Positions 1 through 64,000 of a DNA stretch of 64,000 nt are shown one piece after another (position 1 is the first letter of the stretch; each line of letters starts with the position of its first letter). The DNA is taken from assembly GCA_020161775.1 (NCBI GenBank), contig JAIUOW010000014.1, forward strand, positions 1-64,000. Direction: 5' to 3'. The notes beneath the pieces were generated by a model that saw only the letters and a list, made by a program, of their open reading frames with translations, searched no databases and had not been told where the DNA came from. A program made the position numbers and the translations under genes. Source of the stretch: Pseudomonadota bacterium. GTDB lineage: Bacteria; Pseudomonadota; Gammaproteobacteria; Burkholderiales; Burkholderiaceae_C.

Positions 1-89
1 GGCCTGAATACATTTGAGAAAATCACCAAACAGCCAATTCAGTAAATCGCCTCACACACAGAAATTCGGACACTCCCGTCCCATGTTAT

Positions 90-123
90 TCCGCAGTTTT
101 GCGGGATATATCAATAGTTATGC
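90..123 (+). other. Recombination junction at the start of a cassette array (possible attI or end of an upstream attC)
   Basis: The heptamer GTTATGC at 117-123 fits the GTTRRRY core-site pattern at which integron integrases cut. The first cassette would begin at 118, and its own attC opens with the exact complement GCATAAC at 666. No RYYYAAC partner is visible upstream within about 100 bases, so this could be attI or the edge of a degenerate attC. The integrase gene, if present, lies left of the window. This is an inference from motif matching. Confidence 0.35.
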
Positions 124-147
124 CTTTTCACTCACAAGGAGATATTC

Positions 148-663
148 ATGAAATTTGAGGTCAGCGAACGAATCAGAACATCGAAATCACAGGATGAACT
201 GATCACGGCACTCGAAACGCAGTTCAGGAAGGTAGCTGAAAATACCCAGCGGTCTGGCCAAACAATCGAAGTAAAGTCAATCGAAGCATCTTTTGGCTCA
301 ATCAATCGCAAAGACACCACAGTTGTATCAATGACCAAAGCAGACGATGGTTGGTTAGTCGTGGCAGATGTGCACTATCGACCGTCCGTTGCATTCTGGA
401 TCATTTTGATCATCACACTTTTCACTTGGGTGTTTTGGCTTATTCCGATCGCGTTCTATTTGCTTCAGAAAAATACGGTTAAGACAGCGATCACCGAGTG
501 CTTGCAGCGGGTAAAAAACGAATTTGACCAAGCAGTTCAGGGTACTTCTAAGCCCGCCATTTCCAATTTTGAAGATCTTGAAAAACTCGGTGCTTTGAAG
601 GAGAAGGGGCTGATTTCAGACAGCGAGTTTGAAGCGAAAAAGAAGCAGATTCTTGGGCTATGA
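148..663 (+). CDS. SHOCT-domain membrane protein carried in a putative integron cassette
   Basis: A 171-residue protein of unknown function. Residues 1-75 are a polar region with no family I recognise. Residues about 85-110 are one or two hydrophobic stretches rich in Trp, Ile and Phe, so it is probably membrane anchored. The last 30 residues (EKLGALKEKGLISDSEFEAK) are a SHOCT domain, a short C-terminal oligomerisation or peptide-binding module. AAGGAG at 136-141 sits seven bases before the ATG. The stop codon lies three bases before the attC at 666, as in a compact cassette. Base composition is clearly more AT-rich than the genes after 1.4 kb, which supports acquisition by transfer. No own promoter is visible; expression may depend on an upstream integron promoter. 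Confidence 0.85.
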   Translation: MKFEVSERIRTSKSQDELITALETQFRKVAENTQRSGQTIEVKSIEASFGSINRKDTTVVSMTKADDGWLVVADVHYRPSVAFWIILIITLFTWVFWLIPIAFYLLQKNTVKTAITECLQRVKNEFDQAVQGTSKPAISNFEDLEKLGALKEKGLISDSEFEAKKKQILGL

Positions 664-665
664 AG

Positions 666-735
666 GCATAACCCGGCAGTCCACACGGACGCTGCGCGAT
701 AAAGCCGCGCAGCGCCGGTGACTTCTACGTTATGC
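666..735 (+). repeat. Integron attC site (59-base element) of the first cassette
   Basis: The site opens with GCATAAC (666-672) and closes with GTTATGC (729-735), an inverted pair matching the RYYYAAC...GTTRRRY core sites. Between them GCTGCGCG and CGCGCAGC form a stem around a short AT-containing loop, and AGTC near the left core pairs with GACT near the right one with an extra base on one side, as expected for L'' and L'. The 70-base length is in the normal attC range. The overall look is that of attC sites from Xanthomonas, Pseudomonas and environmental Betaproteobacteria. Confidence 0.75.
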
Positions 736-750
736 CGCAGGGAGGCATTG

Positions 751-972
751 ATGCTCGCGCCACTGAAAGTAATCTCGGAACTGCGGCTCACGACCGTCAA
801 TTGCACAACGATGATCACGCCTGATGGAAAGTATGTCGCTGGCGAGAACAACGCTGGGCAAATGGAGCTTTGGCTGGAACAGCGCCTGGGAAAACCGCGA
901 AGCGATTGGAAAGCGCTAGTTGTCGGGGTGACAGGAGAGGATGATGCTGTCTCGCGTCGGAGTGACGGCTAA
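751..972 (+). CDS. Small hypothetical protein in the second putative cassette
   Basis: A 73-residue product with no recognised domain. It contains a strand-like stretch with a Thr-Pro-Asp-Gly-Lys turn (MITPDGKYVAGEN), then an acidic C-terminus. I chose the ATG at 751 because GGGAGG at 740-745 is well placed before it; an in-frame ATG at 718 falls inside the attC site. The last residues are encoded in the region where this cassette's own attC should lie. It could be non-coding, but the ribosome binding site and its position between two core sites argue for a cassette gene. Confidence 0.5.
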   Translation: MLAPLKVISELRLTTVNCTTMITPDGKYVAGENNAGQMELWLEQRLGKPRSDWKALVVGVTGEDDAVSRRSDG

Positions 973-985
973 TCGAACGTTAGAC
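918..985 (+). repeat. Degenerate attC closing the second cassette
   Basis: Only the right core is clear: GTTAGAC at 979-985, preceded by CTAATCGAAC, a typical attC 3' half. No matching RYYYAAC is found on the left; the region instead carries a direct repeat (GTCGGGGTGAC at 921 and GTCGGAGTGAC at 956). The left boundary given is a guess based on usual attC length. GTTAGAC is complementary to the GTCTAAC that opens the next attC at 1340, which is why I take 980 as the start of the third cassette. Confidence 0.4.
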
Positions 986-988
986 CTC

Positions 989-1345
989 ATGGGGTACTGC
1001 CCGAACTGTTCCAACCCGCTGGACTTGCACGCACCCGAGTGCAGTCGTTGCGGAGCACTGTTCGGCGAAAGCGGCTGGAAAGTTCTGAGCCAAGCGCCAG
1101 TATCGTCTAGGCTGGCGCGGTCGTTACCGGATAGGCGAACCGGCTTGGAGAAGCTCCTAGATGTGCTCATTCTCATTGGGGTCGTAGGAGCGCCCCTGAG
1201 TTGCAGCGTCATCGGGCTGACGCAGCCCCGAGCACTTCTCGCCATTCCCATGCTGGTCGTTGTCGGAGTACTTGCCGCAGCTGCACGCCTGCTGTTGTGG
1301 ATCGCAAACTCATTGCATGGCCGGCCCAAGGGCGATGATGTCTAA
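989..1345 (+). CDS. Zinc-ribbon protein with hydrophobic tail, third putative cassette
   Basis: A 118-residue protein. The N-terminus carries two CxxC knuckles (MGYCPNCSNPLDLHAPECSRC), a zinc-ribbon of the kind found in small membrane-associated proteins. Residues about 60-80 and 85-107 are two transmembrane segments. The ATG at 989 starts only four bases after the GTTAGAC core at 979-985, so the gene has almost no leader, a common cassette layout; the in-frame ATG at 941 would cross the recombination point. The stop codon at 1343-1345 is embedded in the GTCTAAC core of its attC. Function unknown. Confidence 0.7.
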   Translation: MGYCPNCSNPLDLHAPECSRCGALFGESGWKVLSQAPVSSRLARSLPDRRTGLEKLLDVLILIGVVGAPLSCSVIGLTQPRALLAIPMLVVVGVLAAAARLLLWIANSLHGRPKGDDV

Positions 1346-1403
1346 CCTGTCGTATGTGGTCCCCTCAACGGCAAGAGGCTGACCAATAGATTAGCTGTTG
1401 AGG
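1340..1403 (+). repeat. attC-like site of the third cassette, end of the array
   Basis: GTCTAAC at 1340-1346 is the left core. GGTC/GACC and CCTC/GAGG then form an imperfect stem around AACGGCAA. The right core is either GTTGAGG at 1397-1403 (one base off GTTRRRY) or the degenerate GATTAGC just before it. The weak right core is expected at the far end of an array, where the last bases belong to chromosomal sequence. The next gene has ordinary high-GC composition and no attC after it, so I place the array boundary here. Confidence 0.5.
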
Positions 1404-1421
1404 ACACCTTGGAGCATCCCC

Positions 1422-1718
1422 ATGATCGTTGTAACAGGCCACGTACAAGTCAAAGAAGGTTGCCTCACAGAGGCCCTGGCGCTGAGCCTCGAGCATGTCG
1501 TTCGCTCCAGGTCCGAGCCGGGCTGCGTCTCACATGGCGTAAGCCAGGATGCGCAGGATCCGCAGCGCCTGGTGTTTGTGGAGGAATGGCAAGACCAGGC
1601 TGCCTTGCTTCAGCACTTCAAGGTGCCGCAGTCTCGGGCCTTTGCCCGGCAGCTGGCGGCCCTTGCCACCGAGCCGCCGCGCATGACGGTTTACCACGCT
1701 ACGCCGGTCGCGCTCTGA
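1422..1718 (+). CDS. Antibiotic biosynthesis monooxygenase (ABM) domain protein, YgiN-like
   Basis: A 98-residue single-domain protein of the dimeric alpha-beta barrel ABM superfamily: a first strand MIVVTGHVQV, the helix ending in LSLEHVVRSRSEPGC, then FVEEWQDQAALLQHF, the typical middle-strand and helix signature, and a last strand TVYHATPV. Family members include quinol monooxygenases and heme-degrading enzymes; the substrate cannot be read from sequence. GGAG at 1410-1413 supports the ATG at 1422 over the upstream TTG at 1398. It is convergent with glmU, with a REP-like hairpin between them. Confidence 0.85.
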   Translation: MIVVTGHVQVKEGCLTEALALSLEHVVRSRSEPGCVSHGVSQDAQDPQRLVFVEEWQDQAALLQHFKVPQSRAFARQLAALATEPPRMTVYHATPVAL

Positions 1719-1783
1719 GCCACACACAGGCCCAGATCGTCACGTTGGCCATCAGCCTGCAGCGGTTTGGGGAATGCGGGGCG

Positions 1784-1810
1784 TGGATCCCGGATCAAGT
1801 CCGGGATGAC
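1784..1810 (+). repeat. REP-like palindromic element, copy 1
   Basis: ATCCCGGA (1787-1794) and TCCGGGAT (1800-1807) form an 8-bp stem around TCAAG, within TGGATCCCGGATCAAG followed by TCCGGGATGACAAG. A second copy with the same flanks (TGGAT, TCAAG, ATGACAAG) but changed, still pairing stem bases lies at 8286. It sits between the convergent ABM gene and glmU, where it may also stop transcription. Confidence 0.75.
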
Positions 1811-1868
1811 AAGAGGGGGGCGGGGGTGCATGGGTGGGCTGCGGGTGCCGGGTCGGCGGGTGCGCTCG

Positions 1869-3269
1869 CTACTTCGGCGCTTTCTTCGGCCGTTCCCAGT
1901 TGGCCACGCTGATCTGCTTGCCCCGCGCCACGCTCAGTGCGCCCGCCGGTGTGTCCTTGGTGATGGTGGAGCCGCCGCCCACTGTGCCGCCCGCGCCTAT
2001 CGTCACCGGTGCCACCAGCACGCAGTTGCTGCCCACGTGCACGTCGGCCTCGATCACCGTGCGGTGCTTGTTGGCGCCGTCGTAATTGGCGGTGATGCTG
2101 CCCGCGCCGTAGTTCACGCGCTCGCCCACCGTGGCGTCGCCCAGGTAGGCCAGGTGGTTGGCCTTGGCGCCGGCAGCCAGCGTTGAGTTTTTCACCTCTA
2201 CAAAGTTGCCGATGTGTACCTCGGCACCCAGCTGGGCGCCGGGGCGCAGCCGGGCAAACGGGCCCACCAGCGCGCCCTCGCCCACGCGCACGCCGGCTTT
2301 TTCGCCGTCGATGTGGGTAAAGGGATGGATCACCGCGCCGGCCAGAATCGTGGCGTTGGCGATGACGCAGTTGGCGCCGATGCGCACGCCGTCGCCCAAT
2401 GACACGCTGCCTTCAAACACGCAGTTCACGTCAATTTCCACGTCCTGCCCGCAGCTCAGCGTGCCGCGCACGTCCAGCCGCGCCGGGTCGGCCAGGCGCA
2501 CGCCGTGGTCCATCAGCGTGCGCGCGTGGCGCAGCTGGTAGGCACGCTCCAGCTCGGCCAGCTGCACGGGGCTGTTCACGCCGTCCACCTGCACCTTGTC
2601 GGGCGTTTTGGTGGCCACCACGTCGGCGCCGTCGGCCACCGCAAATTTCACGATGTCGGTCAGGTAGTACTCGCCCTGGCTGTTGTCGTTGGTGAGGCGC
2701 GCCAGCCAGCGTTTGAGCAGCGCGGCGGGCAGCGCCATCACCCCGGTGTAGATCTCGCGTATCTGGCGTTGCTGGGCGTCGGCATCCTTGTGCTCCACGA
2801 TGGCCAGCACGGCGTCGCCGCTGCGGATGATGCGCCCGTAGCCCGACGGGTCGGGCATGTCCACCGTCAGCAGCGCCAGGCGCTTGCCCGCGCAGTCGGT
2901 GATCAGCCCGCGCAGCGTGGCGGCTTCGATCAGCGGCACGTCGCCGTTCAGTATCAGGGCAATGCCGTCGTCGGGCAGCGCGGGCACGGCCTGCTGCACC
3001 GCGTGGCCGGTGCCCAGCTGCGGCTCCTGGCGCACAAACACCGGTGGCGTGGCGCCCGCGGCGGCGGCGGAGCGCGTCAGCGCGGCTTCCACTTCGGGTG
3101 CGCCGTGGCCGGTGATCACCACCACGTGGCGGGCTTTCAGCCCCGCGGCGGTGTCTATTACATGCTGGACCAGCGCACGGCCGGCCAATCGGTGCAACAC
3201 TTTGGGCAGCCGGCTTTTCATGCGGGTGCCCTTGCCGGCGGCCATGATCACTACATCCACTGCTGTCAT
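1869..3269 (-). CDS. glmU: Bifunctional UDP-N-acetylglucosamine pyrophosphorylase / glucosamine-1-phosphate N-acetyltransferase
   Basis: A 466-residue cytoplasmic enzyme making UDP-GlcNAc for peptidoglycan and LPS in two steps: acetylation of glucosamine-1-phosphate, then uridylyl transfer. The N-terminal nucleotidyltransferase domain (about 1-235) opens with VVIMAAGKGTRMKS and PKVLH, and has LNGDVPL and EYYLTD. From about residue 260 the hexapeptide repeats of the left-handed beta helix follow, with NHLAYLGDATVG and NYDGANKHRT in the acetyl-CoA site. Length matches the family (about 456). The ATG at 3269 directly precedes the nucleotide-binding loop; earlier in-frame codons run into the divergent lipoprotein gene, whose start is only 18 bases away. 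Confidence 0.97.
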   Translation of the reverse strand: MTAVDVVIMAAGKGTRMKSRLPKVLHRLAGRALVQHVIDTAAGLKARHVVVITGHGAPEVEAALTRSAAAAGATPPVFVRQEPQLGTGHAVQQAVPALPDDGIALILNGDVPLIEAATLRGLITDCAGKRLALLTVDMPDPSGYGRIIRSGDAVLAIVEHKDADAQQRQIREIYTGVMALPAALLKRWLARLTNDNSQGEYYLTDIVKFAVADGADVVATKTPDKVQVDGVNSPVQLAELERAYQLRHARTLMDHGVRLADPARLDVRGTLSCGQDVEIDVNCVFEGSVSLGDGVRIGANCVIANATILAGAVIHPFTHIDGEKAGVRVGEGALVGPFARLRPGAQLGAEVHIGNFVEVKNSTLAAGAKANHLAYLGDATVGERVNYGAGSITANYDGANKHRTVIEADVHVGSNCVLVAPVTIGAGGTVGGGSTITKDTPAGALSVARGKQISVANWERPKKAPK

Positions 3270-3287
3270 ACGGGAATCTCCTGCACC

Positions 3288-4163
3288 ATGGCGATCTTTA
3301 CCAAACTGATGCGGATTATCGGCCTGCCGGCCATGGCGGGCGCACTCACGGCGTGCAGCGCCGTGAAGATGGGTTACAGCGCGCTGCCCGAGCTGGCCTT
3401 CTGGCGGCTGGACGCCTACCTGGACTTTGACGACACCCAGGCCGCGCAGGTGCGCGAGCGGCTGGCCAAGCTGCACCAGTGGCACCGCAGCCACGAGCTG
3501 CCACGCTACGCCGCGCTGCTGGAGCAGGCCGAGCGGCTGGCGCCCGGCGACATCACGCCGGCGCAGGCCTGCAGCCTGCTGGATCAGTTGCGCGAACGCA
3601 TGGCCGCCGTGGCGCGCCATGCCGAGCCGGCCATGGCCGCCACCGCCGCCAGCCTGACGGCCGCGCAGCTGCGGCACCTGCAAAAGCACTACGCCCGCAC
3701 CGACGACGAATGGCGCCGCGACTGGCTGGATGCGCCCGCGGGCGCCGTGCAGCAGCGGCGCCTCAAGCAGCTGACCGAACGCGCCGAGATGATTTACGGC
3801 ACGCTGGACGACGCGCAGCGCGCCGTGCTGCAACGCACGGTGGAGCAGGCGGTGTTTGATGCGCGCGCGGCCCTGGCCGAGCGCCAGCGCCGCCAGCAGG
3901 ACGCGCTGGACACCCTGCGCAGCATCACCGCCGCGCCGGGCCTGCCGGCCGCACAGGCGCGCGCGGCGCTGCGCGGCTACCTGCAGCGCTCGCTGGAGTC
4001 ACCCGACGCGGCCTGGCGCGCCAGGCGCGACGCCTGGCAGCAGGAGATGTGCCGCGGTTTTGCCGCGCTGCATGCGGGCACCACGGCGGCGCAGCGTGAA
4101 GCCGCCGTGCGGCGGCTGCGCGCCTACCAGCGCGACCTGCAGGAGCTGGCCGCCGCGCCCTGA
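3288..4163 (+). CDS. DUF6279-type lipoprotein
   Basis: A 291-residue predicted lipoprotein. The signal sequence ends in the lipobox LTAC, with the lipidated Cys at 23. The remainder is almost entirely helical and rich in Ala, Arg, Glu and Gln, with the conserved opening YSALPELAFWRLDAYLDFDD typical of the DUF6279 family; function unknown. An internal ATG at 3309 would leave a shorter but still usable signal peptide. It shares a very short divergent intergenic region with glmU, so promoter elements must overlap the other gene's coding sequence. Confidence 0.85.
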   Translation: MAIFTKLMRIIGLPAMAGALTACSAVKMGYSALPELAFWRLDAYLDFDDTQAAQVRERLAKLHQWHRSHELPRYAALLEQAERLAPGDITPAQACSLLDQLRERMAAVARHAEPAMAATAASLTAAQLRHLQKHYARTDDEWRRDWLDAPAGAVQQRRLKQLTERAEMIYGTLDDAQRAVLQRTVEQAVFDARAALAERQRRQQDALDTLRSITAAPGLPAAQARAALRGYLQRSLESPDAAWRARRDAWQQEMCRGFAALHAGTTAAQREAAVRRLRAYQRDLQELAAAP

Positions 4164-4192
4164 AAGGGTTCAACACGGCGCGCTGAAGCGCT

Positions 4193-4960
4193 TCAGATCA
4201 GCGGCACGCGGCGCATGGGCCGCTCGAAATAATCGGCCATGCGCTCCAGCGCGCGCGGCGCCAGCAGGCGCAGCCGGCCGTCCACCAGGCTGTGCAGCCC
4301 CATGGCCTGCAGCCGGCGCAGCGTCTTGTTGGTGTGCACCAGCGACAGGCCCAGCGCGTCGGCAATGTGTTGCTGGTTGAACGGGAACGGCACCGCACCG
4401 TCTTGCGCCATGCCCACGCGTTCGGCCCGGCGAAACAGGTGGATCAGCAGCATGGCCACGCGCTCCAGGGCGTTGCGCCGCCCGGCCGTCAGCAGGTGGT
4501 GGTCCACCCAATGCTCCTCGCGCGCGGCCAGCCAGGTGATGTCGTAGCCCAGGCTGGGGTATTCACGAAACAGCGGCCACAGGCCGTCGCGCGCAAACAC
4601 GCACAGGCGCACCGGCGTCACGGCCTCCACGCCCGGCGTGGCGCCATCGGCAAATTCCTCCTGCAGGCCGATGAAATCCCCCGGCACCAGGAAGTTCAGG
4701 ATCTGGCGGCGCCCGTCGCTCAGGGTCTTGTAGCGAAACGCCCAGCCCGAATACAGCGTGAACAGCCGCGCGCTGGTGCGGTGCTCGGGGATGATGGCCG
4801 CGCCCGCGGGCAGGTCCACCATCTCGCTGCGGTAGTTCTCGATGTAGTCCAGCTCGCCGGGCTGCAGCGGCGAGAACGCCTGCATCGCGCGCAGGGTGCA
4901 GTCCTTGCAGGGAACCGGGGGGCAAACGGCGGGAGCGGGGGCGGTGGCGGGGGCAGTCAC
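4193..4960 (-). CDS. Crp/Fnr-family transcriptional regulator with Fnr-like N-terminal cysteines
   Basis: A 255-residue regulator from a GTG start. Cys 13, 18 and 21 (CPPVPCKDC) precede a cyclic-nucleotide-type beta barrel (about 30-150), followed by a winged helix with recognition region QQHIADALGLSLVHTNKTLRRL. A fourth Cys is at 120. E. coli FNR uses Cys 20, 23, 29 and 122 for its 4Fe-4S cluster; here the N-terminal spacing is C-x4-C-x2-C, so a redox or oxygen sensing role is possible but not shown. The cysteine motif is the reason for choosing GTG 4960 rather than the internal ATG before QAFSPLQPGEL. A TACACT hexamer 9-14 bases before the GTG suggests a short or absent leader. Divergent from the response regulator at 5062. 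Confidence 0.88.
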   Translation of the reverse strand: MTAPATAPAPAVCPPVPCKDCTLRAMQAFSPLQPGELDYIENYRSEMVDLPAGAAIIPEHRTSARLFTLYSGWAFRYKTLSDGRRQILNFLVPGDFIGLQEEFADGATPGVEAVTPVRLCVFARDGLWPLFREYPSLGYDITWLAAREEHWVDHHLLTAGRRNALERVAMLLIHLFRRAERVGMAQDGAVPFPFNQQHIADALGLSLVHTNKTLRRLQAMGLHSLVDGRLRLLAPRALERMADYFERPMRRVPLI

Positions 4961-5061
4961 GCGGGCAGTGTAGCGGCTGCCTCCCCAATTCAGGCGATGC
5001 GCGGCGCTTGCGGTGCTGGCAGGCTCTGTGTCACGATCCCGCCAGCCCACCAGATTCCCGC

Positions 5062-5778
5062 ATGCCCCCTTCCCGCACCGCCGCTGCACCTCAAGCCCCC
5101 GTGACCGTGGCCCTGGTGGAAGACGACCCGGGCACGCGCAGCCGGTTCGAGGCCGTCATCCACGCCAACCCGCAGCTGGCGCTGGCCCATTCGGCCGCCT
5201 GGGCGCGCGACATGCTGGCCTGGCTGGCCGCCAACCCGGTGGATGTGCTGCTGGTGGACCTGGGCCTGCCCGACGGCTCGGGCATTGACGTGATCCGCGA
5301 ATGCACCCGGCTGCAGCCGGCCTGCGAGGTCATGGTCATCACCATGTTTGGCGACGAGGCCAACATGATGAAAGCCTTTGGCGCCGGGGCCAAGGGCTAC
5401 CTGCTCAAGGACGGCACCGGCGAAGACCTGGCCGCGCACATCATGAACCTGCGCAACGGCGGCTCGCCCATGTCGCCCATCATCGCGCGCAAGCTGCTGG
5501 GCAAGCTGGGCGGCGCCATGCCCGCCCAGCCCGCACCGGGACCGGCGCTTCAAGCCGCGTGCGAACCCGCCGCCGGCCAGCAGCCCCTGTCGCCGAAGGA
5601 GACCGAGGTGCTGTCGCTGGTGGCGCGCGGCTTCAGCTACGGCGAAGCGGCGGGCCTGCTGAACATTTCGGTGCACACCGTGCACAGCCATGTGCGCAAC
5701 ATCTACGGCAAGCTCAGCGTCAGCTCCAAGACCGAAGCCGTGTACGAAGCCCGCCAGCTCGGGCTGCTGCGCAACTGA
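5062..5778 (+). CDS. NarL/LuxR-type response regulator
   Basis: A 238-residue two-component regulator. Receiver domain residues 14-130: acidic pair EDD at 20-22, phosphoacceptor Asp66 in [12 protein letters not shown], and Lys116 in GYLLKDG. The C-terminal LuxR helix-turn-helix (about 172-235) has LSPKETEVLSLVARGFSYGE and HTVHSHVRNIYGKL. Its stop codon overlaps the start of the histidine kinase gene (TGATG), so the two are translated together and form a cognate pair. The stimulus is not evident. Confidence 0.93.
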   Translation: MPPSRTAAAPQAPVTVALVEDDPGTRSRFEAVIHANPQLALAHSAAWARDMLAWLAANPVDVLLVDLGLPDGSGIDVIRECTRLQPACEVMVITMFGDEANMMKAFGAGAKGYLLKDGTGEDLAAHIMNLRNGGSPMSPIIARKLLGKLGGAMPAQPAPGPALQAACEPAAGQQPLSPKETEVLSLVARGFSYGEAAGLLNISVHTVHSHVRNIYGKLSVSSKTEAVYEARQLGLLRN

Positions 5779-7673
5779 TGCGCCCGCGCGCCCTGCCCCG
5801 CCTGGCTGCCGCGCTGTGGGCCGTGGCCTGCGCGCTGCTGCTGGCCGCGGCGCCGGCCAGGGCGCAGCACGCCCAGGACCCACAAGACGCCGACGATGCG
5901 CAGGGTACCCCCGGCGTGGTGCTGCTGCGCCAGGCCCAGGCCGTGCTGCAGCCTGAAGGCGCCAGCGTGGTGCAGAGCACCGTGACGCTCACGCACCGCT
6001 GGGACGCCGCCTTTCCCGGGCGCGGCGGCACCGCCACCTACCGCGTCACGCTGCCGCCGCACCAGGGCAGCCAGCCCATGGCGCTGCTGTTCACCCGGGT
6101 GGGCAACCAGGTGGTGGCCACGGTGAATGGCGCGCGCGTGCTGGCGCGCGGCACGCTGGGCGACCCGCGCTACGACGCGGCCAAGACGCCGCACCTGGCG
6201 GCGGTGGACGCGCCCTTGCTGCACGCCGACCGGCCCAACGAGCTGGTGGTGCAGGTCACCGTGCAGGACGCGCGCTGGGGTGGGCTGTCGGTGGTGCGCT
6301 ATGGGCCCGAGGCCTTGCTGCTGAAGGAATACGACACCCAGCGGCGCTGGCGCTATGTGGCGTCGCTGGTGTTCTGCGTGGCGCTGGCCCTGCTGGGGCT
6401 GATGGCGCTGGCGCTGTGGACGCGCATGCGCGACGCGGTGTTTGCCTGCTTTGCCGCGGCCTCGTTCCTGGGCATCTTCCGCAACCTGGACCGTGTGTGG
6501 CCCGACGTGCCCGTGCCCTGGCCGGCCTGGGGCATGGTCACGGCCACGGCCTATGCCTGGCACCTGGCGCTGATGTGCCTGTTCGCGCTGCTGGCGCTGG
6601 ACCTGGGGCGTGCCCGCATGGCGCGGGCGCTGCTGGCCTACCTGCCGGTGGCGCTGGTGCTGGTGCTGGCGGGCTTTGGCCTGCATCAGCCCTGGGCCTG
6701 GACGGTGGCGCTGGCACTGCTGGCGCCGCTGGGCGTGGCCACCTGGGCGCTGGTGGTGCGCCGCGCCATCACGCCCGGCGCGCCCCACCGCGTCACCGCC
6801 ATGGTGCTCACGCTGGCCGGCGGGCTGGCGGTGCTGGCGGGCCTGCACGACCTGGGGCTGGTGCGCCTGGGCCTGGGCGGGGCCACGCGCTCGTCGCTCA
6901 CGCCGCACACCATGTTCTTCTTCGTGGTCATCATGGCCGGGATCATCGTGGACCGCTATGCGCGCAGCGCCGCCACGCTGCACGCGCTGAACCAGACGCT
7001 GGAGGCGCGCATCCGCGCGAAGGAGGCCGAGCTGAACGACGCCTTTGGCCAGCTGCAGGAGCAAAAAGCCGCGCAGGCCGCCGCCGCCGAGCGCCAGCGC
7101 ATCATGCGCGACCTGCACGACGGCGTGGGCGCCCAGCTGGTGGGCCTGCTCAACCTGGTCAAGCAACCCGACCCGCAGCCCGCCCTACTTGAAGAGCATG
7201 TGAAAGCCGCGCTTGACGAAATGCGCCTGGCGGTGGATTCGATGCAGTTGGCCGATGGCGACCTGACCACCGCGCTGGCCACGCTGCGCTGGCGCGTGCA
7301 GCCGCGGCTGCAGGCCGCCGGCCTGGCCCTGCACTGGGACGTGCACGAGCTGCCCGCCCTGCCCGGCATGACGCCGCGCGCCGTGCTGCAGGTGCAGCGC
7401 ATCGTGCTGGAGGCGCTGACCAACGTGCTCAAGCACGCGCAGGCCAGCGCCATCTGGGTGAGCTGCGCTGCCGCCGATGTCGGTGGCATCACGCTGGCGA
7501 TAGCTGATGATGGCCTGGGCCTGCCGACAGACAGCGAGCCCGTACAGGGACACGGTCTGCGCAACATGCAAACACGCGCTGAATCGATTGGCGCCACGCT
7601 GACGGTGGGGCCTCGCACAGGCGGCGGCACCGTACTGCAACTGCATTACCCGGCGGTGCAGGAAAGCAGTTAA
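5778..7673 (+). CDS. Membrane sensor histidine kinase, 7TM-DISM type, HisKA_3
   Basis: A 631-residue kinase partnered with the regulator just upstream (one-base overlap). Order: signal peptide (about 1-30, ending PARAQ), a periplasmic beta-rich sensory region (about 40-185) like the extracellular domain of 7TM-DISM receptors, seven or so hydrophobic helices (about 190-395), a coiled coil, then HisKA_3 with phosphorylatable His447 in RIMRDLHDGVGAQL, and a HATPase domain with IADDGLGLP and GHGLRNMQTRAESIGA. NarL-type regulators are normally paired with HisKA_3 kinases. Ligand unknown; 7TM-DISM extracellular domains often bind small metabolites. Confidence 0.93.
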   Translation: MRPRALPRLAAALWAVACALLLAAAPARAQHAQDPQDADDAQGTPGVVLLRQAQAVLQPEGASVVQSTVTLTHRWDAAFPGRGGTATYRVTLPPHQGSQPMALLFTRVGNQVVATVNGARVLARGTLGDPRYDAAKTPHLAAVDAPLLHADRPNELVVQVTVQDARWGGLSVVRYGPEALLLKEYDTQRRWRYVASLVFCVALALLGLMALALWTRMRDAVFACFAAASFLGIFRNLDRVWPDVPVPWPAWGMVTATAYAWHLALMCLFALLALDLGRARMARALLAYLPVALVLVLAGFGLHQPWAWTVALALLAPLGVATWALVVRRAITPGAPHRVTAMVLTLAGGLAVLAGLHDLGLVRLGLGGATRSSLTPHTMFFFVVIMAGIIVDRYARSAATLHALNQTLEARIRAKEAELNDAFGQLQEQKAAQAAAAERQRIMRDLHDGVGAQLVGLLNLVKQPDPQPALLEEHVKAALDEMRLAVDSMQLADGDLTTALATLRWRVQPRLQAAGLALHWDVHELPALPGMTPRAVLQVQRIVLEALTNVLKHAQASAIWVSCAAADVGGITLAIADDGLGLPTDSEPVQGHGLRNMQTRAESIGATLTVGPRTGGGTVLQLHYPAVQESS

Positions 7674-7732
7674 GGCAGATTGACGGCATCTTTGCCTGCC
7701 AGCGGTACCAGCTGTTCGCTTGGCACCGCGCG

Positions 7733-7974
7733 GCAAAGCCACGTGGGCGGTGTGCGGGGCTGGGGGCTTCACTGTGACGGTCGCCTGCGGCGACTGCCCT
7801 GTGCTGCTCAGGATTCGGTCGCACCGCACAACTCGCTACGCGCTGCGCGCTGCGCTCGGACAGGTGCGGTGATTCAGAGCACGAAGCGCGCTTGCAGCGC
7901 GCCGACACTCACCCTTGCGCTGCTCGGCGTCACAGAGGCGCCCCCAGCCCCGCACACCGCCCACGTGGCTTTGC
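7733..7974. repeat. Long inverted repeat A (35-bp perfect arms)
   Basis: The arms at 7733-7767 and 7940-7974 are perfect reverse complements over 35 bases (left arm starts GCAAAGCCACGTGGGCGG). Pairing resumes inside with CTGTGACG (7772-7779) against CGTCACAG (7928-7935), and a smaller CACCGCA/TGCGGTG hairpin lies in the centre. No credible gene overlaps it; this is the left part of a 646-base gap between the histidine kinase and the MBL-fold gene. As RNA it would fold into one long branched hairpin. No terminal direct repeats or transposase are visible. Confidence 0.85.
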
Positions 7975-7982
7975 AAATACAT

Positions 7983-8276
7983 GGTTGGCGCGCTACCGTT
8001 GGACAGCCAATCTCCTGCTTCGCGGCAGACGGTCGCCGGCGGGGGCGATCTCTGCGGTGGCGAGGAGCACAGGGGGGAGTGTCGGCGCGCGCAGCGCGCA
8101 TTCGTGCACTGACTCGCCGAAGCTGTCTGCGCGGAATGAAGCGAAGCGCAATGCAGCGAGTTCTTCGGCGCCGACCGACCCCCGAGCACCACAGCGGAGT
8201 TTTCGCGAAGCGAAAACCGCCGCAGTGTGAGCCCCCGCCGGCGGCCGCCTGCCGCGAAGCAGCGCGCGCTACCAAC
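7983..8276. repeat. Long inverted repeat B
   Basis: The arms at 8015-8046 and 8231-8262 pair over 32 bases with two mismatches (left arm starts CTGCTTCGCGGCAGACGG). The outer ends GGTTGG (7983) and CCAACC (8271-8276) also pair. Inside lie further palindromes such as TTTTCGCGAAGCGAAAA at about 8200. It abuts inverted repeat A with only eight bases between, so the whole gap 7733-8276 is two consecutive hairpin modules. Nothing protein-like is seen in it. Confidence 0.8.
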
Positions 8277-8285
8277 CCGTTCCCA

Positions 8286-8312
8286 TGGATGCCGGGTCAA
8301 GCCCGGCATGAC
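8286..8312 (+). repeat. REP-like palindromic element, copy 2
   Basis: ATGCCGGG (8289-8296) and the complementary CCCGGCAT (8302-8309) flank TCAAG, in the same context (TGGAT...ATGACAAG) as the element at 1784. The stem differs from copy 1 by paired changes. It lies eight bases beyond the stop codon of the minus-strand MBL-fold gene, so it may serve as its transcription terminator. Confidence 0.75.
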
Positions 8313-8319
8313 AAGACTG

Positions 8320-9309
8320 TCAGGCCTGCAGCGCGGCCCACATTTCCTTGTCGCGCTCGGCCGTCCAGATGCGCGGGTTCTTGATGCCCTTGGCTTCGTC
8401 GTAGGCACGGCTCACGTCAAACGGCAGGCAATGTTCGTAGATGAACACATGGCCAAACACCGGGTCCATGCTCTTGCGGGTGTGGGCCATGGCCGACTTC
8501 AGGTCCATGTTGGCGGCGGCGGCTTCCTTGGCCGCACCAAACAGCGTGGTGACCCAGCGCCTGGTGTAGTCCAGGGCCTTGTTCACGTCGGCGTTGCCCT
8601 TCATGGCTTCACCGCGGCCGGGCACGATGTATTCAGCGTTCAGCGCGCGCAGGGCTTCCAGCGTGGCGGGCCACTCTTCCAGCTGGGCGTCGCCGGTGTA
8701 GACGCCGGCTTCGTATTCGACCAGGTCGCCGCTGAACAGCACTTTTTCTTCTTCGACCCAGGCGATGGTGTCGCCGCGCGTGTGGCCGTAGCCGGGGCTC
8801 CAGATCTGCACCTTCACGCCGCCCAGGTCCACCGTGAGCTTGCCGGGCTTTTCGCCGCGGGCGGCGTCGCCACCACCGATCACCAGGGTGGGCCAGGTCA
8901 GGCCCGGCACGCTGTCGGCGCCACGGAACAGGCGCGGAAAGCGCTCCATCTCGCTTTGCATGTCTTCCTTGCCGCGCTCGATGATCAGGTCCAGCGTGCC
9001 CTGGCTGGCGATGATCTCGGTCGCGCCCTCGGCCGCGTAGGCGCTGGCGCCCAGCACGCGCACCGCGTGGTAATGCGTGAGCAGCACGTACTTGATGGGC
9101 TTGTCGCTCACGCTGCGGATGCGCGCGATCAGGTCGCGCGCCATGTCGGGCGTGGCCGTGGCGTCGCTGACCATGATGAACTTGTCGCCAATGATCACGC
9201 CCGAGTTCGGGTCGCCTTCGGCGGTGTAGGCCCAGCAGTGGGCGCTGAGCTGCTCGAACGTGATCTTCTTGTCGGCCATGTCGGCCTGGGATGCAAATGC
9301 CTTGCTCAT
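8320..9309 (-). CDS. MBL-fold metallo-hydrolase-like protein with an incomplete metal site
   Basis: A 329-residue cytoplasmic protein with the metallo-beta-lactamase fold. The HxHxDH signature is altered to HYHAVR (residues 79-84): His79 and His81 remain, but the usual Asp and His are Val83 and Arg84. GHTRGD (His176) and FSGD (Asp195) are intact, while the last PGHG-type ligand is replaced by PGRG (Arg232). This leaves ligands for at most one metal. Such proteins occur in related genomes, so it is probably a stable subfamily and not a pseudogene. GGAG lies eight bases before the start. Substrate unknown. Confidence 0.85.
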   Translation of the reverse strand: MSKAFASQADMADKKITFEQLSAHCWAYTAEGDPNSGVIIGDKFIMVSDATATPDMARDLIARIRSVSDKPIKYVLLTHYHAVRVLGASAYAAEGATEIIASQGTLDLIIERGKEDMQSEMERFPRLFRGADSVPGLTWPTLVIGGGDAARGEKPGKLTVDLGGVKVQIWSPGYGHTRGDTIAWVEEEKVLFSGDLVEYEAGVYTGDAQLEEWPATLEALRALNAEYIVPGRGEAMKGNADVNKALDYTRRWVTTLFGAAKEAAAANMDLKSAMAHTRKSMDPVFGHVFIYEHCLPFDVSRAYDEAKGIKNPRIWTAERDKEMWAALQA

Positions 9310-9351
9310 CGGGGTGTCTCCAGTGAAGCGGTGAATTTTACCTAACCGTAA

Positions 9352-9858
9352 TCAATTACGCATTGTTGAATTTATCCAACCGACAGCCTGCAGGGCCAAT
9401 GCGTCCAGTGGGGCGCTGGCGTCCAGGCTCAAGACGCCGGGCTCGCCCGTTGGGTCCTGCAGCGCCTCGAACTGGCTGGCCACCAGGCTGGGCGGGTAAA
9501 AGTGGCCGGGGCGCGCGGCCACGCGGCGCAAGGATTCAGCCTGGGTGATGGCCAGGTGCACGAAGCGCAGGCCCGGCGCGGCCGCACGCAGCGTGTCGCG
9601 GTAGGCGCGCTTGAGCGCCGAGCAGGTCAGCACTGCCCCGGCGGGCTGGGCCGCCAGCTGTTCGCCCAGCAGGCGCAGCCAGTCGGCGCGGTCGTCGTCG
9701 GTCAGCGCAATGCCCTGCTGCATCTTGTGGATGTTGCGCTGGGGGTGAAAGTCATCGCCCTCGATCAGCGGCAGGTTCAGCTGCTTTGCAATGCGCTGGC
9801 CCACGGCCGATTTGCCGCAACCGGCCACCCCCATCACCACCAGATGAATGGCCGTCAT
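9352..9858 (-). CDS. gntK: Gluconokinase
   Basis: A 168-residue kinase that phosphorylates D-gluconate to 6-phosphogluconate with ATP, feeding the Entner-Doudoroff or pentose-phosphate route. P-loop GVAGCGKS at residues 10-17, then EGDDFHP and the conserved LTDDDRADWL and CSALKRAYRD blocks; RRVAARPGHFYPPSLVASQFEAL is the lid region. Length and motifs match the GntK family. The start overlaps the stop of the upstream TetR gene by four bases, so the two are cotranscribed. Confidence 0.95.
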   Translation of the reverse strand: MTAIHLVVMGVAGCGKSAVGQRIAKQLNLPLIEGDDFHPQRNIHKMQQGIALTDDDRADWLRLLGEQLAAQPAGAVLTCSALKRAYRDTLRAAAPGLRFVHLAITQAESLRRVAARPGHFYPPSLVASQFEALQDPTGEPGVLSLDASAPLDALALQAVGWINSTMRN

Positions 9859-10454
9859 CCCGCCAGGCCGCCTTCCAGCATCGCAATCACTTCCTCGGCA
9901 AACGCCGCATAGCTCATGGCGCCGCCGGGGCGCAGCCAGGTAAACGTCCAGTTGATCATGCCGAACAGCATCATGGTCACGGCGGTCTGGTTCACCGGGT
10001 TCAGCCGGTGCGGGTAGGCGCGGCGCAGAAAGCGCGTCACGGCCGACACCACGTCGCGCTGGCGGTTCAGGATCAACTCGCGCTGTTCGTCGCCCAGGAA
10101 CTTGGTGTCATTGAGCAGCGCCACATGGCGCGTGGCCGAGGTTTCGTATTCCTCCAGAAAGCTGCGGATCAGCTCGTGCAGCGCGGCCCGGTCGTCCAGG
10201 TTGCGCCGCTGCGCCGTGGCCTCGGCCTGGCCGATGATGGCCAGCAGGCGCTGGGTGTAGCGGTCCAGCAGGTCAAACAGGATGGCGTCCTTGCTGCCGT
10301 AATAGTGGTACAGCCGCGCCTTGCTGGTGCCGCCGGCCGCGGCAATGTCGTTCATGCTGGCGGCCGGGTAGCTCTGACTGGCAAAGCACTGCGCGGCAAT
10401 GTCCAGGATCTCGTCGCGCTTGAGGTCGTGGTGCTGGGACTTGGGGCGGGCCAT
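9855..10454 (-). CDS. TetR-family transcriptional regulator
   Basis: A 199-residue regulator. The N-terminal TetR helix-turn-helix covers residues about 10-57 (ILDIAAQCFASQSYPAASMN, then GGTSKARLYHYYGSKDAIL); the C-terminal half is the variable ligand domain. I prefer the ATG at 10454 (MARPKSQHHDL) to the in-frame one at 10463. It is the first gene of a two-gene unit with gluconokinase. In related bacteria regulators of this subgroup often govern fatty-acid or acyl-CoA genes, so control of gntK itself is not assured. Confidence 0.92.
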   Translation of the reverse strand: MARPKSQHHDLKRDEILDIAAQCFASQSYPAASMNDIAAAGGTSKARLYHYYGSKDAILFDLLDRYTQRLLAIIGQAEATAQRRNLDDRAALHELIRSFLEEYETSATRHVALLNDTKFLGDEQRELILNRQRDVVSAVTRFLRRAYPHRLNPVNQTAVTMMLFGMINWTFTWLRPGGAMSYAAFAEEVIAMLEGGLAG

Positions 10455-10492
10455 GCAGGGCATTATCCCGGTGGGCGTGGTAGGGTTGGCTC

Positions 10493-10957
10493 ATGGCTTC
10501 TACCACCGGTTTTGCCGACTACTGCTGCGAGCTGCTGGCCAGCGTCGGCCCCTGCGAACGCAAGCGCATGTTTGGCGGTTTTGGCATCAGCACCGGCGGC
10601 CTGAGCATTGCCTGGGTGCTCGATCTGGGCGACGGCGAGACGCTGTGGCTCAAGGGCGATGAAGAAACCCGCGGCCTCTACGAGGCGGCGGGTTGCAAGC
10701 GGTTTACCTATACCGCCAAAGGCGTGGCGCGCCACGTCAATTACTTCAGCGCGCCGGATGACGCGATGGAGTCGCCTCAGCTCATGGCGCCGTGGGCGCG
10801 GCAGGCCTTGGCCTGTGCGTTGAAGGCGCAGGCGGCCAAGGCCGTGCGGTCGCGGCCCAGGGCTACATCACCGGCCAGGCCAAAGACGCCGGCCACCAGG
10901 CGGCCCGCCGCGCCCAGGCCCATCAAGGCGGCCAGCCGCAAGTCAGCCAAAGGCTGA
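10493..10957 (+). CDS. TfoX/Sxy N-terminal domain protein
   Basis: A 154-residue protein. Residues about 8-100 form the TfoX N-terminal domain (CERKRMFGGFGISTGGLSIA, WLKGDEETRGLYEAAGCKRF). The last 45 residues are a low-complexity basic tail of Lys, Arg, Ala and Pro, perhaps binding nucleic acid. In Gammaproteobacteria TfoX/Sxy activates competence genes; single-domain relatives like this are mostly uncharacterised. The coding region of the basic tail overlaps the convergent DUF2917 gene by 181 bases. Confidence 0.85.
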   Translation: MASTTGFADYCCELLASVGPCERKRMFGGFGISTGGLSIAWVLDLGDGETLWLKGDEETRGLYEAAGCKRFTYTAKGVARHVNYFSAPDDAMESPQLMAPWARQALACALKAQAAKAVRSRPRATSPARPKTPATRRPAAPRPIKAASRKSAKG

Positions 10958-11316
10958 ACCACGGCCATCTGCCAGCGGCTGGTGGCGCGCAGGGGCGGCG
11001 CTACCAAGGCGGGCAGCGGCTCCCAATTGAAGTAGGCCGGCGCGCTGCGGGTGGCCCCCATGGGCTCCAGCACCACGCGCTGCCCCGCCTGCACCGTGAC
11101 CTGCTGGCCCACCGTCAGGAAATGGTCGCCGCTGTCGGCCGGGCTGTTGCCGTACTGGCCCTCAAACGTGACCCACAGGGCGCCGTGGGCCACGCGCAGA
11201 ATGGCGTCCTCCCGCGGGGCGAGGGTGATGGCACGGCCCGCGCCCAGCTTCCAGGTGCCGGGCAGGGCTGCGGACGACAGGGATTGTTGCGTTTGCGTGA
11301 GCATTTGGGCTGCCAT
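10777..11316 (-). CDS. DUF2917-domain protein
   Basis: A 179-residue protein. Residues about 20-100 form the DUF2917 cupin-like beta domain (WKLGAGRAITLAPREDAILR, HGALWVTFEG, DHFLTVGQQVTV). The C-terminal 60 residues are Ala/Leu rich and amphipathic, and their coding sequence overlaps the TfoX-like gene on the other strand. DUF2917 genes in Burkholderiales commonly lie next to a divergent LysR regulator, as here; a LysR-type box sits between the two. Biochemical role unknown. Confidence 0.85.
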   Translation of the reverse strand: MAAQMLTQTQQSLSSAALPGTWKLGAGRAITLAPREDAILRVAHGALWVTFEGQYGNSPADSGDHFLTVGQQVTVQAGQRVVLEPMGATRSAPAYFNWEPLPALVAPPLRATSRWQMAVVQPLADLRLAALMGLGAAGRLVAGVFGLAGDVALGRDRTALAACAFNAQAKACRAHGAMS

Positions 11317-11395
11317 GGTGTTCTCCAGTTGAGGCGTTCGGGCATTGAATGATCGGCGACGGGTGCTTGGCCGTCCAATGAAAAGGACTTAAGCT

Positions 11396-11418
11396 ATTGA
11401 TTCCGGATACGCATCAAT
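11396..11418 (+). promoter_or_regulatory. LysR-type operator (ATTGAT-N11-ATCAAT)
   Basis: A perfect 6-bp inverted repeat, ATTGAT at 11396-11401 and ATCAAT at 11413-11418, separated by 11 bases. It matches the T-N11-A architecture of LysR-type binding sites and lies in the divergent region between the DUF2917 gene (start 11316) and the LysR gene (start 11462). It probably serves both autorepression and control of the DUF2917 gene. Confidence 0.6.
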
Positions 11419-11461
11419 GCACCTGACACGTTTTGGACGCTCCTGACAGCGGTTGACACCC

Positions 11462-12445
11462 ATGCAGCATTCCCAGACCCACCTGCGCAGCCGCCCCATC
11501 TCGGCCGGCCATCTGCGCGCCTTCGAGGCCGTGGCGCGGCACCTGAACTTCCGCGCCGCGTCGGAAGAAATGGCGCTGACGCAGTCGGCCGTCAGCCGCC
11601 AGATCCAGTCGCTGGAGGAAGAAGTGGGCGTGCCGCTGTTCCTGCGGCACACGCGCGCGGTAGAGCTGACCAGCGCCGGCGCCCAGCTGCTGATGGCCGT
11701 GACGCAGGCGCTGCCGCGCATTGACAGCGCGGTGCGCCAGATCCGCCAGAGCGCCGGGCGCAAGAGCGTGGCGCTGACCACCTTCGCCTCGTTTGCGTCG
11801 ATGTGGCTGATCCCGCGGCTGGAGGCCTTCCAGCACGACAACCCCGACATCGACATCCGCATTGATGCGTCCGACAACGCGCTGGACCTGGACGTGGCCG
11901 ACGTGGACCTGGCCCTGCGCTACGGCCCGGTGGCCAGCATGCCGCCCAATGCCATACGCATGTTTGGCGAGCAGCTGACCCCGGTGGCCAGCCCCTGGCT
12001 GATCAAGAGCGGCGCCCCGCTGAAAAAGCCCGAGGACCTGGCGAACTTTGCCTTGATCGAGGCGGGCGACGCCCACCACACCCACCTGGAATGGCTGACC
12101 TGGCGCCGCTGGTTCGACGAGCGCGGCCTGCCCAAGCAGCAGGCCAAGCGCTGGCTGTTCTTCAACTACGCCTACCAGATGGTGCAGGCGGCGCTGACCG
12201 GCCAGGGGGTGGTGCTGGCCCGCTTGCCGCTGGTGGCGGAAAGCCTGGCGAACGGGGATTTGATTGAGGTGCTGCCGGGGCAGCGCATGGATTCACCGAT
12301 GGCCTATTGGCTGCTGGTGGGGCCGCGCAGTGCGCAGCGGCCGGAGATCAAGGCGTTTTGTGCTTGGCTTATGGCGCAGAGCAAGGCGACGCGGGAAACG
12401 ATTGGGGAGGTGCCGGATCCGGATACTGTGGATGACATGGACTGA
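11462..12445 (+). CDS. LysR-family regulator, GcvA-like
   Basis: A 327-residue regulator. The N-terminal winged helix (about 12-72) has HLRAFEAVARHLNFRAASEE and LTQSAVSRQIQSLEEEVGVP; the rest is the two-lobed inducer-binding domain with TFASFASMWLIPRLEAF, the pattern of the GcvA/AmpR branch. The ATG at 11462 is preferred to the TTG at 11453. The T-N11-A palindrome 44 bases upstream and the divergent DUF2917 gene point to a local regulatory pair. The effector is unknown. Confidence 0.93.
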   Translation: MQHSQTHLRSRPISAGHLRAFEAVARHLNFRAASEEMALTQSAVSRQIQSLEEEVGVPLFLRHTRAVELTSAGAQLLMAVTQALPRIDSAVRQIRQSAGRKSVALTTFASFASMWLIPRLEAFQHDNPDIDIRIDASDNALDLDVADVDLALRYGPVASMPPNAIRMFGEQLTPVASPWLIKSGAPLKKPEDLANFALIEAGDAHHTHLEWLTWRRWFDERGLPKQQAKRWLFFNYAYQMVQAALTGQGVVLARLPLVAESLANGDLIEVLPGQRMDSPMAYWLLVGPRSAQRPEIKAFCAWLMAQSKATRETIGEVPDPDTVDDMD

Positions 12446-12472
12446 TCTCTCTTTGTTTTTGTTTTGTTGGTG

Positions 12473-12829
12473 GTTGATAGACCTCTGTTTTCCCCCCTAT
12501 CCCCCCCGCCCCCTTTCACCCCCGCCGGGGTGAAAGGGGGAGCCTGGATTCTGGTGCTGGTCTCCGGCTAACTGAAGAATCGGGGTGGCGCTGCGGTGCG
12601 CCCCAGGTCCGCCACGGCCCATGCCTGCTGTTGGGGCAGTGGCTGACAAACCAGATGGCCACCGCCCCAACAGCAGGCATGGGCCGTGGTGTGTATGGGT
12701 GTATCGCAGCCTCACCCCGATTCTTCAGGCGTCCGGCGCGCTGAAATCAAATCAGGGCTCCCCCTTTCACCCCGGCGGGGGTGAAAGGGGGCGGGGGGGG
12801 GATAGGGGGGAAAACAGAGGTCTATCAAC
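12473..12829. repeat. 357-bp nested palindrome, copy 1
   Basis: The intergenic region between LysR and the cyclo-ligase gene is one large imperfect palindrome. The outer arms begin GTTGATAGACCTCTGTTTTC and end in the reverse complement at 12829. Each arm carries its own hairpin, CCCCCTTTCACCCC with GGGGTGAAAGGGGG. Next in are GAAGAATCGGGGTG and CACCCCGATTCTTC, and at the centre a near-perfect 32-bp stem (from CCACGGCCCATGCCTGC) around TGACAAACCAGATG. A second copy lies at 17782-18136. It contains long C and G runs and no believable gene. The 409-base gap holds nothing else. Confidence 0.9.
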
Positions 12830-12854
12830 AACCAAAAAAAACAAGAAAAGAAAT

Positions 12855-13439
12855 TCAGACCGGCCAAACCACCCCGTTGTCATTCAAGATCGCATCCAGC
12901 GGCACATCATGGTCCTCCGGTTCCAGCTCCGGCAAAAACCCGTTGGTAAACCCCAGCCCCACCGTAAACGGCCGAGGTTGCAAGGACGCCAGGGTCCGGT
13001 CATAAAACCCACCCCCATACCCCAGCCGGTACCCCCCAGGCCCATACCCCACGCAAGGCACGAACAGCAAGGTCGGCACGATGATCTCGGTGTCCTTGGG
13101 CTTGGGGATGCCGTAGGCGTCTTCTTCCATCGGGCAGCCCGGGTACCAGGCATGGAAGGTCAGCGTCTTGTGCAGCTTGTCCACCACCGGCAGGCCGATG
13201 CGGCGCAGCGCCGGTTCGTCCAGCAGCTCGCCGTCTTCCTTCCAGCGGTGCAGCGCCGGCAGCGGGTCAAATTCGCCCTTGATGGGCCAGTAGGCGCCGA
13301 TCATGGTGTCGGCTCGGCCCACCAGCCAGATGCGCATGACCCGTTGCAGCAGGTCGGCGCGCTCCAGGCGGTCCGGCAGGTTCAGGCGGGCCTCGATGAG
13401 CGCCTTGCGTAAAGACCTTTTTTCCTCTGACGTGTCCAT
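12855..13439 (-). CDS. 5-formyltetrahydrofolate cyclo-ligase
   Basis: A 194-residue enzyme (5-FCL/YgfA/MTHFS family) that converts 5-formyl-THF and ATP to 5,10-methenyl-THF, clearing a dead-end folate. N-terminal basic helix KRSLRKALIEARLNL, then ATP and substrate motifs IVPTLLFVPCVGYGPGG and RLGYGGGFYDRTLA, which is the family signature. Length is normal. Its start codon is only nine bases from that of the divergent Slt gene, so the 5' leaders overlap. Confidence 0.93.
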   Translation of the reverse strand: MDTSEEKRSLRKALIEARLNLPDRLERADLLQRVMRIWLVGRADTMIGAYWPIKGEFDPLPALHRWKEDGELLDEPALRRIGLPVVDKLHKTLTFHAWYPGCPMEEDAYGIPKPKDTEIIVPTLLFVPCVGYGPGGYRLGYGGGFYDRTLASLQPRPFTVGLGFTNGFLPELEPEDHDVPLDAILNDNGVVWPV

Positions 13440-13448
13440 AATGCCCAG

Positions 13449-15476
13449 ATGCAGTTTCGAACCATTCTGACATTGATCGCGGCTGTGGTCGCCTGCGGCG
13501 CGCAGGCGCAGCCGCGCGGCGACGACCTGCTCCTGGACATGCACCAGGCCTACAAGCGCGGCGACACGCGCAAGCTCACGCAAATGCTGCCCCAGTTGCG
13601 CGGCCACGCACTGGAGCCCTGGGCCGCCTACTGGGAGCTGCGCGCGCGGCTGGACAGCGCCAGCGTGCAGGAAATCCAGGACTTCCTGACGCGCTGGGCC
13701 GGCACCTACCAGGAAGACCGCCTGCGCAACGACTGGCTGCTGATGCTGGGCCAGCGGCGAGACTGGACCACTTTTGAGGCCGAATACCCGAAATTCCGCA
13801 TGAACGACGACCGCGAGGTGCGCTGCTATGCCCTGCTGGTGCAGCACCTGACCCAGGGCGCGGCCGCGCCGGCCACGCTGGCCGGCGAGGTGCGGCGCAA
13901 CTGGTATGCCCAGCGCGACGCCGACGACGGCTGTGCCCATGCGGCCAGCCGCCTGATCGGCGAGCGCGACGGCGCCCGCCGTACCGGCAATGCCACCGGC
14001 ATGACCGTGCAGGACGCCTGGGTCAAGGCCCGCCTGGCCACCGAGGCCAACCGCCCGCGCGCGGCGACCAAGGCGGTGGAAATCGTCTCGCCCGAATCCC
14101 TGCCGCTGGTGGCCGAGCTGAACGCCAGCCCGGTGAAGTTCCTGACATCGCGTGTTACCGCGGCGTCCAAAGTCCGCAAGGAACTCATCACGCTGGCGCT
14201 CATCAAGCTGGCCGTGGGCGACGCCGAAGGCGCCGCGCGCCAGCTGGACAGCAAATGGGGCCCGCAGCTCAGCGCCGAGGAGCGCAACTGGGTCTGGGGC
14301 GTGATCGGCAAGCAGGCCGCCAGCAAGCTGTCCAGTGACGCCCTGGGTTACTACGCCAACGTCAGCCGCGACAGCGACCTGTCCGACGACATGCTGGGCT
14401 GGAAGGTGCGCGCCGCCCTGCGCGCGGGCAACCAGCCGCGCTGGGCCGATGTGCTGTCGGCCGTGAACGGCATGAGCGACGAAGCCCAGCGCGACCCCAC
14501 CTGGACGTACTGGAAGGCCCGCGCCCTGCTAGCGACTGCCGCCAACCCCTCAGACAAACGCACCGAAGCCCTGGTGCTGCTCGAACGCATTGCCTCGCCG
14601 CGCGGCTTTTACGAACAGCTGGCGCTGGAGGAACTGGGCCGCAAGATCACCGCGCCCGAACGGCCCCAGCCGCTGACGGCGGAAGAAAAAGACGCCGCCC
14701 GGATGAACCCCAGCCTGAACCGGGGGCTGTACGCCATTGCCATCGGCCTGCGGCCCGAAGGCGTGCGCGAGTGGAACTACGCCACCAACCTGCACAAGAG
14801 CGGCGGCATGACCGACCGCGAGCTGCTGGCCGCGGCGCAGTTTGCCTGCGACCGCGAGGTGTGGGACCGCTGCATCAACACCAGCGAGCGCACCCGCGAC
14901 GTGGTGGACGTGGAGCAGCGCTTTCCCATGCCGTTCCGTGAATCGGTGGTGCGCCGCAGCCGCGAGATCGCGCTGGACCCGGCCTATGTGTATGGCCTGA
15001 TCCGCCAGGAAAGCCGCTTCATCATGGACGCCCGCTCGCACGTGGGCGCATCGGGCCTGATGCAGGTCATGCCCGCCACCGCGCGCTGGACGGCGCGCAA
15101 GATTGGCCTGGCCAACTTCACCGCCGACCAGATCAACGACCGCGAAACCAACATCGCCATCGGCACCGGCTACCTCAAGCTGGTGCTGGATGACTTTGAC
15201 GGCTCCATGCCGCTGGCCGCCGCCGCCTACAACGCCGGCCCCGGGCGCCCGCGCAGCTGGCGCGCGCCCGGCGGCACCGGCCCGGTGCTGGAAGGCGCGG
15301 CCTGGGCCGAGAACGTGCCCTTCAATGAAACGCGCGACTACGTGAAGAAGGTGGTGTCCAACACCACCATGTACGCGGCCATCCTGACCGGCCAGCCGCA
15401 ATCATTGAAGGCCCGCATGGGCACCGTGGGCCCGCGCGATGCGTCCCGGCCCGAACCCAACCGTGACCTGCCCTGA
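13449..15476 (+). CDS. slt: Soluble lytic murein transglycosylase
   Basis: A 675-residue periplasmic enzyme that cleaves peptidoglycan between MurNAc and GlcNAc with formation of 1,6-anhydro ends. A signal peptide (about 1-20, VVACGAQAQ) precedes a long superhelical region of paired helices (about 25-480) and a C-terminal SLT lysozyme-like domain with catalytic Glu521 in GLIRQESRF, followed by GASGLMQVMPATARW and the AAAAYNAGPG block. Domain order and length match Slt70. Divergent from the cyclo-ligase gene with nearly no intergenic space. Confidence 0.95.
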   Translation: MQFRTILTLIAAVVACGAQAQPRGDDLLLDMHQAYKRGDTRKLTQMLPQLRGHALEPWAAYWELRARLDSASVQEIQDFLTRWAGTYQEDRLRNDWLLMLGQRRDWTTFEAEYPKFRMNDDREVRCYALLVQHLTQGAAAPATLAGEVRRNWYAQRDADDGCAHAASRLIGERDGARRTGNATGMTVQDAWVKARLATEANRPRAATKAVEIVSPESLPLVAELNASPVKFLTSRVTAASKVRKELITLALIKLAVGDAEGAARQLDSKWGPQLSAEERNWVWGVIGKQAASKLSSDALGYYANVSRDSDLSDDMLGWKVRAALRAGNQPRWADVLSAVNGMSDEAQRDPTWTYWKARALLATAANPSDKRTEALVLLERIASPRGFYEQLALEELGRKITAPERPQPLTAEEKDAARMNPSLNRGLYAIAIGLRPEGVREWNYATNLHKSGGMTDRELLAAAQFACDREVWDRCINTSERTRDVVDVEQRFPMPFRESVVRRSREIALDPAYVYGLIRQESRFIMDARSHVGASGLMQVMPATARWTARKIGLANFTADQINDRETNIAIGTGYLKLVLDDFDGSMPLAAAAYNAGPGRPRSWRAPGGTGPVLEGAAWAENVPFNETRDYVKKVVSNTTMYAAILTGQPQSLKARMGTVGPRDASRPEPNRDLP

Positions 15477-15493
15477 GGGCCGGGGTACACAGC

Positions 15494-16018
15494 ATGGACA
15501 TCCCCTGGTGGCAGGTCATTGGCCAGACGGTGGCCTCTGAATTCTCGGACGTGCCCGACCTGGCGCAGGCCACGCGCATCGTGCTGCGCCTGATGCTGGC
15601 CGCGCTGCTGGGCGGGCTGCTGGGCCTGGAACGCGAAAACAAGGGCAAGGCCGCGGGCGTGCGCACCCACATGCTGGTGGCCATGGGCGCGGCCCTGTTT
15701 GTGCTGATCCCGCAGCAGGCGGGCATCGTGCCGGCCGACCTGAGCCGCGTGATCCAGGGCGTGGTGGCCGGCATCGGCTTCCTGTGCGCGGGCAGCATTT
15801 TGAAAAGCGAAGACGAAGACCGCGTGCGCGGCCTGACCACCGCCGCCGGCATGTGGCTCACGGCGGCCATCGGCATGGCCGCCGGCCTGGGCCGCGAGGC
15901 CACTGCGGTCATCAGCACCGTGCTGGCACTGGTGATCCTGTCGCTGGTGCCGGTGGTGGTCAAGGCCATCGAGAAGCCCGAACCCCGAACCCTCCTGTCA
16001 GACGAACCCAAAAAATGA
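15494..16018 (+). CDS. MgtC/SapB-family membrane protein
   Basis: A 174-residue inner-membrane protein with four hydrophobic helices and the family signature LLGGLLGLERENKGKAAGVRTHMLV, then GVVAGIGFLCAGSIL and GLTTAAGMWLTAAIGMAAG. Relatives include virulence-linked MgtC, but most chromosomal members have no known role. A short hydrophilic C-terminal tail follows. Its stop overlaps the next ATG (ATGA), so it is translationally coupled to the NDUFA9-like reductase. Confidence 0.92.
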   Translation: MDIPWWQVIGQTVASEFSDVPDLAQATRIVLRLMLAALLGGLLGLERENKGKAAGVRTHMLVAMGAALFVLIPQQAGIVPADLSRVIQGVVAGIGFLCAGSILKSEDEDRVRGLTTAAGMWLTAAIGMAAGLGREATAVISTVLALVILSLVPVVVKAIEKPEPRTLLSDEPKK

Positions 16019-16956
16019 CACGCATCCTGATCCTGGGCGGCACCGGCTTCGTGGGCCGCCATGTGTGCGAAAAGCTCGCCCGGCTGCAACACCCCGTGAC
16101 GGTGGCCACGCGCCGCCTGGCCAACGCGCGCCACCTGACCACGCTGCCCCTGCTGCACACGGTGGAATGCGACGTGCACGACGAAGCCGCCCTGACGCGG
16201 CTGGTGACGGGCCATGACGCGGTGGTGAACCTGGTGGCCATCCTGCACGGCACCGGGGCGGCCTTCCAGCGCGCCCATGTGGAGTTGCCGCAAAAGCTGG
16301 CCCGCGCCTGCGCCGCCACCGGCGTGCACCGCGTGGTGCACGTGAGCGCGCTGGGCGCCGCGCCCGGTGCGGCGTCGCTGTACCAGCGCAGCAAGGCCGC
16401 CGGCGAACAGGCGCTGCAGGCCGCCGGGCTGCAACTCACGGTGCTGCGCCCCAGCGTGATCTTTGGCGCCGAGGACCAGTTCCTGAACCTGTTTGCGCGG
16501 CTGCAGCGGGTATTTCCCGTCATGCCGCTGGCCGGCGCACAGGCGCGCTTCCAGCCGGTGTGGGTGGAGGACGTGGCCCAGGCCGTGGTGCATGCGTTGC
16601 AGCAGCCCGGCACCGCAGGCCAGGTGTTTGAAGCCTGCGGCCCCGATGTCTTCACCCTGCGCGAGCTGGTGCAGCTGGCCGGCCGCCATGCGGGCTGTGC
16701 GCGGCCCGTGCTGCCCCTGCCCATGGCGCTGGGCCGGCTGCAGGCCCTGCTGATGGAGCTGGCCCCCGGCGAGCCGCTGATGAGCCGTGACAACCTGGCC
16801 GCCATGCAGACCGATAACATCGCCAGCGGTGCCCTGCCTGGCCTGCAGGCGCTGGACATTGCGCCCGCGGCGCTGGAGGCCGTAGCACCGCTCTATTTGC
16901 GCCCCCGCGGCGTGAACGACGGGCTGGACCGCTACCGGCGCACCGCCGGCCGCTGA
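16015..16956 (+). CDS. NAD(P)-binding atypical SDR, NDUFA9-like
   Basis: A 313-residue protein of the extended/atypical short-chain dehydrogenase class. The Rossmann motif ILGGTGFVGRHV is at residues 7-18; VNLVAIL, VHVSALGA and YQRSKAAGEQAL follow. The family resembles the complex I accessory subunit NDUFA9, but bacterial copies outside nuo operons are usually annotated only as NAD(P)H-binding proteins. No catalytic substrate is known. It is the last gene of the mgtC unit and is followed by a hairpin with a T run. Confidence 0.9.
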   Translation: MTRILILGGTGFVGRHVCEKLARLQHPVTVATRRLANARHLTTLPLLHTVECDVHDEAALTRLVTGHDAVVNLVAILHGTGAAFQRAHVELPQKLARACAATGVHRVVHVSALGAAPGAASLYQRSKAAGEQALQAAGLQLTVLRPSVIFGAEDQFLNLFARLQRVFPVMPLAGAQARFQPVWVEDVAQAVVHALQQPGTAGQVFEACGPDVFTLRELVQLAGRHAGCARPVLPLPMALGRLQALLMELAPGEPLMSRDNLAAMQTDNIASGALPGLQALDIAPAALEAVAPLYLRPRGVNDGLDRYRRTAGR

Positions 16957-16970
16957 GCAGCCCTGGCCAC

Positions 16971-17004
16971 AAAAAAACACCGGCATCAATTCCGGCGCTT
17001 TTTT
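16971..17004 (+). terminator. Rho-independent terminator after the NDUFA9-like gene
   Basis: CCGG at 16980-16983 and CCGG at 16992-16995 form the core stem, extended by the A run on the left pairing with the T run on the right, with two mismatches. Six T residues (16999-17004) follow. It lies 14 bases past the stop codon. Confidence 0.6.
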
Positions 17005-17061
17005 GCATCAATCGCCGCGGCGCGCGAGCTTAGCATGCGGTCACTTTCAACGGAGACACCC

Positions 17062-17748
17062 ATGCTCACCCTGTACATCGGCAACAAGAACTACTCGTCC
17101 TGGTCCATGCGCCCCTGGGTCCTGCTCAAGCAGGCCGGCATTCCTTTCAAGGAAGTGATGGTGCGCTTTGACGCGTTCAATTCGCCTGATTCCGATTTCA
17201 AGCGCGCCGTCCTGGCGGTCAACCCCGCCGGCCGGGTACCGGTGCTGGTGGACGACGGCTTTGCGGTGTGGGACACGCTGGCCATTGCCGAATACGTGGC
17301 CGAGAAATTCCCCGACAAAAGGCTCTGGCCGCAGGACGCCCAGGCCCGCGCCCGTGCGCGCAGCGTCTGCGCCGAAATGCATTCGGGCTTTGGCGCCTTG
17401 CGCAATGCCTGCCCGATGAACATCGAAGCCCAGCTGGCCACGGCGGGCGCCATTGCCTGGCGCGACCAGGCCGCGGTGCGCGCCGACGTGCAGCGCATCA
17501 TCGACATGTGGACGCAGCTGCTGGAAGCACACAAGGGCCCGATGCTGTTTGGCGAATTCACCATTGCCGACGCGTACTACGCCCCGGTGTGCATGCGCAT
17601 CCGCAACTACGCCCTGCCCGTGCCCGGCCACATCACAGACTACATCCGCCGCGTGTGTGCGCTGCCGGGTGTGAAGGCGTGGATGGATGATGCGCTGGCT
17701 GAAAAAGACTTCATTGACTTTGACGAGCCTTACCGGATTTCGAGATGA
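17062..17748 (+). CDS. Glutathione S-transferase family protein
   Basis: A 228-residue cytosolic protein. The N-terminal thioredoxin-like domain (1-80) opens LTLYIGNKNYSSWSMRPWVL; the Ser pair in NYSSWS is at the glutathione-activating position, and NPAGRVPVLVDDGFAVWDTLAI includes the conserved cis-proline and the glutathione-binding Asp. The all-helical C-terminal domain follows. GGAG at 17052-17055 supports the ATG at 17062. Substrate unknown. It is followed by the second copy of the large palindrome. Confidence 0.93.
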   Translation: MLTLYIGNKNYSSWSMRPWVLLKQAGIPFKEVMVRFDAFNSPDSDFKRAVLAVNPAGRVPVLVDDGFAVWDTLAIAEYVAEKFPDKRLWPQDAQARARARSVCAEMHSGFGALRNACPMNIEAQLATAGAIAWRDQAAVRADVQRIIDMWTQLLEAHKGPMLFGEFTIADAYYAPVCMRIRNYALPVPGHITDYIRRVCALPGVKAWMDDALAEKDFIDFDEPYRISR

Positions 17749-17781
17749 GCTTTTTGGGTTTGGTTTTTGTTTTGGTTGGTT

Positions 17782-18136
17782 GTTCATAGACCTCTGTTTT
17801 CCCCCCTATCCCCCCCGCCCCCTTTCACCCCCGCCGGGGTGAAAGGGGGAGCCTGGATCCTGAAGTTGGCCTCCGGCGAGCTGAAGAATCGGGGTGGCGC
17901 TGCGGTACGCATCAGGTCCGCCACGGCCCTTGCCTGCAGTTGGGGCAGTGGCTGACAAACCAGATGGCCACCGCCCCAACTGCAGGCATGGGCCGTGGTG
18001 TGCATGGGTGTATCGCAGCCTCACCCCGATTCTTCAGGTGTCCGGCGCGCTGAAATCAAATCAGGGCTCCCCCTTTCACCCCGGCGGGGGTGAAAGGGGG
18101 CGGGGGGGATAGGGGGGAAAACAGAGGTCTATGAAC
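17782..18136. repeat. 355-bp nested palindrome, copy 2
   Basis: Nearly identical to the element at 12473-12829, with the same outer arms, arm hairpins, internal GAAGAATCGGGGTG pair and central stem-loop TGACAAACCAGATG. Differences that fall in stems tend to be paired: the outer arm has GTTCATAG/CTATGAAC here against GTTGATAG/CTATCAAC in copy 1, and the central stem has CTGCAG/CTGCAG against CTGCTG/CAGCAG. It fills the 443-base gap between the GST gene and cca. No gene is seen within it. Confidence 0.9.
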
Positions 18137-18191
18137 AACCAACAAAAACACAAAAGACAAAACAAAAAGCCACCCCGCTAAACTGACCCAA

Positions 18192-19442
18192 ATGCAAATC
18201 TACCGAGTCGGCGGCGCAGTCAGAGATGCCCTGCTGGGCCACCCCGTCAACGACCACGACTGGGTCGTCGTGGGCGCGACGCCCGAAGAGCTGATGCAGC
18301 AGGGCTACCTGCCCGTGGGCAAGGACTTCCCCGTCTTCCTGCACCCGAAAACCAAAGAGGAATACGCGCTGGCCCGCACCGAGCGCAAGACGGCGCGCGG
18401 CTACCAGGGCTTTGCCATCCATGCCGACCCCGGCGTCACGCTGGAGCAGGACCTGGCGCGGCGCGACCTGACCATCAATGCGATTGCGCAGGCCGCTGGC
18501 GCCACCGGCCATGAGGGCCTGGTGGACCCGTACGGCGGCCAGCGCGACCTGAAGGCGCGCGTGCTGCGCCATGTCACGGACTCTTTCGGCGAAGACCCTG
18601 TGCGCATCCTGCGCCTGGCGCGCTTTGCCGCGCGGCTGGACGGCTTTACCGTGGCGCCGGAAACCATGGCGCTCATGAAGCACATGGTGGACGACGGCGA
18701 GGTGGATGCGCTGGTGGCCGAGCGCGTGTGGCAGGAGCTGGCGCGGGGGCTGATGGCGCCCCGGCCATCGCGCATGTTCGAGGTGCTGCGCGAATGCGGC
18801 GCGCTGGCGCGGCTGCTGCCCGAGGTAGACCGCCTGTGGGGCGTGCCGCAGCGGCCCGAATACCACCCCGAGGTGGACACCGGCGTGCACCTGATGATGG
18901 TGCTGGACATGAGCGCGCAGCTGCAGGCGCCGCTGGCCACGCGCTTTGCCTGCCTGGGCCACGACCTGGGCAAGGGCACCACGCCCGCCGACGTGCTGCC
19001 ACGCCACATCGGCCACGAAGAGCGCAGCGCGCGGCTGCTGCGCGGCGTGTGCGAACGCCTGCGTGTGCCGGTGGAATGCCGCGAGCTGGCGGACGTGGTG
19101 GCGCGCGAACACGGCAACATCCACCGCAGCGGCGGCTTCAACGCGGCGGCACTGGTGCGGCTGCTGGAGCGCTGCGACGCGCTGCGCAAGCCCGACCGGT
19201 TTGCCCAGGTGCTGCTAGCCTGCGAATGCGACGCGCGCGGCCGCCTGGGCCTGCAGGACAGCCCCTACCCGCAGCGCCCCCGGCTGCTGGCGGCGCTGGC
19301 GGCGGCGCAGTCCGTCGTGACCGCCGTGATTGCACAACAGGCAGCAGACGCCGGCGCCAGGGGCCCGCAGGTGGGCGAGAAGATCCACCGTGCGCGCGTG
19401 GCCGCCGTGGCCGCCGCGCTGCCCACGGGCTTGTCCGACTGA
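18192..19442 (+). CDS. cca: Multifunctional CCA-adding tRNA nucleotidyltransferase / HD phosphohydrolase
   Basis: A 416-residue enzyme that adds and repairs the 3' CCA of tRNAs. The class II nucleotidyltransferase head opens QIYRVGGAVRDALLGHPVND with the catalytic DxD as DHD (28-30 region), then RRDLTINAIA and the RILRLARFAARL tRNA-binding block. The C-terminal HD domain (about 225-330) shows CLGHDLGKGTTP, as in the long proteobacterial Cca proteins that also have phosphatase and phosphodiesterase activity. E. coli Cca is 412 residues. The start follows 55 bases after palindrome copy 2. Confidence 0.96.
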   Translation: MQIYRVGGAVRDALLGHPVNDHDWVVVGATPEELMQQGYLPVGKDFPVFLHPKTKEEYALARTERKTARGYQGFAIHADPGVTLEQDLARRDLTINAIAQAAGATGHEGLVDPYGGQRDLKARVLRHVTDSFGEDPVRILRLARFAARLDGFTVAPETMALMKHMVDDGEVDALVAERVWQELARGLMAPRPSRMFEVLRECGALARLLPEVDRLWGVPQRPEYHPEVDTGVHLMMVLDMSAQLQAPLATRFACLGHDLGKGTTPADVLPRHIGHEERSARLLRGVCERLRVPVECRELADVVAREHGNIHRSGGFNAAALVRLLERCDALRKPDRFAQVLLACECDARGRLGLQDSPYPQRPRLLAALAAAQSVVTAVIAQQAADAGARGPQVGEKIHRARVAAVAAALPTGLSD

Positions 19443-19501
19443 ATCCGCGGGTTGCTCCCGGCGCCCGCGGGGTTTGGCATGGCTTTTGCGATGATGGGCG
19501 C

Positions 19502-19909
19502 ATGGGCTCACCGCAGCGCAACTACCTCAACCACCCGCTGGCCGATGGCATCCGCAAGGTCGGCTTTCGCAAGTGGTACGAGCGCGAACTGCTGTCCAGC
19601 CATGCCCACATGGTGCTGGCGCTGCTGGCCACCATTGCCATGCTGGGCAGCTTCGAGGCGTTTCGTGGCGGCACCCTGGAAGAAAAGCTCATGGACGTGC
19701 TGTTCATCATCGCCAGCGCGCTCATCGGGCTGTGGGCGCTGCGGCGCTACCTGATGCTGCTGGGCCATGCCGAGGTGATTGCCAACCAGGCCAGTTGCCC
19801 CAGCTGCGACGAATACGGCCGGTTCGAGGTGGTGGAAGAAGACCGCCGCAACCAGCGCATGCAGGTGCGCTGCCGCAAATGCACTGGGCTGTGGCAGATC
19901 GAGGACTGA
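19502..19909 (+). CDS. Two-helix membrane protein with C-terminal zinc ribbon
   Basis: A 135-residue hypothetical protein. Residues about 35-55 and 63-85 are transmembrane helices, and the C-terminus carries a CPSC...CRKC zinc ribbon that would face the cytoplasm. The conserved look of NYLNHPLADGIRKVGFRKWYERELL suggests a family restricted to Burkholderiales, without known function. It ends one base before the stop of the convergent ROK kinase gene. Confidence 0.8.
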   Translation: MGSPQRNYLNHPLADGIRKVGFRKWYERELLSSHAHMVLALLATIAMLGSFEAFRGGTLEEKLMDVLFIIASALIGLWALRRYLMLLGHAEVIANQASCPSCDEYGRFEVVEEDRRNQRMQVRCRKCTGLWQIED

Positions 19910-20860
19910 TCAGCTCAGCAACGCGAGCGCCGCGTAGTCACCCACGCCCAGGCCCAGCCCGGCCGGCACCAGCTGCGCGCCGGCCGTCAGCGCGGGCAGC
20001 CGGCCATCGATCTGTGCCTGCAGGCGCGCCAGCAGCAGCGCGCGGTGGTGCCAGAACACGCTGCCCCCCAGGCTGATGCGCTGCAGGTCCAGCGTGGCCA
20101 CCAGGTTGTAGAGCATGCGCCCCAGCACGCGGCACAGCGCATCCACACGCGCCAGCGCCGTGGCGTCGCCCGCGGCGGCGGCGTCCAGCAGCGCGGCCGC
20201 GCCCTGGCCGAAGCGCCGCTCGAACGCATTGCCGGCCACCAGGCCCTCCACATCGCCCACATTGCCGCAGCCGCACAGGGCGTGGCTGTCGTCGTCGCTC
20301 ACGAACATGTGGCCCGCATGGCCGGCATTGCCGTGCTTGCCGCGCAGCACCCGCCCATCCACGCACAGGCCCACGCCGATGCCGGTGCTCCAGGTGACAT
20401 AGGCGCAGTGGTCCAGGCCCTGCAATGCGCCCCAGCGGCGCTCGGCCTCCAGCGCGGCGATGCAGTCGTTTTCAATCCGCAGGCTGGCAAAGCGCTGGCG
20501 CAGCGGCGCCTCCAGCGGCGCGCTGTGCCAGTCATTGGGCAGGCCGCGCGCCGGGCCGGCCAGGCCGCCGCAGATGTTGGGCGCGGCCAGCTCGATCTGG
20601 CCGGCATTCAACACGAAAGGGCCGCAGGACGACACGCCGGCGGCAGTGATGGCAGCGGGGGCCACGCCCGCTTCGGCGCACGCCTCGTCCACCAGGCGCA
20701 GCACCTGGCGGGCCAGTGCGGCGTTGTCACCGGTCTTGGCGGTGGGCTCGGTGCGGCGGGCTTCAAGCGGCGGTGGCGCGCCCGTGCCCGGCGCAGCCAC
20801 CGCATCGGGCGCGAGGCTGACTGCCACCTTGGTCCCGCCGATGTCGATGCACGCGCGCAT
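19910..20860 (-). CDS. ROK-family sugar kinase
   Basis: A 316-residue kinase of the ROK fold. The N-terminal phosphate loop is CIDIGGTKVAVSLA, followed by the catalytic-region ENDCIAALEAER, the STGIGVGLCVDGRVLRGKHG stretch, and a zinc-site-like region GHAGHMF...CGCGNVGDVE in which the usual third Cys is Asp. Likely substrates are fructose, glucose or N-acetylhexosamines; sequence does not decide. I chose ATG 20860 over a TTG at 20869. It is preceded on the same strand by the DUF2905 gene with 15 bases between. Confidence 0.88.
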   Translation of the reverse strand: MRACIDIGGTKVAVSLAPDAVAAPGTGAPPPLEARRTEPTAKTGDNAALARQVLRLVDEACAEAGVAPAAITAAGVSSCGPFVLNAGQIELAAPNICGGLAGPARGLPNDWHSAPLEAPLRQRFASLRIENDCIAALEAERRWGALQGLDHCAYVTWSTGIGVGLCVDGRVLRGKHGNAGHAGHMFVSDDDSHALCGCGNVGDVEGLVAGNAFERRFGQGAAALLDAAAAGDATALARVDALCRVLGRMLYNLVATLDLQRISLGGSVFWHHRALLLARLQAQIDGRLPALTAGAQLVPAGLGLGVGDYAALALLS

Positions 20861-20875
20861 GCCTGCCAATGCCCC

Positions 20876-21070
20876 TCAGACAAAGCGCGCGATCAGCGCA
20901 GCCACCATGCTCAGGATCAGCGTGGAGCTGAGCGGTATGAACCATTCACGGCCAAACAGCCGGAAGCGGAAATCCCCCGGCAGCTTGCCCACGCCCAGCT
21001 TCTGCAGCAGCGGCGTGAACCAGCTGATGAGCATGAGCGCGAGAAAGATGACGATGAGCCAGCGGATCAT
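20876..21070 (-). CDS. DUF2905 small membrane protein
   Basis: A 64-residue protein with two transmembrane helices (about 2-20 and 44-62) and the family core LGVGKLPGDFRFRLFGREWFIPL between them. Found widely in bacteria; function unknown. The ATG at 21070 directly precedes the first helix. It probably forms a small unit with the MidA-family gene upstream and the ROK kinase downstream. Confidence 0.88.
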   Translation of the reverse strand: MIRWLIVIFLALMLISWFTPLLQKLGVGKLPGDFRFRLFGREWFIPLSSTLILSMVAALIARFV

Positions 21071-21095
21071 GCGGCCATCATAGGGGCGCTGGCGC

Positions 21096-22190
21096 TCACA
21101 GTGTGTGGCTGCGGTCACCGCTGGCAAAGCCCAGCGGCTCCCAGCCGGCCTGCGGCGACAGCGCTATGACCTTGAACAGTTCGCCCATTTCGTGCTCGTT
21201 GAGCAGCTTGAGCGCGTGGCTGCGCCCGGCCAGCGTGGCCTGCTCCATCAGGCCCACGATGCCGCAGTTCATCAGGAAGCGGGCCTGGCTGGTGTAACCG
21301 ATCGTGCCCAGACCGGCCTCCTGCGCGGCAAGGGCCACGCCGGTGAAGTTGACGTGGACGGTGATGTCCTTCAGTCCCACATCCGCCAACGGGTCGGTGT
21401 CAGCCTGGTGGGCGCGGTGGCACATCAGCGTGCCCATGTGGCGCTGCGGGTGGTAGTACTCCGATTCACCAAACCCGTAGTCGATGAAGAACGCCGCGCC
21501 GCGCTGCAGCCGGTCGGCCAGCGTGCGCATGAAGGCTTCGGCCTGGGGGTGGATTTCGGTCAGGTAGTCGTGCGCGCCGTCAATGTCCACCGGCGGGCGC
21601 TGGTCCGTGGGGGTGTCGGCAAACACGGGCCGGCCATCATGCCAGGCCACGCCGCGCTCATGCCACACGCCGGCGCTGCGCACCAGCAGCCTGGCCGGCA
21701 TGGCGTCCAGCACCTCGTTGCCCACCACCACGCCGTGCAGCGCCTCGGGCAGCTCGCTGGCCCAGTGCACGCGCGGCGCGTGCGCGGCCAGCGTCTGCTG
21801 CTGGCGCGCGCGCAGCGTGCCAGACAGGTCCACGATGGTGTAGCGGTCCACCTTGTCGCCAAGGGCATCCAGCAGCTGCAGCGCCAGCGCGCCGGAGCCG
21901 GCGCCAAATTCCCACACCTCGCGCGTGCCGGTGGCGTCCAGCGCCTGGGCCACCTGCGCGGCCAGTGCCTTGCCGAACAAGGGCGACAGCTCGGGCGCCG
22001 TCACAAAGTCGCTGCCCGATTCAGGCATCAGGCCGAACTTGCGTGAATCGTTCGCGTAATAGCCCAGCCCCGGCGCGTACAGCGCCAGCGCCATGAAACG
22101 GTCAAAAGGGATCCAGCCACCGGCCTGGCTGATGGCGCGCTGCATCAGGGCCTGCATAGCGCTCGTTAAACTGCGGTCTTGTTGTGTCAC
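21096..22190 (-). CDS. SAM-dependent methyltransferase, MidA/NDUFAF7 family
   Basis: A 364-residue class I methyltransferase (COG1565). In mitochondria the family member NDUFAF7 dimethylates an arginine of complex I subunit NDUFS2; bacterial roles are not settled. Motifs: FMALALYAPGLGYYA, SDFVTAPELSPLFG, the SAM loop VWEFGAGSGALALQLL, GNEVLDAMPARLL, and FIDYGFGESEYYHPQRHMGT. I take the GTG at 22190 (VTQQDRSLTSAMQ) as start; an ATG at 22157 gives 353 residues. Divergent from the SDR gene with 17 bases between. Confidence 0.92.
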   Translation of the reverse strand: MTQQDRSLTSAMQALMQRAISQAGGWIPFDRFMALALYAPGLGYYANDSRKFGLMPESGSDFVTAPELSPLFGKALAAQVAQALDATGTREVWEFGAGSGALALQLLDALGDKVDRYTIVDLSGTLRARQQQTLAAHAPRVHWASELPEALHGVVVGNEVLDAMPARLLVRSAGVWHERGVAWHDGRPVFADTPTDQRPPVDIDGAHDYLTEIHPQAEAFMRTLADRLQRGAAFFIDYGFGESEYYHPQRHMGTLMCHRAHQADTDPLADVGLKDITVHVNFTGVALAAQEAGLGTIGYTSQARFLMNCGIVGLMEQATLAGRSHALKLLNEHEMGELFKVIALSPQAGWEPLGFASGDRSHTL

Positions 22191-22207
22191 CCGTGGATTG
22201 TCCCCGA

Positions 22208-22972
22208 ATGTCTTCAGCCGCCCCCCGTACCGTGATCGTGACCGGCGCCGCCAAACGGCTGGGCCGCGCGATTGCGCTGGCGCTGGCCGCCGGTGGCTGG
22301 CGCGTGGCGGTGCACTACCGCGGCTCGCAGGCCGAGGCACAGGCCACAGCCGCCGAATGCGCCGCGCTGACGCCGGGCGCGGCCACCTTCCAGGCCGACC
22401 TGGGCGATGAAACTGCCGTGCGCGCCTTGCTGCCCACGGTGGCGGCGCAGATGGGCGCCGTGGATGCGGTGGTGAACAGCGCGTCGCTGTTCGAGCACGA
22501 CACCGCGGGCTCGTTCAGCTTTGCCGCGCTGGACGCGCACCTGCACACCAACACCGGCGCGGCCGTGCTGCTGGCCCAGGCCCTGCACGCGCATGTGACG
22601 CAGCGCGGCGCCAGTGGCGCGGTGGTGAACCTGCTGGACCAGAAGCTGTGGAACCCCAACCCGGACTTTTTCAGCTACACGCTGTCCAAGGCCGCGCTGG
22701 AGGCGGCCAACACCCTGATGGCGCAGGCCTTTGCGCCCGCGCTGCGCGTGGTGGGCGTGGCGCCGGGCCTCACGCTGACGAGCCACATGCTGAGCGACGA
22801 AAAATTCCAGGCGCTGCACAGGCTGTCGCCCCTGGGCCGGTCGTCCACCGCCGCCGACGTGGCGGCGACCGTAAAGTTTGCGCTGGAAAACAACTCCATC
22901 ACCGGCACCACGCTGCTGGTGGATGGCGGCCAGCACTTGATGAAGTTCGACCGCGATTTTTCGCTGATGTAA
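22208..22972 (+). CDS. SDR-family pteridine reductase (FolM/PTR1-like)
   Basis: A 254-residue short-chain dehydrogenase. The cofactor loop is VTGAAKRLGRAIA, the TGxxxRxG variant characteristic of pteridine reductases and FolM, and SYTLSKAAL holds the catalytic Tyr-x3-Lys; DGGQHLM is near the C-terminus. Likely reaction: NADPH-dependent reduction of dihydropterins, such as dihydromonapterin or dihydrofolate. The next gene, ten bases on, is a dihydroneopterin aldolase homologue, which supports a pterin/folate role. Confidence 0.9.
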   Translation: MSSAAPRTVIVTGAAKRLGRAIALALAAGGWRVAVHYRGSQAEAQATAAECAALTPGAATFQADLGDETAVRALLPTVAAQMGAVDAVVNSASLFEHDTAGSFSFAALDAHLHTNTGAAVLLAQALHAHVTQRGASGAVVNLLDQKLWNPNPDFFSYTLSKAALEAANTLMAQAFAPALRVVGVAPGLTLTSHMLSDEKFQALHRLSPLGRSSTAADVAATVKFALENNSITGTTLLVDGGQHLMKFDRDFSLM

Positions 22973-22982
22973 AGCCCGGACC

Positions 22983-23351
22983 ATGCTGACCAAAGGCAAC
23001 CAGACCCTCACCCTCACCGGGCTGCGCTTTGACGCGAACCTGGGCATTCTTGATTTTGAAAAGACCGCGCCGCAGCCCATCCTGGTGGACGCCGAGCTGA
23101 ACCTGGGCACGCAGGACCTGCGCCCGCGCGACGACGAGATCACCCATGTGCTGGATTACCGCAAGGTGCGCCAGATCATCATCGACGAATGCACCGCCGA
23201 GCATGTGAACCTGCTGGAGAGCCTGATCGGCAAACTGGCCCAGCGCCTGATCCAGCTGCCCGGCGTGCTGGGCGTGCGCGTGAAGATCGCCAAGCTGGAG
23301 ATCTTTGACGACTGCGAAGTGGCGATACGGGTGGAGACGGGGCAGTGGTGA
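22983..23351 (+). CDS. folB: Dihydroneopterin aldolase (FolB-like)
   Basis: A 122-residue enzyme of the tunnelling-fold family that splits 7,8-dihydroneopterin into 6-hydroxymethyldihydropterin and glycolaldehyde (or epimerises it). Visible motifs: GLRFDANLGILDFEK, HVLDYRKVRQII, HVNLLESLIGKLAQRLI with the conserved Glu of the pterin pocket, and KLEIF near the end. Cotranscribed with the pteridine reductase upstream. The gene symbol is by family; FolX-type activity cannot be excluded. Confidence 0.88.
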   Translation: MLTKGNQTLTLTGLRFDANLGILDFEKTAPQPILVDAELNLGTQDLRPRDDEITHVLDYRKVRQIIIDECTAEHVNLLESLIGKLAQRLIQLPGVLGVRVKIAKLEIFDDCEVAIRVETGQW

Positions 23352-23375
23352 GGTGACGCCGGCGTCTGGCAAGCT

Positions 23376-23405
23376 CTTGTCAAGACAAGACAATGCATTT
23401 GCATT
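23376..23405 (+). promoter_or_regulatory. Twin palindromes before the PrlF-YhaV operon (likely autoregulatory operator)
   Basis: Two adjacent inverted repeats with the same geometry: CTTGTC-AA-GACAAG at 23376-23389 and AATGCA-TT-TGCATT at 23392-23405, each with 6-bp arms and a 2-base spacer. They lie 40-70 bases before the antitoxin ATG in otherwise AT-richer intergenic DNA. PrlF is a DNA-binding AbrB-fold antitoxin that represses its own operon, so these are the natural candidate sites. Binding is inferred, not shown. Confidence 0.5.
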
Positions 23406-23444
23406 ACCATACGAGCTATCTCTGCCACCTTGACTGGAACCACC

Positions 23445-23774
23445 ATGGCCGCCGCACTCCAGGTCGAATCCACACTGACCGACCGCTACCAGACCACCGT
23501 ACCCGAGACGGTGCGCCGCGCCCTCCGTCTGGGCAAGCGCGACAAGCTCCACTACACCATCCGTCCGGGTGGGGATGTGGTGCTGACGCGGGCCGGGGAT
23601 ACTGGTGGCGAAGACCCTGTGCTGGGTCAGTTTTTGGGTTTTCTCGCCAGCGACATGGCCCGCCATCCGGAGCGCCTGCATGCCGTTGACGCGCGCCTGG
23701 TGCAGCATCTGCAGTCGCTGACCAGCGGCATTGAAATCGATCTGGATGCTGCGCTGTCTGCGGATGACGAATGA
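23445..23774 (+). CDS. prlF: PrlF (SohA) type II antitoxin
   Basis: A 109-residue antitoxin with an N-terminal AbrB/SpoVT swapped-hairpin domain: STLTDRYQTTVPETVRRALRLGKRDKL, then YTIRPGGDVVL. The acidic C-terminal part (LDAALSADDE) would wrap the toxin. It neutralises YhaV and represses the operon. The ATG at 23445 is preferred; a TTG at 23430 is in frame. The stop overlaps the toxin start by four bases, the standard arrangement for this system. Confidence 0.9.
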   Translation: MAAALQVESTLTDRYQTTVPETVRRALRLGKRDKLHYTIRPGGDVVLTRAGDTGGEDPVLGQFLGFLASDMARHPERLHAVDARLVQHLQSLTSGIEIDLDAALSADDE

Positions 23775-24265
23775 GCCGGAGCCAGCCTGTACCCGCATTC
23801 ATCCACGGCTGGGCCGTTTTTGCACACCCACTGTTTACCGCCCAGCTTGAGGCGCTGATCCGCCAGACCGAGGCATTCAAGAAAAAAGACCCCGTTGGCT
23901 ACGTGAAGAAGAACGCTGCCAAGCGACTTGCGGCGATCACCAAGCTGGCCTTTGACGTGATTCCGCAGGACCCGACGCGCGCGGAGTATCGGCAAGGAAA
24001 CACCCTGGGCGAAGAGCACAAGCACTGGTTACGTGCCAAATTTTTCCAGCAGTACCGGCTGTTCTTTCGCTATCACGCGGCAAGCAAGGTCATCGTGCTC
24101 GCCTGGGTCAACGACGAGGACACCAAGCGGGCGTACGAGAGCAGCGATGACGCCTACCGGGTGTTCCGGAAAATGCTGCAAAGCGGCCATCCGCCAGACG
24201 ATTGGGATGAGTTGCTGGCGCAGGCACAAGCTGGCAGCGGCAAACGCATCAAAGGGCGCGTATAA
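23771..24265 (+). CDS. yhaV: YhaV-type ribonuclease toxin
   Basis: A 164-residue toxin of the RelE-like YhaV family, an mRNA endonuclease that inhibits translation. Conserved blocks: FIHGWAVFAHPLFTAQLEAL, KKNAAKRLAAI, LGEEHKHWLRAKFFQQYRLFFRY and VIVLAWVNDEDTKRAYES; the basic and aromatic residues of the RAKFFQQYRLFFRYH stretch include the expected active site. E. coli YhaV is 154 residues. The 3' end falls in a 15-bp tandem duplication, which leaves the reading frame intact because the first copy has the stop. Confidence 0.92.
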   Translation: MSRSQPVPAFIHGWAVFAHPLFTAQLEALIRQTEAFKKKDPVGYVKKNAAKRLAAITKLAFDVIPQDPTRAEYRQGNTLGEEHKHWLRAKFFQQYRLFFRYHAASKVIVLAWVNDEDTKRAYESSDDAYRVFRKMLQSGHPPDDWDELLAQAQAGSGKRIKGRV

Positions 24266-24280
24266 AAAGGGCGCGTATAA
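24251..24280 (+). repeat. Perfect 15-bp tandem duplication at the toxin stop codon
   Basis: AAAGGGCGCGTATAA occurs twice head to tail, 24251-24265 and 24266-24280. The first copy encodes the last four residues and the TAA stop; the second is outside the gene and repeats the same stop in frame. This looks like a recent slippage or repair duplication. Confidence 0.95.
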
Positions 24281-24294
24281 GTCAGCAACAAACC

Positions 24295-25038
24295 TCACCG
24301 CCCCTGCACCAACGTCACGCTGCGCAGCGGCTTGAGCACGCTGGATGGCGTCATGCCGAAGGTCTGGCGGAAGGTGCGGCTGAAGTGGGATGAATCGGTG
24401 AACGCGCCTTCCAGCGCGGCGTCGGTCAGGCGGGGCGAGGTGGCCAGGCCCGCCAGCGCCGAGCGCACCTGCGCCCACACCCGGTAGCTGCGAAAGCTCA
24501 CGCCCGCCTCCTGGCGGAACAGGTGGTTGAAGCGCGACGCCGACAGGTGCGCCGCCGCAGCCGCCGTGTTGCGGTTGACGGTGGCGCCTCCGCCCTGGCG
24601 CAAGACGCGGATGCCCTGGGCGATGCGCGGGTCCAGCGGGGCGGCGGCATCCAGCGTGAATGCCAGCAGGGCGGGTAGATCAAAGCTGCACAGGCGGGCG
24701 TGCACCACGCTGCGCGAGCCCACGCGCACGGCTGGGTCCAGCATCACGCCACCGTTGCGCGCCAGCCAGGGCAGCAGCGCGCGGGTCTCTGGCGCGTCGG
24801 GCTCCAGGTACATCACGGCCACCTGCTCGCCCTGCGGGTCAAACACATGCCCGACGCCGGTATCGACCAGCGCGCTGTGGCACGTCACCACCCCCACGCC
24901 GGGCAGGTGCAGCGCAAACCGGCCCGACAGGCCCAGCAGGAAGACAGGGCACGCATGGCGGTGCAGCCCGGTGGCTGGCATGTCGCCCAGGTACAGCGCC
25001 CGGTCGGCGCCCAGCACCAGGGCATTAGCGGCTGGCAT
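24295..25038 (-). CDS. AraC-family transcriptional regulator
   Basis: A 247-residue regulator. The N-terminal half is a cupin-like sensory domain (GLHRHACPVFLLGLSGRFAL). The C-terminal AraC double helix-turn-helix (about 150-240) has AAAAHLSASRFNHLFRQEAG and LTDAALEGAFTDSSHFSRTF. I start at the ATG at 25038 (MPAANALVLG); longer in-frame versions run into the divergent hydrolase gene. Divergent orientation suggests it regulates that hydrolase. Confidence 0.88.
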   Translation of the reverse strand: MPAANALVLGADRALYLGDMPATGLHRHACPVFLLGLSGRFALHLPGVGVVTCHSALVDTGVGHVFDPQGEQVAVMYLEPDAPETRALLPWLARNGGVMLDPAVRVGSRSVVHARLCSFDLPALLAFTLDAAAPLDPRIAQGIRVLRQGGGATVNRNTAAAAAHLSASRFNHLFRQEAGVSFRSYRVWAQVRSALAGLATSPRLTDAALEGAFTDSSHFSRTFRQTFGMTPSSVLKPLRSVTLVQGR

Positions 25039-25111
25039 AGCCCAAACCTGCAAGTTTTGCGGTGCCCTTGCCGGTAGCCTTGCGCCCGCACACAACCGAA
25101 TGGAGCGTTCC

Positions 25112-26086
25112 GTGAAAGTCAAACATACCGCCCTGGCCCTTGCCGCGGTGCTGGCCGCCTTGCTGGCGGCTGCCTGGTACGGCCTGCCTGCATTGCTCAA
25201 GCCGCCGCTGCTCGCGGCCAACCGGGCTACCGCCGGCCTGAGCGAAAAGACGGTCAGCGTGGGGCCGCACCGCATCCATTACCTGGACAACGGGAACGGG
25301 AGCGGCCAGGGCAGTGACAAGGGGGTGCCGGTGTTGCTGCTGCACGGAATCTTTGCCGAGAAGGACCATTGGGTTGATTTTGCACGGGCCTTGCCGGGCC
25401 AGCACCGCATCATCGTGCCCGACCTGCCGGGCTTTGGCGAAACAGGGCAGCTGGACGGCCAGGCCTATGACTACGACGCCCAGGTGCGCTACCTGCTGGC
25501 ATTCATGGATGCGCTGGGCATTGCCCAGGCCCACCTGGCCGGCAGTTCCATGGGCGGCACCATCGCGGCGCTGCTGGCGGCCCAGCACCCCGGCCGGGTG
25601 CACAGCGTGGCCTTCATCGGCTCGCCCCACGGCATCCGCTCGCCCCGGCCCAGCGCGATGGACCGGCAAATCAACGCCGGCCGCGCCCCCCTGGTAGCGC
25701 GTGACCGGGCAGAGTTCGACGCCATGATGCAGCTGGTGTTTGCCCAGCCGCCGTTTTTGCCCTACCCCATCCTCAAGTCCGCCGAAATGGATGCGCTGCG
25801 CCTGGCAGCCTCGAACCAGCGGCTGTGGAATGCCCAGCTCAAGGACCGCTATCTGCTGGACGCGCGCATCGCGCAGGTCAAGCAGCCCGTGTTGGCCCTG
25901 TGGGGAACGGATGACCAGGTGTTCGATGTGTCTGGCGCGGGCGTGCTGCGCGAGCGCCTGCCCCAGGCCCGCGTGTTCACGCTGCCGGGCGTGGGCCATT
26001 TGCCCATGATGGAAAAGCCCGGCGACAGCGCGGCGTTGTATGCGGAGTACCTCAAAGGACTGAGCGGCCCAGCAAACGCCCGTTGA
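25112..26086 (+). CDS. Membrane-anchored alpha/beta hydrolase
   Basis: A 324-residue hydrolase. An N-terminal hydrophobic segment (LALAAVLAALLAAAWYGLPAL) is a signal anchor or uncleaved signal. The core fold shows LLLHGIFAEKDHWVDFARAL with the oxyanion region, VPDLPGFGETG, the nucleophile elbow GSSMGG, the acid region ALWGTDDQVF and the final GVGHLPMME with the catalytic His. Substrate is unknown; lipase or esterase-like activity is likely. GGAG at 25102-25105 fits the GTG at 25112; an ATG at 25100 would add four residues but has no ribosome binding site. Confidence 0.87.
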   Translation: MKVKHTALALAAVLAALLAAAWYGLPALLKPPLLAANRATAGLSEKTVSVGPHRIHYLDNGNGSGQGSDKGVPVLLLHGIFAEKDHWVDFARALPGQHRIIVPDLPGFGETGQLDGQAYDYDAQVRYLLAFMDALGIAQAHLAGSSMGGTIAALLAAQHPGRVHSVAFIGSPHGIRSPRPSAMDRQINAGRAPLVARDRAEFDAMMQLVFAQPPFLPYPILKSAEMDALRLAASNQRLWNAQLKDRYLLDARIAQVKQPVLALWGTDDQVFDVSGAGVLRERLPQARVFTLPGVGHLPMMEKPGDSAALYAEYLKGLSGPANAR

Positions 26087-26106
26087 CTCGTCCGGCCGTG
26101 CCGCTC

Positions 26107-26496
26107 TCAGGCCTGCAGGAACAGATAGACCACGGCAGCAGCCAGCAACAGCCCAACCACCCCCGCCACAACGCTGACGCGCATCAGGCGGACGCGGTTC
26201 ATTTCCACACGTTGCACCAGCTGTGTGTTCTGGTCGGCCAGGGCCTTGATCAGCTCAGACGAAGCGCGCATCTGCTCCTGCAGCGCAAGGGTGGCCGACT
26301 CCAGCGCAGCCACCTCTGTTTTCAACCGGTCTGTTTCTGACAGGGGCTGGGCGCCAGGCTCTGGCGCCGCCGGCTTGCGTGACCCGGTGACGGCGCCCCA
26401 CAACCGGGCCGCGCCATCCGCGACCTTGGGCGCGTTGTCGATGACCTGACCCCAGGGAATGTTCGCCAGAACCGTGATGATGGCGCCTGTAGACAT
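26107..26496 (-). CDS. Hypothetical coiled-coil protein with C-terminal membrane anchor
   Basis: A 129-residue protein with no recognised family. The N-terminus ([20 protein letters not shown]) is mildly hydrophobic; residues about 55-100 form a coiled coil (heptad-like [20 protein letters not shown]); residues about 105-127 are one transmembrane helix ending at the C-terminus, so the coil faces the cytoplasm in a tail-anchored fashion. Convergent with the hydrolase gene and divergent from ttcA, so it forms its own unit. Confidence 0.75.
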
Positions 26497-26563
26497 GGCT
26501 AGCTCCGTAAATCAGGCAATGGTAGCGGCGCCGGTTTTTCCTGCCAGTGAGACAATCGCTCCC

Positions 26564-27496
26564 ATGAGTGCCGTCTGGATTGACAACGACCCCGCCCCCG
26601 CTGGCGCCCCGCCCTCGCGCGACCTGAAGATCGAGCGCGAGACGCACAAGCTGGAAAAGCGCCTGTGCCGGCTGATGGGCCAGGCCATCGTGGACTTCAA
26701 CATGATTGAAGAGGGCGACAAGGTCATGGTGTGCCTGTCCGGCGGCAAGGACAGCTATGGGATGCTGGACATCCTGCTGAAGATGCAGGCCCGCGCGCCC
26801 ATCAACTTTTCCATCGTCGCCGTCAACCTGGACCAGAAGCAGCCCGGCTTTCCCGAGCACATCCTGCCGGAGTACCTCACGGCCCTGGGCATTCCGTTTC
26901 ACATCGAGAACCAGGACACCTATTCCATCGTCAAGGACAAGATCGCGCCGGGCAAGACGATGTGCAGCCTGTGCAGCCGGCTGCGCCGCGGCATTTTGTA
27001 CCGCGTGGCCGACGAGCTGGGCGCCACCAAGATCGCGCTGGGCCACCACCGCGACGACATGCTGCAGACCTTCTTCCTGAACATGTTCTTTGGCGGCAAG
27101 CTCAAGGGCATGCCGCCCAAGCTGGTCAGCGACGACGGCAAGCACATCGTGATCCGCCCGCTGGCCTATGTGCCCGAGAAGGACCTGATCCGCTGGGCCG
27201 AGCACAAGCAGTTCCCCATCATTCCCTGCACGCTGTGCGGCAGCCAGGAGAACCTGCAGCGCAAGCAGGTGGGCGCCATGCTGCGCGAATGGGACAAGAA
27301 GCACCCCGGGCGCATCGAGAACATGTTCAGTGCGTTACAAAATGTCGTGCCTTCGCACCTGGCGGACGGAACACACTACGACTTCAAGGGTCTGAAAGCC
27401 ACCGGCGTGGCCAGCGAAGACGGTGACAAGGCGTTTGACACCGAGGATTTTCCGGCCGCGCCCACTTTGCCGGGCCTGCAAGTCGTTCGCCTCTGA
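26564..27496 (+). CDS. ttcA: tRNA 2-thiocytidine biosynthesis protein TtcA
   Basis: A 310-residue ATP-dependent enzyme that thiolates C32 of certain tRNAs using a 4Fe-4S cluster. PP-loop SGGKDS at residues 59-64; paired cysteines Cys134/Cys137 ([11 protein letters not shown]) and Cys222/Cys225 (PCTLCGSQ), of which E. coli uses the first pair and one of the second to bind the cluster; [14 protein letters not shown] is the second ATP motif. Length is typical. ATG at 26564 begins MSAVWIDND; upstream in-frame codons overlap the divergent gene. Confidence 0.96.
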
Positions 27497-27531
27497 GCCG
27501 GGCCGCGCGGGCTGCTCACCGGAGGTCATTC

Positions 27532-28137
27532 ATGCCACACCCGTTTCTCGCCCCTGCCCTTCGCCGCCTTGCGCTGCTGGCGCTGGCCCTGTTCATCACT
27601 GGTTGCGCGTCCACCTTCCAGCTGGACAACGAAGTGCGCAGTTTCTCCAGCCTGCCCGCCGTGCCGGCCAACGCGGCCTACCGCTTCGAGCGGCTGCCTT
27701 CGCAGCAGAACGCCCAGCAGGACCAGGTGGAAGCCTGGGCCGATCCGGCCCTGTTCCGCGCCGGCTTGAAGCGCGACGACGCCGCGCCGCGCTACAGCGT
27801 GCAGGTGGCAGCGCGCGTGCAGCGCATCCTGTCGCCCTGGGCCGACCCGTGGGACGGCTGGGGCGGCGGCTTCGGGGTGGGCGTTTTTAGCGGGCCGGGG
27901 CCGCACGGTGTGTCGCTGTTTGCCCGCATGGAACAGCCCTGGTACCGGCGCGAGGCCAGCGTGATCCTGCGCGAGCTGGCCACGCAGAAGGTGGTGTATG
28001 AAAGCCACGCCGTCAGCGACGGCCCCTGGACGGACAATGCCGCCGTGATCCCCGCGATGTTTGATGCGGCGTTGCAGGGCTTTCCCGCCGCGCCGCAGGG
28101 CGTGCGCCGTGTCAACATCCAGGTGCCCGCGCGCTGA
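27532..28137 (+). CDS. DUF4136-type lipoprotein
   Basis: A 201-residue predicted lipoprotein: signal peptide with lipobox ITGC, lipidated Cys about residue 24. The mature part follows the DUF4136 pattern, STFQLDNEVRSFSSLP near the start and a YSVQVAARVQRILSPW strand region, ending in a helix before VNIQVPAR. A Gly/Trp-rich loop (WDGWGGGFGVGVFSGPGP) is notable. Function unknown; outer-membrane association is likely. Confidence 0.85.
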   Translation: MPHPFLAPALRRLALLALALFITGCASTFQLDNEVRSFSSLPAVPANAAYRFERLPSQQNAQQDQVEAWADPALFRAGLKRDDAAPRYSVQVAARVQRILSPWADPWDGWGGGFGVGVFSGPGPHGVSLFARMEQPWYRREASVILRELATQKVVYESHAVSDGPWTDNAAVIPAMFDAALQGFPAAPQGVRRVNIQVPAR

Positions 28138-28178
28138 ACCCACCGCCACGACAACACAACCCACGGACAAGCCCGATC

Positions 28179-28817
28179 TTGGAAGCCACCCGCATCATTG
28201 CCATACGCCACGGCGAAACCGCCTGGAACGTGGACACCCGTATCCAGGGCCACCTGGACATCCCCCTGAACGACACCGGCCTGTGGCAGGCGCAGCGCGT
28301 GGCCGCCGCCCTGGCGGGCGAGCCCATCGCGGCGGTGTACGCCAGCGACCTGAAGCGCGCCCACACCACAGCCGGCGCCATTGCACAGACGGTGGGCTTA
28401 AGCGTGGTGGCGCACACCGGCCTGCGCGAGCGCAGCTTTGGCGTGTTCGAGGGCAAGACCTTCACCGAGATCGACATGGCCTGGCCCGAGGACGCGCGGG
28501 CCTGGCGCAAGCGCGTGCCCGAATGGGCGCCCGAAGGCGGCGAATCGCTGCTGGTGTTGCGCGAGCGCATCCTGCAGACGGCACAGGCGCTGGCGCGCCA
28601 GCACATGGGCGAGCAGATCGTGCTGGTGGCCCACGGCGGCGTGCTGGACGTGCTGTACCGCATCGCCACGGGCCAGGAGCTGCAGGCGCCGCGCACCTGG
28701 CAGCTGGGCAACGCGTCCATCAACCGGCTGCTGTGGACGCCCCAGGGCTTTTCACTGGTGGGCTGGGCCGATACCCGCCACCTGGAGCAGGAAACCCGCG
28801 ATGAAACCCACACCTGA
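28179..28817 (+). CDS. Histidine phosphatase (phosphoglycerate mutase-like)
   Basis: A 212-residue member of the histidine phosphatase superfamily. The RHGET motif (residues 10-14) carries the phospho-acceptor His; the base-side Glu is in RERSFGVFEGK, and the second catalytic His is in VLVAHGGVLDVL. Often annotated GpmB-like, but most such proteins act as broad phosphatases. The start is a TTG; the next in-frame Met lies far past the active site. It overlaps the next gene by 17 bases. Confidence 0.9.
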   Translation: MEATRIIAIRHGETAWNVDTRIQGHLDIPLNDTGLWQAQRVAAALAGEPIAAVYASDLKRAHTTAGAIAQTVGLSVVAHTGLRERSFGVFEGKTFTEIDMAWPEDARAWRKRVPEWAPEGGESLLVLRERILQTAQALARQHMGEQIVLVAHGGVLDVLYRIATGQELQAPRTWQLGNASINRLLWTPQGFSLVGWADTRHLEQETRDETHT

Positions 28818-30018
28818 GCCCCGAGCCGACGCCAGGAAGGAAGCCGTTCCCGACGCACTGCGCGAGCTGGTGGGCCAGCCCGTGCAGGCCATTGACACCC
28901 CCGCGCTGGTGGTGGACCTGGACGCGATGCAGCGCAACCTGGCGCGCATGGCCGACTTTGCGAAGAAGCACAACATCCGCTGGCGCCCGCACGCCAAGAT
29001 GCACAAGAGCGCGGCCATTGCACGGCTGCAGATGCAGGCCGGTGCCATTGGCGTGTGCGTGCAGAAGACCGCCGAGGCCGAGGCCATGGTGGCTGGCGGC
29101 GTGACCGACGTGTACATCAGCAACGAAGTCATTGCGCCGCACAAGCTGGCGCGCGTGGCGGCGCTGGCGCACCAGCTGGCCGCCGTGCGCGGCCGGCTGG
29201 CCATTGCCGTGGACAGCGAAGAAGGCGTGACGCGCCTGGCCCAGGCCATGAACGACGCGCGCACGCGCCACGGCCAGGCCGCGGTGATCGATGTGTTCGT
29301 GGAAATCGACGTGGGCCAGCGCCGTTGCGGCGTGCCGCCCGGCGGCGCCGCGGTGCCGCTGGCGCTGGAGATCCGCAAGCACGCCGCGCTGCGCTTTGCC
29401 GGGCTGCAGGCCTACCACGGGCGGGCGCAGCACCTGCGCACCGCGCAGGAACGGCGCGATGCCATTGGCATTGCGGTGGACGACGTGGTATTCACCCGCA
29501 AGCTCATCGAGGCGCAGGGCGTGCCCGTGGACCTGGTGACCGGCGCGGGCACGGGCAGCCTGGTGCTGGAGGCCGCCAGCGGCGTCTATGGCGAGCTGCA
29601 GGCGGGCTCGTTCATGTTCATGGACGCCGACTACGCGCAAAACGAGCGCGACCCGGCGCAGCCGAACTTCGAGCATGCGCTGTTCGTCAAGACGCAGGTC
29701 ATCAGCACCTGTGCCACCCACGCGGTGTGCGACGCGGGGCACAAGAGCCATGCCATTGATTCCGGCCTGCCGCGCGTGCATGCGTTTGACGAAAGCAGCG
29801 CGCTGGACTACTTCAATGGCGGCGACGAACACGGCATCCTGCGCACCGCCGCCAGCGGCCAGCGCCTGCCGGCCCTGGGCCGCTACCTGTGGCTCATCCC
29901 CGGCCACTGCGACCCGACGGTCAACCTGCACAACTTCATGATCGGCGTAAGCGGCGGCCTGCGCAGCGGCAAGGTTGAAAAGATCATCAGGGTTGACGCC
30001 AGAGGCGCGCTGACCTGA
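28801..30018 (+). CDS. DSD1-family PLP enzyme (D-threonine aldolase / D-serine dehydratase-like)
   Basis: A 405-residue fold-type III PLP enzyme. The N-terminal alanine-racemase-like barrel opens IDTPALVVDLDAMQRNLARM and carries the PLP lysine in RPHAKMHKS; TGAGTGSL binds the phosphate. The C-terminal domain has the metal-binding His and Cys in IPGHCDPTVNLHN. Family members cleave D-threonine and other D-beta-hydroxy amino acids to glycine and aldehyde, or dehydrate D-serine; the exact substrate is open. The gene overlaps the phosphatase gene upstream. Confidence 0.9.
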   Translation: MKPTPEPRADARKEAVPDALRELVGQPVQAIDTPALVVDLDAMQRNLARMADFAKKHNIRWRPHAKMHKSAAIARLQMQAGAIGVCVQKTAEAEAMVAGGVTDVYISNEVIAPHKLARVAALAHQLAAVRGRLAIAVDSEEGVTRLAQAMNDARTRHGQAAVIDVFVEIDVGQRRCGVPPGGAAVPLALEIRKHAALRFAGLQAYHGRAQHLRTAQERRDAIGIAVDDVVFTRKLIEAQGVPVDLVTGAGTGSLVLEAASGVYGELQAGSFMFMDADYAQNERDPAQPNFEHALFVKTQVISTCATHAVCDAGHKSHAIDSGLPRVHAFDESSALDYFNGGDEHGILRTAASGQRLPALGRYLWLIPGHCDPTVNLHNFMIGVSGGLRSGKVEKIIRVDARGALT

Positions 30019-30037
30019 TCGGGCTGAGAATGGCGGG

Positions 30038-31747
30038 ATGAGCCCGAGCCAGATCATCGTCCTTGCCACCCCGGTTTTCTTTCTGCTGATCGCCATTGAA
30101 TTTGCTTGGGGGCACAAGAAGGCGCGCAACACCTACCGGCTGAACGACGCCATCAACAGCATCAGCCTGGGCATGCTGAGCCAGATCAGCGCGGTGTTCA
30201 CGCGGCTGTTTCGCGTGGGCATCTACACCGCCATCTATTCCAGCGTGGCGATCTGGCCCGACACCGCGTTCTGGACCACCTGGTACGGCTGGCTGCTGGC
30301 GCTGGTGTTTTATGACTTCTGCTATTACTGGCTGCACCGCGCGGGCCACGAGAGCGCGGTGTTCTGGGCAGCGCATGTGGTGCACCACCAGAGCCAGGAC
30401 TACAACCTGTCCACCGCGCTGCGCCAGACCAGCTCGGGCGCGCTGCTGGGCTGGGTGTTCTATGTGCCCATGGCGGTGGCCGGTGTGCCGCCGCTGGTGT
30501 TTGGCGTGGTGGCGCTGGTCGATCTGCTCTATCAGTTCTGGGTGCATACCGAGCATGTCAAGAAGCTGGGCTGGTTTGACCGCTGGTTCTGCAGCCCGTC
30601 CAACCACCGCGTGCACCACGCGGTGAACGACCGCTACCTGGACCGCAATTACGGCGGTATCCTCATCATCTGGGACCGCCTCTTCGGCAGCTTCAAGGAA
30701 GAGGACGAAAAATGCGTGTACGGCACGCGCAAGCCGCTGAACAGCTGGGACCCGCTGTGGTCCAACGCCGAGGTGTACTGGGCCCTGCTGAAGGATTCAT
30801 GGCATGCGCGCAGCTGGGCCGACAAGCTGCGCGTGTGGTTCAAGCCGCCGGGCTGGCGGCCGGCCGATGTGGCGCAGCGTTTTCCCGCGCCGCCATTCGA
30901 CCTGCAGCGCCTGGAGCGCTACCACCCGCCCATGAGCCGCGCGGTCATGTGGTTTGGCGCGGCGCAGTTCATGGTGCTGCTGCAGGGCGTGGCGGCGTTC
31001 CTGTGGTTTGCCGACGGCATGCCGCTTTCGCAATCCGCCGTGTGGCTGGGCGTGCTGGCGGCCAGCCTGTGGGCCATTGGCGCGGTGATGCAGGGGCGCA
31101 TCACCATGACCGAAGCCTTGATGGTCGAATCCGCCGCGCTGGCCACGGCCACGGCGGCGCTGGGCTTCATTGACCTGCACCGCATCTTCAAGCCGTTGAC
31201 GATGGTGCTGGCCATGGCGTTTGTGTTGCTGCGCGCGGGCGGTGTCATGAAGCTGGGCAGGTTTGATGCGCTGTTGCTGGGCGCGCTGGCCATGTCGCTG
31301 GCGGGCGATGTGTTCCTGATGTTCCCCGGTTATTTCATTCCCGGCCTGGTTTCATTCCTGATCGCGCACCTGGCGTACATCGCCCTGTTCCGGCTGGGGC
31401 AGCGGTGGTTCCCCAGCCGCCGTGCGTTGGGTATCACGCTGGCTGTGGGTGCGGCCATGTACGCCTTTTTGTGGGCGGGTGGCCTGCCCGCCGCGCTGCG
31501 CGTGCCGGTGGCCGCCTATGTGGTCGTGATTGCGCTGATGGCGGCGCAGGCGATTGGCCGCGCCACGGTGCTTCGCGATGGCGCCGCCGTCGGCGTAGCG
31601 ATCGGTGCGGGCTTTTTCATGCTCAGCGACTCACTGCTGGCGGTGAACAAGTTTGTGTCACCCTTGCCGATGGCGCAGGTAGGGGTGCTCAGCACCTACT
31701 ATGCGGCGCAGATCCTGCTCGTTCGCCACCTGATGTCAGCACGTTAG
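30038..31747 (+). CDS. Fusion of fatty acid hydroxylase (AGMO/sterol desaturase type) with YhhN lysoplasmalogenase-like domain
   Basis: A 569-residue membrane protein in two parts. Residues about 1-300 are a di-iron fatty acid hydroxylase: His clusters HRAGH, HVVHHQS and HRVHH (plus WVHTEH) ligate the metals, and the local sequences resemble alkylglycerol monooxygenase (TMEM195). After a linker, residues about 340-565 are a YhhN/TMEM86-type domain of eight hydrophobic helices with LLLGALAMSLAGDVFLMF and GFFMLSDSLLAVNKF, the family's acidic motifs. TMEM86B hydrolyses the vinyl-ether bond of lysoplasmalogens. Both halves therefore belong to families that break ether lipids, suggesting one bifunctional enzyme. 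This role is inferred. Confidence 0.9.
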   Translation: MSPSQIIVLATPVFFLLIAIEFAWGHKKARNTYRLNDAINSISLGMLSQISAVFTRLFRVGIYTAIYSSVAIWPDTAFWTTWYGWLLALVFYDFCYYWLHRAGHESAVFWAAHVVHHQSQDYNLSTALRQTSSGALLGWVFYVPMAVAGVPPLVFGVVALVDLLYQFWVHTEHVKKLGWFDRWFCSPSNHRVHHAVNDRYLDRNYGGILIIWDRLFGSFKEEDEKCVYGTRKPLNSWDPLWSNAEVYWALLKDSWHARSWADKLRVWFKPPGWRPADVAQRFPAPPFDLQRLERYHPPMSRAVMWFGAAQFMVLLQGVAAFLWFADGMPLSQSAVWLGVLAASLWAIGAVMQGRITMTEALMVESAALATATAALGFIDLHRIFKPLTMVLAMAFVLLRAGGVMKLGRFDALLLGALAMSLAGDVFLMFPGYFIPGLVSFLIAHLAYIALFRLGQRWFPSRRALGITLAVGAAMYAFLWAGGLPAALRVPVAAYVVVIALMAAQAIGRATVLRDGAAVGVAIGAGFFMLSDSLLAVNKFVSPLPMAQVGVLSTYYAAQILLVRHLMSAR

Positions 31748-31769
31748 CGCACATCGGTTCCGTTCGCAG

Positions 31770-32492
31770 TCAACCCGGGTGCGCGACAGGCTCATCGCGC
31801 GCAATCCGCCCATCAATCAGCTCCACCAGCCGGTCGCAGCGCGCGGCCAGGCGCGGGTCGTGGGTGACCACCACAAACGAGGTGCCGCGCTCGGCATGCA
31901 TGCGGCGCAGCTGTGCAAACACGTCGTCGGCCGAGGCGGTGTCCAGGTTGCCGGTCGGTTCGTCGGCCAGCACCAGTGGCGGGTCCATCACCAGCGCGCG
32001 CGCAATCGCCACGCGCTGCTGCATGCCGCCCGACAATTCCCCGGGGCGCTTGCCCATGGCCTTGGACAGGCCCACGGCGGCCAGCAGGTCGCGCGCGCGG
32101 GCCAGTTGGGTGGCGCTCACATGGCCCTCGCTCATCAGCGCGGGCAGGGTCACGTTTTCCAGCGCGGTAAAGGCTGGCAGCAGGTGGTGGAACTGGAACA
32201 CAAAACCCAGCGTGGTGCGCCGGCGCAACGTCAGCGTGGCGTCGTCCAGCCCATGCACTTCCTCGCCCAGCAGCTTGTAGCTGCCGGCGGTCATGCGTTC
32301 CAGCAGGCCAATGATGTTCAGCAGCGTGCTTTTGCCCGAGCCTGACGGCCCCATCAACGCCACAAATTCACCCCGCGTCACGCGCAGGCCCAGGCTGTGC
32401 AGCACCTCGGCCTCGTTGGGCTGGCCGATGTTGTAGCTCTTGCGGACCGCGTCGAGTTCAATCAGCGCGTTGCTGCCCTGGCCCGGGTTCAT
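31770..32492 (-). CDS. ABC transporter ATP-binding protein, MacB/LolD-type
   Basis: A 240-residue ATPase. Walker A GPSGSGKST, Q-loop FQFHHLLPAFTALENV, signature LSGGMQQRVAIARAL, Walker B LVLADEPTGNLD and the switch His in VVVTHDPRL. The LLPAFTALENV pattern is that of the LolD/MacB/DevA group. I take the ATG at 32492, four bases after the permease stop. Last gene of the adaptor-permease-ATPase set. Confidence 0.95.
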   Translation of the reverse strand: MNPGQGSNALIELDAVRKSYNIGQPNEAEVLHSLGLRVTRGEFVALMGPSGSGKSTLLNIIGLLERMTAGSYKLLGEEVHGLDDATLTLRRRTTLGFVFQFHHLLPAFTALENVTLPALMSEGHVSATQLARARDLLAAVGLSKAMGKRPGELSGGMQQRVAIARALVMDPPLVLADEPTGNLDTASADDVFAQLRRMHAERGTSFVVVTHDPRLAARCDRLVELIDGRIARDEPVAHPG

Positions 32493-32496
32493 CACG

Positions 32497-33723
32497 TCAG
32501 ATCCGGATGGCCTGGGCCGGGTCCATGGCGGCGGCGGCACGCGCCGGCGCAATGGCGGCCAGCACACCACACACCGTGGCAATCAGCGCCACCTGCAGCG
32601 CGGTTGCGGCCGGCAGCGTGATGGCGAATAGCGGCAGGCCGTCCGAGCCACGCACGAATTGCGTGAACAGCCAGATCATCAGCACTGCCAGCGCAATCCC
32701 CAGCACCGAGCCCAGCGCGCCAACGATCGCCCCCTGCACCAGGAACACGCGCAGCACCTGGCCACGCGTGGCCCCCATCGCCCGCAGGATGCCGATTTCG
32801 CGGCGCTTTTGCACCACGGAGACCACCAGCACGCTGGCAATGCCCAGCACCACCACCACCAGCACCACCCCACGGATCAGCGTCGTGCTGACCGATTGCG
32901 CATTGAGCGCGGACACCAGCTGCGCATTGCTTTCCTGCCAGCTTTCGATCTTGTAGGGGTACTGCCCGCGCAGGCTCTCGGCCAGCGCCTGCGCGCTCCA
33001 CACATCCTTGAGCGTGAGGTCCAGACTGGTGGCCCCACCGGGCAGGCCCAGCAGGTTCTGCGCGGCGCGCAGCGGCACGATGACGGTGCGCCGGTTCAGG
33101 TCCTTCACGCCCAGATCCACCAGCGCGGTCACGCGTACCGAATCGTTCACAGCGCCGGTCTGCACGGTCATGCGGTCGCCCACCCGCACGCCCAGATCCG
33201 ACGCGAGCTCGCGGCCCACGATGGCCTCGCCCGGGGCCAGCCGTGCCACGCCACTGACAACCTTGCCGCGCAGCCCCACCACGCGGTCGTAGCGGTCCAG
33301 GTCCACGCCCAGCAGGGCTATCGCCTGCGTGGCCTCGCCGCGCAGCGCCAGGCCGGCGCCCGAGACCATGGGTGAAACCCCGGCGATGGCGTTTTGGGCT
33401 TCCAGCAGCGGCACCAGGGCTTGCCAGTTGGCCACCGAGCGCAGGCGCTGCGCGCGCGGCTGGGTTTCTGTCAGCGCCGTGGTGCCCGGCATGCCGGCAC
33501 GCGCGGGCAGCACCAGATCGTCGGGCGCACGCACGCTCACATGGGCCTGGGCGCCCAGGGTCTTGGTCAGGGTGCTGCCCTGCAGGCCGCTGATGAGCGC
33601 AGAGATGTAGGCAATCACCGCCACACCGGCAGCCACGCCCACGATGATCAGCAGCGTCTGCTTGCGGCCCTCACGCAGGAAGCGCAGCGCCACTTGCAGC
33701 TCAAACCCGAAGTTCACAACCAT
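32497..33723 (-). CDS. ABC transporter permease, MacB/FtsX-type
   Basis: A 408-residue inner-membrane permease. One N-terminal transmembrane helix (LLIIVGVAAGVAVIAYISAL) is followed by a large periplasmic MacB-PCD-like domain and three C-terminal helices of the FtsX domain (GVVLVVVVLGIASVLVVSVV; AIVGALGSVLGIALAVLMIW; the last near residue 380), with QKRREIGILRAMGATRGQVL as the conserved coupling region. With its neighbours it forms a DevBCA-like exporter; no TolC-type gene is close by. Cargo unknown. Confidence 0.94.
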   Translation of the reverse strand: MVVNFGFELQVALRFLREGRKQTLLIIVGVAAGVAVIAYISALISGLQGSTLTKTLGAQAHVSVRAPDDLVLPARAGMPGTTALTETQPRAQRLRSVANWQALVPLLEAQNAIAGVSPMVSGAGLALRGEATQAIALLGVDLDRYDRVVGLRGKVVSGVARLAPGEAIVGRELASDLGVRVGDRMTVQTGAVNDSVRVTALVDLGVKDLNRRTVIVPLRAAQNLLGLPGGATSLDLTLKDVWSAQALAESLRGQYPYKIESWQESNAQLVSALNAQSVSTTLIRGVVLVVVVLGIASVLVVSVVQKRREIGILRAMGATRGQVLRVFLVQGAIVGALGSVLGIALAVLMIWLFTQFVRGSDGLPLFAITLPAATALQVALIATVCGVLAAIAPARAAAAMDPAQAIRI

Positions 33724-33734
33724 GGCCCTGCGCC

Positions 33735-35033
33735 TCAGCGGCCCATCGCGTTGGTCAGGGCCGCGCCGGCGTCGGCCTTTGGGGCGCCCAGGACGGCGCC
33801 GCCGGGTTGCCACGGCGCCTCACGCGCGCGCAGGCGCTGGCCGACCTGGAACGAGCCACCCACCACCACGGCGTCACCTTCAGCCAGGCCCTGCAGCACT
33901 TCCACCGCATCCAGCGTGCGCAGGCCCGGCGTGATGCCCACCGTTTGCGCGCGGCCATCACGCAGCACCAGCACGGACGCCGACGCACCGGGCGTGGCGG
34001 CACGCAAGGCGGCCAGCGGCAGCACCAGGGTGCGCTCACGCCGCGCGGTCTCCACCTCCACCGACAGGGTCATGTCCTCGCGCAGGTAGGCGGGGGGCTG
34101 TGCGTCGAGTGCGAACTTGACCTCAATCGCGCCACGCTGCGCGTCCACGGCTGGCGCAATGGTCAGCACACTGGCCGTGAAGCGCTGGCCGGCAAAAGCG
34201 TCTGCCACCACGGCGGCCTTCTGCCCAGTTTGCAGCTGGTCGAGGAAACGCTCGTCCACCTGCGCCTCCAGCTGGGTCGGCCCAGCCAGCGCCAGGCTCA
34301 TCAAAGCCTTGCCGGGCTGCACGATCTGCCCGGGCTCGACCTGGCGCGACAGCACCCGCGCATCAGCGGGCGCCAGCACCTGCGCCTGCGCCAGCCGCGC
34401 GCGCGCAGACTGCGTGGCGGCGCGGGCAGCGCCCAGTTGCGCTTCGGCCTGGAGCACATCGGTGCCGTTGTCGTCGTTGGCCTGGGTCTGGGCGCGTGCG
34501 CTGTCGCGCTGGGCCCGGGCGACGTCCACCGCGCGGCGCGCGTCGTCCAGCCGCGAGGCACTCACAAAACCCTGGGCCACCAGTTGCTGGGCGCGCAGCA
34601 GCTCGGCCTCGGCCGCGCGCACCGTGGCATCCGCCTGCGCCAGCGCGGCGCGCGCCGCCTGGCGGCCGCTGCCGCGCAGGCCCGCCAGCCGCGCCTGGGC
34701 CTGCCGCTCGGCAGCCACGGCCTGCGCCAGTGCAGCGCGCAATTCATCGCCCTCCAGCTCCAGCAGCACATCACCCTGACGCACCTGGGCGCCTTCGGTC
34801 ACGCGCACCTTGGCCACGCGCCCGGTGATGGTGGCACCCACGTCCACACGCGACAGCGTGGCCACGCGGGCCGAGAACTGCAACGTGCGCACCAGCGGCG
34901 TGGCACGCACCACCACCACGTCAGCCAACGGTGCACGCAGCGCCAGCCAGGCGGCAGCACACAATGCCAGCACCACGCCCGCCACCGCTGCCAGCCACCA
35001 GCCACGATAACGCGAGGGGAGCGTAAAAGTCAT
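33735..35033 (-). CDS. Periplasmic adaptor (membrane fusion) subunit of the ABC exporter
   Basis: A 432-residue HlyD/MacA-type adaptor: N-terminal membrane anchor (residues 12-33), split barrel-sandwich (lipoyl) motifs GRVAKVRVTEGAQVRQGDVL and later LSRQVEPGQIVQPGKAL, and a long Ala/Arg/Gln-rich coiled-coil hairpin (about 90-215) that would reach an outer-membrane channel. The gene begins 11 bases after the ruvB stop on the same strand and runs directly into the permease. Confidence 0.93.
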   Translation of the reverse strand: MTFTLPSRYRGWWLAAVAGVVLALCAAAWLALRAPLADVVVVRATPLVRTLQFSARVATLSRVDVGATITGRVAKVRVTEGAQVRQGDVLLELEGDELRAALAQAVAAERQAQARLAGLRGSGRQAARAALAQADATVRAAEAELLRAQQLVAQGFVSASRLDDARRAVDVARAQRDSARAQTQANDDNGTDVLQAEAQLGAARAATQSARARLAQAQVLAPADARVLSRQVEPGQIVQPGKALMSLALAGPTQLEAQVDERFLDQLQTGQKAAVVADAFAGQRFTASVLTIAPAVDAQRGAIEVKFALDAQPPAYLREDMTLSVEVETARRERTLVLPLAALRAATPGASASVLVLRDGRAQTVGITPGLRTLDAVEVLQGLAEGDAVVVGGSFQVGQRLRAREAPWQPGGAVLGAPKADAGAALTNAMGR

Positions 35034-35044
35034 GGCGTGCGCTC

Positions 35045-36103
35045 TCAGGCTTCGAACAGCCCGCTGCCGGTTTTAGGCGGCGCCACACCCAGGTGGCGGT
35101 ACGCAGCCAGCGTGGCAATACGCCCGCGCGGCGTGCGCTGCAGGTAGCCCTGCTGGATCAGGTAGGGCTCGATCACGTCTTCGATCGTGTCGCGCTCCTC
35201 GCCGATGCTGGCGGCGATGTTGTCCAGCCCCACCGGGCCGCCATCAAAGCGGTGGATCACGGCCTCCAGCAGCTTCCTGTCCATGACGTCAAAGCCCTGC
35301 GGGTCCACATCCAGCATGGCCAGCGCCTTTTGCGCGATGTCGGCGGTGATGCGGCCCGTGCCTTTCACGTCGGCATAGTCACGCACGCGGCGCAGCAGCC
35401 GGTTGGCAATGCGCGGCGTGCCGCGCGAGCGGCGGGCAATCTCCACGCCGCCCTCGTCGTCCATGGGCGCGTTCAGCAGGCCCGCGCTGCGCCGCACGAT
35501 GCGCGCCAGCTCCTCGGCCGTATAGAACTCCAGCCGCGCCACGATGCCAAAGCGGTCGCGCAGCGGGTTGGTCAGCATGCCAGCGCGCGTGGTGGCGCCC
35601 ACCAGGGTAAACGGTTGCAGGTCGAGCTTGATGCTGCGCGCCGCGGGGCCTTCGCCGATCATGATGTCGATCTGGTAGTCCTCCAGCGCAGGGTAGAGGA
35701 TTTCCTCCACCACCGGGGACAGGCGATGGATTTCGTCGATGAACAGGACGTCGTTCTTTTCCAGGTTGGTCAGCAGCGCGGCCAGGTCCTTGGGTTTTTC
35801 CAGCACGGGGCCGGAGGTCTGGCGCAGGTTCACGCCCAGCTCGTGCGCAATGATGTGCGACAGCGTCGTCTTGCCCAGGCCCGGCGGGCCAAACAGCAGC
35901 ACATGGTCCAGCGCCTCTTCGCGCTTGCGCGCCGCGCCAATGAAGATTTCAAGCTGCTCACGCGTCTTGGCCTGGCCCACGTAATCATCAAACAGCTTGG
36001 GGCGCAGCGCGCGCTCAATCGCCTCTTCATTGGGCGACGCTGGCGCGGCCGACACCACCCGCTTGGGATGCGGCATGGCGAAGTCGTCGGTCTGGATGCT
36101 CAT
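35045..36103 (-). CDS. ruvB: Holliday junction branch migration helicase RuvB
   Basis: A 352-residue AAA+ motor that drives branch migration with Ruv[14 protein letters not shown] near the start, Walker [10 protein letters not shown], Walker [12 protein letters not shown], sensor 1 GATTRAGML, and the arginine finger in LRDRFG; C-terminal winged helix with [10 protein letters not shown]. Immediately follows ruvA (stop and start codons abut) and is followed by the ABC exporter adaptor. Confidence 0.98.
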
Positions 36104-36679
36104 TTACTTCGCCAGCGATTTCAGCGCGAGCTTGATGCCTTCGCTCACGCCCACGTCCTTGGGCAGGGCCTTCAATGTCAGCGCCGCTTCCTTGTCGCTG
36201 TAACCCAGCGCCACCAGCGCCTGCAGGATGTCGGCCTGCGCATCGCTGGCCACGCTGGCGCTGCCCGCGCCGATGTCGGCGCCAAACTTGCCCTTGAGCT
36301 CCAGCAGCAGCCGCTCGGCTGTTTTCTTGCCGATACCGGGTACCTTGACCAGGCGGCCCGCGTCCTGCGCGGTCACGGCCTGGGCAATGTCGGCCACGCT
36401 CATGCCGCTCAATACGCTTAAAGCGGTGCGCGGGCCCACGCCGCTGATCTTGATGAGCTGGCGAAAGGCTTCGCGCTCGGCAGCGGTGGCAAAGCCATAG
36501 AGGATCTGCGCGTCCTCGCGCACCACGAAATGCGTGAGCAGCGACACCTTTTCGCCGAGTGTTGGGAGGTTATAGAAGGTGCTCATGGGCACATCCACCT
36601 CGTAGCCCACGCCGTTGCAGTCCACCAGCACCTGCGGCGGGTTCTTTTCGGCCAGGGTGCCTTGCAACCGCCCGATCAT
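36104..36679 (-). CDS. ruvA: Holliday junction DNA helicase subunit RuvA
   Basis: A 191-residue protein that binds four-way junctions as a tetramer and recruits RuvB. Domain I OB fold ([21 protein letters not shown]), domain II helix-hairpin-helix pair ([16 protein letters not shown] and [18 protein letters not shown]), and domain III (about 140-191, [19 protein letters not shown]) that contacts RuvB. Its start overlaps the stop of the response regulator gene upstream by four bases. Confidence 0.97.
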
Positions 36680-37335
36680 GGATTCACCAGCCCACGCCGC
36701 GCTGCCTCCAGCGCCGCCTCGGCGCGCGACGACACATTGAGCTTGCGGTAGATCTGCTTGATGTAGTCGGCAATCGTGTGGCGCGACAGGCCGAACTGCT
36801 GGGCGATCTCGGGCAGGGTGTAGCCCTTGGCCACTCGCTGCAGCACCTCGGTTTCACGCTCGGTCAGGCTGACCTCGGCCTCGATCTGGCGCACCAGTAC
36901 GTCACGCCGGTGGCCGGCACCGGCAAAGTGGGCCAGCACGCGGCGGGCAATGGGCGGCGACAGCGGCGGCTCGCCCTGCGTCATGCGCAGCAGCTGGGCC
37001 ACCAGCGTTTCCTGGGGCTGCTCTTTCAGCAGGTAACCAAAGGCACCGGCCTGCAAGGCCGGAAACAGGTGGTCGTCGTCGTCATAAATCGTCACCACCA
37101 CGGGCAGGGCCGACGGCTGGTAGCGGCGCAACGCGCCCACCACGTCGGTGCCGCTGCCATCAGGCAGGCCCAGGTCGATCAGCGCCAGGTCAAACCGGCC
37201 GCGCTGCACGCAGGCCAGGGCTTCGTCGCGCCGCCCGGCGGTGCTGACCTGCAGCGCGGGAAATGCCGCCCGCGCCACGTCACCAAGCCAGGCTCGGACT
37301 TCGGGCAGGTCTTCGACGATCAGGGCGCTGTGCAT
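36676..37335 (-). CDS. Orphan NarL-type response regulator leading the ruvAB unit
   Basis: A 219-residue regulator. Receiver domain with Glu8/Asp9, phosphoacceptor Asp54 in [13 protein letters not shown] and Lys near 104 in GYLLKEQ; LuxR-type output domain with [20 protein letters not shown] and [14 protein letters not shown]. No histidine kinase gene is adjacent. It shares a four-base stop/start overlap with ruvA, so translation is likely coupled and the regulator is expressed with the recombination genes. The GDE-rich IYDDDDH loop is where the conserved Thr/Ser should be (VVTIYDDD). Confidence 0.9.
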
Positions 37336-37392
37336 GGAGTGGTGATGTTAGCGGATTGGCCCGACAATCAGTCCCCTGCACCCTCTACAGGC

Positions 37393-38346
37393 ATGCCCAC
37401 CTTGATCCTCCGCCACACCTTCTCGCCGCCCAACAACACCCGTACTGCCAACCTGTGCGGCCCCACCGACGCCCACCTGCGCACCATCGAGCTGGCGCTG
37501 TCCGTCAGCATTGCCCACCGGCACGAGCAATTCAAGATAGACGGCCCCAAAGCCAAGGCGCAGCGCGCGCTGGAGGTCTTGCAGGCGCTGTATGAAATCG
37601 CCGCGCGCCCGATCGCACCCGACACGGTGCAGCTCATGCTGGCTGGCGACAGCGGCCTGGTGGAAGGCGCTGACGGCGCCATGACGCTGCAGACGCGCCG
37701 CGCCGACCTGAAGGCGCGCACGCCCATGCAAAGCCTGTACCTGGACAACATCGCGGGCCATGACATCACCTTTGGCATCGGCCCCGCGGGCACGGGCAAG
37801 ACCTACCTGGCCGTGGCCATGGCGGTGGATGCGCTGGAACGCAGCGCCGTGCAGCGCATCGTGCTGACCCGCCCGGCGGTGGAGGCTGGCGAGAAGCTGG
37901 GCTTTCTGCCCGGTGACCTGAACCAGAAGGTGGACCCGTACCTGCGCCCGCTGTACGACGCGCTGTACGACCTGATGGGTTTTGACAAGGTGGCCAAGGC
38001 CTTCGAGCGCCAGGCGCTGGAGATTGCGCCGCTGGCCTTCATGCGCGGGCGCACGCTGAACAATGCCTTCGTGATCCTGGATGAAGCCCAGAACACCACA
38101 CCCGAGCAGATGAAGATGTTCCTCACCCGCATCGGGTTTGGCAGCAAATGCGTGGTGACTGGCGACGTCAGCCAGATTGACCTGCCCAAGGGGCAGCTGA
38201 GCGGCCTGATCGACGCCGAGCGCGTGCTCAAGCGCGTCAAGGGCATTGCCCACACGCGCTTTACCAGCGCCGATGTGGTGCGCCACCCGCTGGTGGCACG
38301 CATAGTGGACGCTTACGACGCCGCGCGCAGCAAGGCCGGTGCCTGA
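37393..38346 (+). CDS. PhoH-family ATPase (PhoL)
   Basis: A 317-residue P-loop protein. The N-terminal region has RTIELALSVSIAHRHEQFKI; Walker A GPAGTGKTYLA, the RPAVEAGEKLGFLPGDLNQK block that defines the PhoH family, and Walker B VILDEAQN, then FLTRIGFGSKCVVTGD. It is two bases from ybeY, the conserved phoH-ybeY arrangement linked to rRNA processing. Related PhoH proteins act as RNA helicase or nuclease partners; the precise role is unsettled. Confidence 0.95.
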   Translation: MPTLILRHTFSPPNNTRTANLCGPTDAHLRTIELALSVSIAHRHEQFKIDGPKAKAQRALEVLQALYEIAARPIAPDTVQLMLAGDSGLVEGADGAMTLQTRRADLKARTPMQSLYLDNIAGHDITFGIGPAGTGKTYLAVAMAVDALERSAVQRIVLTRPAVEAGEKLGFLPGDLNQKVDPYLRPLYDALYDLMGFDKVAKAFERQALEIAPLAFMRGRTLNNAFVILDEAQNTTPEQMKMFLTRIGFGSKCVVTGDVSQIDLPKGQLSGLIDAERVLKRVKGIAHTRFTSADVVRHPLVARIVDAYDAARSKAGA

Positions 38347-38348
38347 CC

Positions 38349-38789
38349 ATGACCGAAGTTTCCCTTCAGTTCGGCCGCTTTGACGGTGTGGCGGCCCACC
38401 GCGCGGTGCTGACGCGTGCGCAGGTGAAGGCCTGGGTCGGCCATGCGCTGGCCGCGCCGGGCGAGATTGCGGTGCGCATCGTGGGCGAGGACGAAGGCCG
38501 TGCCCTGAACCTGCAGTACCGCGGCAAGGACTACGCCACCAATGTGCTGACCTTTGACTACACCCGCACGCCCGTGGTGGTAGCCGACCTGGTGCTGTGC
38601 GGCCCGGTGGTGGCACGCGAGGCGCAGGCGCAGGGCAAGACGCTGCAGGCCCATTACGCCCACCTGCTGGTGCATGGCACCCTGCACGCCCAGGGCTGGG
38701 ACCATGAGACGAACGAGCGCGATGCGCTGGCCATGGAGGCCGCCGAAATCCTGCTGCTGGGTGCGCTGGGTTACCCCAACCCGTATTGA
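38349..38789 (+). CDS. ybeY: Endoribonuclease YbeY (16S rRNA maturation)
   Basis: A 146-residue zinc-dependent RNase needed for 3' processing of 16S rRNA and ribosome quality control. The zinc motif HGTLHAQGWDHE places ligands at His109, His113 and His119; RGKDYATNVLTFDY is the other family block. The central part (LVLCGPVVAREA) matches GDI.C-type sequences with a change of the usual Asp-Ile to Val-Leu. Cotranscribed with phoH. Confidence 0.95.
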   Translation: MTEVSLQFGRFDGVAAHRAVLTRAQVKAWVGHALAAPGEIAVRIVGEDEGRALNLQYRGKDYATNVLTFDYTRTPVVVADLVLCGPVVAREAQAQGKTLQAHYAHLLVHGTLHAQGWDHETNERDALAMEAAEILLLGALGYPNPY

Positions 38790-38826
38790 TACCAGGCCGC
38801 ACACAAGCCGCGCGCCCCATGAAAAA

Positions 38827-38844
38827 GCCACCGCGAGCGGTGGC
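38827..38844. terminator. Bidirectional terminator between ybeY and the convergent lipoprotein gene
   Basis: GCCACCGC (38827-38834) and GCGGTGGC (38837-38844) form a perfect 8-bp stem. On the minus strand the hairpin is followed by TTTTTC, a good intrinsic terminator for the gene at 38882-39427; on the plus strand the tail TTGTCTTG is weaker but may end phoH-ybeY transcripts. Confidence 0.75.
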
Positions 38845-38881
38845 TTGTCTTGCTGGCCGGCGAACCGGCCGGGGCGGGCGA

Positions 38882-39427
38882 TCAGCCCGAAACGGGAACC
38901 AGTGTGATCCGGCCCGCGAGGTTGCCGTTGAACAGCAGCTGACCAGAAGCGGACACACCGACAGTGACAGTGGATCCAGTGGAAGTAGCCTGACCCAATA
39001 TCATCGCTACGGGAGCGCTGATTTGCACACCGTTGGCCGCGGCGCGCTGCGTGTTGGCTTGAATGTTGCAGGGGTTGACCGTGACCGTTGCGCCCACCGC
39101 CATGGGGTGGCCGGCCGGGAAGGTGGAGTTAGACACCACAAAAATGCAGGAACCGAAGGACATGGTGCCGGAGGCGGTGTTGCCGCCGGAGCTGATACCA
39201 AAGCCGGGGGCTGCAGCCGTGCCCGAGAGCGACAGCGTGGTCGTGTCCGTGGTGCCGAACGCCGGCACGCCCGAAGGGAAGCCGAAGGAGGATCCAGCCA
39301 GGGCGCTGACCGCCGTGGCATCGGCAGGCAGCACGGCAACTTCCGGCGCCACCAGGATGGGGTCGCTGCTGCCACCACCGCAGCCGGCCAGAGCTGCACA
39401 CATGATGGCCGCGAGTTTGTATTTCAT
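38882..39427 (-). CDS. Hypothetical lipoprotein, Ser/Thr/Gly-rich
   Basis: A 181-residue protein with a short signal peptide and lipobox LAGC (Cys about 16) followed by GGGSSD, a typical outer-membrane lipoprotein opening. The mature part is rich in Ser, Thr, Gly, Ala and Val with beta-strand-like stretches and two Cys (FGSCIFVV and VNPCNI) that may form a disulfide. No family recognised. Standalone gene between two terminators/promoters. Confidence 0.8.
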   Translation of the reverse strand: MKYKLAAIMCAALAGCGGGSSDPILVAPEVAVLPADATAVSALAGSSFGFPSGVPAFGTTDTTTLSLSGTAAAPGFGISSGGNTASGTMSFGSCIFVVSNSTFPAGHPMAVGATVTVNPCNIQANTQRAAANGVQISAPVAMILGQATSTGSTVTVGVSASGQLLFNGNLAGRITLVPVSG

Positions 39428-39548
39428 TAGGTCACTTCACTTTGAGGTTGCTGGGAACAAGGTCTCTGTCACGCAAAGACGCACAAATTGTCAGAATATA
39501 GAAAAACCCGGCGGCTGCAAACTCCCGCGCACAGCCAACACTGGCATA

Positions 39549-39988
<440 letters not shown>

Positions 39989-39989
<1 letters not shown>

Positions 39990-40903
39990 CAGATCAGGTC
40001 CTTCTCGTCATCAAAATGTGCCTCCACATCACTGGGCAGCAGCTGGATGGTGGCACGCAGCCCCGGCACCGCGCTCATCAGCGCCTGCTCCACGCTGGTA
40101 CGCAAGGCCGCAGCCCGGCCCAGTGTCCAGCTGGCGGGCATGTGCATGTGCAGGTCCACGAAGCGGCGCTGCGCGGCCTTGCGCGTGGTGATGTGGTCAA
40201 AACGGATGGTGCGGTGCTCAAACCCGGCCAGCACCTCGGTGATCTGCGCCACCACCTCGGGCTCCAGGGCCTCGTCCATCAGGCCCTGGGACGAGCGCTT
40301 CATGAGGTGAAAGCCCTCTTTCAGGATGTTCAGCGCCACCGCCATGCCCACCAGCGCGTCCAGCCACAGCCAGCCGGTCAATGCCACCGCGGCCAGCCCC
40401 ACCACCACGCCCGCCGACGTCCATACATCCGTCACCAGGTGTTTGGCATCGGCCTCCAGCGCAATGGAGCGGTGCTCGCGTGCGGCGCGGAACATGGCCC
40501 AGGCCAGCAGCCCGTTCAGCGCCGAGCTGCCCACCGACAACGCCAGCCCCCAGCCCAGCTGCTCCAGCGGCTGCGGGTCAAAAAGCCGGTGGCCGGCGGC
40601 CCAGATGATGCCCAGAGCGGCACCAATGATCAGGATGCCCTCGAATCCCGAGGAAAAGTATTCGGCCTTGTGGTGGCCATAGGGGTGGTCTTCATCGGCC
40701 GGCCGCTGCGCGATGGTCACCATCACCAGCGCAAACACGGCGCTGGCCAGGTTGACGAACGACTCCATCGCGTCCGACAGCAGGCCGACAGAGCCGGTCA
40801 CGTACCAGGCCAGTGTCTTGAGGGTGATGGTGATGATGGCCACCACCACCGATGCCTGCAGCAGGCGCTTTGGCGTCAGCCAGTGTGCGGGAAGCGTGTT
40901 CAT
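39989..40903 (-). CDS. Cation diffusion facilitator family transporter
   Basis: A 304-residue CDF antiporter, probably for zinc, iron or another divalent metal, exchanging for protons at the inner membrane. Six transmembrane helices in the N-terminal 210 residues; metal-site motifs [27 protein letters not shown] and [16 protein letters not shown] (HxxxD). The cytoplasmic C-terminal ferredoxin-like domain has VDLHMHMP. The ATG at 40903 is used; divergent from the histidine kinase with 34 bases between. Confidence 0.94.
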
Positions 40904-40937
40904 GCAGGCATTGTGACCCAGCATGCACAATGCGCCC

Positions 40938-42407
40938 ATGATGGACTGGATACGCCGTTACCGGCTCTGGATCGTTGCAGGGCTGGTGGCGTCGGCGCTG
41001 GGCGCCGCGGGGCTGGCGCGGCTGCAGCTGGCGCAACTGCGCGATGCCTTCGAGACCGACGCCCGCATCGCCCACCGGTTGCTGAGCCAGCGGCTGGCGC
41101 AAAACGACGCGGTGCTGGCCACGCTGGCCCTGCTGCAGCCCCAGGCGCAGGCCTCGGCGCCCGAGCAGCGCCTGGTGGCGCTGTACCCGCAGATCCTGGG
41201 CGTGCAGCGGCGTGACCGCGACGCGGCCTGGGCCGATGCGCGGCTGGCCGCCGCCGAAACCCTGTCGCGCGCGGTACGCCGGCCGGCCCTGGCCGGGGTA
41301 GACCTGGCCGGCGCGCGCTACCAGCTCGTGCTGGCGGCTGAACCCGCCAGCTTTGCGCTGCGGATGGACCTGCGCGCCACCGTGCCCTGGAACGAATGGC
41401 CCATGGCGCCAGACACCAGCCCGGTGCGCGTGGCGCTGGTGCACGAGGGCCAGCGCCTGGTGCTGCAGCCCGGACGCATTGACGGCAGCGGCTGGCGTTT
41501 TGACTTCCGCAAGCCACTGGCGTCCGCCAGCCAGCCGTTTGACATGGTGGCGCAGCAGCAGGTGGGCTGGGCCGGGCTGCCCTGGGGCTGGATGGCGGCA
41601 TGGAGCCTGGTCGTGGCTGGCGTGCTGGCCCTGGCCTGCGTGTGGCTGCGCCAGCGCGAGGAGCGCCGCCGCGCCGAGGAACTGCTGCGCCTGGGCCAGG
41701 TGGCGCGGCTGAACACCCTGGGTGAACTAGCCGCCGGCATGGCGCATGAATTCAACCAGCCGCTGACCGCGCTGCTGGCCAGCACCCAAGCGGCCGGCCG
41801 CCTGCTGGGCGAAGACCCGCCCGACCTGCCGCTGGCGCGCAACGCCATGGCCGTGGCGGCGCAGCAGGCGCGCCGCGCGGCCGACGTGGTGGGCCGGCTG
41901 CGCCGCGCCGTGCAGCGGCCCGACCCTGCGGCGCAGCTGCAGCCCGTGGTGCTGCAAGACGCCGTGCGCAACGCGCTGTACCTGCTGGCCCCCGAGCTGC
42001 AGGCCCGCCAGGTCACGGGCCAGGTGGACGCACCGGATGCACCCGTGACCGTGCAGGCCGAGCCGGTGGCGCTGGAGCAGATCATCCACAACCTGCTGCT
42101 GAACGCGCTGCAGGCGATGGAACAAGTGCCCGTGGGCGAGCGCAGCCTGCGCATCACGCTGGCAACCGATGCGACGCACGGCACGCTGACCGTGGCCGAC
42201 ACCGGCCCCGGCATTGCGTCCGACGCGCTGCCCCGGTTGTTCGAGCCGTTTTTCACCACCCGCGCGGACGGCCTGGGGCTGGGCTTGAACCTGTGCGAAA
42301 CCCTGGCAGGCCGCATGGGCGGACAGCTCACTGCCACCCACCAGGCACCGCGTGGCGCGGCCTTTCAGCTGCGCTTGCCCCTGGCCGCCACACAAGCCAC
42401 TGAGTGA
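40938..42407 (+). CDS. Membrane sensor histidine kinase, FixL/DctB-like
   Basis: A 489-residue kinase: transmembrane helix 1 (about 10-30), a periplasmic sensing region to about residue 205, helix 2 (WMAAWSLVVAGVLALACVWL), then HisKA with His270 in GMAHEFNQPLTALLAS and a HATPase with NLLLNALQAM, DTGPGIA and GLGLGLNLCETLAGRMGG. The HEFNQPL phosphorylation motif is that of the FixL/DctB group, which pairs with FixJ-type regulators such as the next gene. Stimulus unknown. Confidence 0.93.
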   Translation: MMDWIRRYRLWIVAGLVASALGAAGLARLQLAQLRDAFETDARIAHRLLSQRLAQNDAVLATLALLQPQAQASAPEQRLVALYPQILGVQRRDRDAAWADARLAAAETLSRAVRRPALAGVDLAGARYQLVLAAEPASFALRMDLRATVPWNEWPMAPDTSPVRVALVHEGQRLVLQPGRIDGSGWRFDFRKPLASASQPFDMVAQQQVGWAGLPWGWMAAWSLVVAGVLALACVWLRQREERRRAEELLRLGQVARLNTLGELAAGMAHEFNQPLTALLASTQAAGRLLGEDPPDLPLARNAMAVAAQQARRAADVVGRLRRAVQRPDPAAQLQPVVLQDAVRNALYLLAPELQARQVTGQVDAPDAPVTVQAEPVALEQIIHNLLLNALQAMEQVPVGERSLRITLATDATHGTLTVADTGPGIASDALPRLFEPFFTTRADGLGLGLNLCETLAGRMGGQLTATHQAPRGAAFQLRLPLAATQATE

Positions 42408-42415
42408 GCCACCGC

Positions 42416-43039
42416 ATGAACACGCAGTCGCCCCTGATCCACCTGATCGACGACGACGAGGCCGTGCGTACCAGCCTCGCACTGCTGATCGGCACCGTGG
42501 GGCTGCGCGTGCAGGCCTGGGCCGATCCGCAGGCCTTCATGGCGGGGTTTGACCGCCAGGGCATTGGCGCCATCGTGCTGGACGTGCGCATGCCCGGCAT
42601 CAGCGGCCTGGCCGTGCTGGACCAACTGGTAGCCCAGGGCGTGGATCAGCCGGTGATCATGCTCACCGGCCACGGCACGGTAGAGATGTGCCGGCGGGCG
42701 TTCAAGGCAGGTGCGGCGGAGTTCCTGGAAAAGCCGGTGGACGACGAGTCCCTGCTGGAGGCGCTGCAGGCCGCCGTGCGCACGCACGTGAAGTCGCGCG
42801 AGCGCCACCAGGCCGACCGCGCCGCGCGCGAACGCTTCGCCCAGCTGTCGGCGCGCGAGCGCGAGGTGCTGGGCCTGATCGTCACGGGCCTGACCAACAA
42901 GGAGATCGGCCGCGCGCTGGATGTGTCGCCGCGCACGGTGGAAACGCACCGCGCCAACCTGTTTGCCAAGCTGCAGGCCGCATCGCTGGCCCAGCTGATC
43001 CGCGGCTATGCCACGCTGGTGGACAGCGGCACGCCCTGA
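42416..43039 (+). CDS. FixJ-type response regulator
   Basis: A 207-residue regulator. Receiver acidic residues IDDDEA (11-16), phosphoacceptor Asp56 in IVLDVRMPG, Thr in MLTGHG and Lys in FLEKPVDD; LuxR output domain LSAREREVLGLIVTGLTNKE and RTVETHRANLFAKLQA. Start at the ATG 42416; a GTG at 42404 overlapping the kinase stop is possible. Cotranscribed with the kinase. A palindrome just after its stop, before an ankyrin-repeat gene, is a plausible target site. Confidence 0.93.
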   Translation: MNTQSPLIHLIDDDEAVRTSLALLIGTVGLRVQAWADPQAFMAGFDRQGIGAIVLDVRMPGISGLAVLDQLVAQGVDQPVIMLTGHGTVEMCRRAFKAGAAEFLEKPVDDESLLEALQAAVRTHVKSRERHQADRAARERFAQLSAREREVLGLIVTGLTNKEIGRALDVSPRTVETHRANLFAKLQAASLAQLIRGYATLVDSGTP

Positions 43040-43043
43040 GGCT

Positions 43044-43065
43044 GGCTGCGTAGTTCTACGCAGCC
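43044..43065 (+). promoter_or_regulatory. Palindrome GGCTGCGTAG-TT-CTACGCAGCC, probable FixJ-type operator
   Basis: Perfect 10-bp arms around TT. A partial second site, CGTAGCCGTACG, follows about nine bases downstream (43070-43081), and a TACAGT hexamer lies about 35 bases beyond. The paired sites upstream of the ankyrin gene's likely promoter fit an activator target of the FixJ-type regulator. The same palindrome could instead act as a hairpin for the regulator transcript, but it lacks a T run. Confidence 0.5.
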
Positions 43066-43161
43066 ACGCGCGTAGCCGTACGAATGGGCAAAACGCTGCC
43101 CCCTTCCTACAGTGCGGTCACGGTTGATTGAACCGTGAAGCCCTCCCCGAAGGAAACCACC

Positions 43162-43851
43162 ATGCACCAGCTTGTATGCGCCCTCACCCTGACGATCGCC
43201 GCCGCCGTGGCGGGCCCCGCGCTGGCCCAGGTGGGCCCCACGCCCGCCGAAGCCGCGCGCTACGCCGGCCTGCACGCGGCCGCCCACCAGGGCGATGTGG
43301 CGCAGATCACCCGGCTGGCCGCCGCGCGGGCCGACCTGAACGCACGCGACGGCAATGGCCGCACGCCGTTGCACGTGGCCACGTTTGCCAGGCAACGCGA
43401 GGCGATCCGGGCGCTGGTCAAGGCCGGCGCCGGCATCGACCTGCTGGACAACGACCGCTATGACGGCGTGACCATTGCATCCGTGGCCGACGACGAGGAC
43501 ACCCTGCGCGTGCTGCTGTCGCTGGGCGCCAGCGCGAAGCAGGTGACGAGCCGCTACGACGGCACGGCGCTGATCGCGGCAGCCCATCTGGGCCATGACG
43601 GCGTGGTGCGCCAGCTCATTGCCGCGGGCGCGCCGCTGGACCATGTGAACAACCTGCACTGGACGGCGGTGATCGAATCCATCGTGCTGGGCAATGGCGG
43701 CGCGCGCCACCAGGCCACGCTCAAGGCCCTGGTCGACGCCCGGGCCAACCTGCAGCTCAAGGACCGCCAGGGCGCCACACCGCTGCAGCTGGCCCGCACG
43801 CGCGGCTATGGCGAGATGGTGAGGATGCTGGAGGCCGCGGGCGCGCGCTGA
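43162..43851 (+). CDS. Periplasmic ankyrin-repeat protein
   Basis: A 229-residue protein with a cleavable signal peptide (about 1-23, ending ALAQ). The mature part is ankyrin repeats: GLHAAAHQGDVAQITRLAAA, NGRTPLHVATFARQREAIRA, then degenerate repeats to QGATPLQLARTRGYGEMVRM. GAAGGAA before the ATG at 43162 supports this start. Periplasmic ankyrin proteins often bind partner enzymes (for example AnkB with catalase); no partner is visible here. Placed after the two-component pair and its palindromic site, so it is a likely target. Confidence 0.9.
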   Translation: MHQLVCALTLTIAAAVAGPALAQVGPTPAEAARYAGLHAAAHQGDVAQITRLAAARADLNARDGNGRTPLHVATFARQREAIRALVKAGAGIDLLDNDRYDGVTIASVADDEDTLRVLLSLGASAKQVTSRYDGTALIAAAHLGHDGVVRQLIAAGAPLDHVNNLHWTAVIESIVLGNGGARHQATLKALVDARANLQLKDRQGATPLQLARTRGYGEMVRMLEAAGAR

Positions 43852-43927
43852 AACGGACGCAGGCCCCGCGTCGCTCTAGGGAAAAACACAATGCCCGCGC
43901 AGGCTGCGCGCGCCTAGCATCGGCGCC

Positions 43928-44857
43928 ATGCCCGCTACCGCCGGGGCGGGGCCGTCCGGCGCCGCCCGTCCCGCCATCCACCGCGAAGTCCTGCCCTCCG
44001 CCTCGCGCCACGTGAGCCTGGCGCTGGTGGTGATCCCCGGCCCGGTGCACGAGATCGAGCCCGAGCCCTACCTGCGCATCAGCTTCAACGTGGGGCCCTC
44101 CTATTCGTTCGATGCCTCGGGCCCCGGCACCCACGCCAGCTTTGCCATGCGCCACCATGCGCTGATGGTGATACCGCCGGGCACGGCAGTGGCCCACAGC
44201 ACGGCCACCCCGCGCCCCGCGGGCCGCGCGCTCAAGCCGGCGCGGCTGGCCACGTTTCGAATCTCTACCGAGCTGCTGGCCGACAGCGCCATTGCGCTGG
44301 GCCTGCCGCCCGAACGCGCACAGCTGCGCCACCAAGTGGTGCCGGGTGACGAGGTGTTGCGCCTGCTGTCGCAGGCGCTGTACGCCGACCTGCGCGAAGG
44401 CCACCCCGACGGCGCACGCGCCACCGAACGGCTGGCCATGGCGCTGGTCACGCGGCTTTTGCTGCGCGAGCAGGACCGCACCGCCGGCCCGGCGCAGGGC
44501 GGGCTGGACAGGGCCCGTGCCCATATCGACGCCCACCTGGGCGACAGCCTGGGCCTGGAGGACCTGGCCGCGGTGGCAGGCATGAGCCTGTTTCACTTCT
44601 GCCGGGTGTTCCGCGAGTCCACCGGCGTCACGCCGCACCAGTACATCGTGGGCCGGCGCATGGAGCTGGCCTGCCGGCTGCTGTGGTCGGCCCGGCTGGC
44701 ACCGGGCGGCGGCCCCGGCATGCTGGACATCGCGCTGGCCTGCGGCTTCAGCTCGCAAAGCCACTTTGCCGCGCAGTTTCGCCGCCACACGGGCCAGACG
44801 CCCCGGCAATGGCAACGCAACCTGGGCCAGGCGGCCGACACGCCCCAGGCGCCTTGA
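43928..44857 (+). CDS. AraC-family transcriptional regulator
   Basis: A 309-residue regulator with an N-terminal sensory half (about 20-190) and a C-terminal AraC double helix-turn-helix: RAHIDAHLGDSLGLEDLAAV, MSLFHFCRVFRESTGVTPHQ, and the second motif LDIALACGFSSQSHFAAQFR. A short Gly/Pro insertion (APGGGPG) sits between the helices. The effector is unknown. The following periplasmic binding protein gene, on the same strand after 159 bases, could be a target. Confidence 0.9.
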   Translation: MPATAGAGPSGAARPAIHREVLPSASRHVSLALVVIPGPVHEIEPEPYLRISFNVGPSYSFDASGPGTHASFAMRHHALMVIPPGTAVAHSTATPRPAGRALKPARLATFRISTELLADSAIALGLPPERAQLRHQVVPGDEVLRLLSQALYADLREGHPDGARATERLAMALVTRLLLREQDRTAGPAQGGLDRARAHIDAHLGDSLGLEDLAAVAGMSLFHFCRVFRESTGVTPHQYIVGRRMELACRLLWSARLAPGGGPGMLDIALACGFSSQSHFAAQFRRHTGQTPRQWQRNLGQAADTPQAP

Positions 44858-45016
44858 GGACGCCCCTGAGTTACCTGCGCGACAGCTTTACAGGGTTTGC
44901 CTGAGGCGCTGCGCGCAAGATTGCGCCAAACGCCGCGCCGCACCGCAATTTCGGGCCAGACCGCCGGGGTTGCGGTCGGCACAGTGACATCTCCCACAAC
45001 CACAACGGAGACGTCG

Positions 45017-46159
45017 ATGAGGCACCTGACCCACCACCCCCTGACCCGCCGCACCGTGCTGGGCGGCCTGGCAGCCACTGCCCTGGGCGCACGCGCCAGC
45101 GTGCCGCCGCCCAAGGGCGAGCTGCTCATCGGCCAGAGCGCGCCGCTGTCCGGCATGATGGCCAACCCCATGGCCAATGTGCTGGCCGGCCAGCAGCTGG
45201 CCATTGACGAGATCAACCGCAAGGGCGGCATTGGCGGGCGCCGCGTGCGGCTGGACATCCTGGACGACGGCTTTGACGCCAAACGCACGCTGGAAAACTC
45301 GCGCACGCTGGTCGAGCAGCGCGGCGCGCTGTCGCTGTTTGGCACGGTGGGCACGGGCCAGACGCTGGCCGTGCTGCCCTACATCGCCGAAAAGCGCGTG
45401 CCGCTGATTGCCGCCTACAGCGGCAGCCCCGCCCTGCGTACGCAACCCAATCCGTATTTCTTCACCACCCAGGCCGGCTACGACGACGAGCTGGTGCGCA
45501 TCGTGCGCAACCTGGTGGCCGTGCAGGCCAGGCGCATCGCCCTGGTCTACCAGGACAACGAATTCGGCAAGCTGCTGGCGCCGCTGGCGGAAAAAATCAT
45601 CGCTGCCGAAGGCGCCACACTGGCTGGCTCACGCTCGCTGCAGACCTCGGGCGCGGACGCCGTGCCGGCCGCGCAGGCCGTGGCGGCCATGAAGGCGCAG
45701 GCGGTGGTGATGCTGGTGGCCGGCCCGGCCGTGATCGGCTACATCAAGGCCAACCGCGCCCATGCGGGGCTGCCGGTGTACACGCTGTCGCTGTCGGTGG
45801 GCTCGGCCATTTTGAAGGCCCTGGGTGACGACGCGCGCGGGCTGGCCGTGTCGCGCGCCACGCCCTACCCCTGGCGTGCCACCACGCCACTGGCCAAGGA
45901 GTTCAACGCCGTGATGGCCCGCGCAGGCAAGGAGGTGGACTACGACCACTACCTGGGCTACATCAACATGCAGGTGATGGCCGCCGGCCTGCGCGGCGCG
46001 GGCAAGAACCCCACGCCGGAATCCGTGCGTGAGGCGATGGAAAAGCTGACCCGGCTCGACCTGGGCGGCTACACGATGGAGTTCGGGCCGGACAAGCGGC
46101 ACGGCTCGAACTTCGTGGAGATCACCGTGGTCGGCCCACGCGGCAACTTCATCAGGTGA
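45017..46159 (+). CDS. ABC transporter substrate-binding protein (branched-chain amino acid type, Peripla_BP_6)
   Basis: A 380-residue periplasmic binding protein. The N-terminus has a Tat-like twin-arginine signal ([19 protein letters not shown]). Two-lobed fold with [45 protein letters not shown]-like loop and [11 protein letters not shown]. Members bind amino acids, amides or aromatic acids. No permease or ATPase genes adjoin, so it is an orphan that must share a transporter. GGAG seven bases before the ATG. It overlaps tyrS tail to tail by eight bases. Confidence 0.92.
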
Positions 46160-47384
46160 GCGTCACCCGCGCAAACTTGCGCTTGCCCACCTGCACCACG
46201 TAGGTGCCCGCGCCCAGCTTCAGTGCCTTGTCGCTGACCACGCCGGAGTCCACCCGGACACCGCCGCCATCAATCAGGCGGCCGGCTTCCGTGGTGGACG
46301 GGGCCAGGCCAGCAGCCTTCAGCAGCGCGCCGATGCCCATGGGCGCGCCCGACAGCGTCATGGCCGGGATGTCGTCCGGCACGCCGCCCTTGCTGCGGTT
46401 GATGAAGTCCTGCTCCGCCGCGTCGGCAGCCGCCGCGCTGTGGAAGCGCGCGGTGATTTCCTTGGCCAGGGCGACCTTGGCGTCCTTGGGATTGCGGCCG
46501 CCGTCGACTTCCTTCTTCAGGGCGGCGATGTCCGCTTCGGAGCGGAACGACAGCAGCGTGTACCAGCGCCACATCAGCGTGTCGCTGATGGACAGCACCT
46601 TGGCAAACATGGTGTTGGCGTCCTCGGTCACACCGATGTAGTTGTTCTTGCTCTTGGACATCTTGTCCACGCCGTCCAGCCCTTCGAGCAGCGGCATGGT
46701 CAGGATGCACTGCGGCTCCTGGCCGTATTCCTGCTGCAGGTGGCGGCCCATGAGCAGGTTGAACTTCTGGTCGGTGCCGCCCAGCTCCAGGTCGCTCTTG
46801 AGCGCCACGCTGTCATAGCCCTGCATCAGCGGGTAGAGAAACTCGTGGATGGAAATCGACGTGCCAGCGTTGAAGCGGTCATGGAAATCATTGCGCTCCA
46901 TCATGCGGGCCACGGTGTAGCGCGACGCCAGCTGGATCAGGCCGCGCGCGCCCAGCGGATCGCTCCATTCGCTGTTGTAGCGCAGCTCGGTTTTGGCTGG
47001 ATCCAGGATTTTCTCGGCCTGGGCGCGGTAGGTTTCGGCGTTCACCTTGATCTGCTCGGCCGTCAGCGGCGGACGCGTGGAGTTGCGCCCCGACGGGTCG
47101 CCGATCATGGACGTGAAGTCACCGATCAGGAAGATCACCGTGTGGCCCAGGTCCTGCAGCTGGCGCATCTTGTTGAGCACCACGGTGTGGCCGATGTGGA
47201 TGTCCGGTGCGGTCGGGTCCAGCCCCAGCTTGATGCGCAGCGGCACGCCGGTGACCTCTGCGCGGGCCAGCTTTTTCACCCAGTCGTCCTGCGGAATCAG
47301 CTCCTCACAGCCGCGCAACGTGACCGCCAGCGCCTCACGGACGCGGTCAGTCACCGGAAAATTTGTAACGGAAGCTTGATTCAT
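46152..47384 (-). CDS. tyrS: Tyrosyl-tRNA synthetase
   Basis: A 410-residue class I synthetase that charges tRNA-Tyr. HIGH motif at residues 63-66 ([10 protein letters not shown]), KMSKS at 241-245, and a C-terminal S4 domain (about 345-410) for tRNA binding. The sequence is of the TyrZ-like type common in Betaproteobacteria ([14 protein letters not shown]). Divergent from the M23 peptidase gene, part of the conserved block that runs on to anmK, erpA and rplM. Confidence 0.97.
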
Positions 47385-47560
47385 AAGGGTTTTTTCAGAT
47401 GTCCACGGGGGCGGGCTGGCTATACTGCGTTCAATTGCCTAAGCCGGATTTTAAGTGGCTCGGTTTTTGCTGATCGTCTGTCAGACATCAGCGATATGCA
47501 ACGTAGGGAACCGTCCTGCCGCAGTGCGGGACTTATCGGCTCTTTCTGGGGACTCATCTT

Positions 47561-48913
47561 TTGAACAACGGCCTGACCGCCGCCGTGGACGCCTTGTTGT
47601 CCCGCGTGGCCCACACCATCGAGCACCACCCCAAACACGTCACCGCCCTGGTGGCCGCCCTGTTGCTGGGCGGCGGCGGCGGTGCGTATGCGGTGGCCTC
47701 GCTGGCACCCGACGCCGCCGACCTGCCCGTGCGCCAGGTCACCGAAGCCGTGGAACCCCTGCCCCTGCAGGCCCAGGCCGAGCTGCTGGACGCCCACAGC
47801 TTCAGCCTGTTCCGCTCGGACATCACGCGCTCCACCGACACAGCCGAGGCGCTGCTGCAGCGCCTTGGCATCAACGACCCGGCGGCCGCGGCCTTCCTGC
47901 GCAATGACGCCCATTTCCGTAATGGCCTGCTGGGCCGTGCCGGGCGCACCGTCACCGCCGAAGCCAGCGACACCAACGGCCTTTTGCGCCTGAGCGCGCG
48001 CTGGGTCACCGAGGACGACGGCCAGTTCACCCGGCTGGTGATTGAAAAAACCCCACAGGGTATGGCTTCGCGCCTGGAAAAAGCCCCGCTGTCTGCCTCC
48101 AGCCGGCTGGGCAGCGGCACCATCAAGTCGTCGCTGTTTGCCGCAACGGACGAGTCCCGCATCCCTGACGCCGTGGCCGTGCAGATCGCCGAGATCTTTT
48201 CCGGCGACATCGACTTTCACCGTGCCCTGCGCAAGGGCGATCGCTTCAGCGTGGTGTACGAATCGCTGGAGGCCGATGGCGAGCCGCTGCGCACCGGCCG
48301 CGTACTGTCCGCCGAGTTCGTGAATGACGGCAGGACCTACCAGGCCATGTGGTTCCAGGAGCCCGGCAGCAAGGGCGGCTACTACACACTGGACGGCCAG
48401 AGCCTGCGCCGCGCCTACCTGGCCTCGCCCATGGAGTTTTCGCGGGTGAGCAGCGGCTTCAAGATGCGCTTTCACCCCATCCTGCAGAAGTGGCGCGCCC
48501 ACCTGGGGGTGGACTATGCAGCGCCCACCGGCACGCCCGTGCGCAGCGTGGGCGACGGCGTGGTTGAATTTGCTGGCGTGCAAAACGGCTTTGGCAACGT
48601 GGTGTTCGTGCAGCACCGCAACCAGCACGTGACGGTGTACGCCCACCTGAGCCGTATCAATGTGCGCCGCGGCCAGACCGTGAGCCAGGGCCAGAACATC
48701 GGTGCCGTGGGCGCCACGGGCTGGGCCACCGGGCCGCACCTGCACTTTGAATTCCGCGTCAAGGGCCAGCACCAGGACCCGATGACCATCGCCCGGCAAA
48801 GCGAGTCCGTGCCGGTGTCGGCCGCCGCCAAGCCCCTGTTCGACAAGCTGGCCATGGGCGTGCGCGTGCAGTTGTCCGCCGCCGGCTCCGTCCAGCAGGC
48901 CAGCGCCCAGTAA
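47561..48913 (+). CDS. M23-family peptidoglycan endopeptidase
   Basis: A 450-residue envelope protein. An N-terminal membrane helix (about 26-48) precedes a LysM/OapA-like and Csd3-like middle region (about 75-290) and a lysostaphin-fold M23 domain with zinc ligands His314, Asp318 and His395 and general base His362 (YAHLSR). The architecture is that of MepM/YebA-type cell wall hydrolases. The start is TTG with GGGGAC upstream; no ATG is suitably placed. Adjacent to anmK, which recycles the wall sugars such enzymes help release. Confidence 0.93.
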   Translation: MNNGLTAAVDALLSRVAHTIEHHPKHVTALVAALLLGGGGGAYAVASLAPDAADLPVRQVTEAVEPLPLQAQAELLDAHSFSLFRSDITRSTDTAEALLQRLGINDPAAAAFLRNDAHFRNGLLGRAGRTVTAEASDTNGLLRLSARWVTEDDGQFTRLVIEKTPQGMASRLEKAPLSASSRLGSGTIKSSLFAATDESRIPDAVAVQIAEIFSGDIDFHRALRKGDRFSVVYESLEADGEPLRTGRVLSAEFVNDGRTYQAMWFQEPGSKGGYYTLDGQSLRRAYLASPMEFSRVSSGFKMRFHPILQKWRAHLGVDYAAPTGTPVRSVGDGVVEFAGVQNGFGNVVFVQHRNQHVTVYAHLSRINVRRGQTVSQGQNIGAVGATGWATGPHLHFEFRVKGQHQDPMTIARQSESVPVSAAAKPLFDKLAMGVRVQLSAAGSVQQASAQ

Positions 48914-48930
48914 AGCGCCCACGCTGCCGC

Positions 48931-50040
48931 ATGGCCGGGCTGTACATCGGGCTGATGTCGGGCACCTCGCTCGACGGCGTCGATGGCGTGCTGGCCGATT
49001 TCTCCACCACCCCCTTGCGCGTGCGCGCGCATGCCTCCCGTGCGTTCGATGCGGATTTCCGGGCACAGCTGCTGGCGTTGAACACCAGCGGGGCCGACGA
49101 AATCCACCGCTGCGCGGCGGCGGCGCACGCGCTGGTGCAGGCCTACGCCGCCGTGGTGGCGCAGCTGCTGTCAATTGCCGGCGTGCAGGCCAGTGACGTC
49201 CAGGCCATCGGCGCGCACGGCCAGACGGTGCGCCACCAGCCCCGTGCCTTTGGCGCTACCGGCTACACCACCCAGATCAACAACCCTGCCCTGCTGGCCG
49301 AGCTGACCGGCATTGACGTGGTGGCCGACTTTCGCAGCCGCGACGTGGCCGCCGGTGGCCAAGGTGCGCCGCTGGCGCCTTTTTTCCACCAGGCGCAGTT
49401 CAGCCAGGCCGGCATGACCGTGGGTGTGCTCAACCTGGGCGGCATTTCCAACCTGACGCTGCTGCGCGGCGATGGCAGCATGACCGGCTTTGACTGCGGC
49501 CCCGCCAATGCGCTCATGGATGGCTGGTGCGAGCAGCACACCGGCCAGCCCTACGACCGTGGTGGCGCCTGGGCCGCCTCTGGCACCGTGCAGCCAGAAT
49601 TGCTGGCACAGCTGCTCGCCCACCCCTATTTCACGCAGATGCCGCCCAAGAGCACGGGGCGCGACCTGTTCAACCGCGCCTGGCTGGACGCCGCCCTGGC
49701 GCCGCACGCGACATTGGCGCCCGTGGACGTGCAGGCCACGCTGGCCGAACTGACCGCCCGCAGCTGCGCGGCCGAACTGCTGCGCCATGGGCCGCAAGCG
49801 GCAGAACTGGTGGTATGCGGCGGCGGCGCGTTCAACACCCATGTGATGCGGCGCCTGGCGGCATTGCTGCCTGCGGTGGCCGTGGTATCCAGCGCGCAGC
49901 GCGGGCTGCCGCCTCAGCAGGTGGAAGGCGCGGCCTTTGCCTGGCTGGCACGCAAGGCTGTACAACGTGAAAAGCTGGCCCTGCAAAGCACAACGGGCGC
50001 CCAGGGCGCCCGTGTGTTGGGGTGTGTCTACCCGGCTTAG
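48931..50040 (+). CDS. anmK: Anhydro-N-acetylmuramic acid kinase
   Basis: A 369-residue kinase that converts anhydro-MurNAc to MurNAc-6-phosphate in murein recycling. [17 protein letters not shown] at the N-terminus holds the ATP phosphate site; [47 protein letters not shown] and [16 protein letters not shown] are family blocks. Seventeen bases after the M23 peptidase gene, so probably cotranscribed. Its stop overlaps that of convergent erpA by four bases. Confidence 0.96.
49993..50013. other. Perfect hairpin inside the 3' end of anmK
   Basis: ACGGGCGCCC (49993-50002) and GGGCGCCCGT (50004-50013) are exact reverse complements around a single A. The hairpin lies within the last codons of anmK and about 25 bases past the erpA stop on the other strand. 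It has no T run, but its place between convergent genes suggests a role in ending or stabilising transcripts. Confidence 0.5.
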
Positions 50041-50402
50041 GCCGAGAAGCTGGAACCGCAGCCGCAGGTGCTGGTGGCGTTCGGGTTCTTGATGACGAAC
50101 TGCGCGCCCTGCAGGTCTTCCTTGTAGTCGATCTCGGCGCCCACCAGGTACTGGTAGCTCATGGCGTCAATCAGCAGCGACACGCCGTTCTTGGTCATGA
50201 CGGTGTCGTCGTCGTTGGTGATTTCATCGAACGTGAAACCGTACTGGAAACCCGAGCAACCGCCGCCTTGCACAAACACGCGCAGCTTCAGGTCAGGATT
50301 GCCCTCTTCGGCGATCAGGTCAGCCACCTTGGTTGCAGCGCTGTCGGTGAAGACCAGCGGCAGGGGCATTTCAGTCTGGATGTTGTCTGCAACAGCGCTC
50401 AT
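50037..50402 (-). CDS. erpA: Iron-sulfur cluster insertion protein ErpA
   Basis: A 121-residue A-type carrier that delivers Fe-S clusters to apo-enzymes. The three ligand cysteines are Cys49 ([12 protein letters not shown]), Cys113 and Cys115 (CGCG near the C-terminus). Length and motifs match E. coli ErpA. Located in the conserved Burkholderiales block with bactofilin and the ribosomal protein genes; separated from bactofilin by 56 bases that may hold its own promoter. Confidence 0.96.
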
Positions 50403-50458
50403 GAAGGCTACTCCGGGTTACAAGTCCAAATAGTACAGCTTTTACGTCGGGAATAGCG

Positions 50459-50854
50459 TCAGAAGTTGTTTGCCGCCAGTTTGAGTAGGGGCTTTTCATC
50501 CGCGCCCGCCGTAGGGCGCAATTGCCCGGCAATCACCGCGCCTTGGTGCATTTCAAGGGCTTTGTAGTAAACATCGCCATCAATGCGGGCCTTGGGCTGC
50601 AGCTCCAGCAGCTCGCGGGTGTGCACGGGGCCGCGCACGGTGCCGTTGATGATGACGTGATCGGCATGGATTTCGCCCTCGACCGTGGCGCTTTCGGAGA
50701 TGACCAGGATGCTGGGGCTGTCGGGATTGGCCCGGATGTCGCCCACCAGCTCGCCATCGACGCGCAAGCCGTCGGTGAACTGGAAGTTGCCCTCGATGCG
50801 GCTGCCCTGGGCGATCAGGCTCTTGATCGGCGGTTGTGCCTTTTTGCCAAACAT
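50459..50854 (-). CDS. Bactofilin
   Basis: A 131-residue polymer-forming cytoskeletal protein (DUF583/bactofilin). It has an unstructured N-terminal tail (MFGKKAQPPIKS), then a right-handed beta-helix core of regular short strands (GNFQFTDGLRVDGELVGDIR, SATVEGEIHADHVIINGTVR, and so on) and a proline/charged C-terminal tail. Bactofilins form membrane-associated filaments that often recruit wall enzymes; the M23 peptidase a few genes away is a possible partner. Confidence 0.94.
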   Translation of the reverse strand: MFGKKAQPPIKSLIAQGSRIEGNFQFTDGLRVDGELVGDIRANPDSPSILVISESATVEGEIHADHVIINGTVRGPVHTRELLELQPKARIDGDVYYKALEMHQGAVIAGQLRPTAGADEKPLLKLAANNF

Positions 50855-50878
50855 GGTGTGTACCCCTCAACGACGGTC

Positions 50879-51586
50879 TTACAGTTTTATGCTTTGCACG
50901 GCACGGGTGGCGGTGCCTTCCACCAGCCTGGCGGACACGTTTTTTACCACGGCCTGGGGGGGCAAGTCGACAATTCCCTCGATGCGCCGGTACTGGCGGA
51001 ACTGCAGCGCCTGAGGGCCGCCGGGCAGCGCCATGGTCCACGGTTTGCCGTTTTCCAGCCCCGCCAGCGTCAGCTCAATCTGGCCCTTGAACTCGGGTGC
51101 ATTCTTCACAGGCTGCAGCACCAGCACCTGCCACTTGAGCTGGCGCTCACCCACCACCTCGGCATACAGGCCGCGGATGGAAACTCCGTCTTGCCCCGTG
51201 GACGGAATCAGCTTTTCAAAAAACCCCAGGTCGTCACGCAGCGCGCGATTGTCAGCCTCCAGCACACGCACCTGCGCGGCCATTTTTTCCTGCGCGGCGC
51301 GCTCGGCTGTCAGCAGGCTGCCTGAGGTGTTGGCGATGGACTGCGCCTTGTCGCGCTCTTCGCGCAGGCGGACGACCTCGGCACGCAGCTGCACCAGCTC
51401 TTCCTTGCCGCTGGTGTCCAGCCCGGCGATGTTCTTGCCAAACTCGAAAGCCCACAGCGCCACGGCGCCGCAAAAACCCAGCACGATGGCCATGATCACC
51501 CAGCGAAACGGCCAGGGCATGGCGCTGCGAACCGCCATGCGGGGGGCGCTGATGGTCAGGCGGCGGCGAAGCAGGCGAAAGCGCAT
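50879..51586 (-). CDS. DUF6776-type coiled-coil membrane protein
   Basis: A 235-residue protein. Residues about 27-48 form one transmembrane helix (RWVIMAIVLGFCGAVALWAF). Next comes a coiled coil (about 60-120; LVQLRAEVVRLREERDKAQS), then a beta-rich C-terminal domain (IRGLYAEVVGERQLKWQVLV). This is the protein usually encoded between rpsI and bactofilin in Burkholderiales; function unknown, probably envelope related. I start at ATG 51586; the in-frame extension to 51760 would cross the rpsI terminator. Confidence 0.88.
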   Translation of the reverse strand: MRFRLLRRRLTISAPRMAVRSAMPWPFRWVIMAIVLGFCGAVALWAFEFGKNIAGLDTSGKEELVQLRAEVVRLREERDKAQSIANTSGSLLTAERAAQEKMAAQVRVLEADNRALRDDLGFFEKLIPSTGQDGVSIRGLYAEVVGERQLKWQVLVLQPVKNAPEFKGQIELTLAGLENGKPWTMALPGGPQALQFRQYRRIEGIVDLPPQAVVKNVSARLVEGTATRAVQSIKL

Positions 51587-51642
51587 GTGGGGACGGGCGT
51601 TGTGGGGACGGGCGTCTGCGAAAGGACCAAGGGCGCCACAGA

Positions 51643-51682
51643 CAACAAAGCCGCAGCAAGTTTGACTTGTGCGGCTTTGTTG
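51643..51682 (-). terminator. Terminator of the rplM-rpsI operon
   Basis: CAACAAAGCCGCA (51643-51655) and TGCGGCTTTGTTG (51670-51682) are perfect 13-bp arms around a 14-base loop, starting about 30 bases past the rpsI stop on the minus strand. The stem end is T-rich (TTTGTTGTC), suggesting an intrinsic terminator or a 3' processing barrier before the next gene. Confidence 0.7.
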
Positions 51683-51713
51683 CGGCTGTAAGCGCCGATG
51701 CAGTAGCGGCGGA

Positions 51714-52106
51714 TTAGCGCTTGCTGAACTGCTTGCGGCGGCGTGCGGAGTGCAGGCCAACCTTTTTACGCTCGACTTCGCGGGCGTCGCGGGTCACGAA
51801 GCCAGCCTGGCTCAGTGCCGGCTTGAGCGACGCGTCGTAGTCGATCAGGGCGCGGGTGATGCCGTGGCGGGTGGCGCCGGCCTGGCCGGACTCACCACCA
51901 CCGTGCACGTTGACCTGGATGTCGAAGGTTTCGGCATGGTTGGTCAGCATGAGCGGCTGCTTGGCGATCATGATGGACGTCTCACGGCCGAAGTAGGCCT
52001 GGATGTCCTTGCCGTTCACCGTGATCTTGCCGGTGCCCTTTTTCAGAAACACGCGGGCGACGCTGGATTTGCGGCGGCCGGTGCCATTGTTCCATTCACC
52101 AATCAT
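51714..52106 (-). CDS. rpsI: 30S ribosomal protein S9
   Basis: A 130-residue ribosomal protein. It has the family opening [43 protein letters not shown], and the basic C-terminal tail ending RRRKQFSKR that reaches the P-site tRNA. Second gene of the L13-S9 operon, twelve bases after rplM. The ATG at 52106 gives the normal length; a start two codons upstream is possible. Confidence 0.97.
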
Positions 52107-52118
52107 TCTCAAGGCTCC

Positions 52119-52550
52119 TTACAGTTCCAGCACTTTGGGCTGTTGGGCGGTGTGGGGGTGCTCTGCGCCGCCATACACCTTGAGTTTCTTGATCATCGCG
52201 TAACCCAGCGGGCCCTTGGGCAGCATGCCCTTGACGGCCTTTTCCAGCGCGCGGCCGGGGTGCTTGGCTTGCATGTCGCGGAAGTTGGTGGCACTGATGC
52301 CGCCCGGGTAACCGGAATGGCGGTAGTACACCTTGTCGTTGTTCTTGGTGCCCGTCACACGGATCTGGGCTGCGTTGATGATGACGATGAAGTCACCGGT
52401 ATCGACGTGAGGCGTGTAAATGGCCTTGTGTTTGCCGCGCAAACGGAGAGCAACTTCGCTGGCTACTCGTCCGAGGACCTTGTCGGTCGCGTCAATCACA
52501 AACCACTCGTGCGTCACGTCAGCGGGTTTGGCGCTGAACGTTTTGGTCAT
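52119..52550 (-). CDS. rplM: 50S ribosomal protein L13
   Basis: A 143-residue ribosomal protein. It shows [51 protein letters not shown] and [20 protein letters not shown], all hallmark L13 blocks. First gene of the operon with rpsI. A consensus promoter with TATAAT lies about 135 bases upstream, leaving a long leader that may host autogenous control. Confidence 0.98.
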
Positions 52551-52684
52551 GAGTTTTCTCTCTTGCGAGGGGTTTGGAGGGCCCTTTTCCACGGTCGGTG
52601 TTCCTCTTGCGGGAATCTCTTAGGTGGTATTTGCCCCTTTCAGGGCCTCCGCCGCGGGGCCACAAAAGCGCTGCGAAGCCCTCG

Positions 52685-52714
52685 ATTATACGAAAAATCA
52701 ACGGGTTAGCGCAA
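52685..52714 (-). promoter_or_regulatory. Promoter of rplM-rpsI
   Basis: On the minus strand the -10 is a perfect TATAAT (complement of 52685-52690) and the -35 is TTGCGC (complement of 52709-52714), 18 bases apart. The transcript would have a leader of about 130 bases before rplM. Divergent rlmJ starts at 52748, so its promoter must overlap. Confidence 0.65.
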
Positions 52715-52747
52715 TCCGGCCGCAGTCCGCGCGTTACCATCAGCCTC

Positions 52748-53629
52748 ATGTTCAGTTACCGACACGCCTTTCACGCCGGAAACCATGCCGATGTGCTCAA
52801 GCACACCGTGCTGATCGCCACCGTGCGGCATCTGACCGAAAAGGATGCGGCCCTGATGGTGCTGGACACCCATGCAGGCGCCGGCCTGTACCGGCTGGAT
52901 GGCGACTATGCCGAAACCAGCGGTGAAGCCGCCAGCGGCATTTTCCGCCTGGCCGCAGCCGCTGACCTGGTGCCGGCGCTGCAGGACTACGTGGACACCG
53001 TCGGCGCCTTCAACAAAAAAGGAAGCCAAAAGGTTTACCCTGGCTCGCCTTTCATCCTGCAGCGGCTGCTGCGCGAGCACGACAAGCTCAAGCTGTTCGA
53101 GCTGCACCCCACCGACGCCCGCGCCCTGGCGGGCAACATCGCCCAGCTGGAAGCAGGCCGCCAGGTAGCCGTTTTGCGTGAAGACGGCTTTGAAGGGGCG
53201 CGCAAGTTCCTGCCGCCGCCGTCGCGCCGCGCGCTGCTGCTGTGCGATCCGAGCTACGAAATCAAGACCGACTACGCCAAGGTCGCCGCCATGGTGGGCG
53301 ATGCGCTCAAGCGCTTTGCCACCGGCACCTATGCCGTGTGGTATCCGCTGATTCCCCGGCCCGAAGCCCACGACCTGCCACGCAAGCTGCAGACGCTGGC
53401 CACCAAGGCGGGCAAGAGCTGGCTCAATGCATCGCTCACGGTCAAATCCAGCAAGCTCACCACCAACGCGGCAGGCGAAACCGTGCGCCCCGGCCTGCCG
53501 GCCAGTGGCATGTTCATCATCAACCCGCCCTACACACTGAAGGCTGCGCTGCAGGCGGCCCTGCCCCAGCTGGTGGAGCTGCTCGGACAGGACCGCAACG
53601 CGGCGTTTGCGCTGGAAAGCGGCGGCTGA
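52748..53629 (+). CDS. rlmJ: 23S rRNA (adenine-2030-N6)-methyltransferase RlmJ
   Basis: A 293-residue SAM-dependent methyltransferase modifying A2030 of 23S rRNA. FSYRHAFHAGNHADVLKH at the N-terminus, VLDTHAGAGLYRLDGD as SAM loop, LLLCDPSYEIKTDY with the DPPY-type catalytic motif as DPSY, and MFIINPPYTL near the end. E. coli RlmJ has DPPYE at this place, so the second Pro to Ser change is a conservative variation. Divergent from rplM. Confidence 0.94.
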   Translation: MFSYRHAFHAGNHADVLKHTVLIATVRHLTEKDAALMVLDTHAGAGLYRLDGDYAETSGEAASGIFRLAAAADLVPALQDYVDTVGAFNKKGSQKVYPGSPFILQRLLREHDKLKLFELHPTDARALAGNIAQLEAGRQVAVLREDGFEGARKFLPPPSRRALLLCDPSYEIKTDYAKVAAMVGDALKRFATGTYAVWYPLIPRPEAHDLPRKLQTLATKAGKSWLNASLTVKSSKLTTNAAGETVRPGLPASGMFIINPPYTLKAALQAALPQLVELLGQDRNAAFALESGG

Positions 53630-53659
53630 ACCGCGCCGCCACCGCCGCGCGGCCCTGGA

Positions 53660-54685
53660 TCAGAAACGGTGGCGGATGCCGAAACCGTAGCTGGTGCCAC
53701 TCACAAACGTCGTGATCTTGTCGTGCATCAGCATCGCGTACACGTCGGTGCGCTTGGACAGGTTGTAGTCATAGCCCAGCGTCCAGGTGTCGCGCGTGTT
53801 GCCCGGCGTCACGCGGGTCTTCGCTCCGCCCACCAGCACCTTGCCCGAGCCCACTGGGATGGACGCGCCCAGCGATACGGTCTTGGCCTCGGGCACCAGG
53901 CGGTCTGACTTGGCGCGGCCATAGGTCACGAAGCCTTTGGCAAACCCTGCGTCGTACGAAGCGCCGACCATCCAGTCGGTTTTGGTGTCGGTGGTGGCAA
54001 ACGGGGCGGGGCTGCCCGGGTTGCTGATCTGGTCGCGCTCGTAGAACGCCGTCGCGGCGAACGGGCCGTTGAAGTACAGCACATTGAAGCCCACGTTGTG
54101 CGGGCCGTTGGAGCCCTGCACTTCGCCAAACTGGTAGTGGAAATTGGCCGACAACCCGCCGAAGCGCGGCGTGCTGTAGGTGATCTGGTTGGCCCAGCCG
54201 GTGTCCGATGGCGTGGTGGCCGTCCAGCCGGTGCCGTTGAACAGCGGCACATTGGCATGCAGCACCAGCGGCGAGAAGGTGAACGAGTCGCCGAACGGGT
54301 TGAAGATGACCGTGGGCAGGAAATTGGGCGCCAGCCCGCGGCCCAGCTGCAGCGTGCCAAAGCCGCCTTGCAGGCTCACGTTGGCGTCGCGCGAGAAATA
54401 AGGGTCGTTGGCAAAGCGGCCCTGGTTGCCGGTATCCACCTGGATGAAGGTGGTCAACGCGAAATTCGCCTTGAGCCCGCCACCCAGGTCTTCCGTGCCC
54501 TTCACGCCGAACCAGGACGTGGTCATCCCACCGCTGTTGACCACCGTGCGGCGCCCCGCGTCGCCCGCCATGCGGATGCCACCCGCATAGATGTCGGTCG
54601 TGCCCATGAGCTGCACGGAACTCTGCGCGCTGGCGGCGCTGGCCACCAGCGCGAGGACGGCTGCGGCAATCATGTTTGTTTTCAT
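53660..54685 (-). CDS. Gram-negative trimeric porin (Omp32/Porin_4 type)
   Basis: A 341-residue outer-membrane porin. A 20-residue signal peptide (MKTNMIAAAVLALVASAASA) precedes a 16-strand beta barrel. SSVQLMGTTDIYAGG is the first strand, SWFGVKGTEDLGGGLKANFAL the usual second-strand block, and the protein ends in a strand closing with Phe (GFGIRHRF), the outer-membrane assembly signal. GGAGAA lies before the ATG. It stands divergent from paaA; the two start regions are about 275 bases apart. Confidence 0.94.
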   Translation of the reverse strand: MKTNMIAAAVLALVASAASAQSSVQLMGTTDIYAGGIRMAGDAGRRTVVNSGGMTTSWFGVKGTEDLGGGLKANFALTTFIQVDTGNQGRFANDPYFSRDANVSLQGGFGTLQLGRGLAPNFLPTVIFNPFGDSFTFSPLVLHANVPLFNGTGWTATTPSDTGWANQITYSTPRFGGLSANFHYQFGEVQGSNGPHNVGFNVLYFNGPFAATAFYERDQISNPGSPAPFATTDTKTDWMVGASYDAGFAKGFVTYGRAKSDRLVPEAKTVSLGASIPVGSGKVLVGGAKTRVTPGNTRDTWTLGYDYNLSKRTDVYAMLMHDKITTFVSGTSYGFGIRHRF

Positions 54686-54891
54686 TTCTTCTCCTGCAAT
54701 TTTGAAAATTGGCCTCTGGGACCAGTGGCGTTTCTGCAAAACCTGTGCCGCACTGCACCAATGCCTGAAGCCCGGCATTTGAGAACTTATGGCGCAGGTT
54801 CGCACCTTCATGCCGCCTGATAGGCGCACCGTTTAAGGGCTGCGCCCAGGCTGGACGCCCCGTCCAGGCGAATGGCCAGCCATCCAGCGGG

Positions 54892-54926
54892 TTAACCGAC
54901 CGATCGGTCGGTTAATTGGCTATACT
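54892..54926 (+). promoter_or_regulatory. Perfect 24-bp palindromic operator and -10 element of the paa operon
   Basis: TTAACCGACCGA (54892-54903) is followed directly by its reverse complement, giving an uninterrupted 24-bp palindrome, six bases before a TATACT -10 hexamer (54921-54926). The site covers the -35 region, so a bound repressor would block RNA polymerase. Form and place match operators of TetR-type PaaR regulators known from Betaproteobacteria, which release DNA on binding phenylacetyl-CoA. No TetR gene is near; the regulator must be elsewhere. Confidence 0.8.
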
Positions 54927-54961
54927 GCTCGGCAGGCCGGCCACAGGCCCAGGAGACATGC

Positions 54962-55978
54962 ATGTACACCCAGGCACTGGACATCCCCGATTCGCGGCAG
55001 GCAGGCGACCTGAAGGCCGTGGAAGCCCCGTCAGCGCAGCCCGCCTTGCAGGCGCATTTCGAACAGAAGATGGACGCCGACCACAAGATCGAGCCCCGCG
55101 ACTGGATGCCCGACGCCTACCGCAAGACGCTGGTGCGACAGATCAGCCAGCATGCGCACAGCGAAATCGTGGGCATGCTGCCCGAAGGCAACTGGATCAG
55201 CCGCGCGCCGTCGCTCAAGCGCAAGGCCATCCTGCTGGCCAAGGTGCAGGACGAAGGCGGCCATGGCCTGTACCTGTACAGCGCCGCCGAGACGCTGGGC
55301 ACCAGCCGCGACCAGATGCTGGACGCGCTGCACACGGGCCGCGCCAAGTACAGCTCCATCTTCAACTACCCCACGCTGACCTGGGCGGACGTGGGCGTGA
55401 TCGGCTGGCTGGTGGACGGCGCGGCCATCATGAACCAGATCCCGCTGTGCCGCTGCTCTTACGGGCCCTATGCACGCGCGATGATCCGCATCTGCAAGGA
55501 AGAAAGCTTTCACCAGCGCCAGGGCTATGAGTCGCTCATGGTGCTGATGCAGGGCACGCCCGAGCAGCGCGCCATGGTGCAGGACGCCGTCAACCGCTGG
55601 TGGTGGAAGTGCCTGGCGATGTTCGGCCCGCCCGATGCCGACAGCCCCAACAGCGCCCAGGGCATGCGCTGGGGCATCAAGCGCATCAGCAACGACGACC
55701 TGCGCCAGAAATTCGTGGACGCCACGGTGCCCCAGGCCCAGGTGCTGGGCGTGACCCTGCCCGACCCGGACCTGAAATGGAACGAGGCGCGCCAGCACTG
55801 GGACTACGGCGCGATCGACTGGGACGAGTTCTGGGCCACCGTGAATGGCAACGGCCCCTGCAACAAGGAACGCCTGGCCACCCGGGTGAAAGCGCATGAG
55901 GACGGCCAGTGGGTGCGCGACGCCGCGCTGGCCCACGCCGCGAAGAAAAAGGAACAAGCCATGAAGGAGGCCGCATGA
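54962..55978 (+). CDS. paaA: Phenylacetyl-CoA 1,2-epoxidase catalytic subunit PaaA
   Basis: A 338-residue di-iron oxygenase subunit. The PaaABCE complex epoxidises the ring of phenylacetyl-CoA with O2 and NADPH, the committed step of aerobic phenylacetate breakdown. Ferritin-like fold with iron-binding Glu/His pairs in [13 protein letters not shown] and [14 protein letters not shown], and the family block [19 protein letters not shown]. First gene of paaABCDE behind the palindromic operator; the stop overlaps paaB (ATGA). Confidence 0.97.
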
Positions 55979-56358
55979 AAGGCAACGATGCAGGCACGCC
56001 GCTGCCCTCCCCTGGACAGGGGAGGGATGGGGAGGGGTCGGGCGTCAAGCCGGGCCAAAAGGCCATCGCGCAGGCACTGCGCGAATGGCCGCTGTGGGAA
56101 GTGTTCGTGCGCAGCAAGCAGGGCATCGAACACAAGCACTGCGGCAGCCTGCACGCCAGCGACGCACAGCACGCGCTGCAGATGGCCCGCGACGTGTACA
56201 CCCGCCGCCAGGAAGGCGTGAGCATCTGGGTGGTGCCGTCGGCCAGCATCACGGCCAGCGAGCCCAATGACAAGGCCGAGTTCTTTGACCCGGCCGCCGA
56301 CAAGGTGTACCGCCACCCAAGCTTTTACGCCATCCCCGACGAAGTGGGGCACATGTGA
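55975..56358 (+). CDS. paaB: Phenylacetyl-CoA epoxidase subunit PaaB with an extended N-terminus
   Basis: A 127-residue subunit that bridges PaaAC dimers. The conserved part begins at [20 protein letters not shown] and runs through [16 protein letters not shown]. PaaB is normally about 95 residues and starts just before that block. Here some 30 extra residues ([20 protein letters not shown]...) are encoded, including a 22-base perfect palindrome. The ATG overlapping the paaA stop is the only start consistent with tight coupling; no ATG lies between it and the conserved block, so the extension is probably translated. Confidence 0.93.
56005..56026. repeat. Palindrome inserted in the 5' coding part of paaB
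   Basis: CCCTCCCCTG (56005-56014) and CAGGGGAGGG (56017-56026) are perfect 10-bp arms around GA, followed by ATGGGGAGGGG. It is G/C-biased by strand, unlike ordinary codons nearby, and falls exactly in the segment absent from other PaaB proteins. It looks like a short REP-type element that landed in frame. Confidence 0.75.
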
Positions 56359-57191
56359 AAGCCCCGCTGGACTACCTGCTGCACCTGGCCGACAACGCGC
56401 TGGTGCTGGGCCAGCGCAATGCCGAATGGTGCGGCCACGGCCCTGTGCTGGAGGAAGACATCGCGCTGGCCAACATGAGCCTGGACCTGATCGGCCAGGC
56501 GCGGCTGCTGTACCAGTACGCGGCAGAGCGCATCAACGGCGATGAACACGAAGCCGCACGGTTTGCCCACCTGCGGGGCGCGCGAACAGACGGCGCGGTG
56601 ACCGAAGACACGCTCGCGTATTTCCGCGACACCCACGAGTTCCGCAACTGCACGTTGCTGGAATGGCCGCACCACGGCCCGCTGGCGGGTACGGCCGCCG
56701 CGCCGCGCGACTACGCCACCACCATCGTTCGCAACTTCCTGTACAGCGCGCTCATGGTGCTGGTATGGGACCGCCTGCAGTCGTGCCGCGACGCGCAGTT
56801 GGCCGCCATTGCCGGGCGTTCACTGAAAGAGGTGCGCTACCACCTGCGCCATTCGCACGACTGGCTGGTGCGCCTGGGTGATGGCACTGACGAGTCGCAC
56901 CAGCGCGCGCAGGCGGCGCTGGACCATTTGCTGCCCGGCACGCAGGAGTTCTGGGTCACCAGCCCCGCCGAACAGGCCGCGCAGGCCAACGGCACCGGCG
57001 TGGCAACCGCCGCGCTGCGTGACGACTGGACGGCCCTGGTCGACGAAGCCATTGCCGAGGCCACGCTGGATGGCACGCAACGCACCGGCTACGTGACGCA
57101 GGGCAAGACCGGCGTGCACTCCGAGCATCTGGGCTTCATGCTGGCCGAGATGCAGGGCCTGGCACGGGCGCATCCCACTGCAACCTGGTAA
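56355..57191 (+). CDS. paaC: Phenylacetyl-CoA epoxidase structural subunit PaaC
   Basis: A 278-residue ferritin-like subunit that pairs with PaaA but lacks most iron ligands. Blocks: YLLHLADNALVLGQRNAEWC, GPVLEEDIALANMSLDLIGQ, VRNFLYSALMVLVWDRL, VRYHLRHSHDWLVRLGDGTD. The start is a GTG overlapping the end of paaB. Third gene of the operon. Confidence 0.96.
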   Translation: MKAPLDYLLHLADNALVLGQRNAEWCGHGPVLEEDIALANMSLDLIGQARLLYQYAAERINGDEHEAARFAHLRGARTDGAVTEDTLAYFRDTHEFRNCTLLEWPHHGPLAGTAAAPRDYATTIVRNFLYSALMVLVWDRLQSCRDAQLAAIAGRSLKEVRYHLRHSHDWLVRLGDGTDESHQRAQAALDHLLPGTQEFWVTSPAEQAAQANGTGVATAALRDDWTALVDEAIAEATLDGTQRTGYVTQGKTGVHSEHLGFMLAEMQGLARAHPTATW

Positions 57192-57195
57192 CGCC

Positions 57196-57723
57196 ATGCC
57201 GGCCGCCACCACGCGCGCAACGGACCCCATCAAGCTGGCATGGGAGGCGCTCGCCATGCTGACCGACCCCGAGATCCCCGTCGTCACGCTGCGCGAGCTG
57301 GGCATCCTGCGCGACGTGCGCGAAGGCGTTGACGGCCTGGAGGTGGTGATCACGCCTACCTACAACGGCTGCCCCGCCATCCAGCAGATCGAGGACGACG
57401 TGCGCGCCGCGCTGGCCCACGCCGGCATCGACGCACAGGTCGTGACACAGCTCGCGCCCGCCTGGACCACCGACTGGATGACCCAGGCCGCCCGCGACAA
57501 GCTGCGCGCCTATGGCATCGCACCGCCGCACGCCTGCAACACACCGGCATCGTCCGGCAACGTTGTGCACCTGCGCAGGCGCCTCGCACCCGCCGCCGTG
57601 GCCTGCCCGCAGTGCGGCTCGGCCAACACCACCGAGACCTCGCATTTCGGCTCCACGGCCTGCAAGGCGCTGTACCGCTGCCTGGACTGCCTGGAGCCCT
57701 TTGACTATTTCAAGCCGCACTGA
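57196..57723 (+). CDS. paaD: PaaD, SUF-type assembly protein of phenylacetyl-CoA epoxidase
   Basis: A 175-residue MIP18/DUF59-family protein: LTDPEIPVVTLRELGILRDV, TPTYNGCPAIQQIEDDVRAAL with the conserved Cys, and a C-terminal zinc or Fe-S binding pair CPQCGS...CLDC. In other bacteria PaaD is needed to assemble a working epoxidase, presumably by maturing the PaaE iron-sulfur centre. Located between paaC and paaE with spacing of under ten bases. Confidence 0.95.
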   Translation: MPAATTRATDPIKLAWEALAMLTDPEIPVVTLRELGILRDVREGVDGLEVVITPTYNGCPAIQQIEDDVRAALAHAGIDAQVVTQLAPAWTTDWMTQAARDKLRAYGIAPPHACNTPASSGNVVHLRRRLAPAAVACPQCGSANTTETSHFGSTACKALYRCLDCLEPFDYFKPH

Positions 57724-57732
57724 GCCACGCCG

Positions 57733-58833
57733 ATGACCGCCACGACCGCAGCCCCCCGCTTCCATGCCCTGCGCGTTGCGCGCGTCCTGCCGGAGTCCGA
57801 CGGCGCCGTGTCGATCGCGCTGGCCGTGCCGCCGGAGCAGCGCGACGCCTTCCGGTTCGAGCCGGGCCAGTTCCTGACCCTGCGCGCCATGATCGGCGGG
57901 CAGGACGTGCGCCGCAGCTATTCCATCAGTTGCCCGCGGGCGCGGCTGGCCGAGCAAGGCGAGCTGGAGGTGGGCGTGCGCGCGGTGGACGGCGGCGTTT
58001 TTTCCGGCTGGGCGGCCGCGCAGCTGAAGGCTGGCGACACGCTGGAGGTGCTTCCGCCCGACGGCCGCTTCACCGTCAAGCGGGTGCGGGCACTGCACCG
58101 GGTGGGCTTTGCGGCGGGCTCGGGCATCACGCCCATCCTGTCCATCGTGGCGACCACGCTGGCCGAGCAGCCGGGCTCGAAATTCACGCTGGTGTACGGC
58201 AACCGGCGCATGGCCAGCGTGATGTTCAACGAAGCGCTGCAGGACCTGAAGGATCGCTACCCCGACCGCCTGACGCTGATCCATGTGCTGTCGCGCCAGG
58301 CGCAGGAGGTGCCGCTGCTGGAAGGCCGCATCGATGGCGCCAAGGTGCGCGAGCTGATGGCCACGCTGCTGCCGGCCCAAAGCATGGACGAGGTGTTCAT
58401 CTGCGGCCCCGAAGGCATGATCGAATCCACCGAGGCGGCGCTGCTGGCCGCCGGCGTGCCGGCCGACCGCATCCGCACCGAACGCTTCACCAGCGCCCAC
58501 CCCGCGGGCAACGGCGTGGCGCGCGAGGCCGCGGCCCCGCGCGAGCGCGACGGCGAGGTGGAATTGACCGTGATGCTGGACGGCCGGCCGCACGTGATGC
58601 GCATGGGCGCCAACGAGCATGTGCTGGACGTGGCGCTGGACGCCGGCCTGGACCTGCCCTGGTCGTGTCGCGGCGGGGTGTGCTGCACCTGCCGCGCCAA
58701 GGTGATCGAAGGCACGGTGACCATGGACCGCAACTTCACGCTGGAGCCCTGGGAGATGGCGCAGGGCTTTGTGCTGAGCTGCCAGGCGCGGCCACAGACC
58801 GGCAAGCTCGTCGTCAGTTACGACGAACGTTGA
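57733..58833 (+). CDS. paaE: Phenylacetyl-CoA epoxidase reductase subunit PaaE
   Basis: A 366-residue electron-transfer subunit. The N-terminal FAD domain has QFLTLRAMIGG and RRSYSISCPRA, the NAD(P)H domain AAGSGITPILSIVATTL and FICGPEGMIES, and a C-terminal plant-type 2Fe-2S ferredoxin domain has its cysteines in SCRGGVCCTCRAKV and LSCQARP. It passes NADPH electrons to PaaA. Last gene of the operon. Confidence 0.97.
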   Translation: MTATTAAPRFHALRVARVLPESDGAVSIALAVPPEQRDAFRFEPGQFLTLRAMIGGQDVRRSYSISCPRARLAEQGELEVGVRAVDGGVFSGWAAAQLKAGDTLEVLPPDGRFTVKRVRALHRVGFAAGSGITPILSIVATTLAEQPGSKFTLVYGNRRMASVMFNEALQDLKDRYPDRLTLIHVLSRQAQEVPLLEGRIDGAKVRELMATLLPAQSMDEVFICGPEGMIESTEAALLAAGVPADRIRTERFTSAHPAGNGVAREAAAPRERDGEVELTVMLDGRPHVMRMGANEHVLDVALDAGLDLPWSCRGGVCCTCRAKVIEGTVTMDRNFTLEPWEMAQGFVLSCQARPQTGKLVVSYDER

Positions 58834-58872
58834 CATGCCGGGGCCCGCGCAGGTGCCCCCTACACTCGGTGC

Positions 58873-59838
58873 ATGCAAGCCGCCCCACCGCACCACCGCC
58901 TGGCCTATGCGCTGATCTTCATCACCCCCGCGCTGTGGTGCGTCAACTACCTGGTGGCGCGCTGGGCGCCCGGCGTAGTGGAGCCCAATACGCTGGCCTT
59001 TGGCCGCTGGTTCGTGGCAGCGCTGCTGCTGGGCGCCTTCACCGCGCCCGAGCTGCTGCGCCAGCGCGGCGTGCTGCGCGCGCAGTGGCGGCGCTTCATC
59101 ATCCTGGGCGCTTTGGGCATGTGGATCTGTGGCGCGTGGGTGTACATCGCCGCGCGCACCACCACGGCCACCAACATCGCGCTGATCTATTCGGTGTCGC
59201 CGGTGCTGATCGCGCTGGCGTCGGTGCTGTGGCTGCGCGAGCGGTTCACCCGGCCGCAGGCGCTGGGCGTGGCGCTGGCGCTGGCCGGCGTGGTGCACGT
59301 GATCATCAAGGGGCAGTGGGCCGCGCTGGGCGGCGTGCAGTGGGTGCCGGGCGACCTGTGGATCGTGGCCACCACCTGCGCCTGGTCGGGCTTTGCGGTG
59401 CTGCAGCGGCGCTGGCCCATGCCGCTCAGCGCGGCGGCCCACCTGTGCGCGGTGAGCGTGGGCGGGCTGGTGGTGCTGGCGCCCTTCACGCTGTGGGAGC
59501 TGGCGCAGGCCGGGCAACCTGCGCTCGGTGCACAAGCCTACGGACTGATGCTGCTGGCAGGCATCTGCCCCGGTGCGGCGGCGTTCTGGTGCTATTCGTA
59601 TGTGCAGCGCCAGCTGGGCGTGGCGCGGGCGTCATCGCAGCTGTACCTGGGGCCGCTGTATGGCGCGGCCATGGCCTGGCTGTTCCTGGGCGAGCCGGTG
59701 GGCTGGCACCACGCCATGGGCGCGGCGCTGATCCTGCCGGGCATCTGGCTGGTCAGCCGCAGCGGCGCTGGTAAGCCTCTTGCGAACGCTGCAGATCCCG
59801 CTGCTCGCCCTCGTTCAGGTCCGTCCGGGCCTGCTTGA
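58873..59838 (+). CDS. EamA/DMT-family transporter
   Basis: A 321-residue inner-membrane protein with ten hydrophobic helices in two EamA repeats (LIFITPALWCVNYLVARWAP opens the first; DLWIVATTCAWSGFAVLQRR the second; SQLYLGPLYGAAMAWLFLGE near the end of the second). Members export metabolites such as amino acids or nucleosides; the cargo is unknown. It follows paaE after 39 bases and may be read through from it. The hydrophilic C-terminal tail is encoded in an 86-base overlap with the convergent gene. Confidence 0.9.
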   Translation: MQAAPPHHRLAYALIFITPALWCVNYLVARWAPGVVEPNTLAFGRWFVAALLLGAFTAPELLRQRGVLRAQWRRFIILGALGMWICGAWVYIAARTTTATNIALIYSVSPVLIALASVLWLRERFTRPQALGVALALAGVVHVIIKGQWAALGGVQWVPGDLWIVATTCAWSGFAVLQRRWPMPLSAAAHLCAVSVGGLVVLAPFTLWELAQAGQPALGAQAYGLMLLAGICPGAAAFWCYSYVQRQLGVARASSQLYLGPLYGAAMAWLFLGEPVGWHHAMGAALILPGIWLVSRSGAGKPLANAADPAARPRSGPSGPA

Positions 59839-60346
59839 TGCGCAGCACGCGCTTGAGCTCGCCGCACATCTCCTGCTGGGCCTTGGTCCAGCTGGCTTCG
59901 CGCTCGGCGACCTTCTTTTCGGTGTCAGCGGCCTTGCGCTTGTCGCCCTTTTCCTGCGACAGCCGGCGCGAGGCTTCCATTTCGGATTCGCGGCATTCGC
60001 GGTTGTATTCCTTGCGCATGTCGCTGACCACATCACCCTTCAGGCCACGGGCCGGGGCGGTGCGGATGGCGTCATTCAGTGACGCACAGCGCGGGTCCAT
60101 GTACTTGAGGTGTTCGGGCGCGTCGCCCACGCTGGGGATGTAGGTGGGCGCCACCGGCCTTTCCGGCAGTGGCGCGTAATAGACCATGCCGGGCTTGCAG
60201 GGCTGCGAAGAAATGTACGCGCGGCCCGTGTTGTCACGGCACTGGTAAGTCTGGGCCTGGGCATCGGCAGGTGCCATGCCGGCACCCAGCACAAGGGCAA
60301 GGGCCAACGCCGGCAGGCCGACCAGTTTCTTCATCATCGTCTTCAT
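59753..60346 (-). CDS. Periplasmic DUF4124-like protein
   Basis: A 197-residue secreted protein. The signal peptide (about 1-31, ending ADAQAQ) precedes the YQCRDNTGRAYISSQPC module with two Cys typical of DUF4124-type domains, then a long charged helical region rich in Lys, Glu and Arg. An internal Met (5) could be the start. Function unknown. Ends inside the convergent DMT transporter gene. Confidence 0.82.
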   Translation of the reverse strand: MKTMMKKLVGLPALALALVLGAGMAPADAQAQTYQCRDNTGRAYISSQPCKPGMVYYAPLPERPVAPTYIPSVGDAPEHLKYMDPRCASLNDAIRTAPARGLKGDVVSDMRKEYNRECRESEMEASRRLSQEKGDKRKAADTEKKVAEREASWTKAQQEMCGELKRVLRIKQARTDLNEGEQRDLQRSQEAYQRRCG

Positions 60347-60367
60347 CCACCGCTCCTGCGCCGGATT

Positions 60368-61195
60368 CTAGAGCCCCAGGCGCTTGCAGATTTCCAGCGT
60401 GGCGCCGGCCTGGTTCATGGTGTAGAAGTGGATGCCCGGCACGCCCGCATGGCGCAGCTGGTCGCACAGGTCGGTCACCACGTCCAGGCCAAACGCCTTG
60501 ATGCTCGCCGTGTCGTCGCCAAACGCCTGCAGCCGCATGCGGATCCAGCGGGGAATCTCGGCGCCGCATGCGTCCGAAAAGCGCAGCAGCTGGGTAGAGC
60601 TGGTAATGGGCATGATGCCGGGCACCACCGGCACCTCCACGCCCACCTTCAGCAGGTCGTTCACATAGCGAAAGTAGGCATCGCTGTTGAAGAAATACTG
60701 CGTGATGCCCGAATTGGCCCCGGCCTTGACCTTCGCGGCAAAGGCCTCCAGGTCAGCCATGGGCGATTTCGCCTGGGGATGGGTTTCCGGGTAGGCGGCC
60801 ACTTCGATGTGGAAATGGTCGCCCGTTTCGGCTCGCACAAAGGCCACCAGATCGCTGGCATAGCGGAACTCGCCGCCCATGCCGTAGCCGCTGGGCAGAT
60901 CGCCGCGCAGCGCCACGATACGGCGGATGCCCGCCCGCGCATAGGCCGACAGCCGCTCGCGGATGCTGTCATGGGATTGGCCGATACAACTCAGGTGCGG
61001 CGCAGCCGCGCAGCCCTCGGCCATGATCTCGGTCACGGCCTGCAGCGTGCCGTCCTGCGTGGAGCCGCCCGCGCCAAAGGTGACCGAGCAGAACTCGGGC
61101 TTCAGCGCATACAGCTGCTGGCGCGCGGCGCGCAGCTTTTCGGCGCCCTCGGGCGTCTTGGTCGGGAAAAATTCAAGGCTCAGCGGAAGACTCAT
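60368..61195 (-). CDS. metF: 5,10-methylenetetrahydrofolate reductase
   Basis: A 275-residue FAD enzyme that makes 5-methyl-THF for methionine synthesis. SLEFFPTKTPEGAEKL at the start carries the catalytic Glu; SVTFGAGGST, IVALRGDLPSGYG, FIEVAAYPETHPQAKS-type region and ITQYFFNSDAYFRYV are family blocks. Its start overlaps the stop of tlyA by four bases, so it is the third gene of the ahcY operon under the SAH riboswitch. Confidence 0.97.
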   Translation of the reverse strand: MSLPLSLEFFPTKTPEGAEKLRAARQQLYALKPEFCSVTFGAGGSTQDGTLQAVTEIMAEGCAAAPHLSCIGQSHDSIRERLSAYARAGIRRIVALRGDLPSGYGMGGEFRYASDLVAFVRAETGDHFHIEVAAYPETHPQAKSPMADLEAFAAKVKAGANSGITQYFFNSDAYFRYVNDLLKVGVEVPVVPGIMPITSSTQLLRFSDACGAEIPRWIRMRLQAFGDDTASIKAFGLDVVTDLCDQLRHAGVPGIHFYTMNQAGATLEICKRLGL

Positions 61196-61947
61196 GTCCC
61201 CTCCTCATCGGTCTTCTGGGCATACACAAAAAACTCACGGTTGCCGTCGCCACCTGCTATCGGGCTGTCAAACCAGCGCATGACACGCAACCCCAAGGCC
61301 GCACAGGCGTCGCGGATGCGCCGCTCCACCACCGGGTAGAACGCCGCGTCCTTCACGATGCCGCCCTTGCCGATCTGCGGCGGTTGCAGTTCAAACTGCG
61401 GCTTGACCAGCATCAGCAAAGCCGCGCCCGGTTTCATCAGCGGCACCAGCGCGGGCAGCACCAGCGTGAGCGAGATGAACGACAGATCACCTGTCACCAG
61501 GTCAAAAGGCTCATCGCCCACATGCTCTTGCGTCAGTTCACGGCCGTTCACGCTTTCCACCGCGGTCACGCGTTCGTCCTGGCGCAGGTTGTCGTGCAGC
61601 TGGCCGTGGCCCACGTCCACCCCCACCACATGCCGGGCGCCCTGCTGCAGCAGGCAGTCGGTAAAGCCGCCGGTGGACTGGCCAACATCCAGGCAGTGCA
61701 GGCCATGAACAGACAGACCGGCAGCCTGGAGCGCACCTTCGAGCTTCAGGCCGCCGCGCGACACATAGCGTGCCTCGGCGGCGTCCAGCAGCTCGATCTG
61801 CGCTGTGTCGGGCAGGTCGTTGCCGTTCTTGGTCACGGGCCGCCACTGCTCGCCGTCAAACCAGCGAACCCCGGCCGCAATCAGGCGCTGCGCCTGCGAC
61901 CTGGATGTGGCAAGCCCGCGCTCCAACAGCAGCTGGTCGGCGCGCAC
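61192..61947 (-). CDS. TlyA-family rRNA methyltransferase
   Basis: A 251-residue protein with an N-terminal S4 RNA-binding domain (MRADQLLLERGLATSRSQAQ) and an FtsJ/RrmJ-like SAM domain (LDVGQSTGGFTDCLLQQGAR, DLVTGDLSFISL, LVKPQFEL). TlyA of mycobacteria 2'-O-methylates 16S and 23S rRNA; some family members are called hemolysin A. It is a SAM-using, hence SAH-producing, enzyme sandwiched between ahcY (five bases upstream) and metF. Confidence 0.93.
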   Translation of the reverse strand: MRADQLLLERGLATSRSQAQRLIAAGVRWFDGEQWRPVTKNGNDLPDTAQIELLDAAEARYVSRGGLKLEGALQAAGLSVHGLHCLDVGQSTGGFTDCLLQQGARHVVGVDVGHGQLHDNLRQDERVTAVESVNGRELTQEHVGDEPFDLVTGDLSFISLTLVLPALVPLMKPGAALLMLVKPQFELQPPQIGKGGIVKDAAFYPVVERRIRDACAALGLRVMRWFDSPIAGGDGNREFFVYAQKTDEEGT

Positions 61948-61951
61948 CCGG

Positions 61952-63397
61952 TCAATACCGGTACGTGGCGGCCTTGTACGGGCCCTGCTTGCTCACGCCG
62001 ATGTAGTCGGCCTGCTCCTGCGTCAGTTCGGTCAGCATGGCGCCCACCTTCTTCAGGTGCAGGCGGGCGACCTTTTCGTCCAGGTGCTTGGGCAGCACAT
62101 AGACCTTGCCCGCCTTGTATTCCTTGCTCTTGGTGAAGAGCTCAATCTGCGCGATCGTCTGGTTGGCAAACGACGACGACATCACGAAGCTCGGGTGGCC
62201 GGTGCCGCAGCCCAGGTTCACCAGGCGGCCCTTGGCCAGCAGGATGATGCGCTTCTCGGGGCTCTTGCCCTTCTTCGGGAAGATCACGTGGTCCACTTGG
62301 GGCTTGATTTCTTCCCACTTGAGCTTTTCCAGCGATGCGACGTCGATCTCGTTGTCAAAGTGGCCGATGTTGCAGACGATGGCCTGGTCCTTCATGGCGG
62401 CCATGTGCTTGTAGGTGATGACGTTCTTGTTGCCAGTGGCGGACACGAAAATGTCGGCCTTGTCGGCGGCGTATTCCATGGTCACGACCTTGAAGCCTTC
62501 CATCGCGGCCTGCAGGGCGTTGATGGGGTCGATCTCGGTCACCCACACCTGGGCGCTCAGGGCACGCAGGGCCTGGGCAGAGCCCTTGCCCACGTCGCCG
62601 TAGCCAGCCACCACGGCCACCTTGCCGGCCACCATCACGTCGGTGGCGCGCTTGATGGCGTCCACCAGCGATTCACGGCAGCCGTACAGGTTGTCGAACT
62701 TGCTCTTGGTGACGGAATCGTTCACGTTGATGGCGCGGAAGGCCAGCGTGCCCTTGGCGGACATTTCGTTCAGGCGCAGCACGCCGGTGGTGGTTTCCTC
62801 GGTCACGCCGATGATGTTCTTCAGGCGGCGGCTGTACCAGGTCGGGTCCTGCTTGAGCTTGGCCTTGATGGCGGCGAACAGGCAGGTTTCTTCCTCGCTG
62901 CCGGGCTTGGCCAGCACCTTGATGTCTTTTTCGGCACGGGCGCCCAGGTGCATCAGCAACGTGGCATCGCCGCCGTCGTCCAGGATCATGTTCGGGCCTT
63001 CGGTCTTGCTGCCCTTGGGGCCGAACTCAAAAATGCGGTGGGTGTAGTCCCAGTAATCCTTGAGCGTCTCGCCCTTGTAGGCAAACACCGGCGTGCCTTC
63101 GGCCACCAGGGCGGCGGCGGCGTGGTCCTGCGTGCTGAAGATGTTGCACGAGGCCCAGCGCACCTGGGCACCCAGGGCCTGCAGCGTTTCCACCAGCACG
63201 GCGGTCTGGATGGTCATGTGCAGCGAGCCGGTGATGCGTGCGCCCTTCAGCGGCTGGGCCTTGGCGAACTCCTCGCGGATGGCCATCAGGCCGGGCATCT
63301 CGGTTTCGGCAATGCGGATTTCCTTGCGGCCCCAGCTGGCCAGCGACAGGTCGGCGATGGCGTGGTCAGGGTGCAGGGGTTTGAGAACAGCGCTCAT
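61952..63397 (-). CDS. ahcY: S-adenosylhomocysteine hydrolase
   Basis: A 481-residue NAD-dependent enzyme splitting SAH into adenosine and homocysteine, relieving inhibition of methyltransferases. [35 protein letters not shown], the NAD loop [18 protein letters not shown], and the C-terminal KYKA-type end ([10 protein letters not shown]) are all present; the 40-residue insertion of the long bacterial form (about 150-190, [11 protein letters not shown]) is seen. ATG at 63397 is used. First gene of ahcY-tlyA-metF, preceded by an SAH riboswitch. Confidence 0.98.
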
Positions 63398-63463
63398 GGT
63401 CACTCCAGAAAATGAATGTTGTGAACCACTGTCTGTGAAAGGAACTCACCACACGGGACAGTG

Positions 63464-63544
63464 GGTGAGCGTCGTTGCGGGGTTGGAATCCGAGCCTCAC
63501 GCCGTGCATCTGGGTAGATGGGGGCGCTGCAACGCTCCTCGGAA
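63464..63544 (-). ncRNA. SAH riboswitch upstream of ahcY
   Basis: Read on the minus strand the region starts CCGAGGAGCGTTGC and ends GCAACGACGCTC. CCGAG pairs with CTCGG at 63490-63494 (in GTGAGGCTCGG), and GAGCG/GTTGC pair with CGCTC/GCAAC to form the long-range (pseudoknot) helix characteristic of the SAH riboswitch of Beta- and Gammaproteobacteria. Binding of SAH turns expression on. The aptamer starts at the expected transcription start, about seven bases after a TATAAT box, and lies 70 bases before the ahcY ATG. Confidence 0.85.
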
Positions 63545-63551
63545 TGGCGAA

Positions 63552-63557
63552 ATTATA
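63552..63557 (-). promoter_or_regulatory. -10 element of the ahcY operon promoter
   Basis: A perfect TATAAT on the minus strand, positioned so that transcription would begin at the first bases of the SAH aptamer. No clear -35 is seen at 17 bases; TTGTAC at 20 bases is a weak candidate and would lie within the 3' end of the Fic gene. Confidence 0.6.
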
Positions 63558-63563
63558 GATCGG

Positions 63564-64000
63564 TCATCTGTTGCTGCGTACAAGGGCGTCCAGAAACTGG
63601 GCGAACGGAACAATGTTCTGCTCAACACTGGCGGCCTCCAGCGCCGCCATGTACTCGGACCGGGCCTCCAGTGGAACAATGGTCCAAGGGTAACCGCCTG
63701 ACGCCATCATGACGTTCATCAGGAACCGGCCCATGCGCCCATTTCCGTCAAAGTAAGGATGGATGTAGACGAACATGAAATGGCCGAGGACGACACGCAC
63801 GGCGGGCTCGGGCTCGTTCGTCAGCAACTCAAAAAATGCCGGGACCATCTCGCGCATCACTTCGGCGCGGGCAGGGACATGCATGGAGCGCCGGATGAAG
63901 ACCGGCCCGTTGCGGTAACCCGCAAGGTCAGAAGCCTTCATCAAGCCTGCGGCCACACTGGGCGCAAACAGCTCGCGGTACCAGGCGCCATGGTCGGCAC
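63564..64000 (-). CDS. Fic-domain protein, 5' end outside the window
   Basis: The visible 145 codons are the C-terminal part of a Fic protein; the reading frame stays open to the window edge (HGAWYRELFAPSVAAGLMKA...), so the start lies beyond 64000. The catalytic Fic motif is HPYFDGNGRMGR, with the His, the Asp for Mg, and both Arg/Asn residues intact, so AMP or another nucleotide could be transferred to a target protein. The inhibitory helix, if present, would be in the missing N-terminal part. The end is about ten bases before the ahcY promoter -10. Confidence 0.9.
   Translation of the reverse strand, partial: ADHGAWYRELFAPSVAAGLMKASDLAGYRNGPVFIRRSMHVPARAEVMREMVPAFFELLTNEPEPAVRVVLGHFMFVYIHPYFDGNGRMGRFLMNVMMASGGYPWTIVPLEARSEYMAALEAASVEQNIVPFAQFLDALVRSNR

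Follow-up and report, generated by a model that had tools for sequence, protein, structure and literature searches.

Twin nested palindromes of an apparently undescribed repeat family in Comamonadaceae bacteria

The twin elements and their end units

Two intergenic palindromes, nearly alike and 5.3 kb apart, lie in the window (the whole 64,000-nucleotide stretch of DNA analysed here) and raise the question of what kind of element they are and how their two halves came to match. A preliminary description had reported twin elements with common outer arms, arm hairpins, a 32-nt central stem and the same loop, which was borne out by alignment and by self-complementarity. The first element, el1, spans 12473..12828 and the second, el2, 17781..18136, neither with a strand; both were delimited by self-complementarity, by their match to each other (94% identity; alignment, query 1-388) and by folding. 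Complementarity in el1 dwindles through T/G-rich and A/C-rich tails, reaching about 12456-12845. Over its full length el1 matches its own reverse complement at 80.6% and el2 at 82.2%. In each, outer arms with C- and G-runs, one 32-nt self-complementary hairpin per arm, enclose a central stem-loop, at 12612..12689 in el1 (arms 12612-12643 and 12658-12689, 97% complementary) and at 17921..17998 in el2 (arms 17921-17952 and 17967-17998, 94% complementary), again with no strand assigned; the 14-nt central loop is the same in both. Predicted single-strand folding energies are -340.5 kcal/mol for el1 and -350.2 kcal/mol for el2, with z about -27 each, none of 100 dinucleotide shuffles reaching native stability. 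As had been noted before, no credible coding sequence was seen inside either element, and Rfam at gathering score gave no match at el1 or el2. Elsewhere in the window, at 63460-63546 on the minus strand, there is a match to the SAH riboswitch (Rfam RF01057, 56.8 bits).

Both elements also lie, as first described, just behind a plus-strand gene: a LysR-type regulator (11453..12445) ends upstream of el1 and a glutathione S-transferase-like gene (17035..17748) upstream of el2. The former element stands between convergent genes, as a 5-formyltetrahydrofolate cyclo-ligase gene on the minus strand (12855..13440; start approximate, the open frame being longer) faces it, and the latter between tandem genes, with a plus-strand gene of the CCA-adding enzyme/poly(A) polymerase family (18192..19442) downstream.

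What the two have in common with elements elsewhere is a 68-nt end unit, for which a model, R1, was built from 48 of 59 distinct units. In el1 it is found at 12485..12552 on the minus strand (79.9 bits; hairpin 12509-12540) and at 12748..12816 on the plus strand (80.5 bits; hairpin 12760-12791), and in el2 at 17794..17861 on the minus strand (77.0 bits; hairpin 17818-17849) and at 18057..18124 on the plus strand (82.6 bits; hairpin 18069-18100).

Distribution and make-up of the family

By these end units, el1 and el2 belong to an apparently undescribed repeat family in Comamonadaceae bacteria; no earlier description of it was recognised in the PMC open-licence literature searched. The search of the genome and its relatives that the preliminary description had proposed yielded three further copies in the source genome (L015, L016 and L017), far more diverged than el1 and el2 are from each other, and 10 end units there in total. 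Among 399 genomes of the taxonomic family, with at most 12 candidates scored per genome, 61 match R1 at E<=0.001 and 24, in 16 genera, at E<1e-8. In one genus (g162), 45 of 89 genomes match at E<=1e-8, the richest with 40 matches (57 candidates scored per genome). At the level of the order, 250 genomes gave, source genome apart, only weak matches (38-44 bits), in 9 of them, which lie outside the taxonomic family. An exact pattern run over 84,980 species found 70 stretches, whose group-naming titles are Rhodoferax, Hylemonella, Curvibacter, Comamonas, Comamonadaceae, Burkholderiales or beta-proteobacteria, besides three vaguer or odd MAG labels. As far as seen, the family is restricted to Comamonadaceae-type bacteria. 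No match was obtained for el1 in plasmid records, for the L067 element in phage records or for one exact pattern in IMG/VR, and Rfam at a relaxed E-value returned nothing credible for eight family loci. A widespread repeat family is thus defined, and it is present in records of culturable relatives (Rhodoferax, Hylemonella, Curvibacter). Contigs often stop in or near elements (L066, L069, L071, L082, L088, L089), so short-read assemblies probably undercount the copies.

In each element, two 68-nt end units in inverted orientation flank an interior that varies. The fetched loci hold 281 units, of which 45 (40 distinct) are single, 11 of these lying within 500 nt of a locus end; the others make up 118 inverted pairs, 108 of them distinct in sequence, with a median span of 363 bp (5-95%, 281-506). 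Ten more pairs were found beyond these, and another 26, all short, came from 20 extra regions searched for gene-carrying pairs. Judged against 12 shuffles each, 61 of the 108 interiors have a folding z-score better than -3, the other 47 falling short of it (folding z-scores were used in place of an arm-identity shuffle control, which spread widely), so that the full-length palindrome is not a family-wide trait, and the complete palindrome of el1 and el2 is one end of a range. In 9 of 108 elements, complementarity of the outer arms past the end unit exceeds the 99% null, which counts for copying between the arms. Two end types occur, in every combination.

Gene orientation was examined around 111 elements, of which 80 were classifiable: 61 tandem, 15 convergent and 4 divergent, as against 126, 50 and 54 among 230 control intergenic regions. 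Divergent regions are avoided (4/80 vs 54/230; Fisher P 1e-4), and this placement behind genes would be expected if insertions in promoters were selected against.

Several loci hold further repeats. Smaller, known-looking repeats are nested in the interiors of L071, L067 and L072 (GTCATTCCCGC...GCGGGAATCCAG; CTGAGCTTGTCGAAG), and another intergenic repeat, roughly TTTTTGGCCTCTAGCGCTTATTTATAAGCGCTAGCAGCTAT, stands beside several elements of G161 (flanks of L121, L118, L119 and L251). In G268, L088 and L089 are both interrupted by a common end containing TTATCCGTAAATA, probably that of another insertion sequence. At L081 (2476-2680) a right and a left end unit lie in reversed order, 70 nt apart, with arm sequence outside, as if turned inside out. 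An apparent inversion between L087 and L124, both of G191, was dropped, as the same 70-nt flank that abuts both palindromes is the end of an IS3-type insertion sequence, an IS3-type orfA-like frame coming next in L087; this insertion sequence seems to favour these palindromes.

Paired change in the end hairpin and in the long arms

The preliminary description had proposed a covariation test, and in the end hairpin its outcome is strong. Over the 48 of 59 distinct units, 97.5% of cells are paired vs 87.3% after shuffling, and two-sided changes occur at 10 of 15 pairs, with 69 double-change cells vs 16.3 in shuffles; the hairpin is kept up by paired change. Read from inside to outside, its wobbles number 69 G-T vs 12 A-C cells, and G-T mismatches occur in 59 and A-C mismatches in 11 of 96 distinct end hairpins, a bias that common descent inflates, as does a unit finder with a heavier penalty on A-C than on G-T. 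This one-strand bias points to a role of the hairpin in single-stranded form.

The long arms behave otherwise. From el1 to el2, 153 of the 165 pairs predicted in el1 are unchanged, 10 are changed on one side, of which 4 can still pair and 6 cannot, and 2 on both sides, the latter both by transversions. Changes in the stems had been called often paired. The two quoted cases are indeed in the alignment and exceed the chance expectation of about 0.05 (independent arm mutation, Watson-Crick pairs only), but with 2 of 12 changed pairs the word was too strong. In 12 close pairs (11 ortholog pairs plus el1/el2, chosen from 67 for the same interior orientation and high identity), double Watson-Crick changes again exceed expectation (14 vs 6.0, P 0.004), about half of them being transversions, and are outnumbered by single-arm changes. 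Single-arm transitions, counted in both directions, gave 127 G-U and 120 A-C, so pairing in the arms is not protected on this time scale, which argues against selection for an RNA stem; a surplus of double changes in which transversions are common is in keeping with arm-to-arm copying. Arm homogenisation with inversion of the spacer, and the production of compensatory changes, are both described as outcomes of template switching (PMC8604942 and PMC8794818, respectively). The arms share changes slightly above chance, and we favour the view that the matched long arms are a product of arm-to-arm copying rather than of RNA selection, although paired changes exceed expectation only modestly and most changes affect a single arm. 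Of the explanations first offered for paired change (RNA, a DNA cruciform or repair copying), copying is thus preferred for the long arms, and upkeep of a hairpin only for the 68-nt end unit. Paired changes in long hairpins can mislead in this way: close relatives show mostly one-sided arm mutation without G-U preference, and covariation alone would wrongly have pointed to RNA.

We consider it unlikely, accordingly, that the elements encode or act as a structured RNA, be it a large hairpin RNA or a stabiliser or terminator-like structure at 3' ends, with the paired changes as selected compensations. Several observations would suit such an RNA: (i) the very stable folds (-340.5 and -350.2 kcal/mol), (ii) the position behind the 3' ends of genes with avoidance of divergent regions, (iii) the covarying end hairpin, with wobbles that are G-U on one strand, and (iv) the mismatched arm positions of the five own-genome copies, which sum to 54 G-U vs 26 A-C with the copies oriented by eye and shared ancestry contributing. 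They are countered by the 127:120 ratio among single-arm transitions in the close pairs, by the lack of an Rfam match in nine sources (the window and eight loci), and by the finding that, on either strand of an element, one of its two end hairpins is the A-C version. An interior that is inverted at some orthologous sites, as set out below, would moreover alter the transcript.

Probable movement, known systems and gene-carrying copies

With flanks as anchors, 66 ortholog pairs with both flanks in common were obtained. Copies appear and vanish at orthologous sites. The site of L117 (genus g162) is filled in G161 and empty in all 11 relatives inspected, which were chosen for closely spaced flanks; at L121, one site (A) lacks an intact element in all 8 relatives inspected (seven without any, one with a truncated copy) and the other (B) is empty in 8 of 8. 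Truncated copies occur in G443 and G667. Since intergenic DNA is too diverged, empty sites cannot give the exact ends of an element, and the check for target-site duplications suggested earlier found none: in 108 elements there is no direct-repeat excess at any offset for k 4-10. The junction of addB and addA bears an element in 8 genomes; several of the interiors there show no similarity to one another yet resemble those at other loci of their own lineage, and L189/L217 and L141/L213 share theirs. Interior homology is clear in 22 ortholog pairs, and in 8 of them (about 6 independent loci) the interior runs in opposite directions when the flanks are aligned. Three of these 8 pairs (2 loci) have unequal end types whose order has stayed the same, which means that the interior alone has turned there.

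On balance, we think it somewhat probable that el1 and el2 are recent copies of a non-autonomous, REPIN/MITE-like mobile element whose arms have been partly homogenised and whose interiors are flipped by arm-to-arm copying. An enzyme encoded elsewhere would recognise the end hairpin in single-stranded form, more likely as DNA than as RNA, and move the element. Changes would be copied from one arm to the other, and the interior turned, by template switching in replication or by recombination between arms; no host function for the element would be needed. Evidence for movement comes from el1 and el2 themselves, 94% alike while the other copies of their genome are much diverged, and from the empty sites at L117 and L121. 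Against mobility, the same intergenic sites are filled across genera, as at addB-addA in 8 genomes, and could perhaps be old and fixed. The elements would then be essentially immobile sites, palindromic only through template switching and empty only by deletion, a history that the orthologous positions across genera, the truncated copies in G443 and G667 and the template-switching literature (PMC8604942, PMC8794818) would fit. We nevertheless rate it as rather improbable, given the 94% likeness of el1 and el2 at different loci, the genus-specific interiors common to unlinked loci, and the L117 site, where one species has an element and none of the 11 relatives inspected does.

The searches made found no mobilising enzyme, nor did any of them give a match to a known MITE or REP family with a described transposase, which the preliminary description had named as grounds for abandoning its view. 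No transposase lies between the units of three long-span pairs, and none was recognised among the ORFs beside 12 single units, judged without a profile search. One candidate would be a host RAYT (Y1 transposase) mobilising the palindromes as strict REPINs, whose plan is the same: an inverted doublet of hairpin units around a less conserved but pairable spacer, with compensatory changes, in intergenic DNA and with singlets as likely remnants, as described for REPINs and REP-BIMEs in PMC3116915. The RAYT-like profile PF01797 matches in 292 of 399 genomes of the taxonomic family, in 22 of the 24 with strong units vs 270 of the other 375 (Fisher P 0.03), a weak link that counts mildly for RAYT. 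By contrast, a simple pattern search placed no end unit within about 1.5 kb on either side of 13 PF01797 genes, and no convincing CGTC/GTAG-type hairpin was seen near RAYT genes; units are also present without a PF01797 match in G191, a 92% complete genome with at least 10 pairs, and in G040 (74% complete). A REP hairpin bears a GTAG or CGTC tag at its foot (PMC3733652), which is absent from the consensus of 48 units, although GTAG occurs outside the C-run in some copies of one genus. The family unit is 68 nt long with a C-run/G-run arm and the element mostly ~280-506 bp, against about 100 for the REPINs of PMC3116915. Its copies number 5 to a few tens per genome instead of over 100, interiors are inverted and some copies carry genes. 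We therefore regard strict REPINs as distinctly unlikely.

Bacterial MITEs, as in the example of PMC10969869, are likewise short, non-coding and dispersed, with inverted ends and presence or absence between relatives; here, however, no target duplication or parental transposon was found, and a hairpin sits inside each end. The Beta-proteobacterial repeat element BRE, as described in PMC3110155, is also a GC-rich intergenic repeat, listed in Comamonadaceae among others, but is 75-91 bp long, tandem (VNTR) and described from Bordetella, with no inverted pairs in that account; it is set apart by description only. With no unit adjoining any of 13 PF01797 genes and no match in G191, we hold that the family works like a REPIN or MITE but file it as neither.

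Three pairs are longer and span genes. In L101 (2.6 kb) there are ORFs of 221 and 374 aa, with no Pfam, NCBIfam or PHROG match and a non-significant PADLOC match; L126 (2.7 kb) holds a 160-aa ORF and a 533-aa ABC-ATPase/phosphatase fusion; and L250 (953 bp) holds an isochorismatase-family gene. Beyond the right arm of this last pair, at 2505-3310, an antitoxin-like frame (a small frame, assigned from reading the sequence) and a PIN-domain gene are followed by a second right arm in the same orientation as the first, a stretch looking like a second cassette. GC content of the cargo is below that of both flanks in L101 (0.49 vs 0.66/0.60), L126 (0.61 vs 0.71/0.72) and L250 (0.53-0.55 vs 0.59/0.60). 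The genes are either carried by the elements or have landed in them as preferred sites. Integron gene cassettes have an attC site, one site rather than two inverted ends. Like them, the two gene blocks of L250 each precede a same-oriented structured right arm, and the antitoxin/PIN pair and the isochorismatase gene are cassette-like cargo; unlike them, the family elements have two inverted ends, and no GTTRRRY was seen by eye at the ends of L250. Tentatively, and with considerable doubt, the palindromes might be the ends of a new kind of mobile gene cassette, in which hairpin arms recognised as single strands would hold one or two blocks of genes, lose or swap them and collapse to empty giant hairpins such as el1 and el2, all through the action of an enzyme encoded elsewhere. 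Mobility of the cargo-bearing copies, if real, would make them an unrecognised route of gene transfer between Comamonadaceae. In L126, the outer arms are complementary for about 108 nt past the unit, with at most 2 mismatches.
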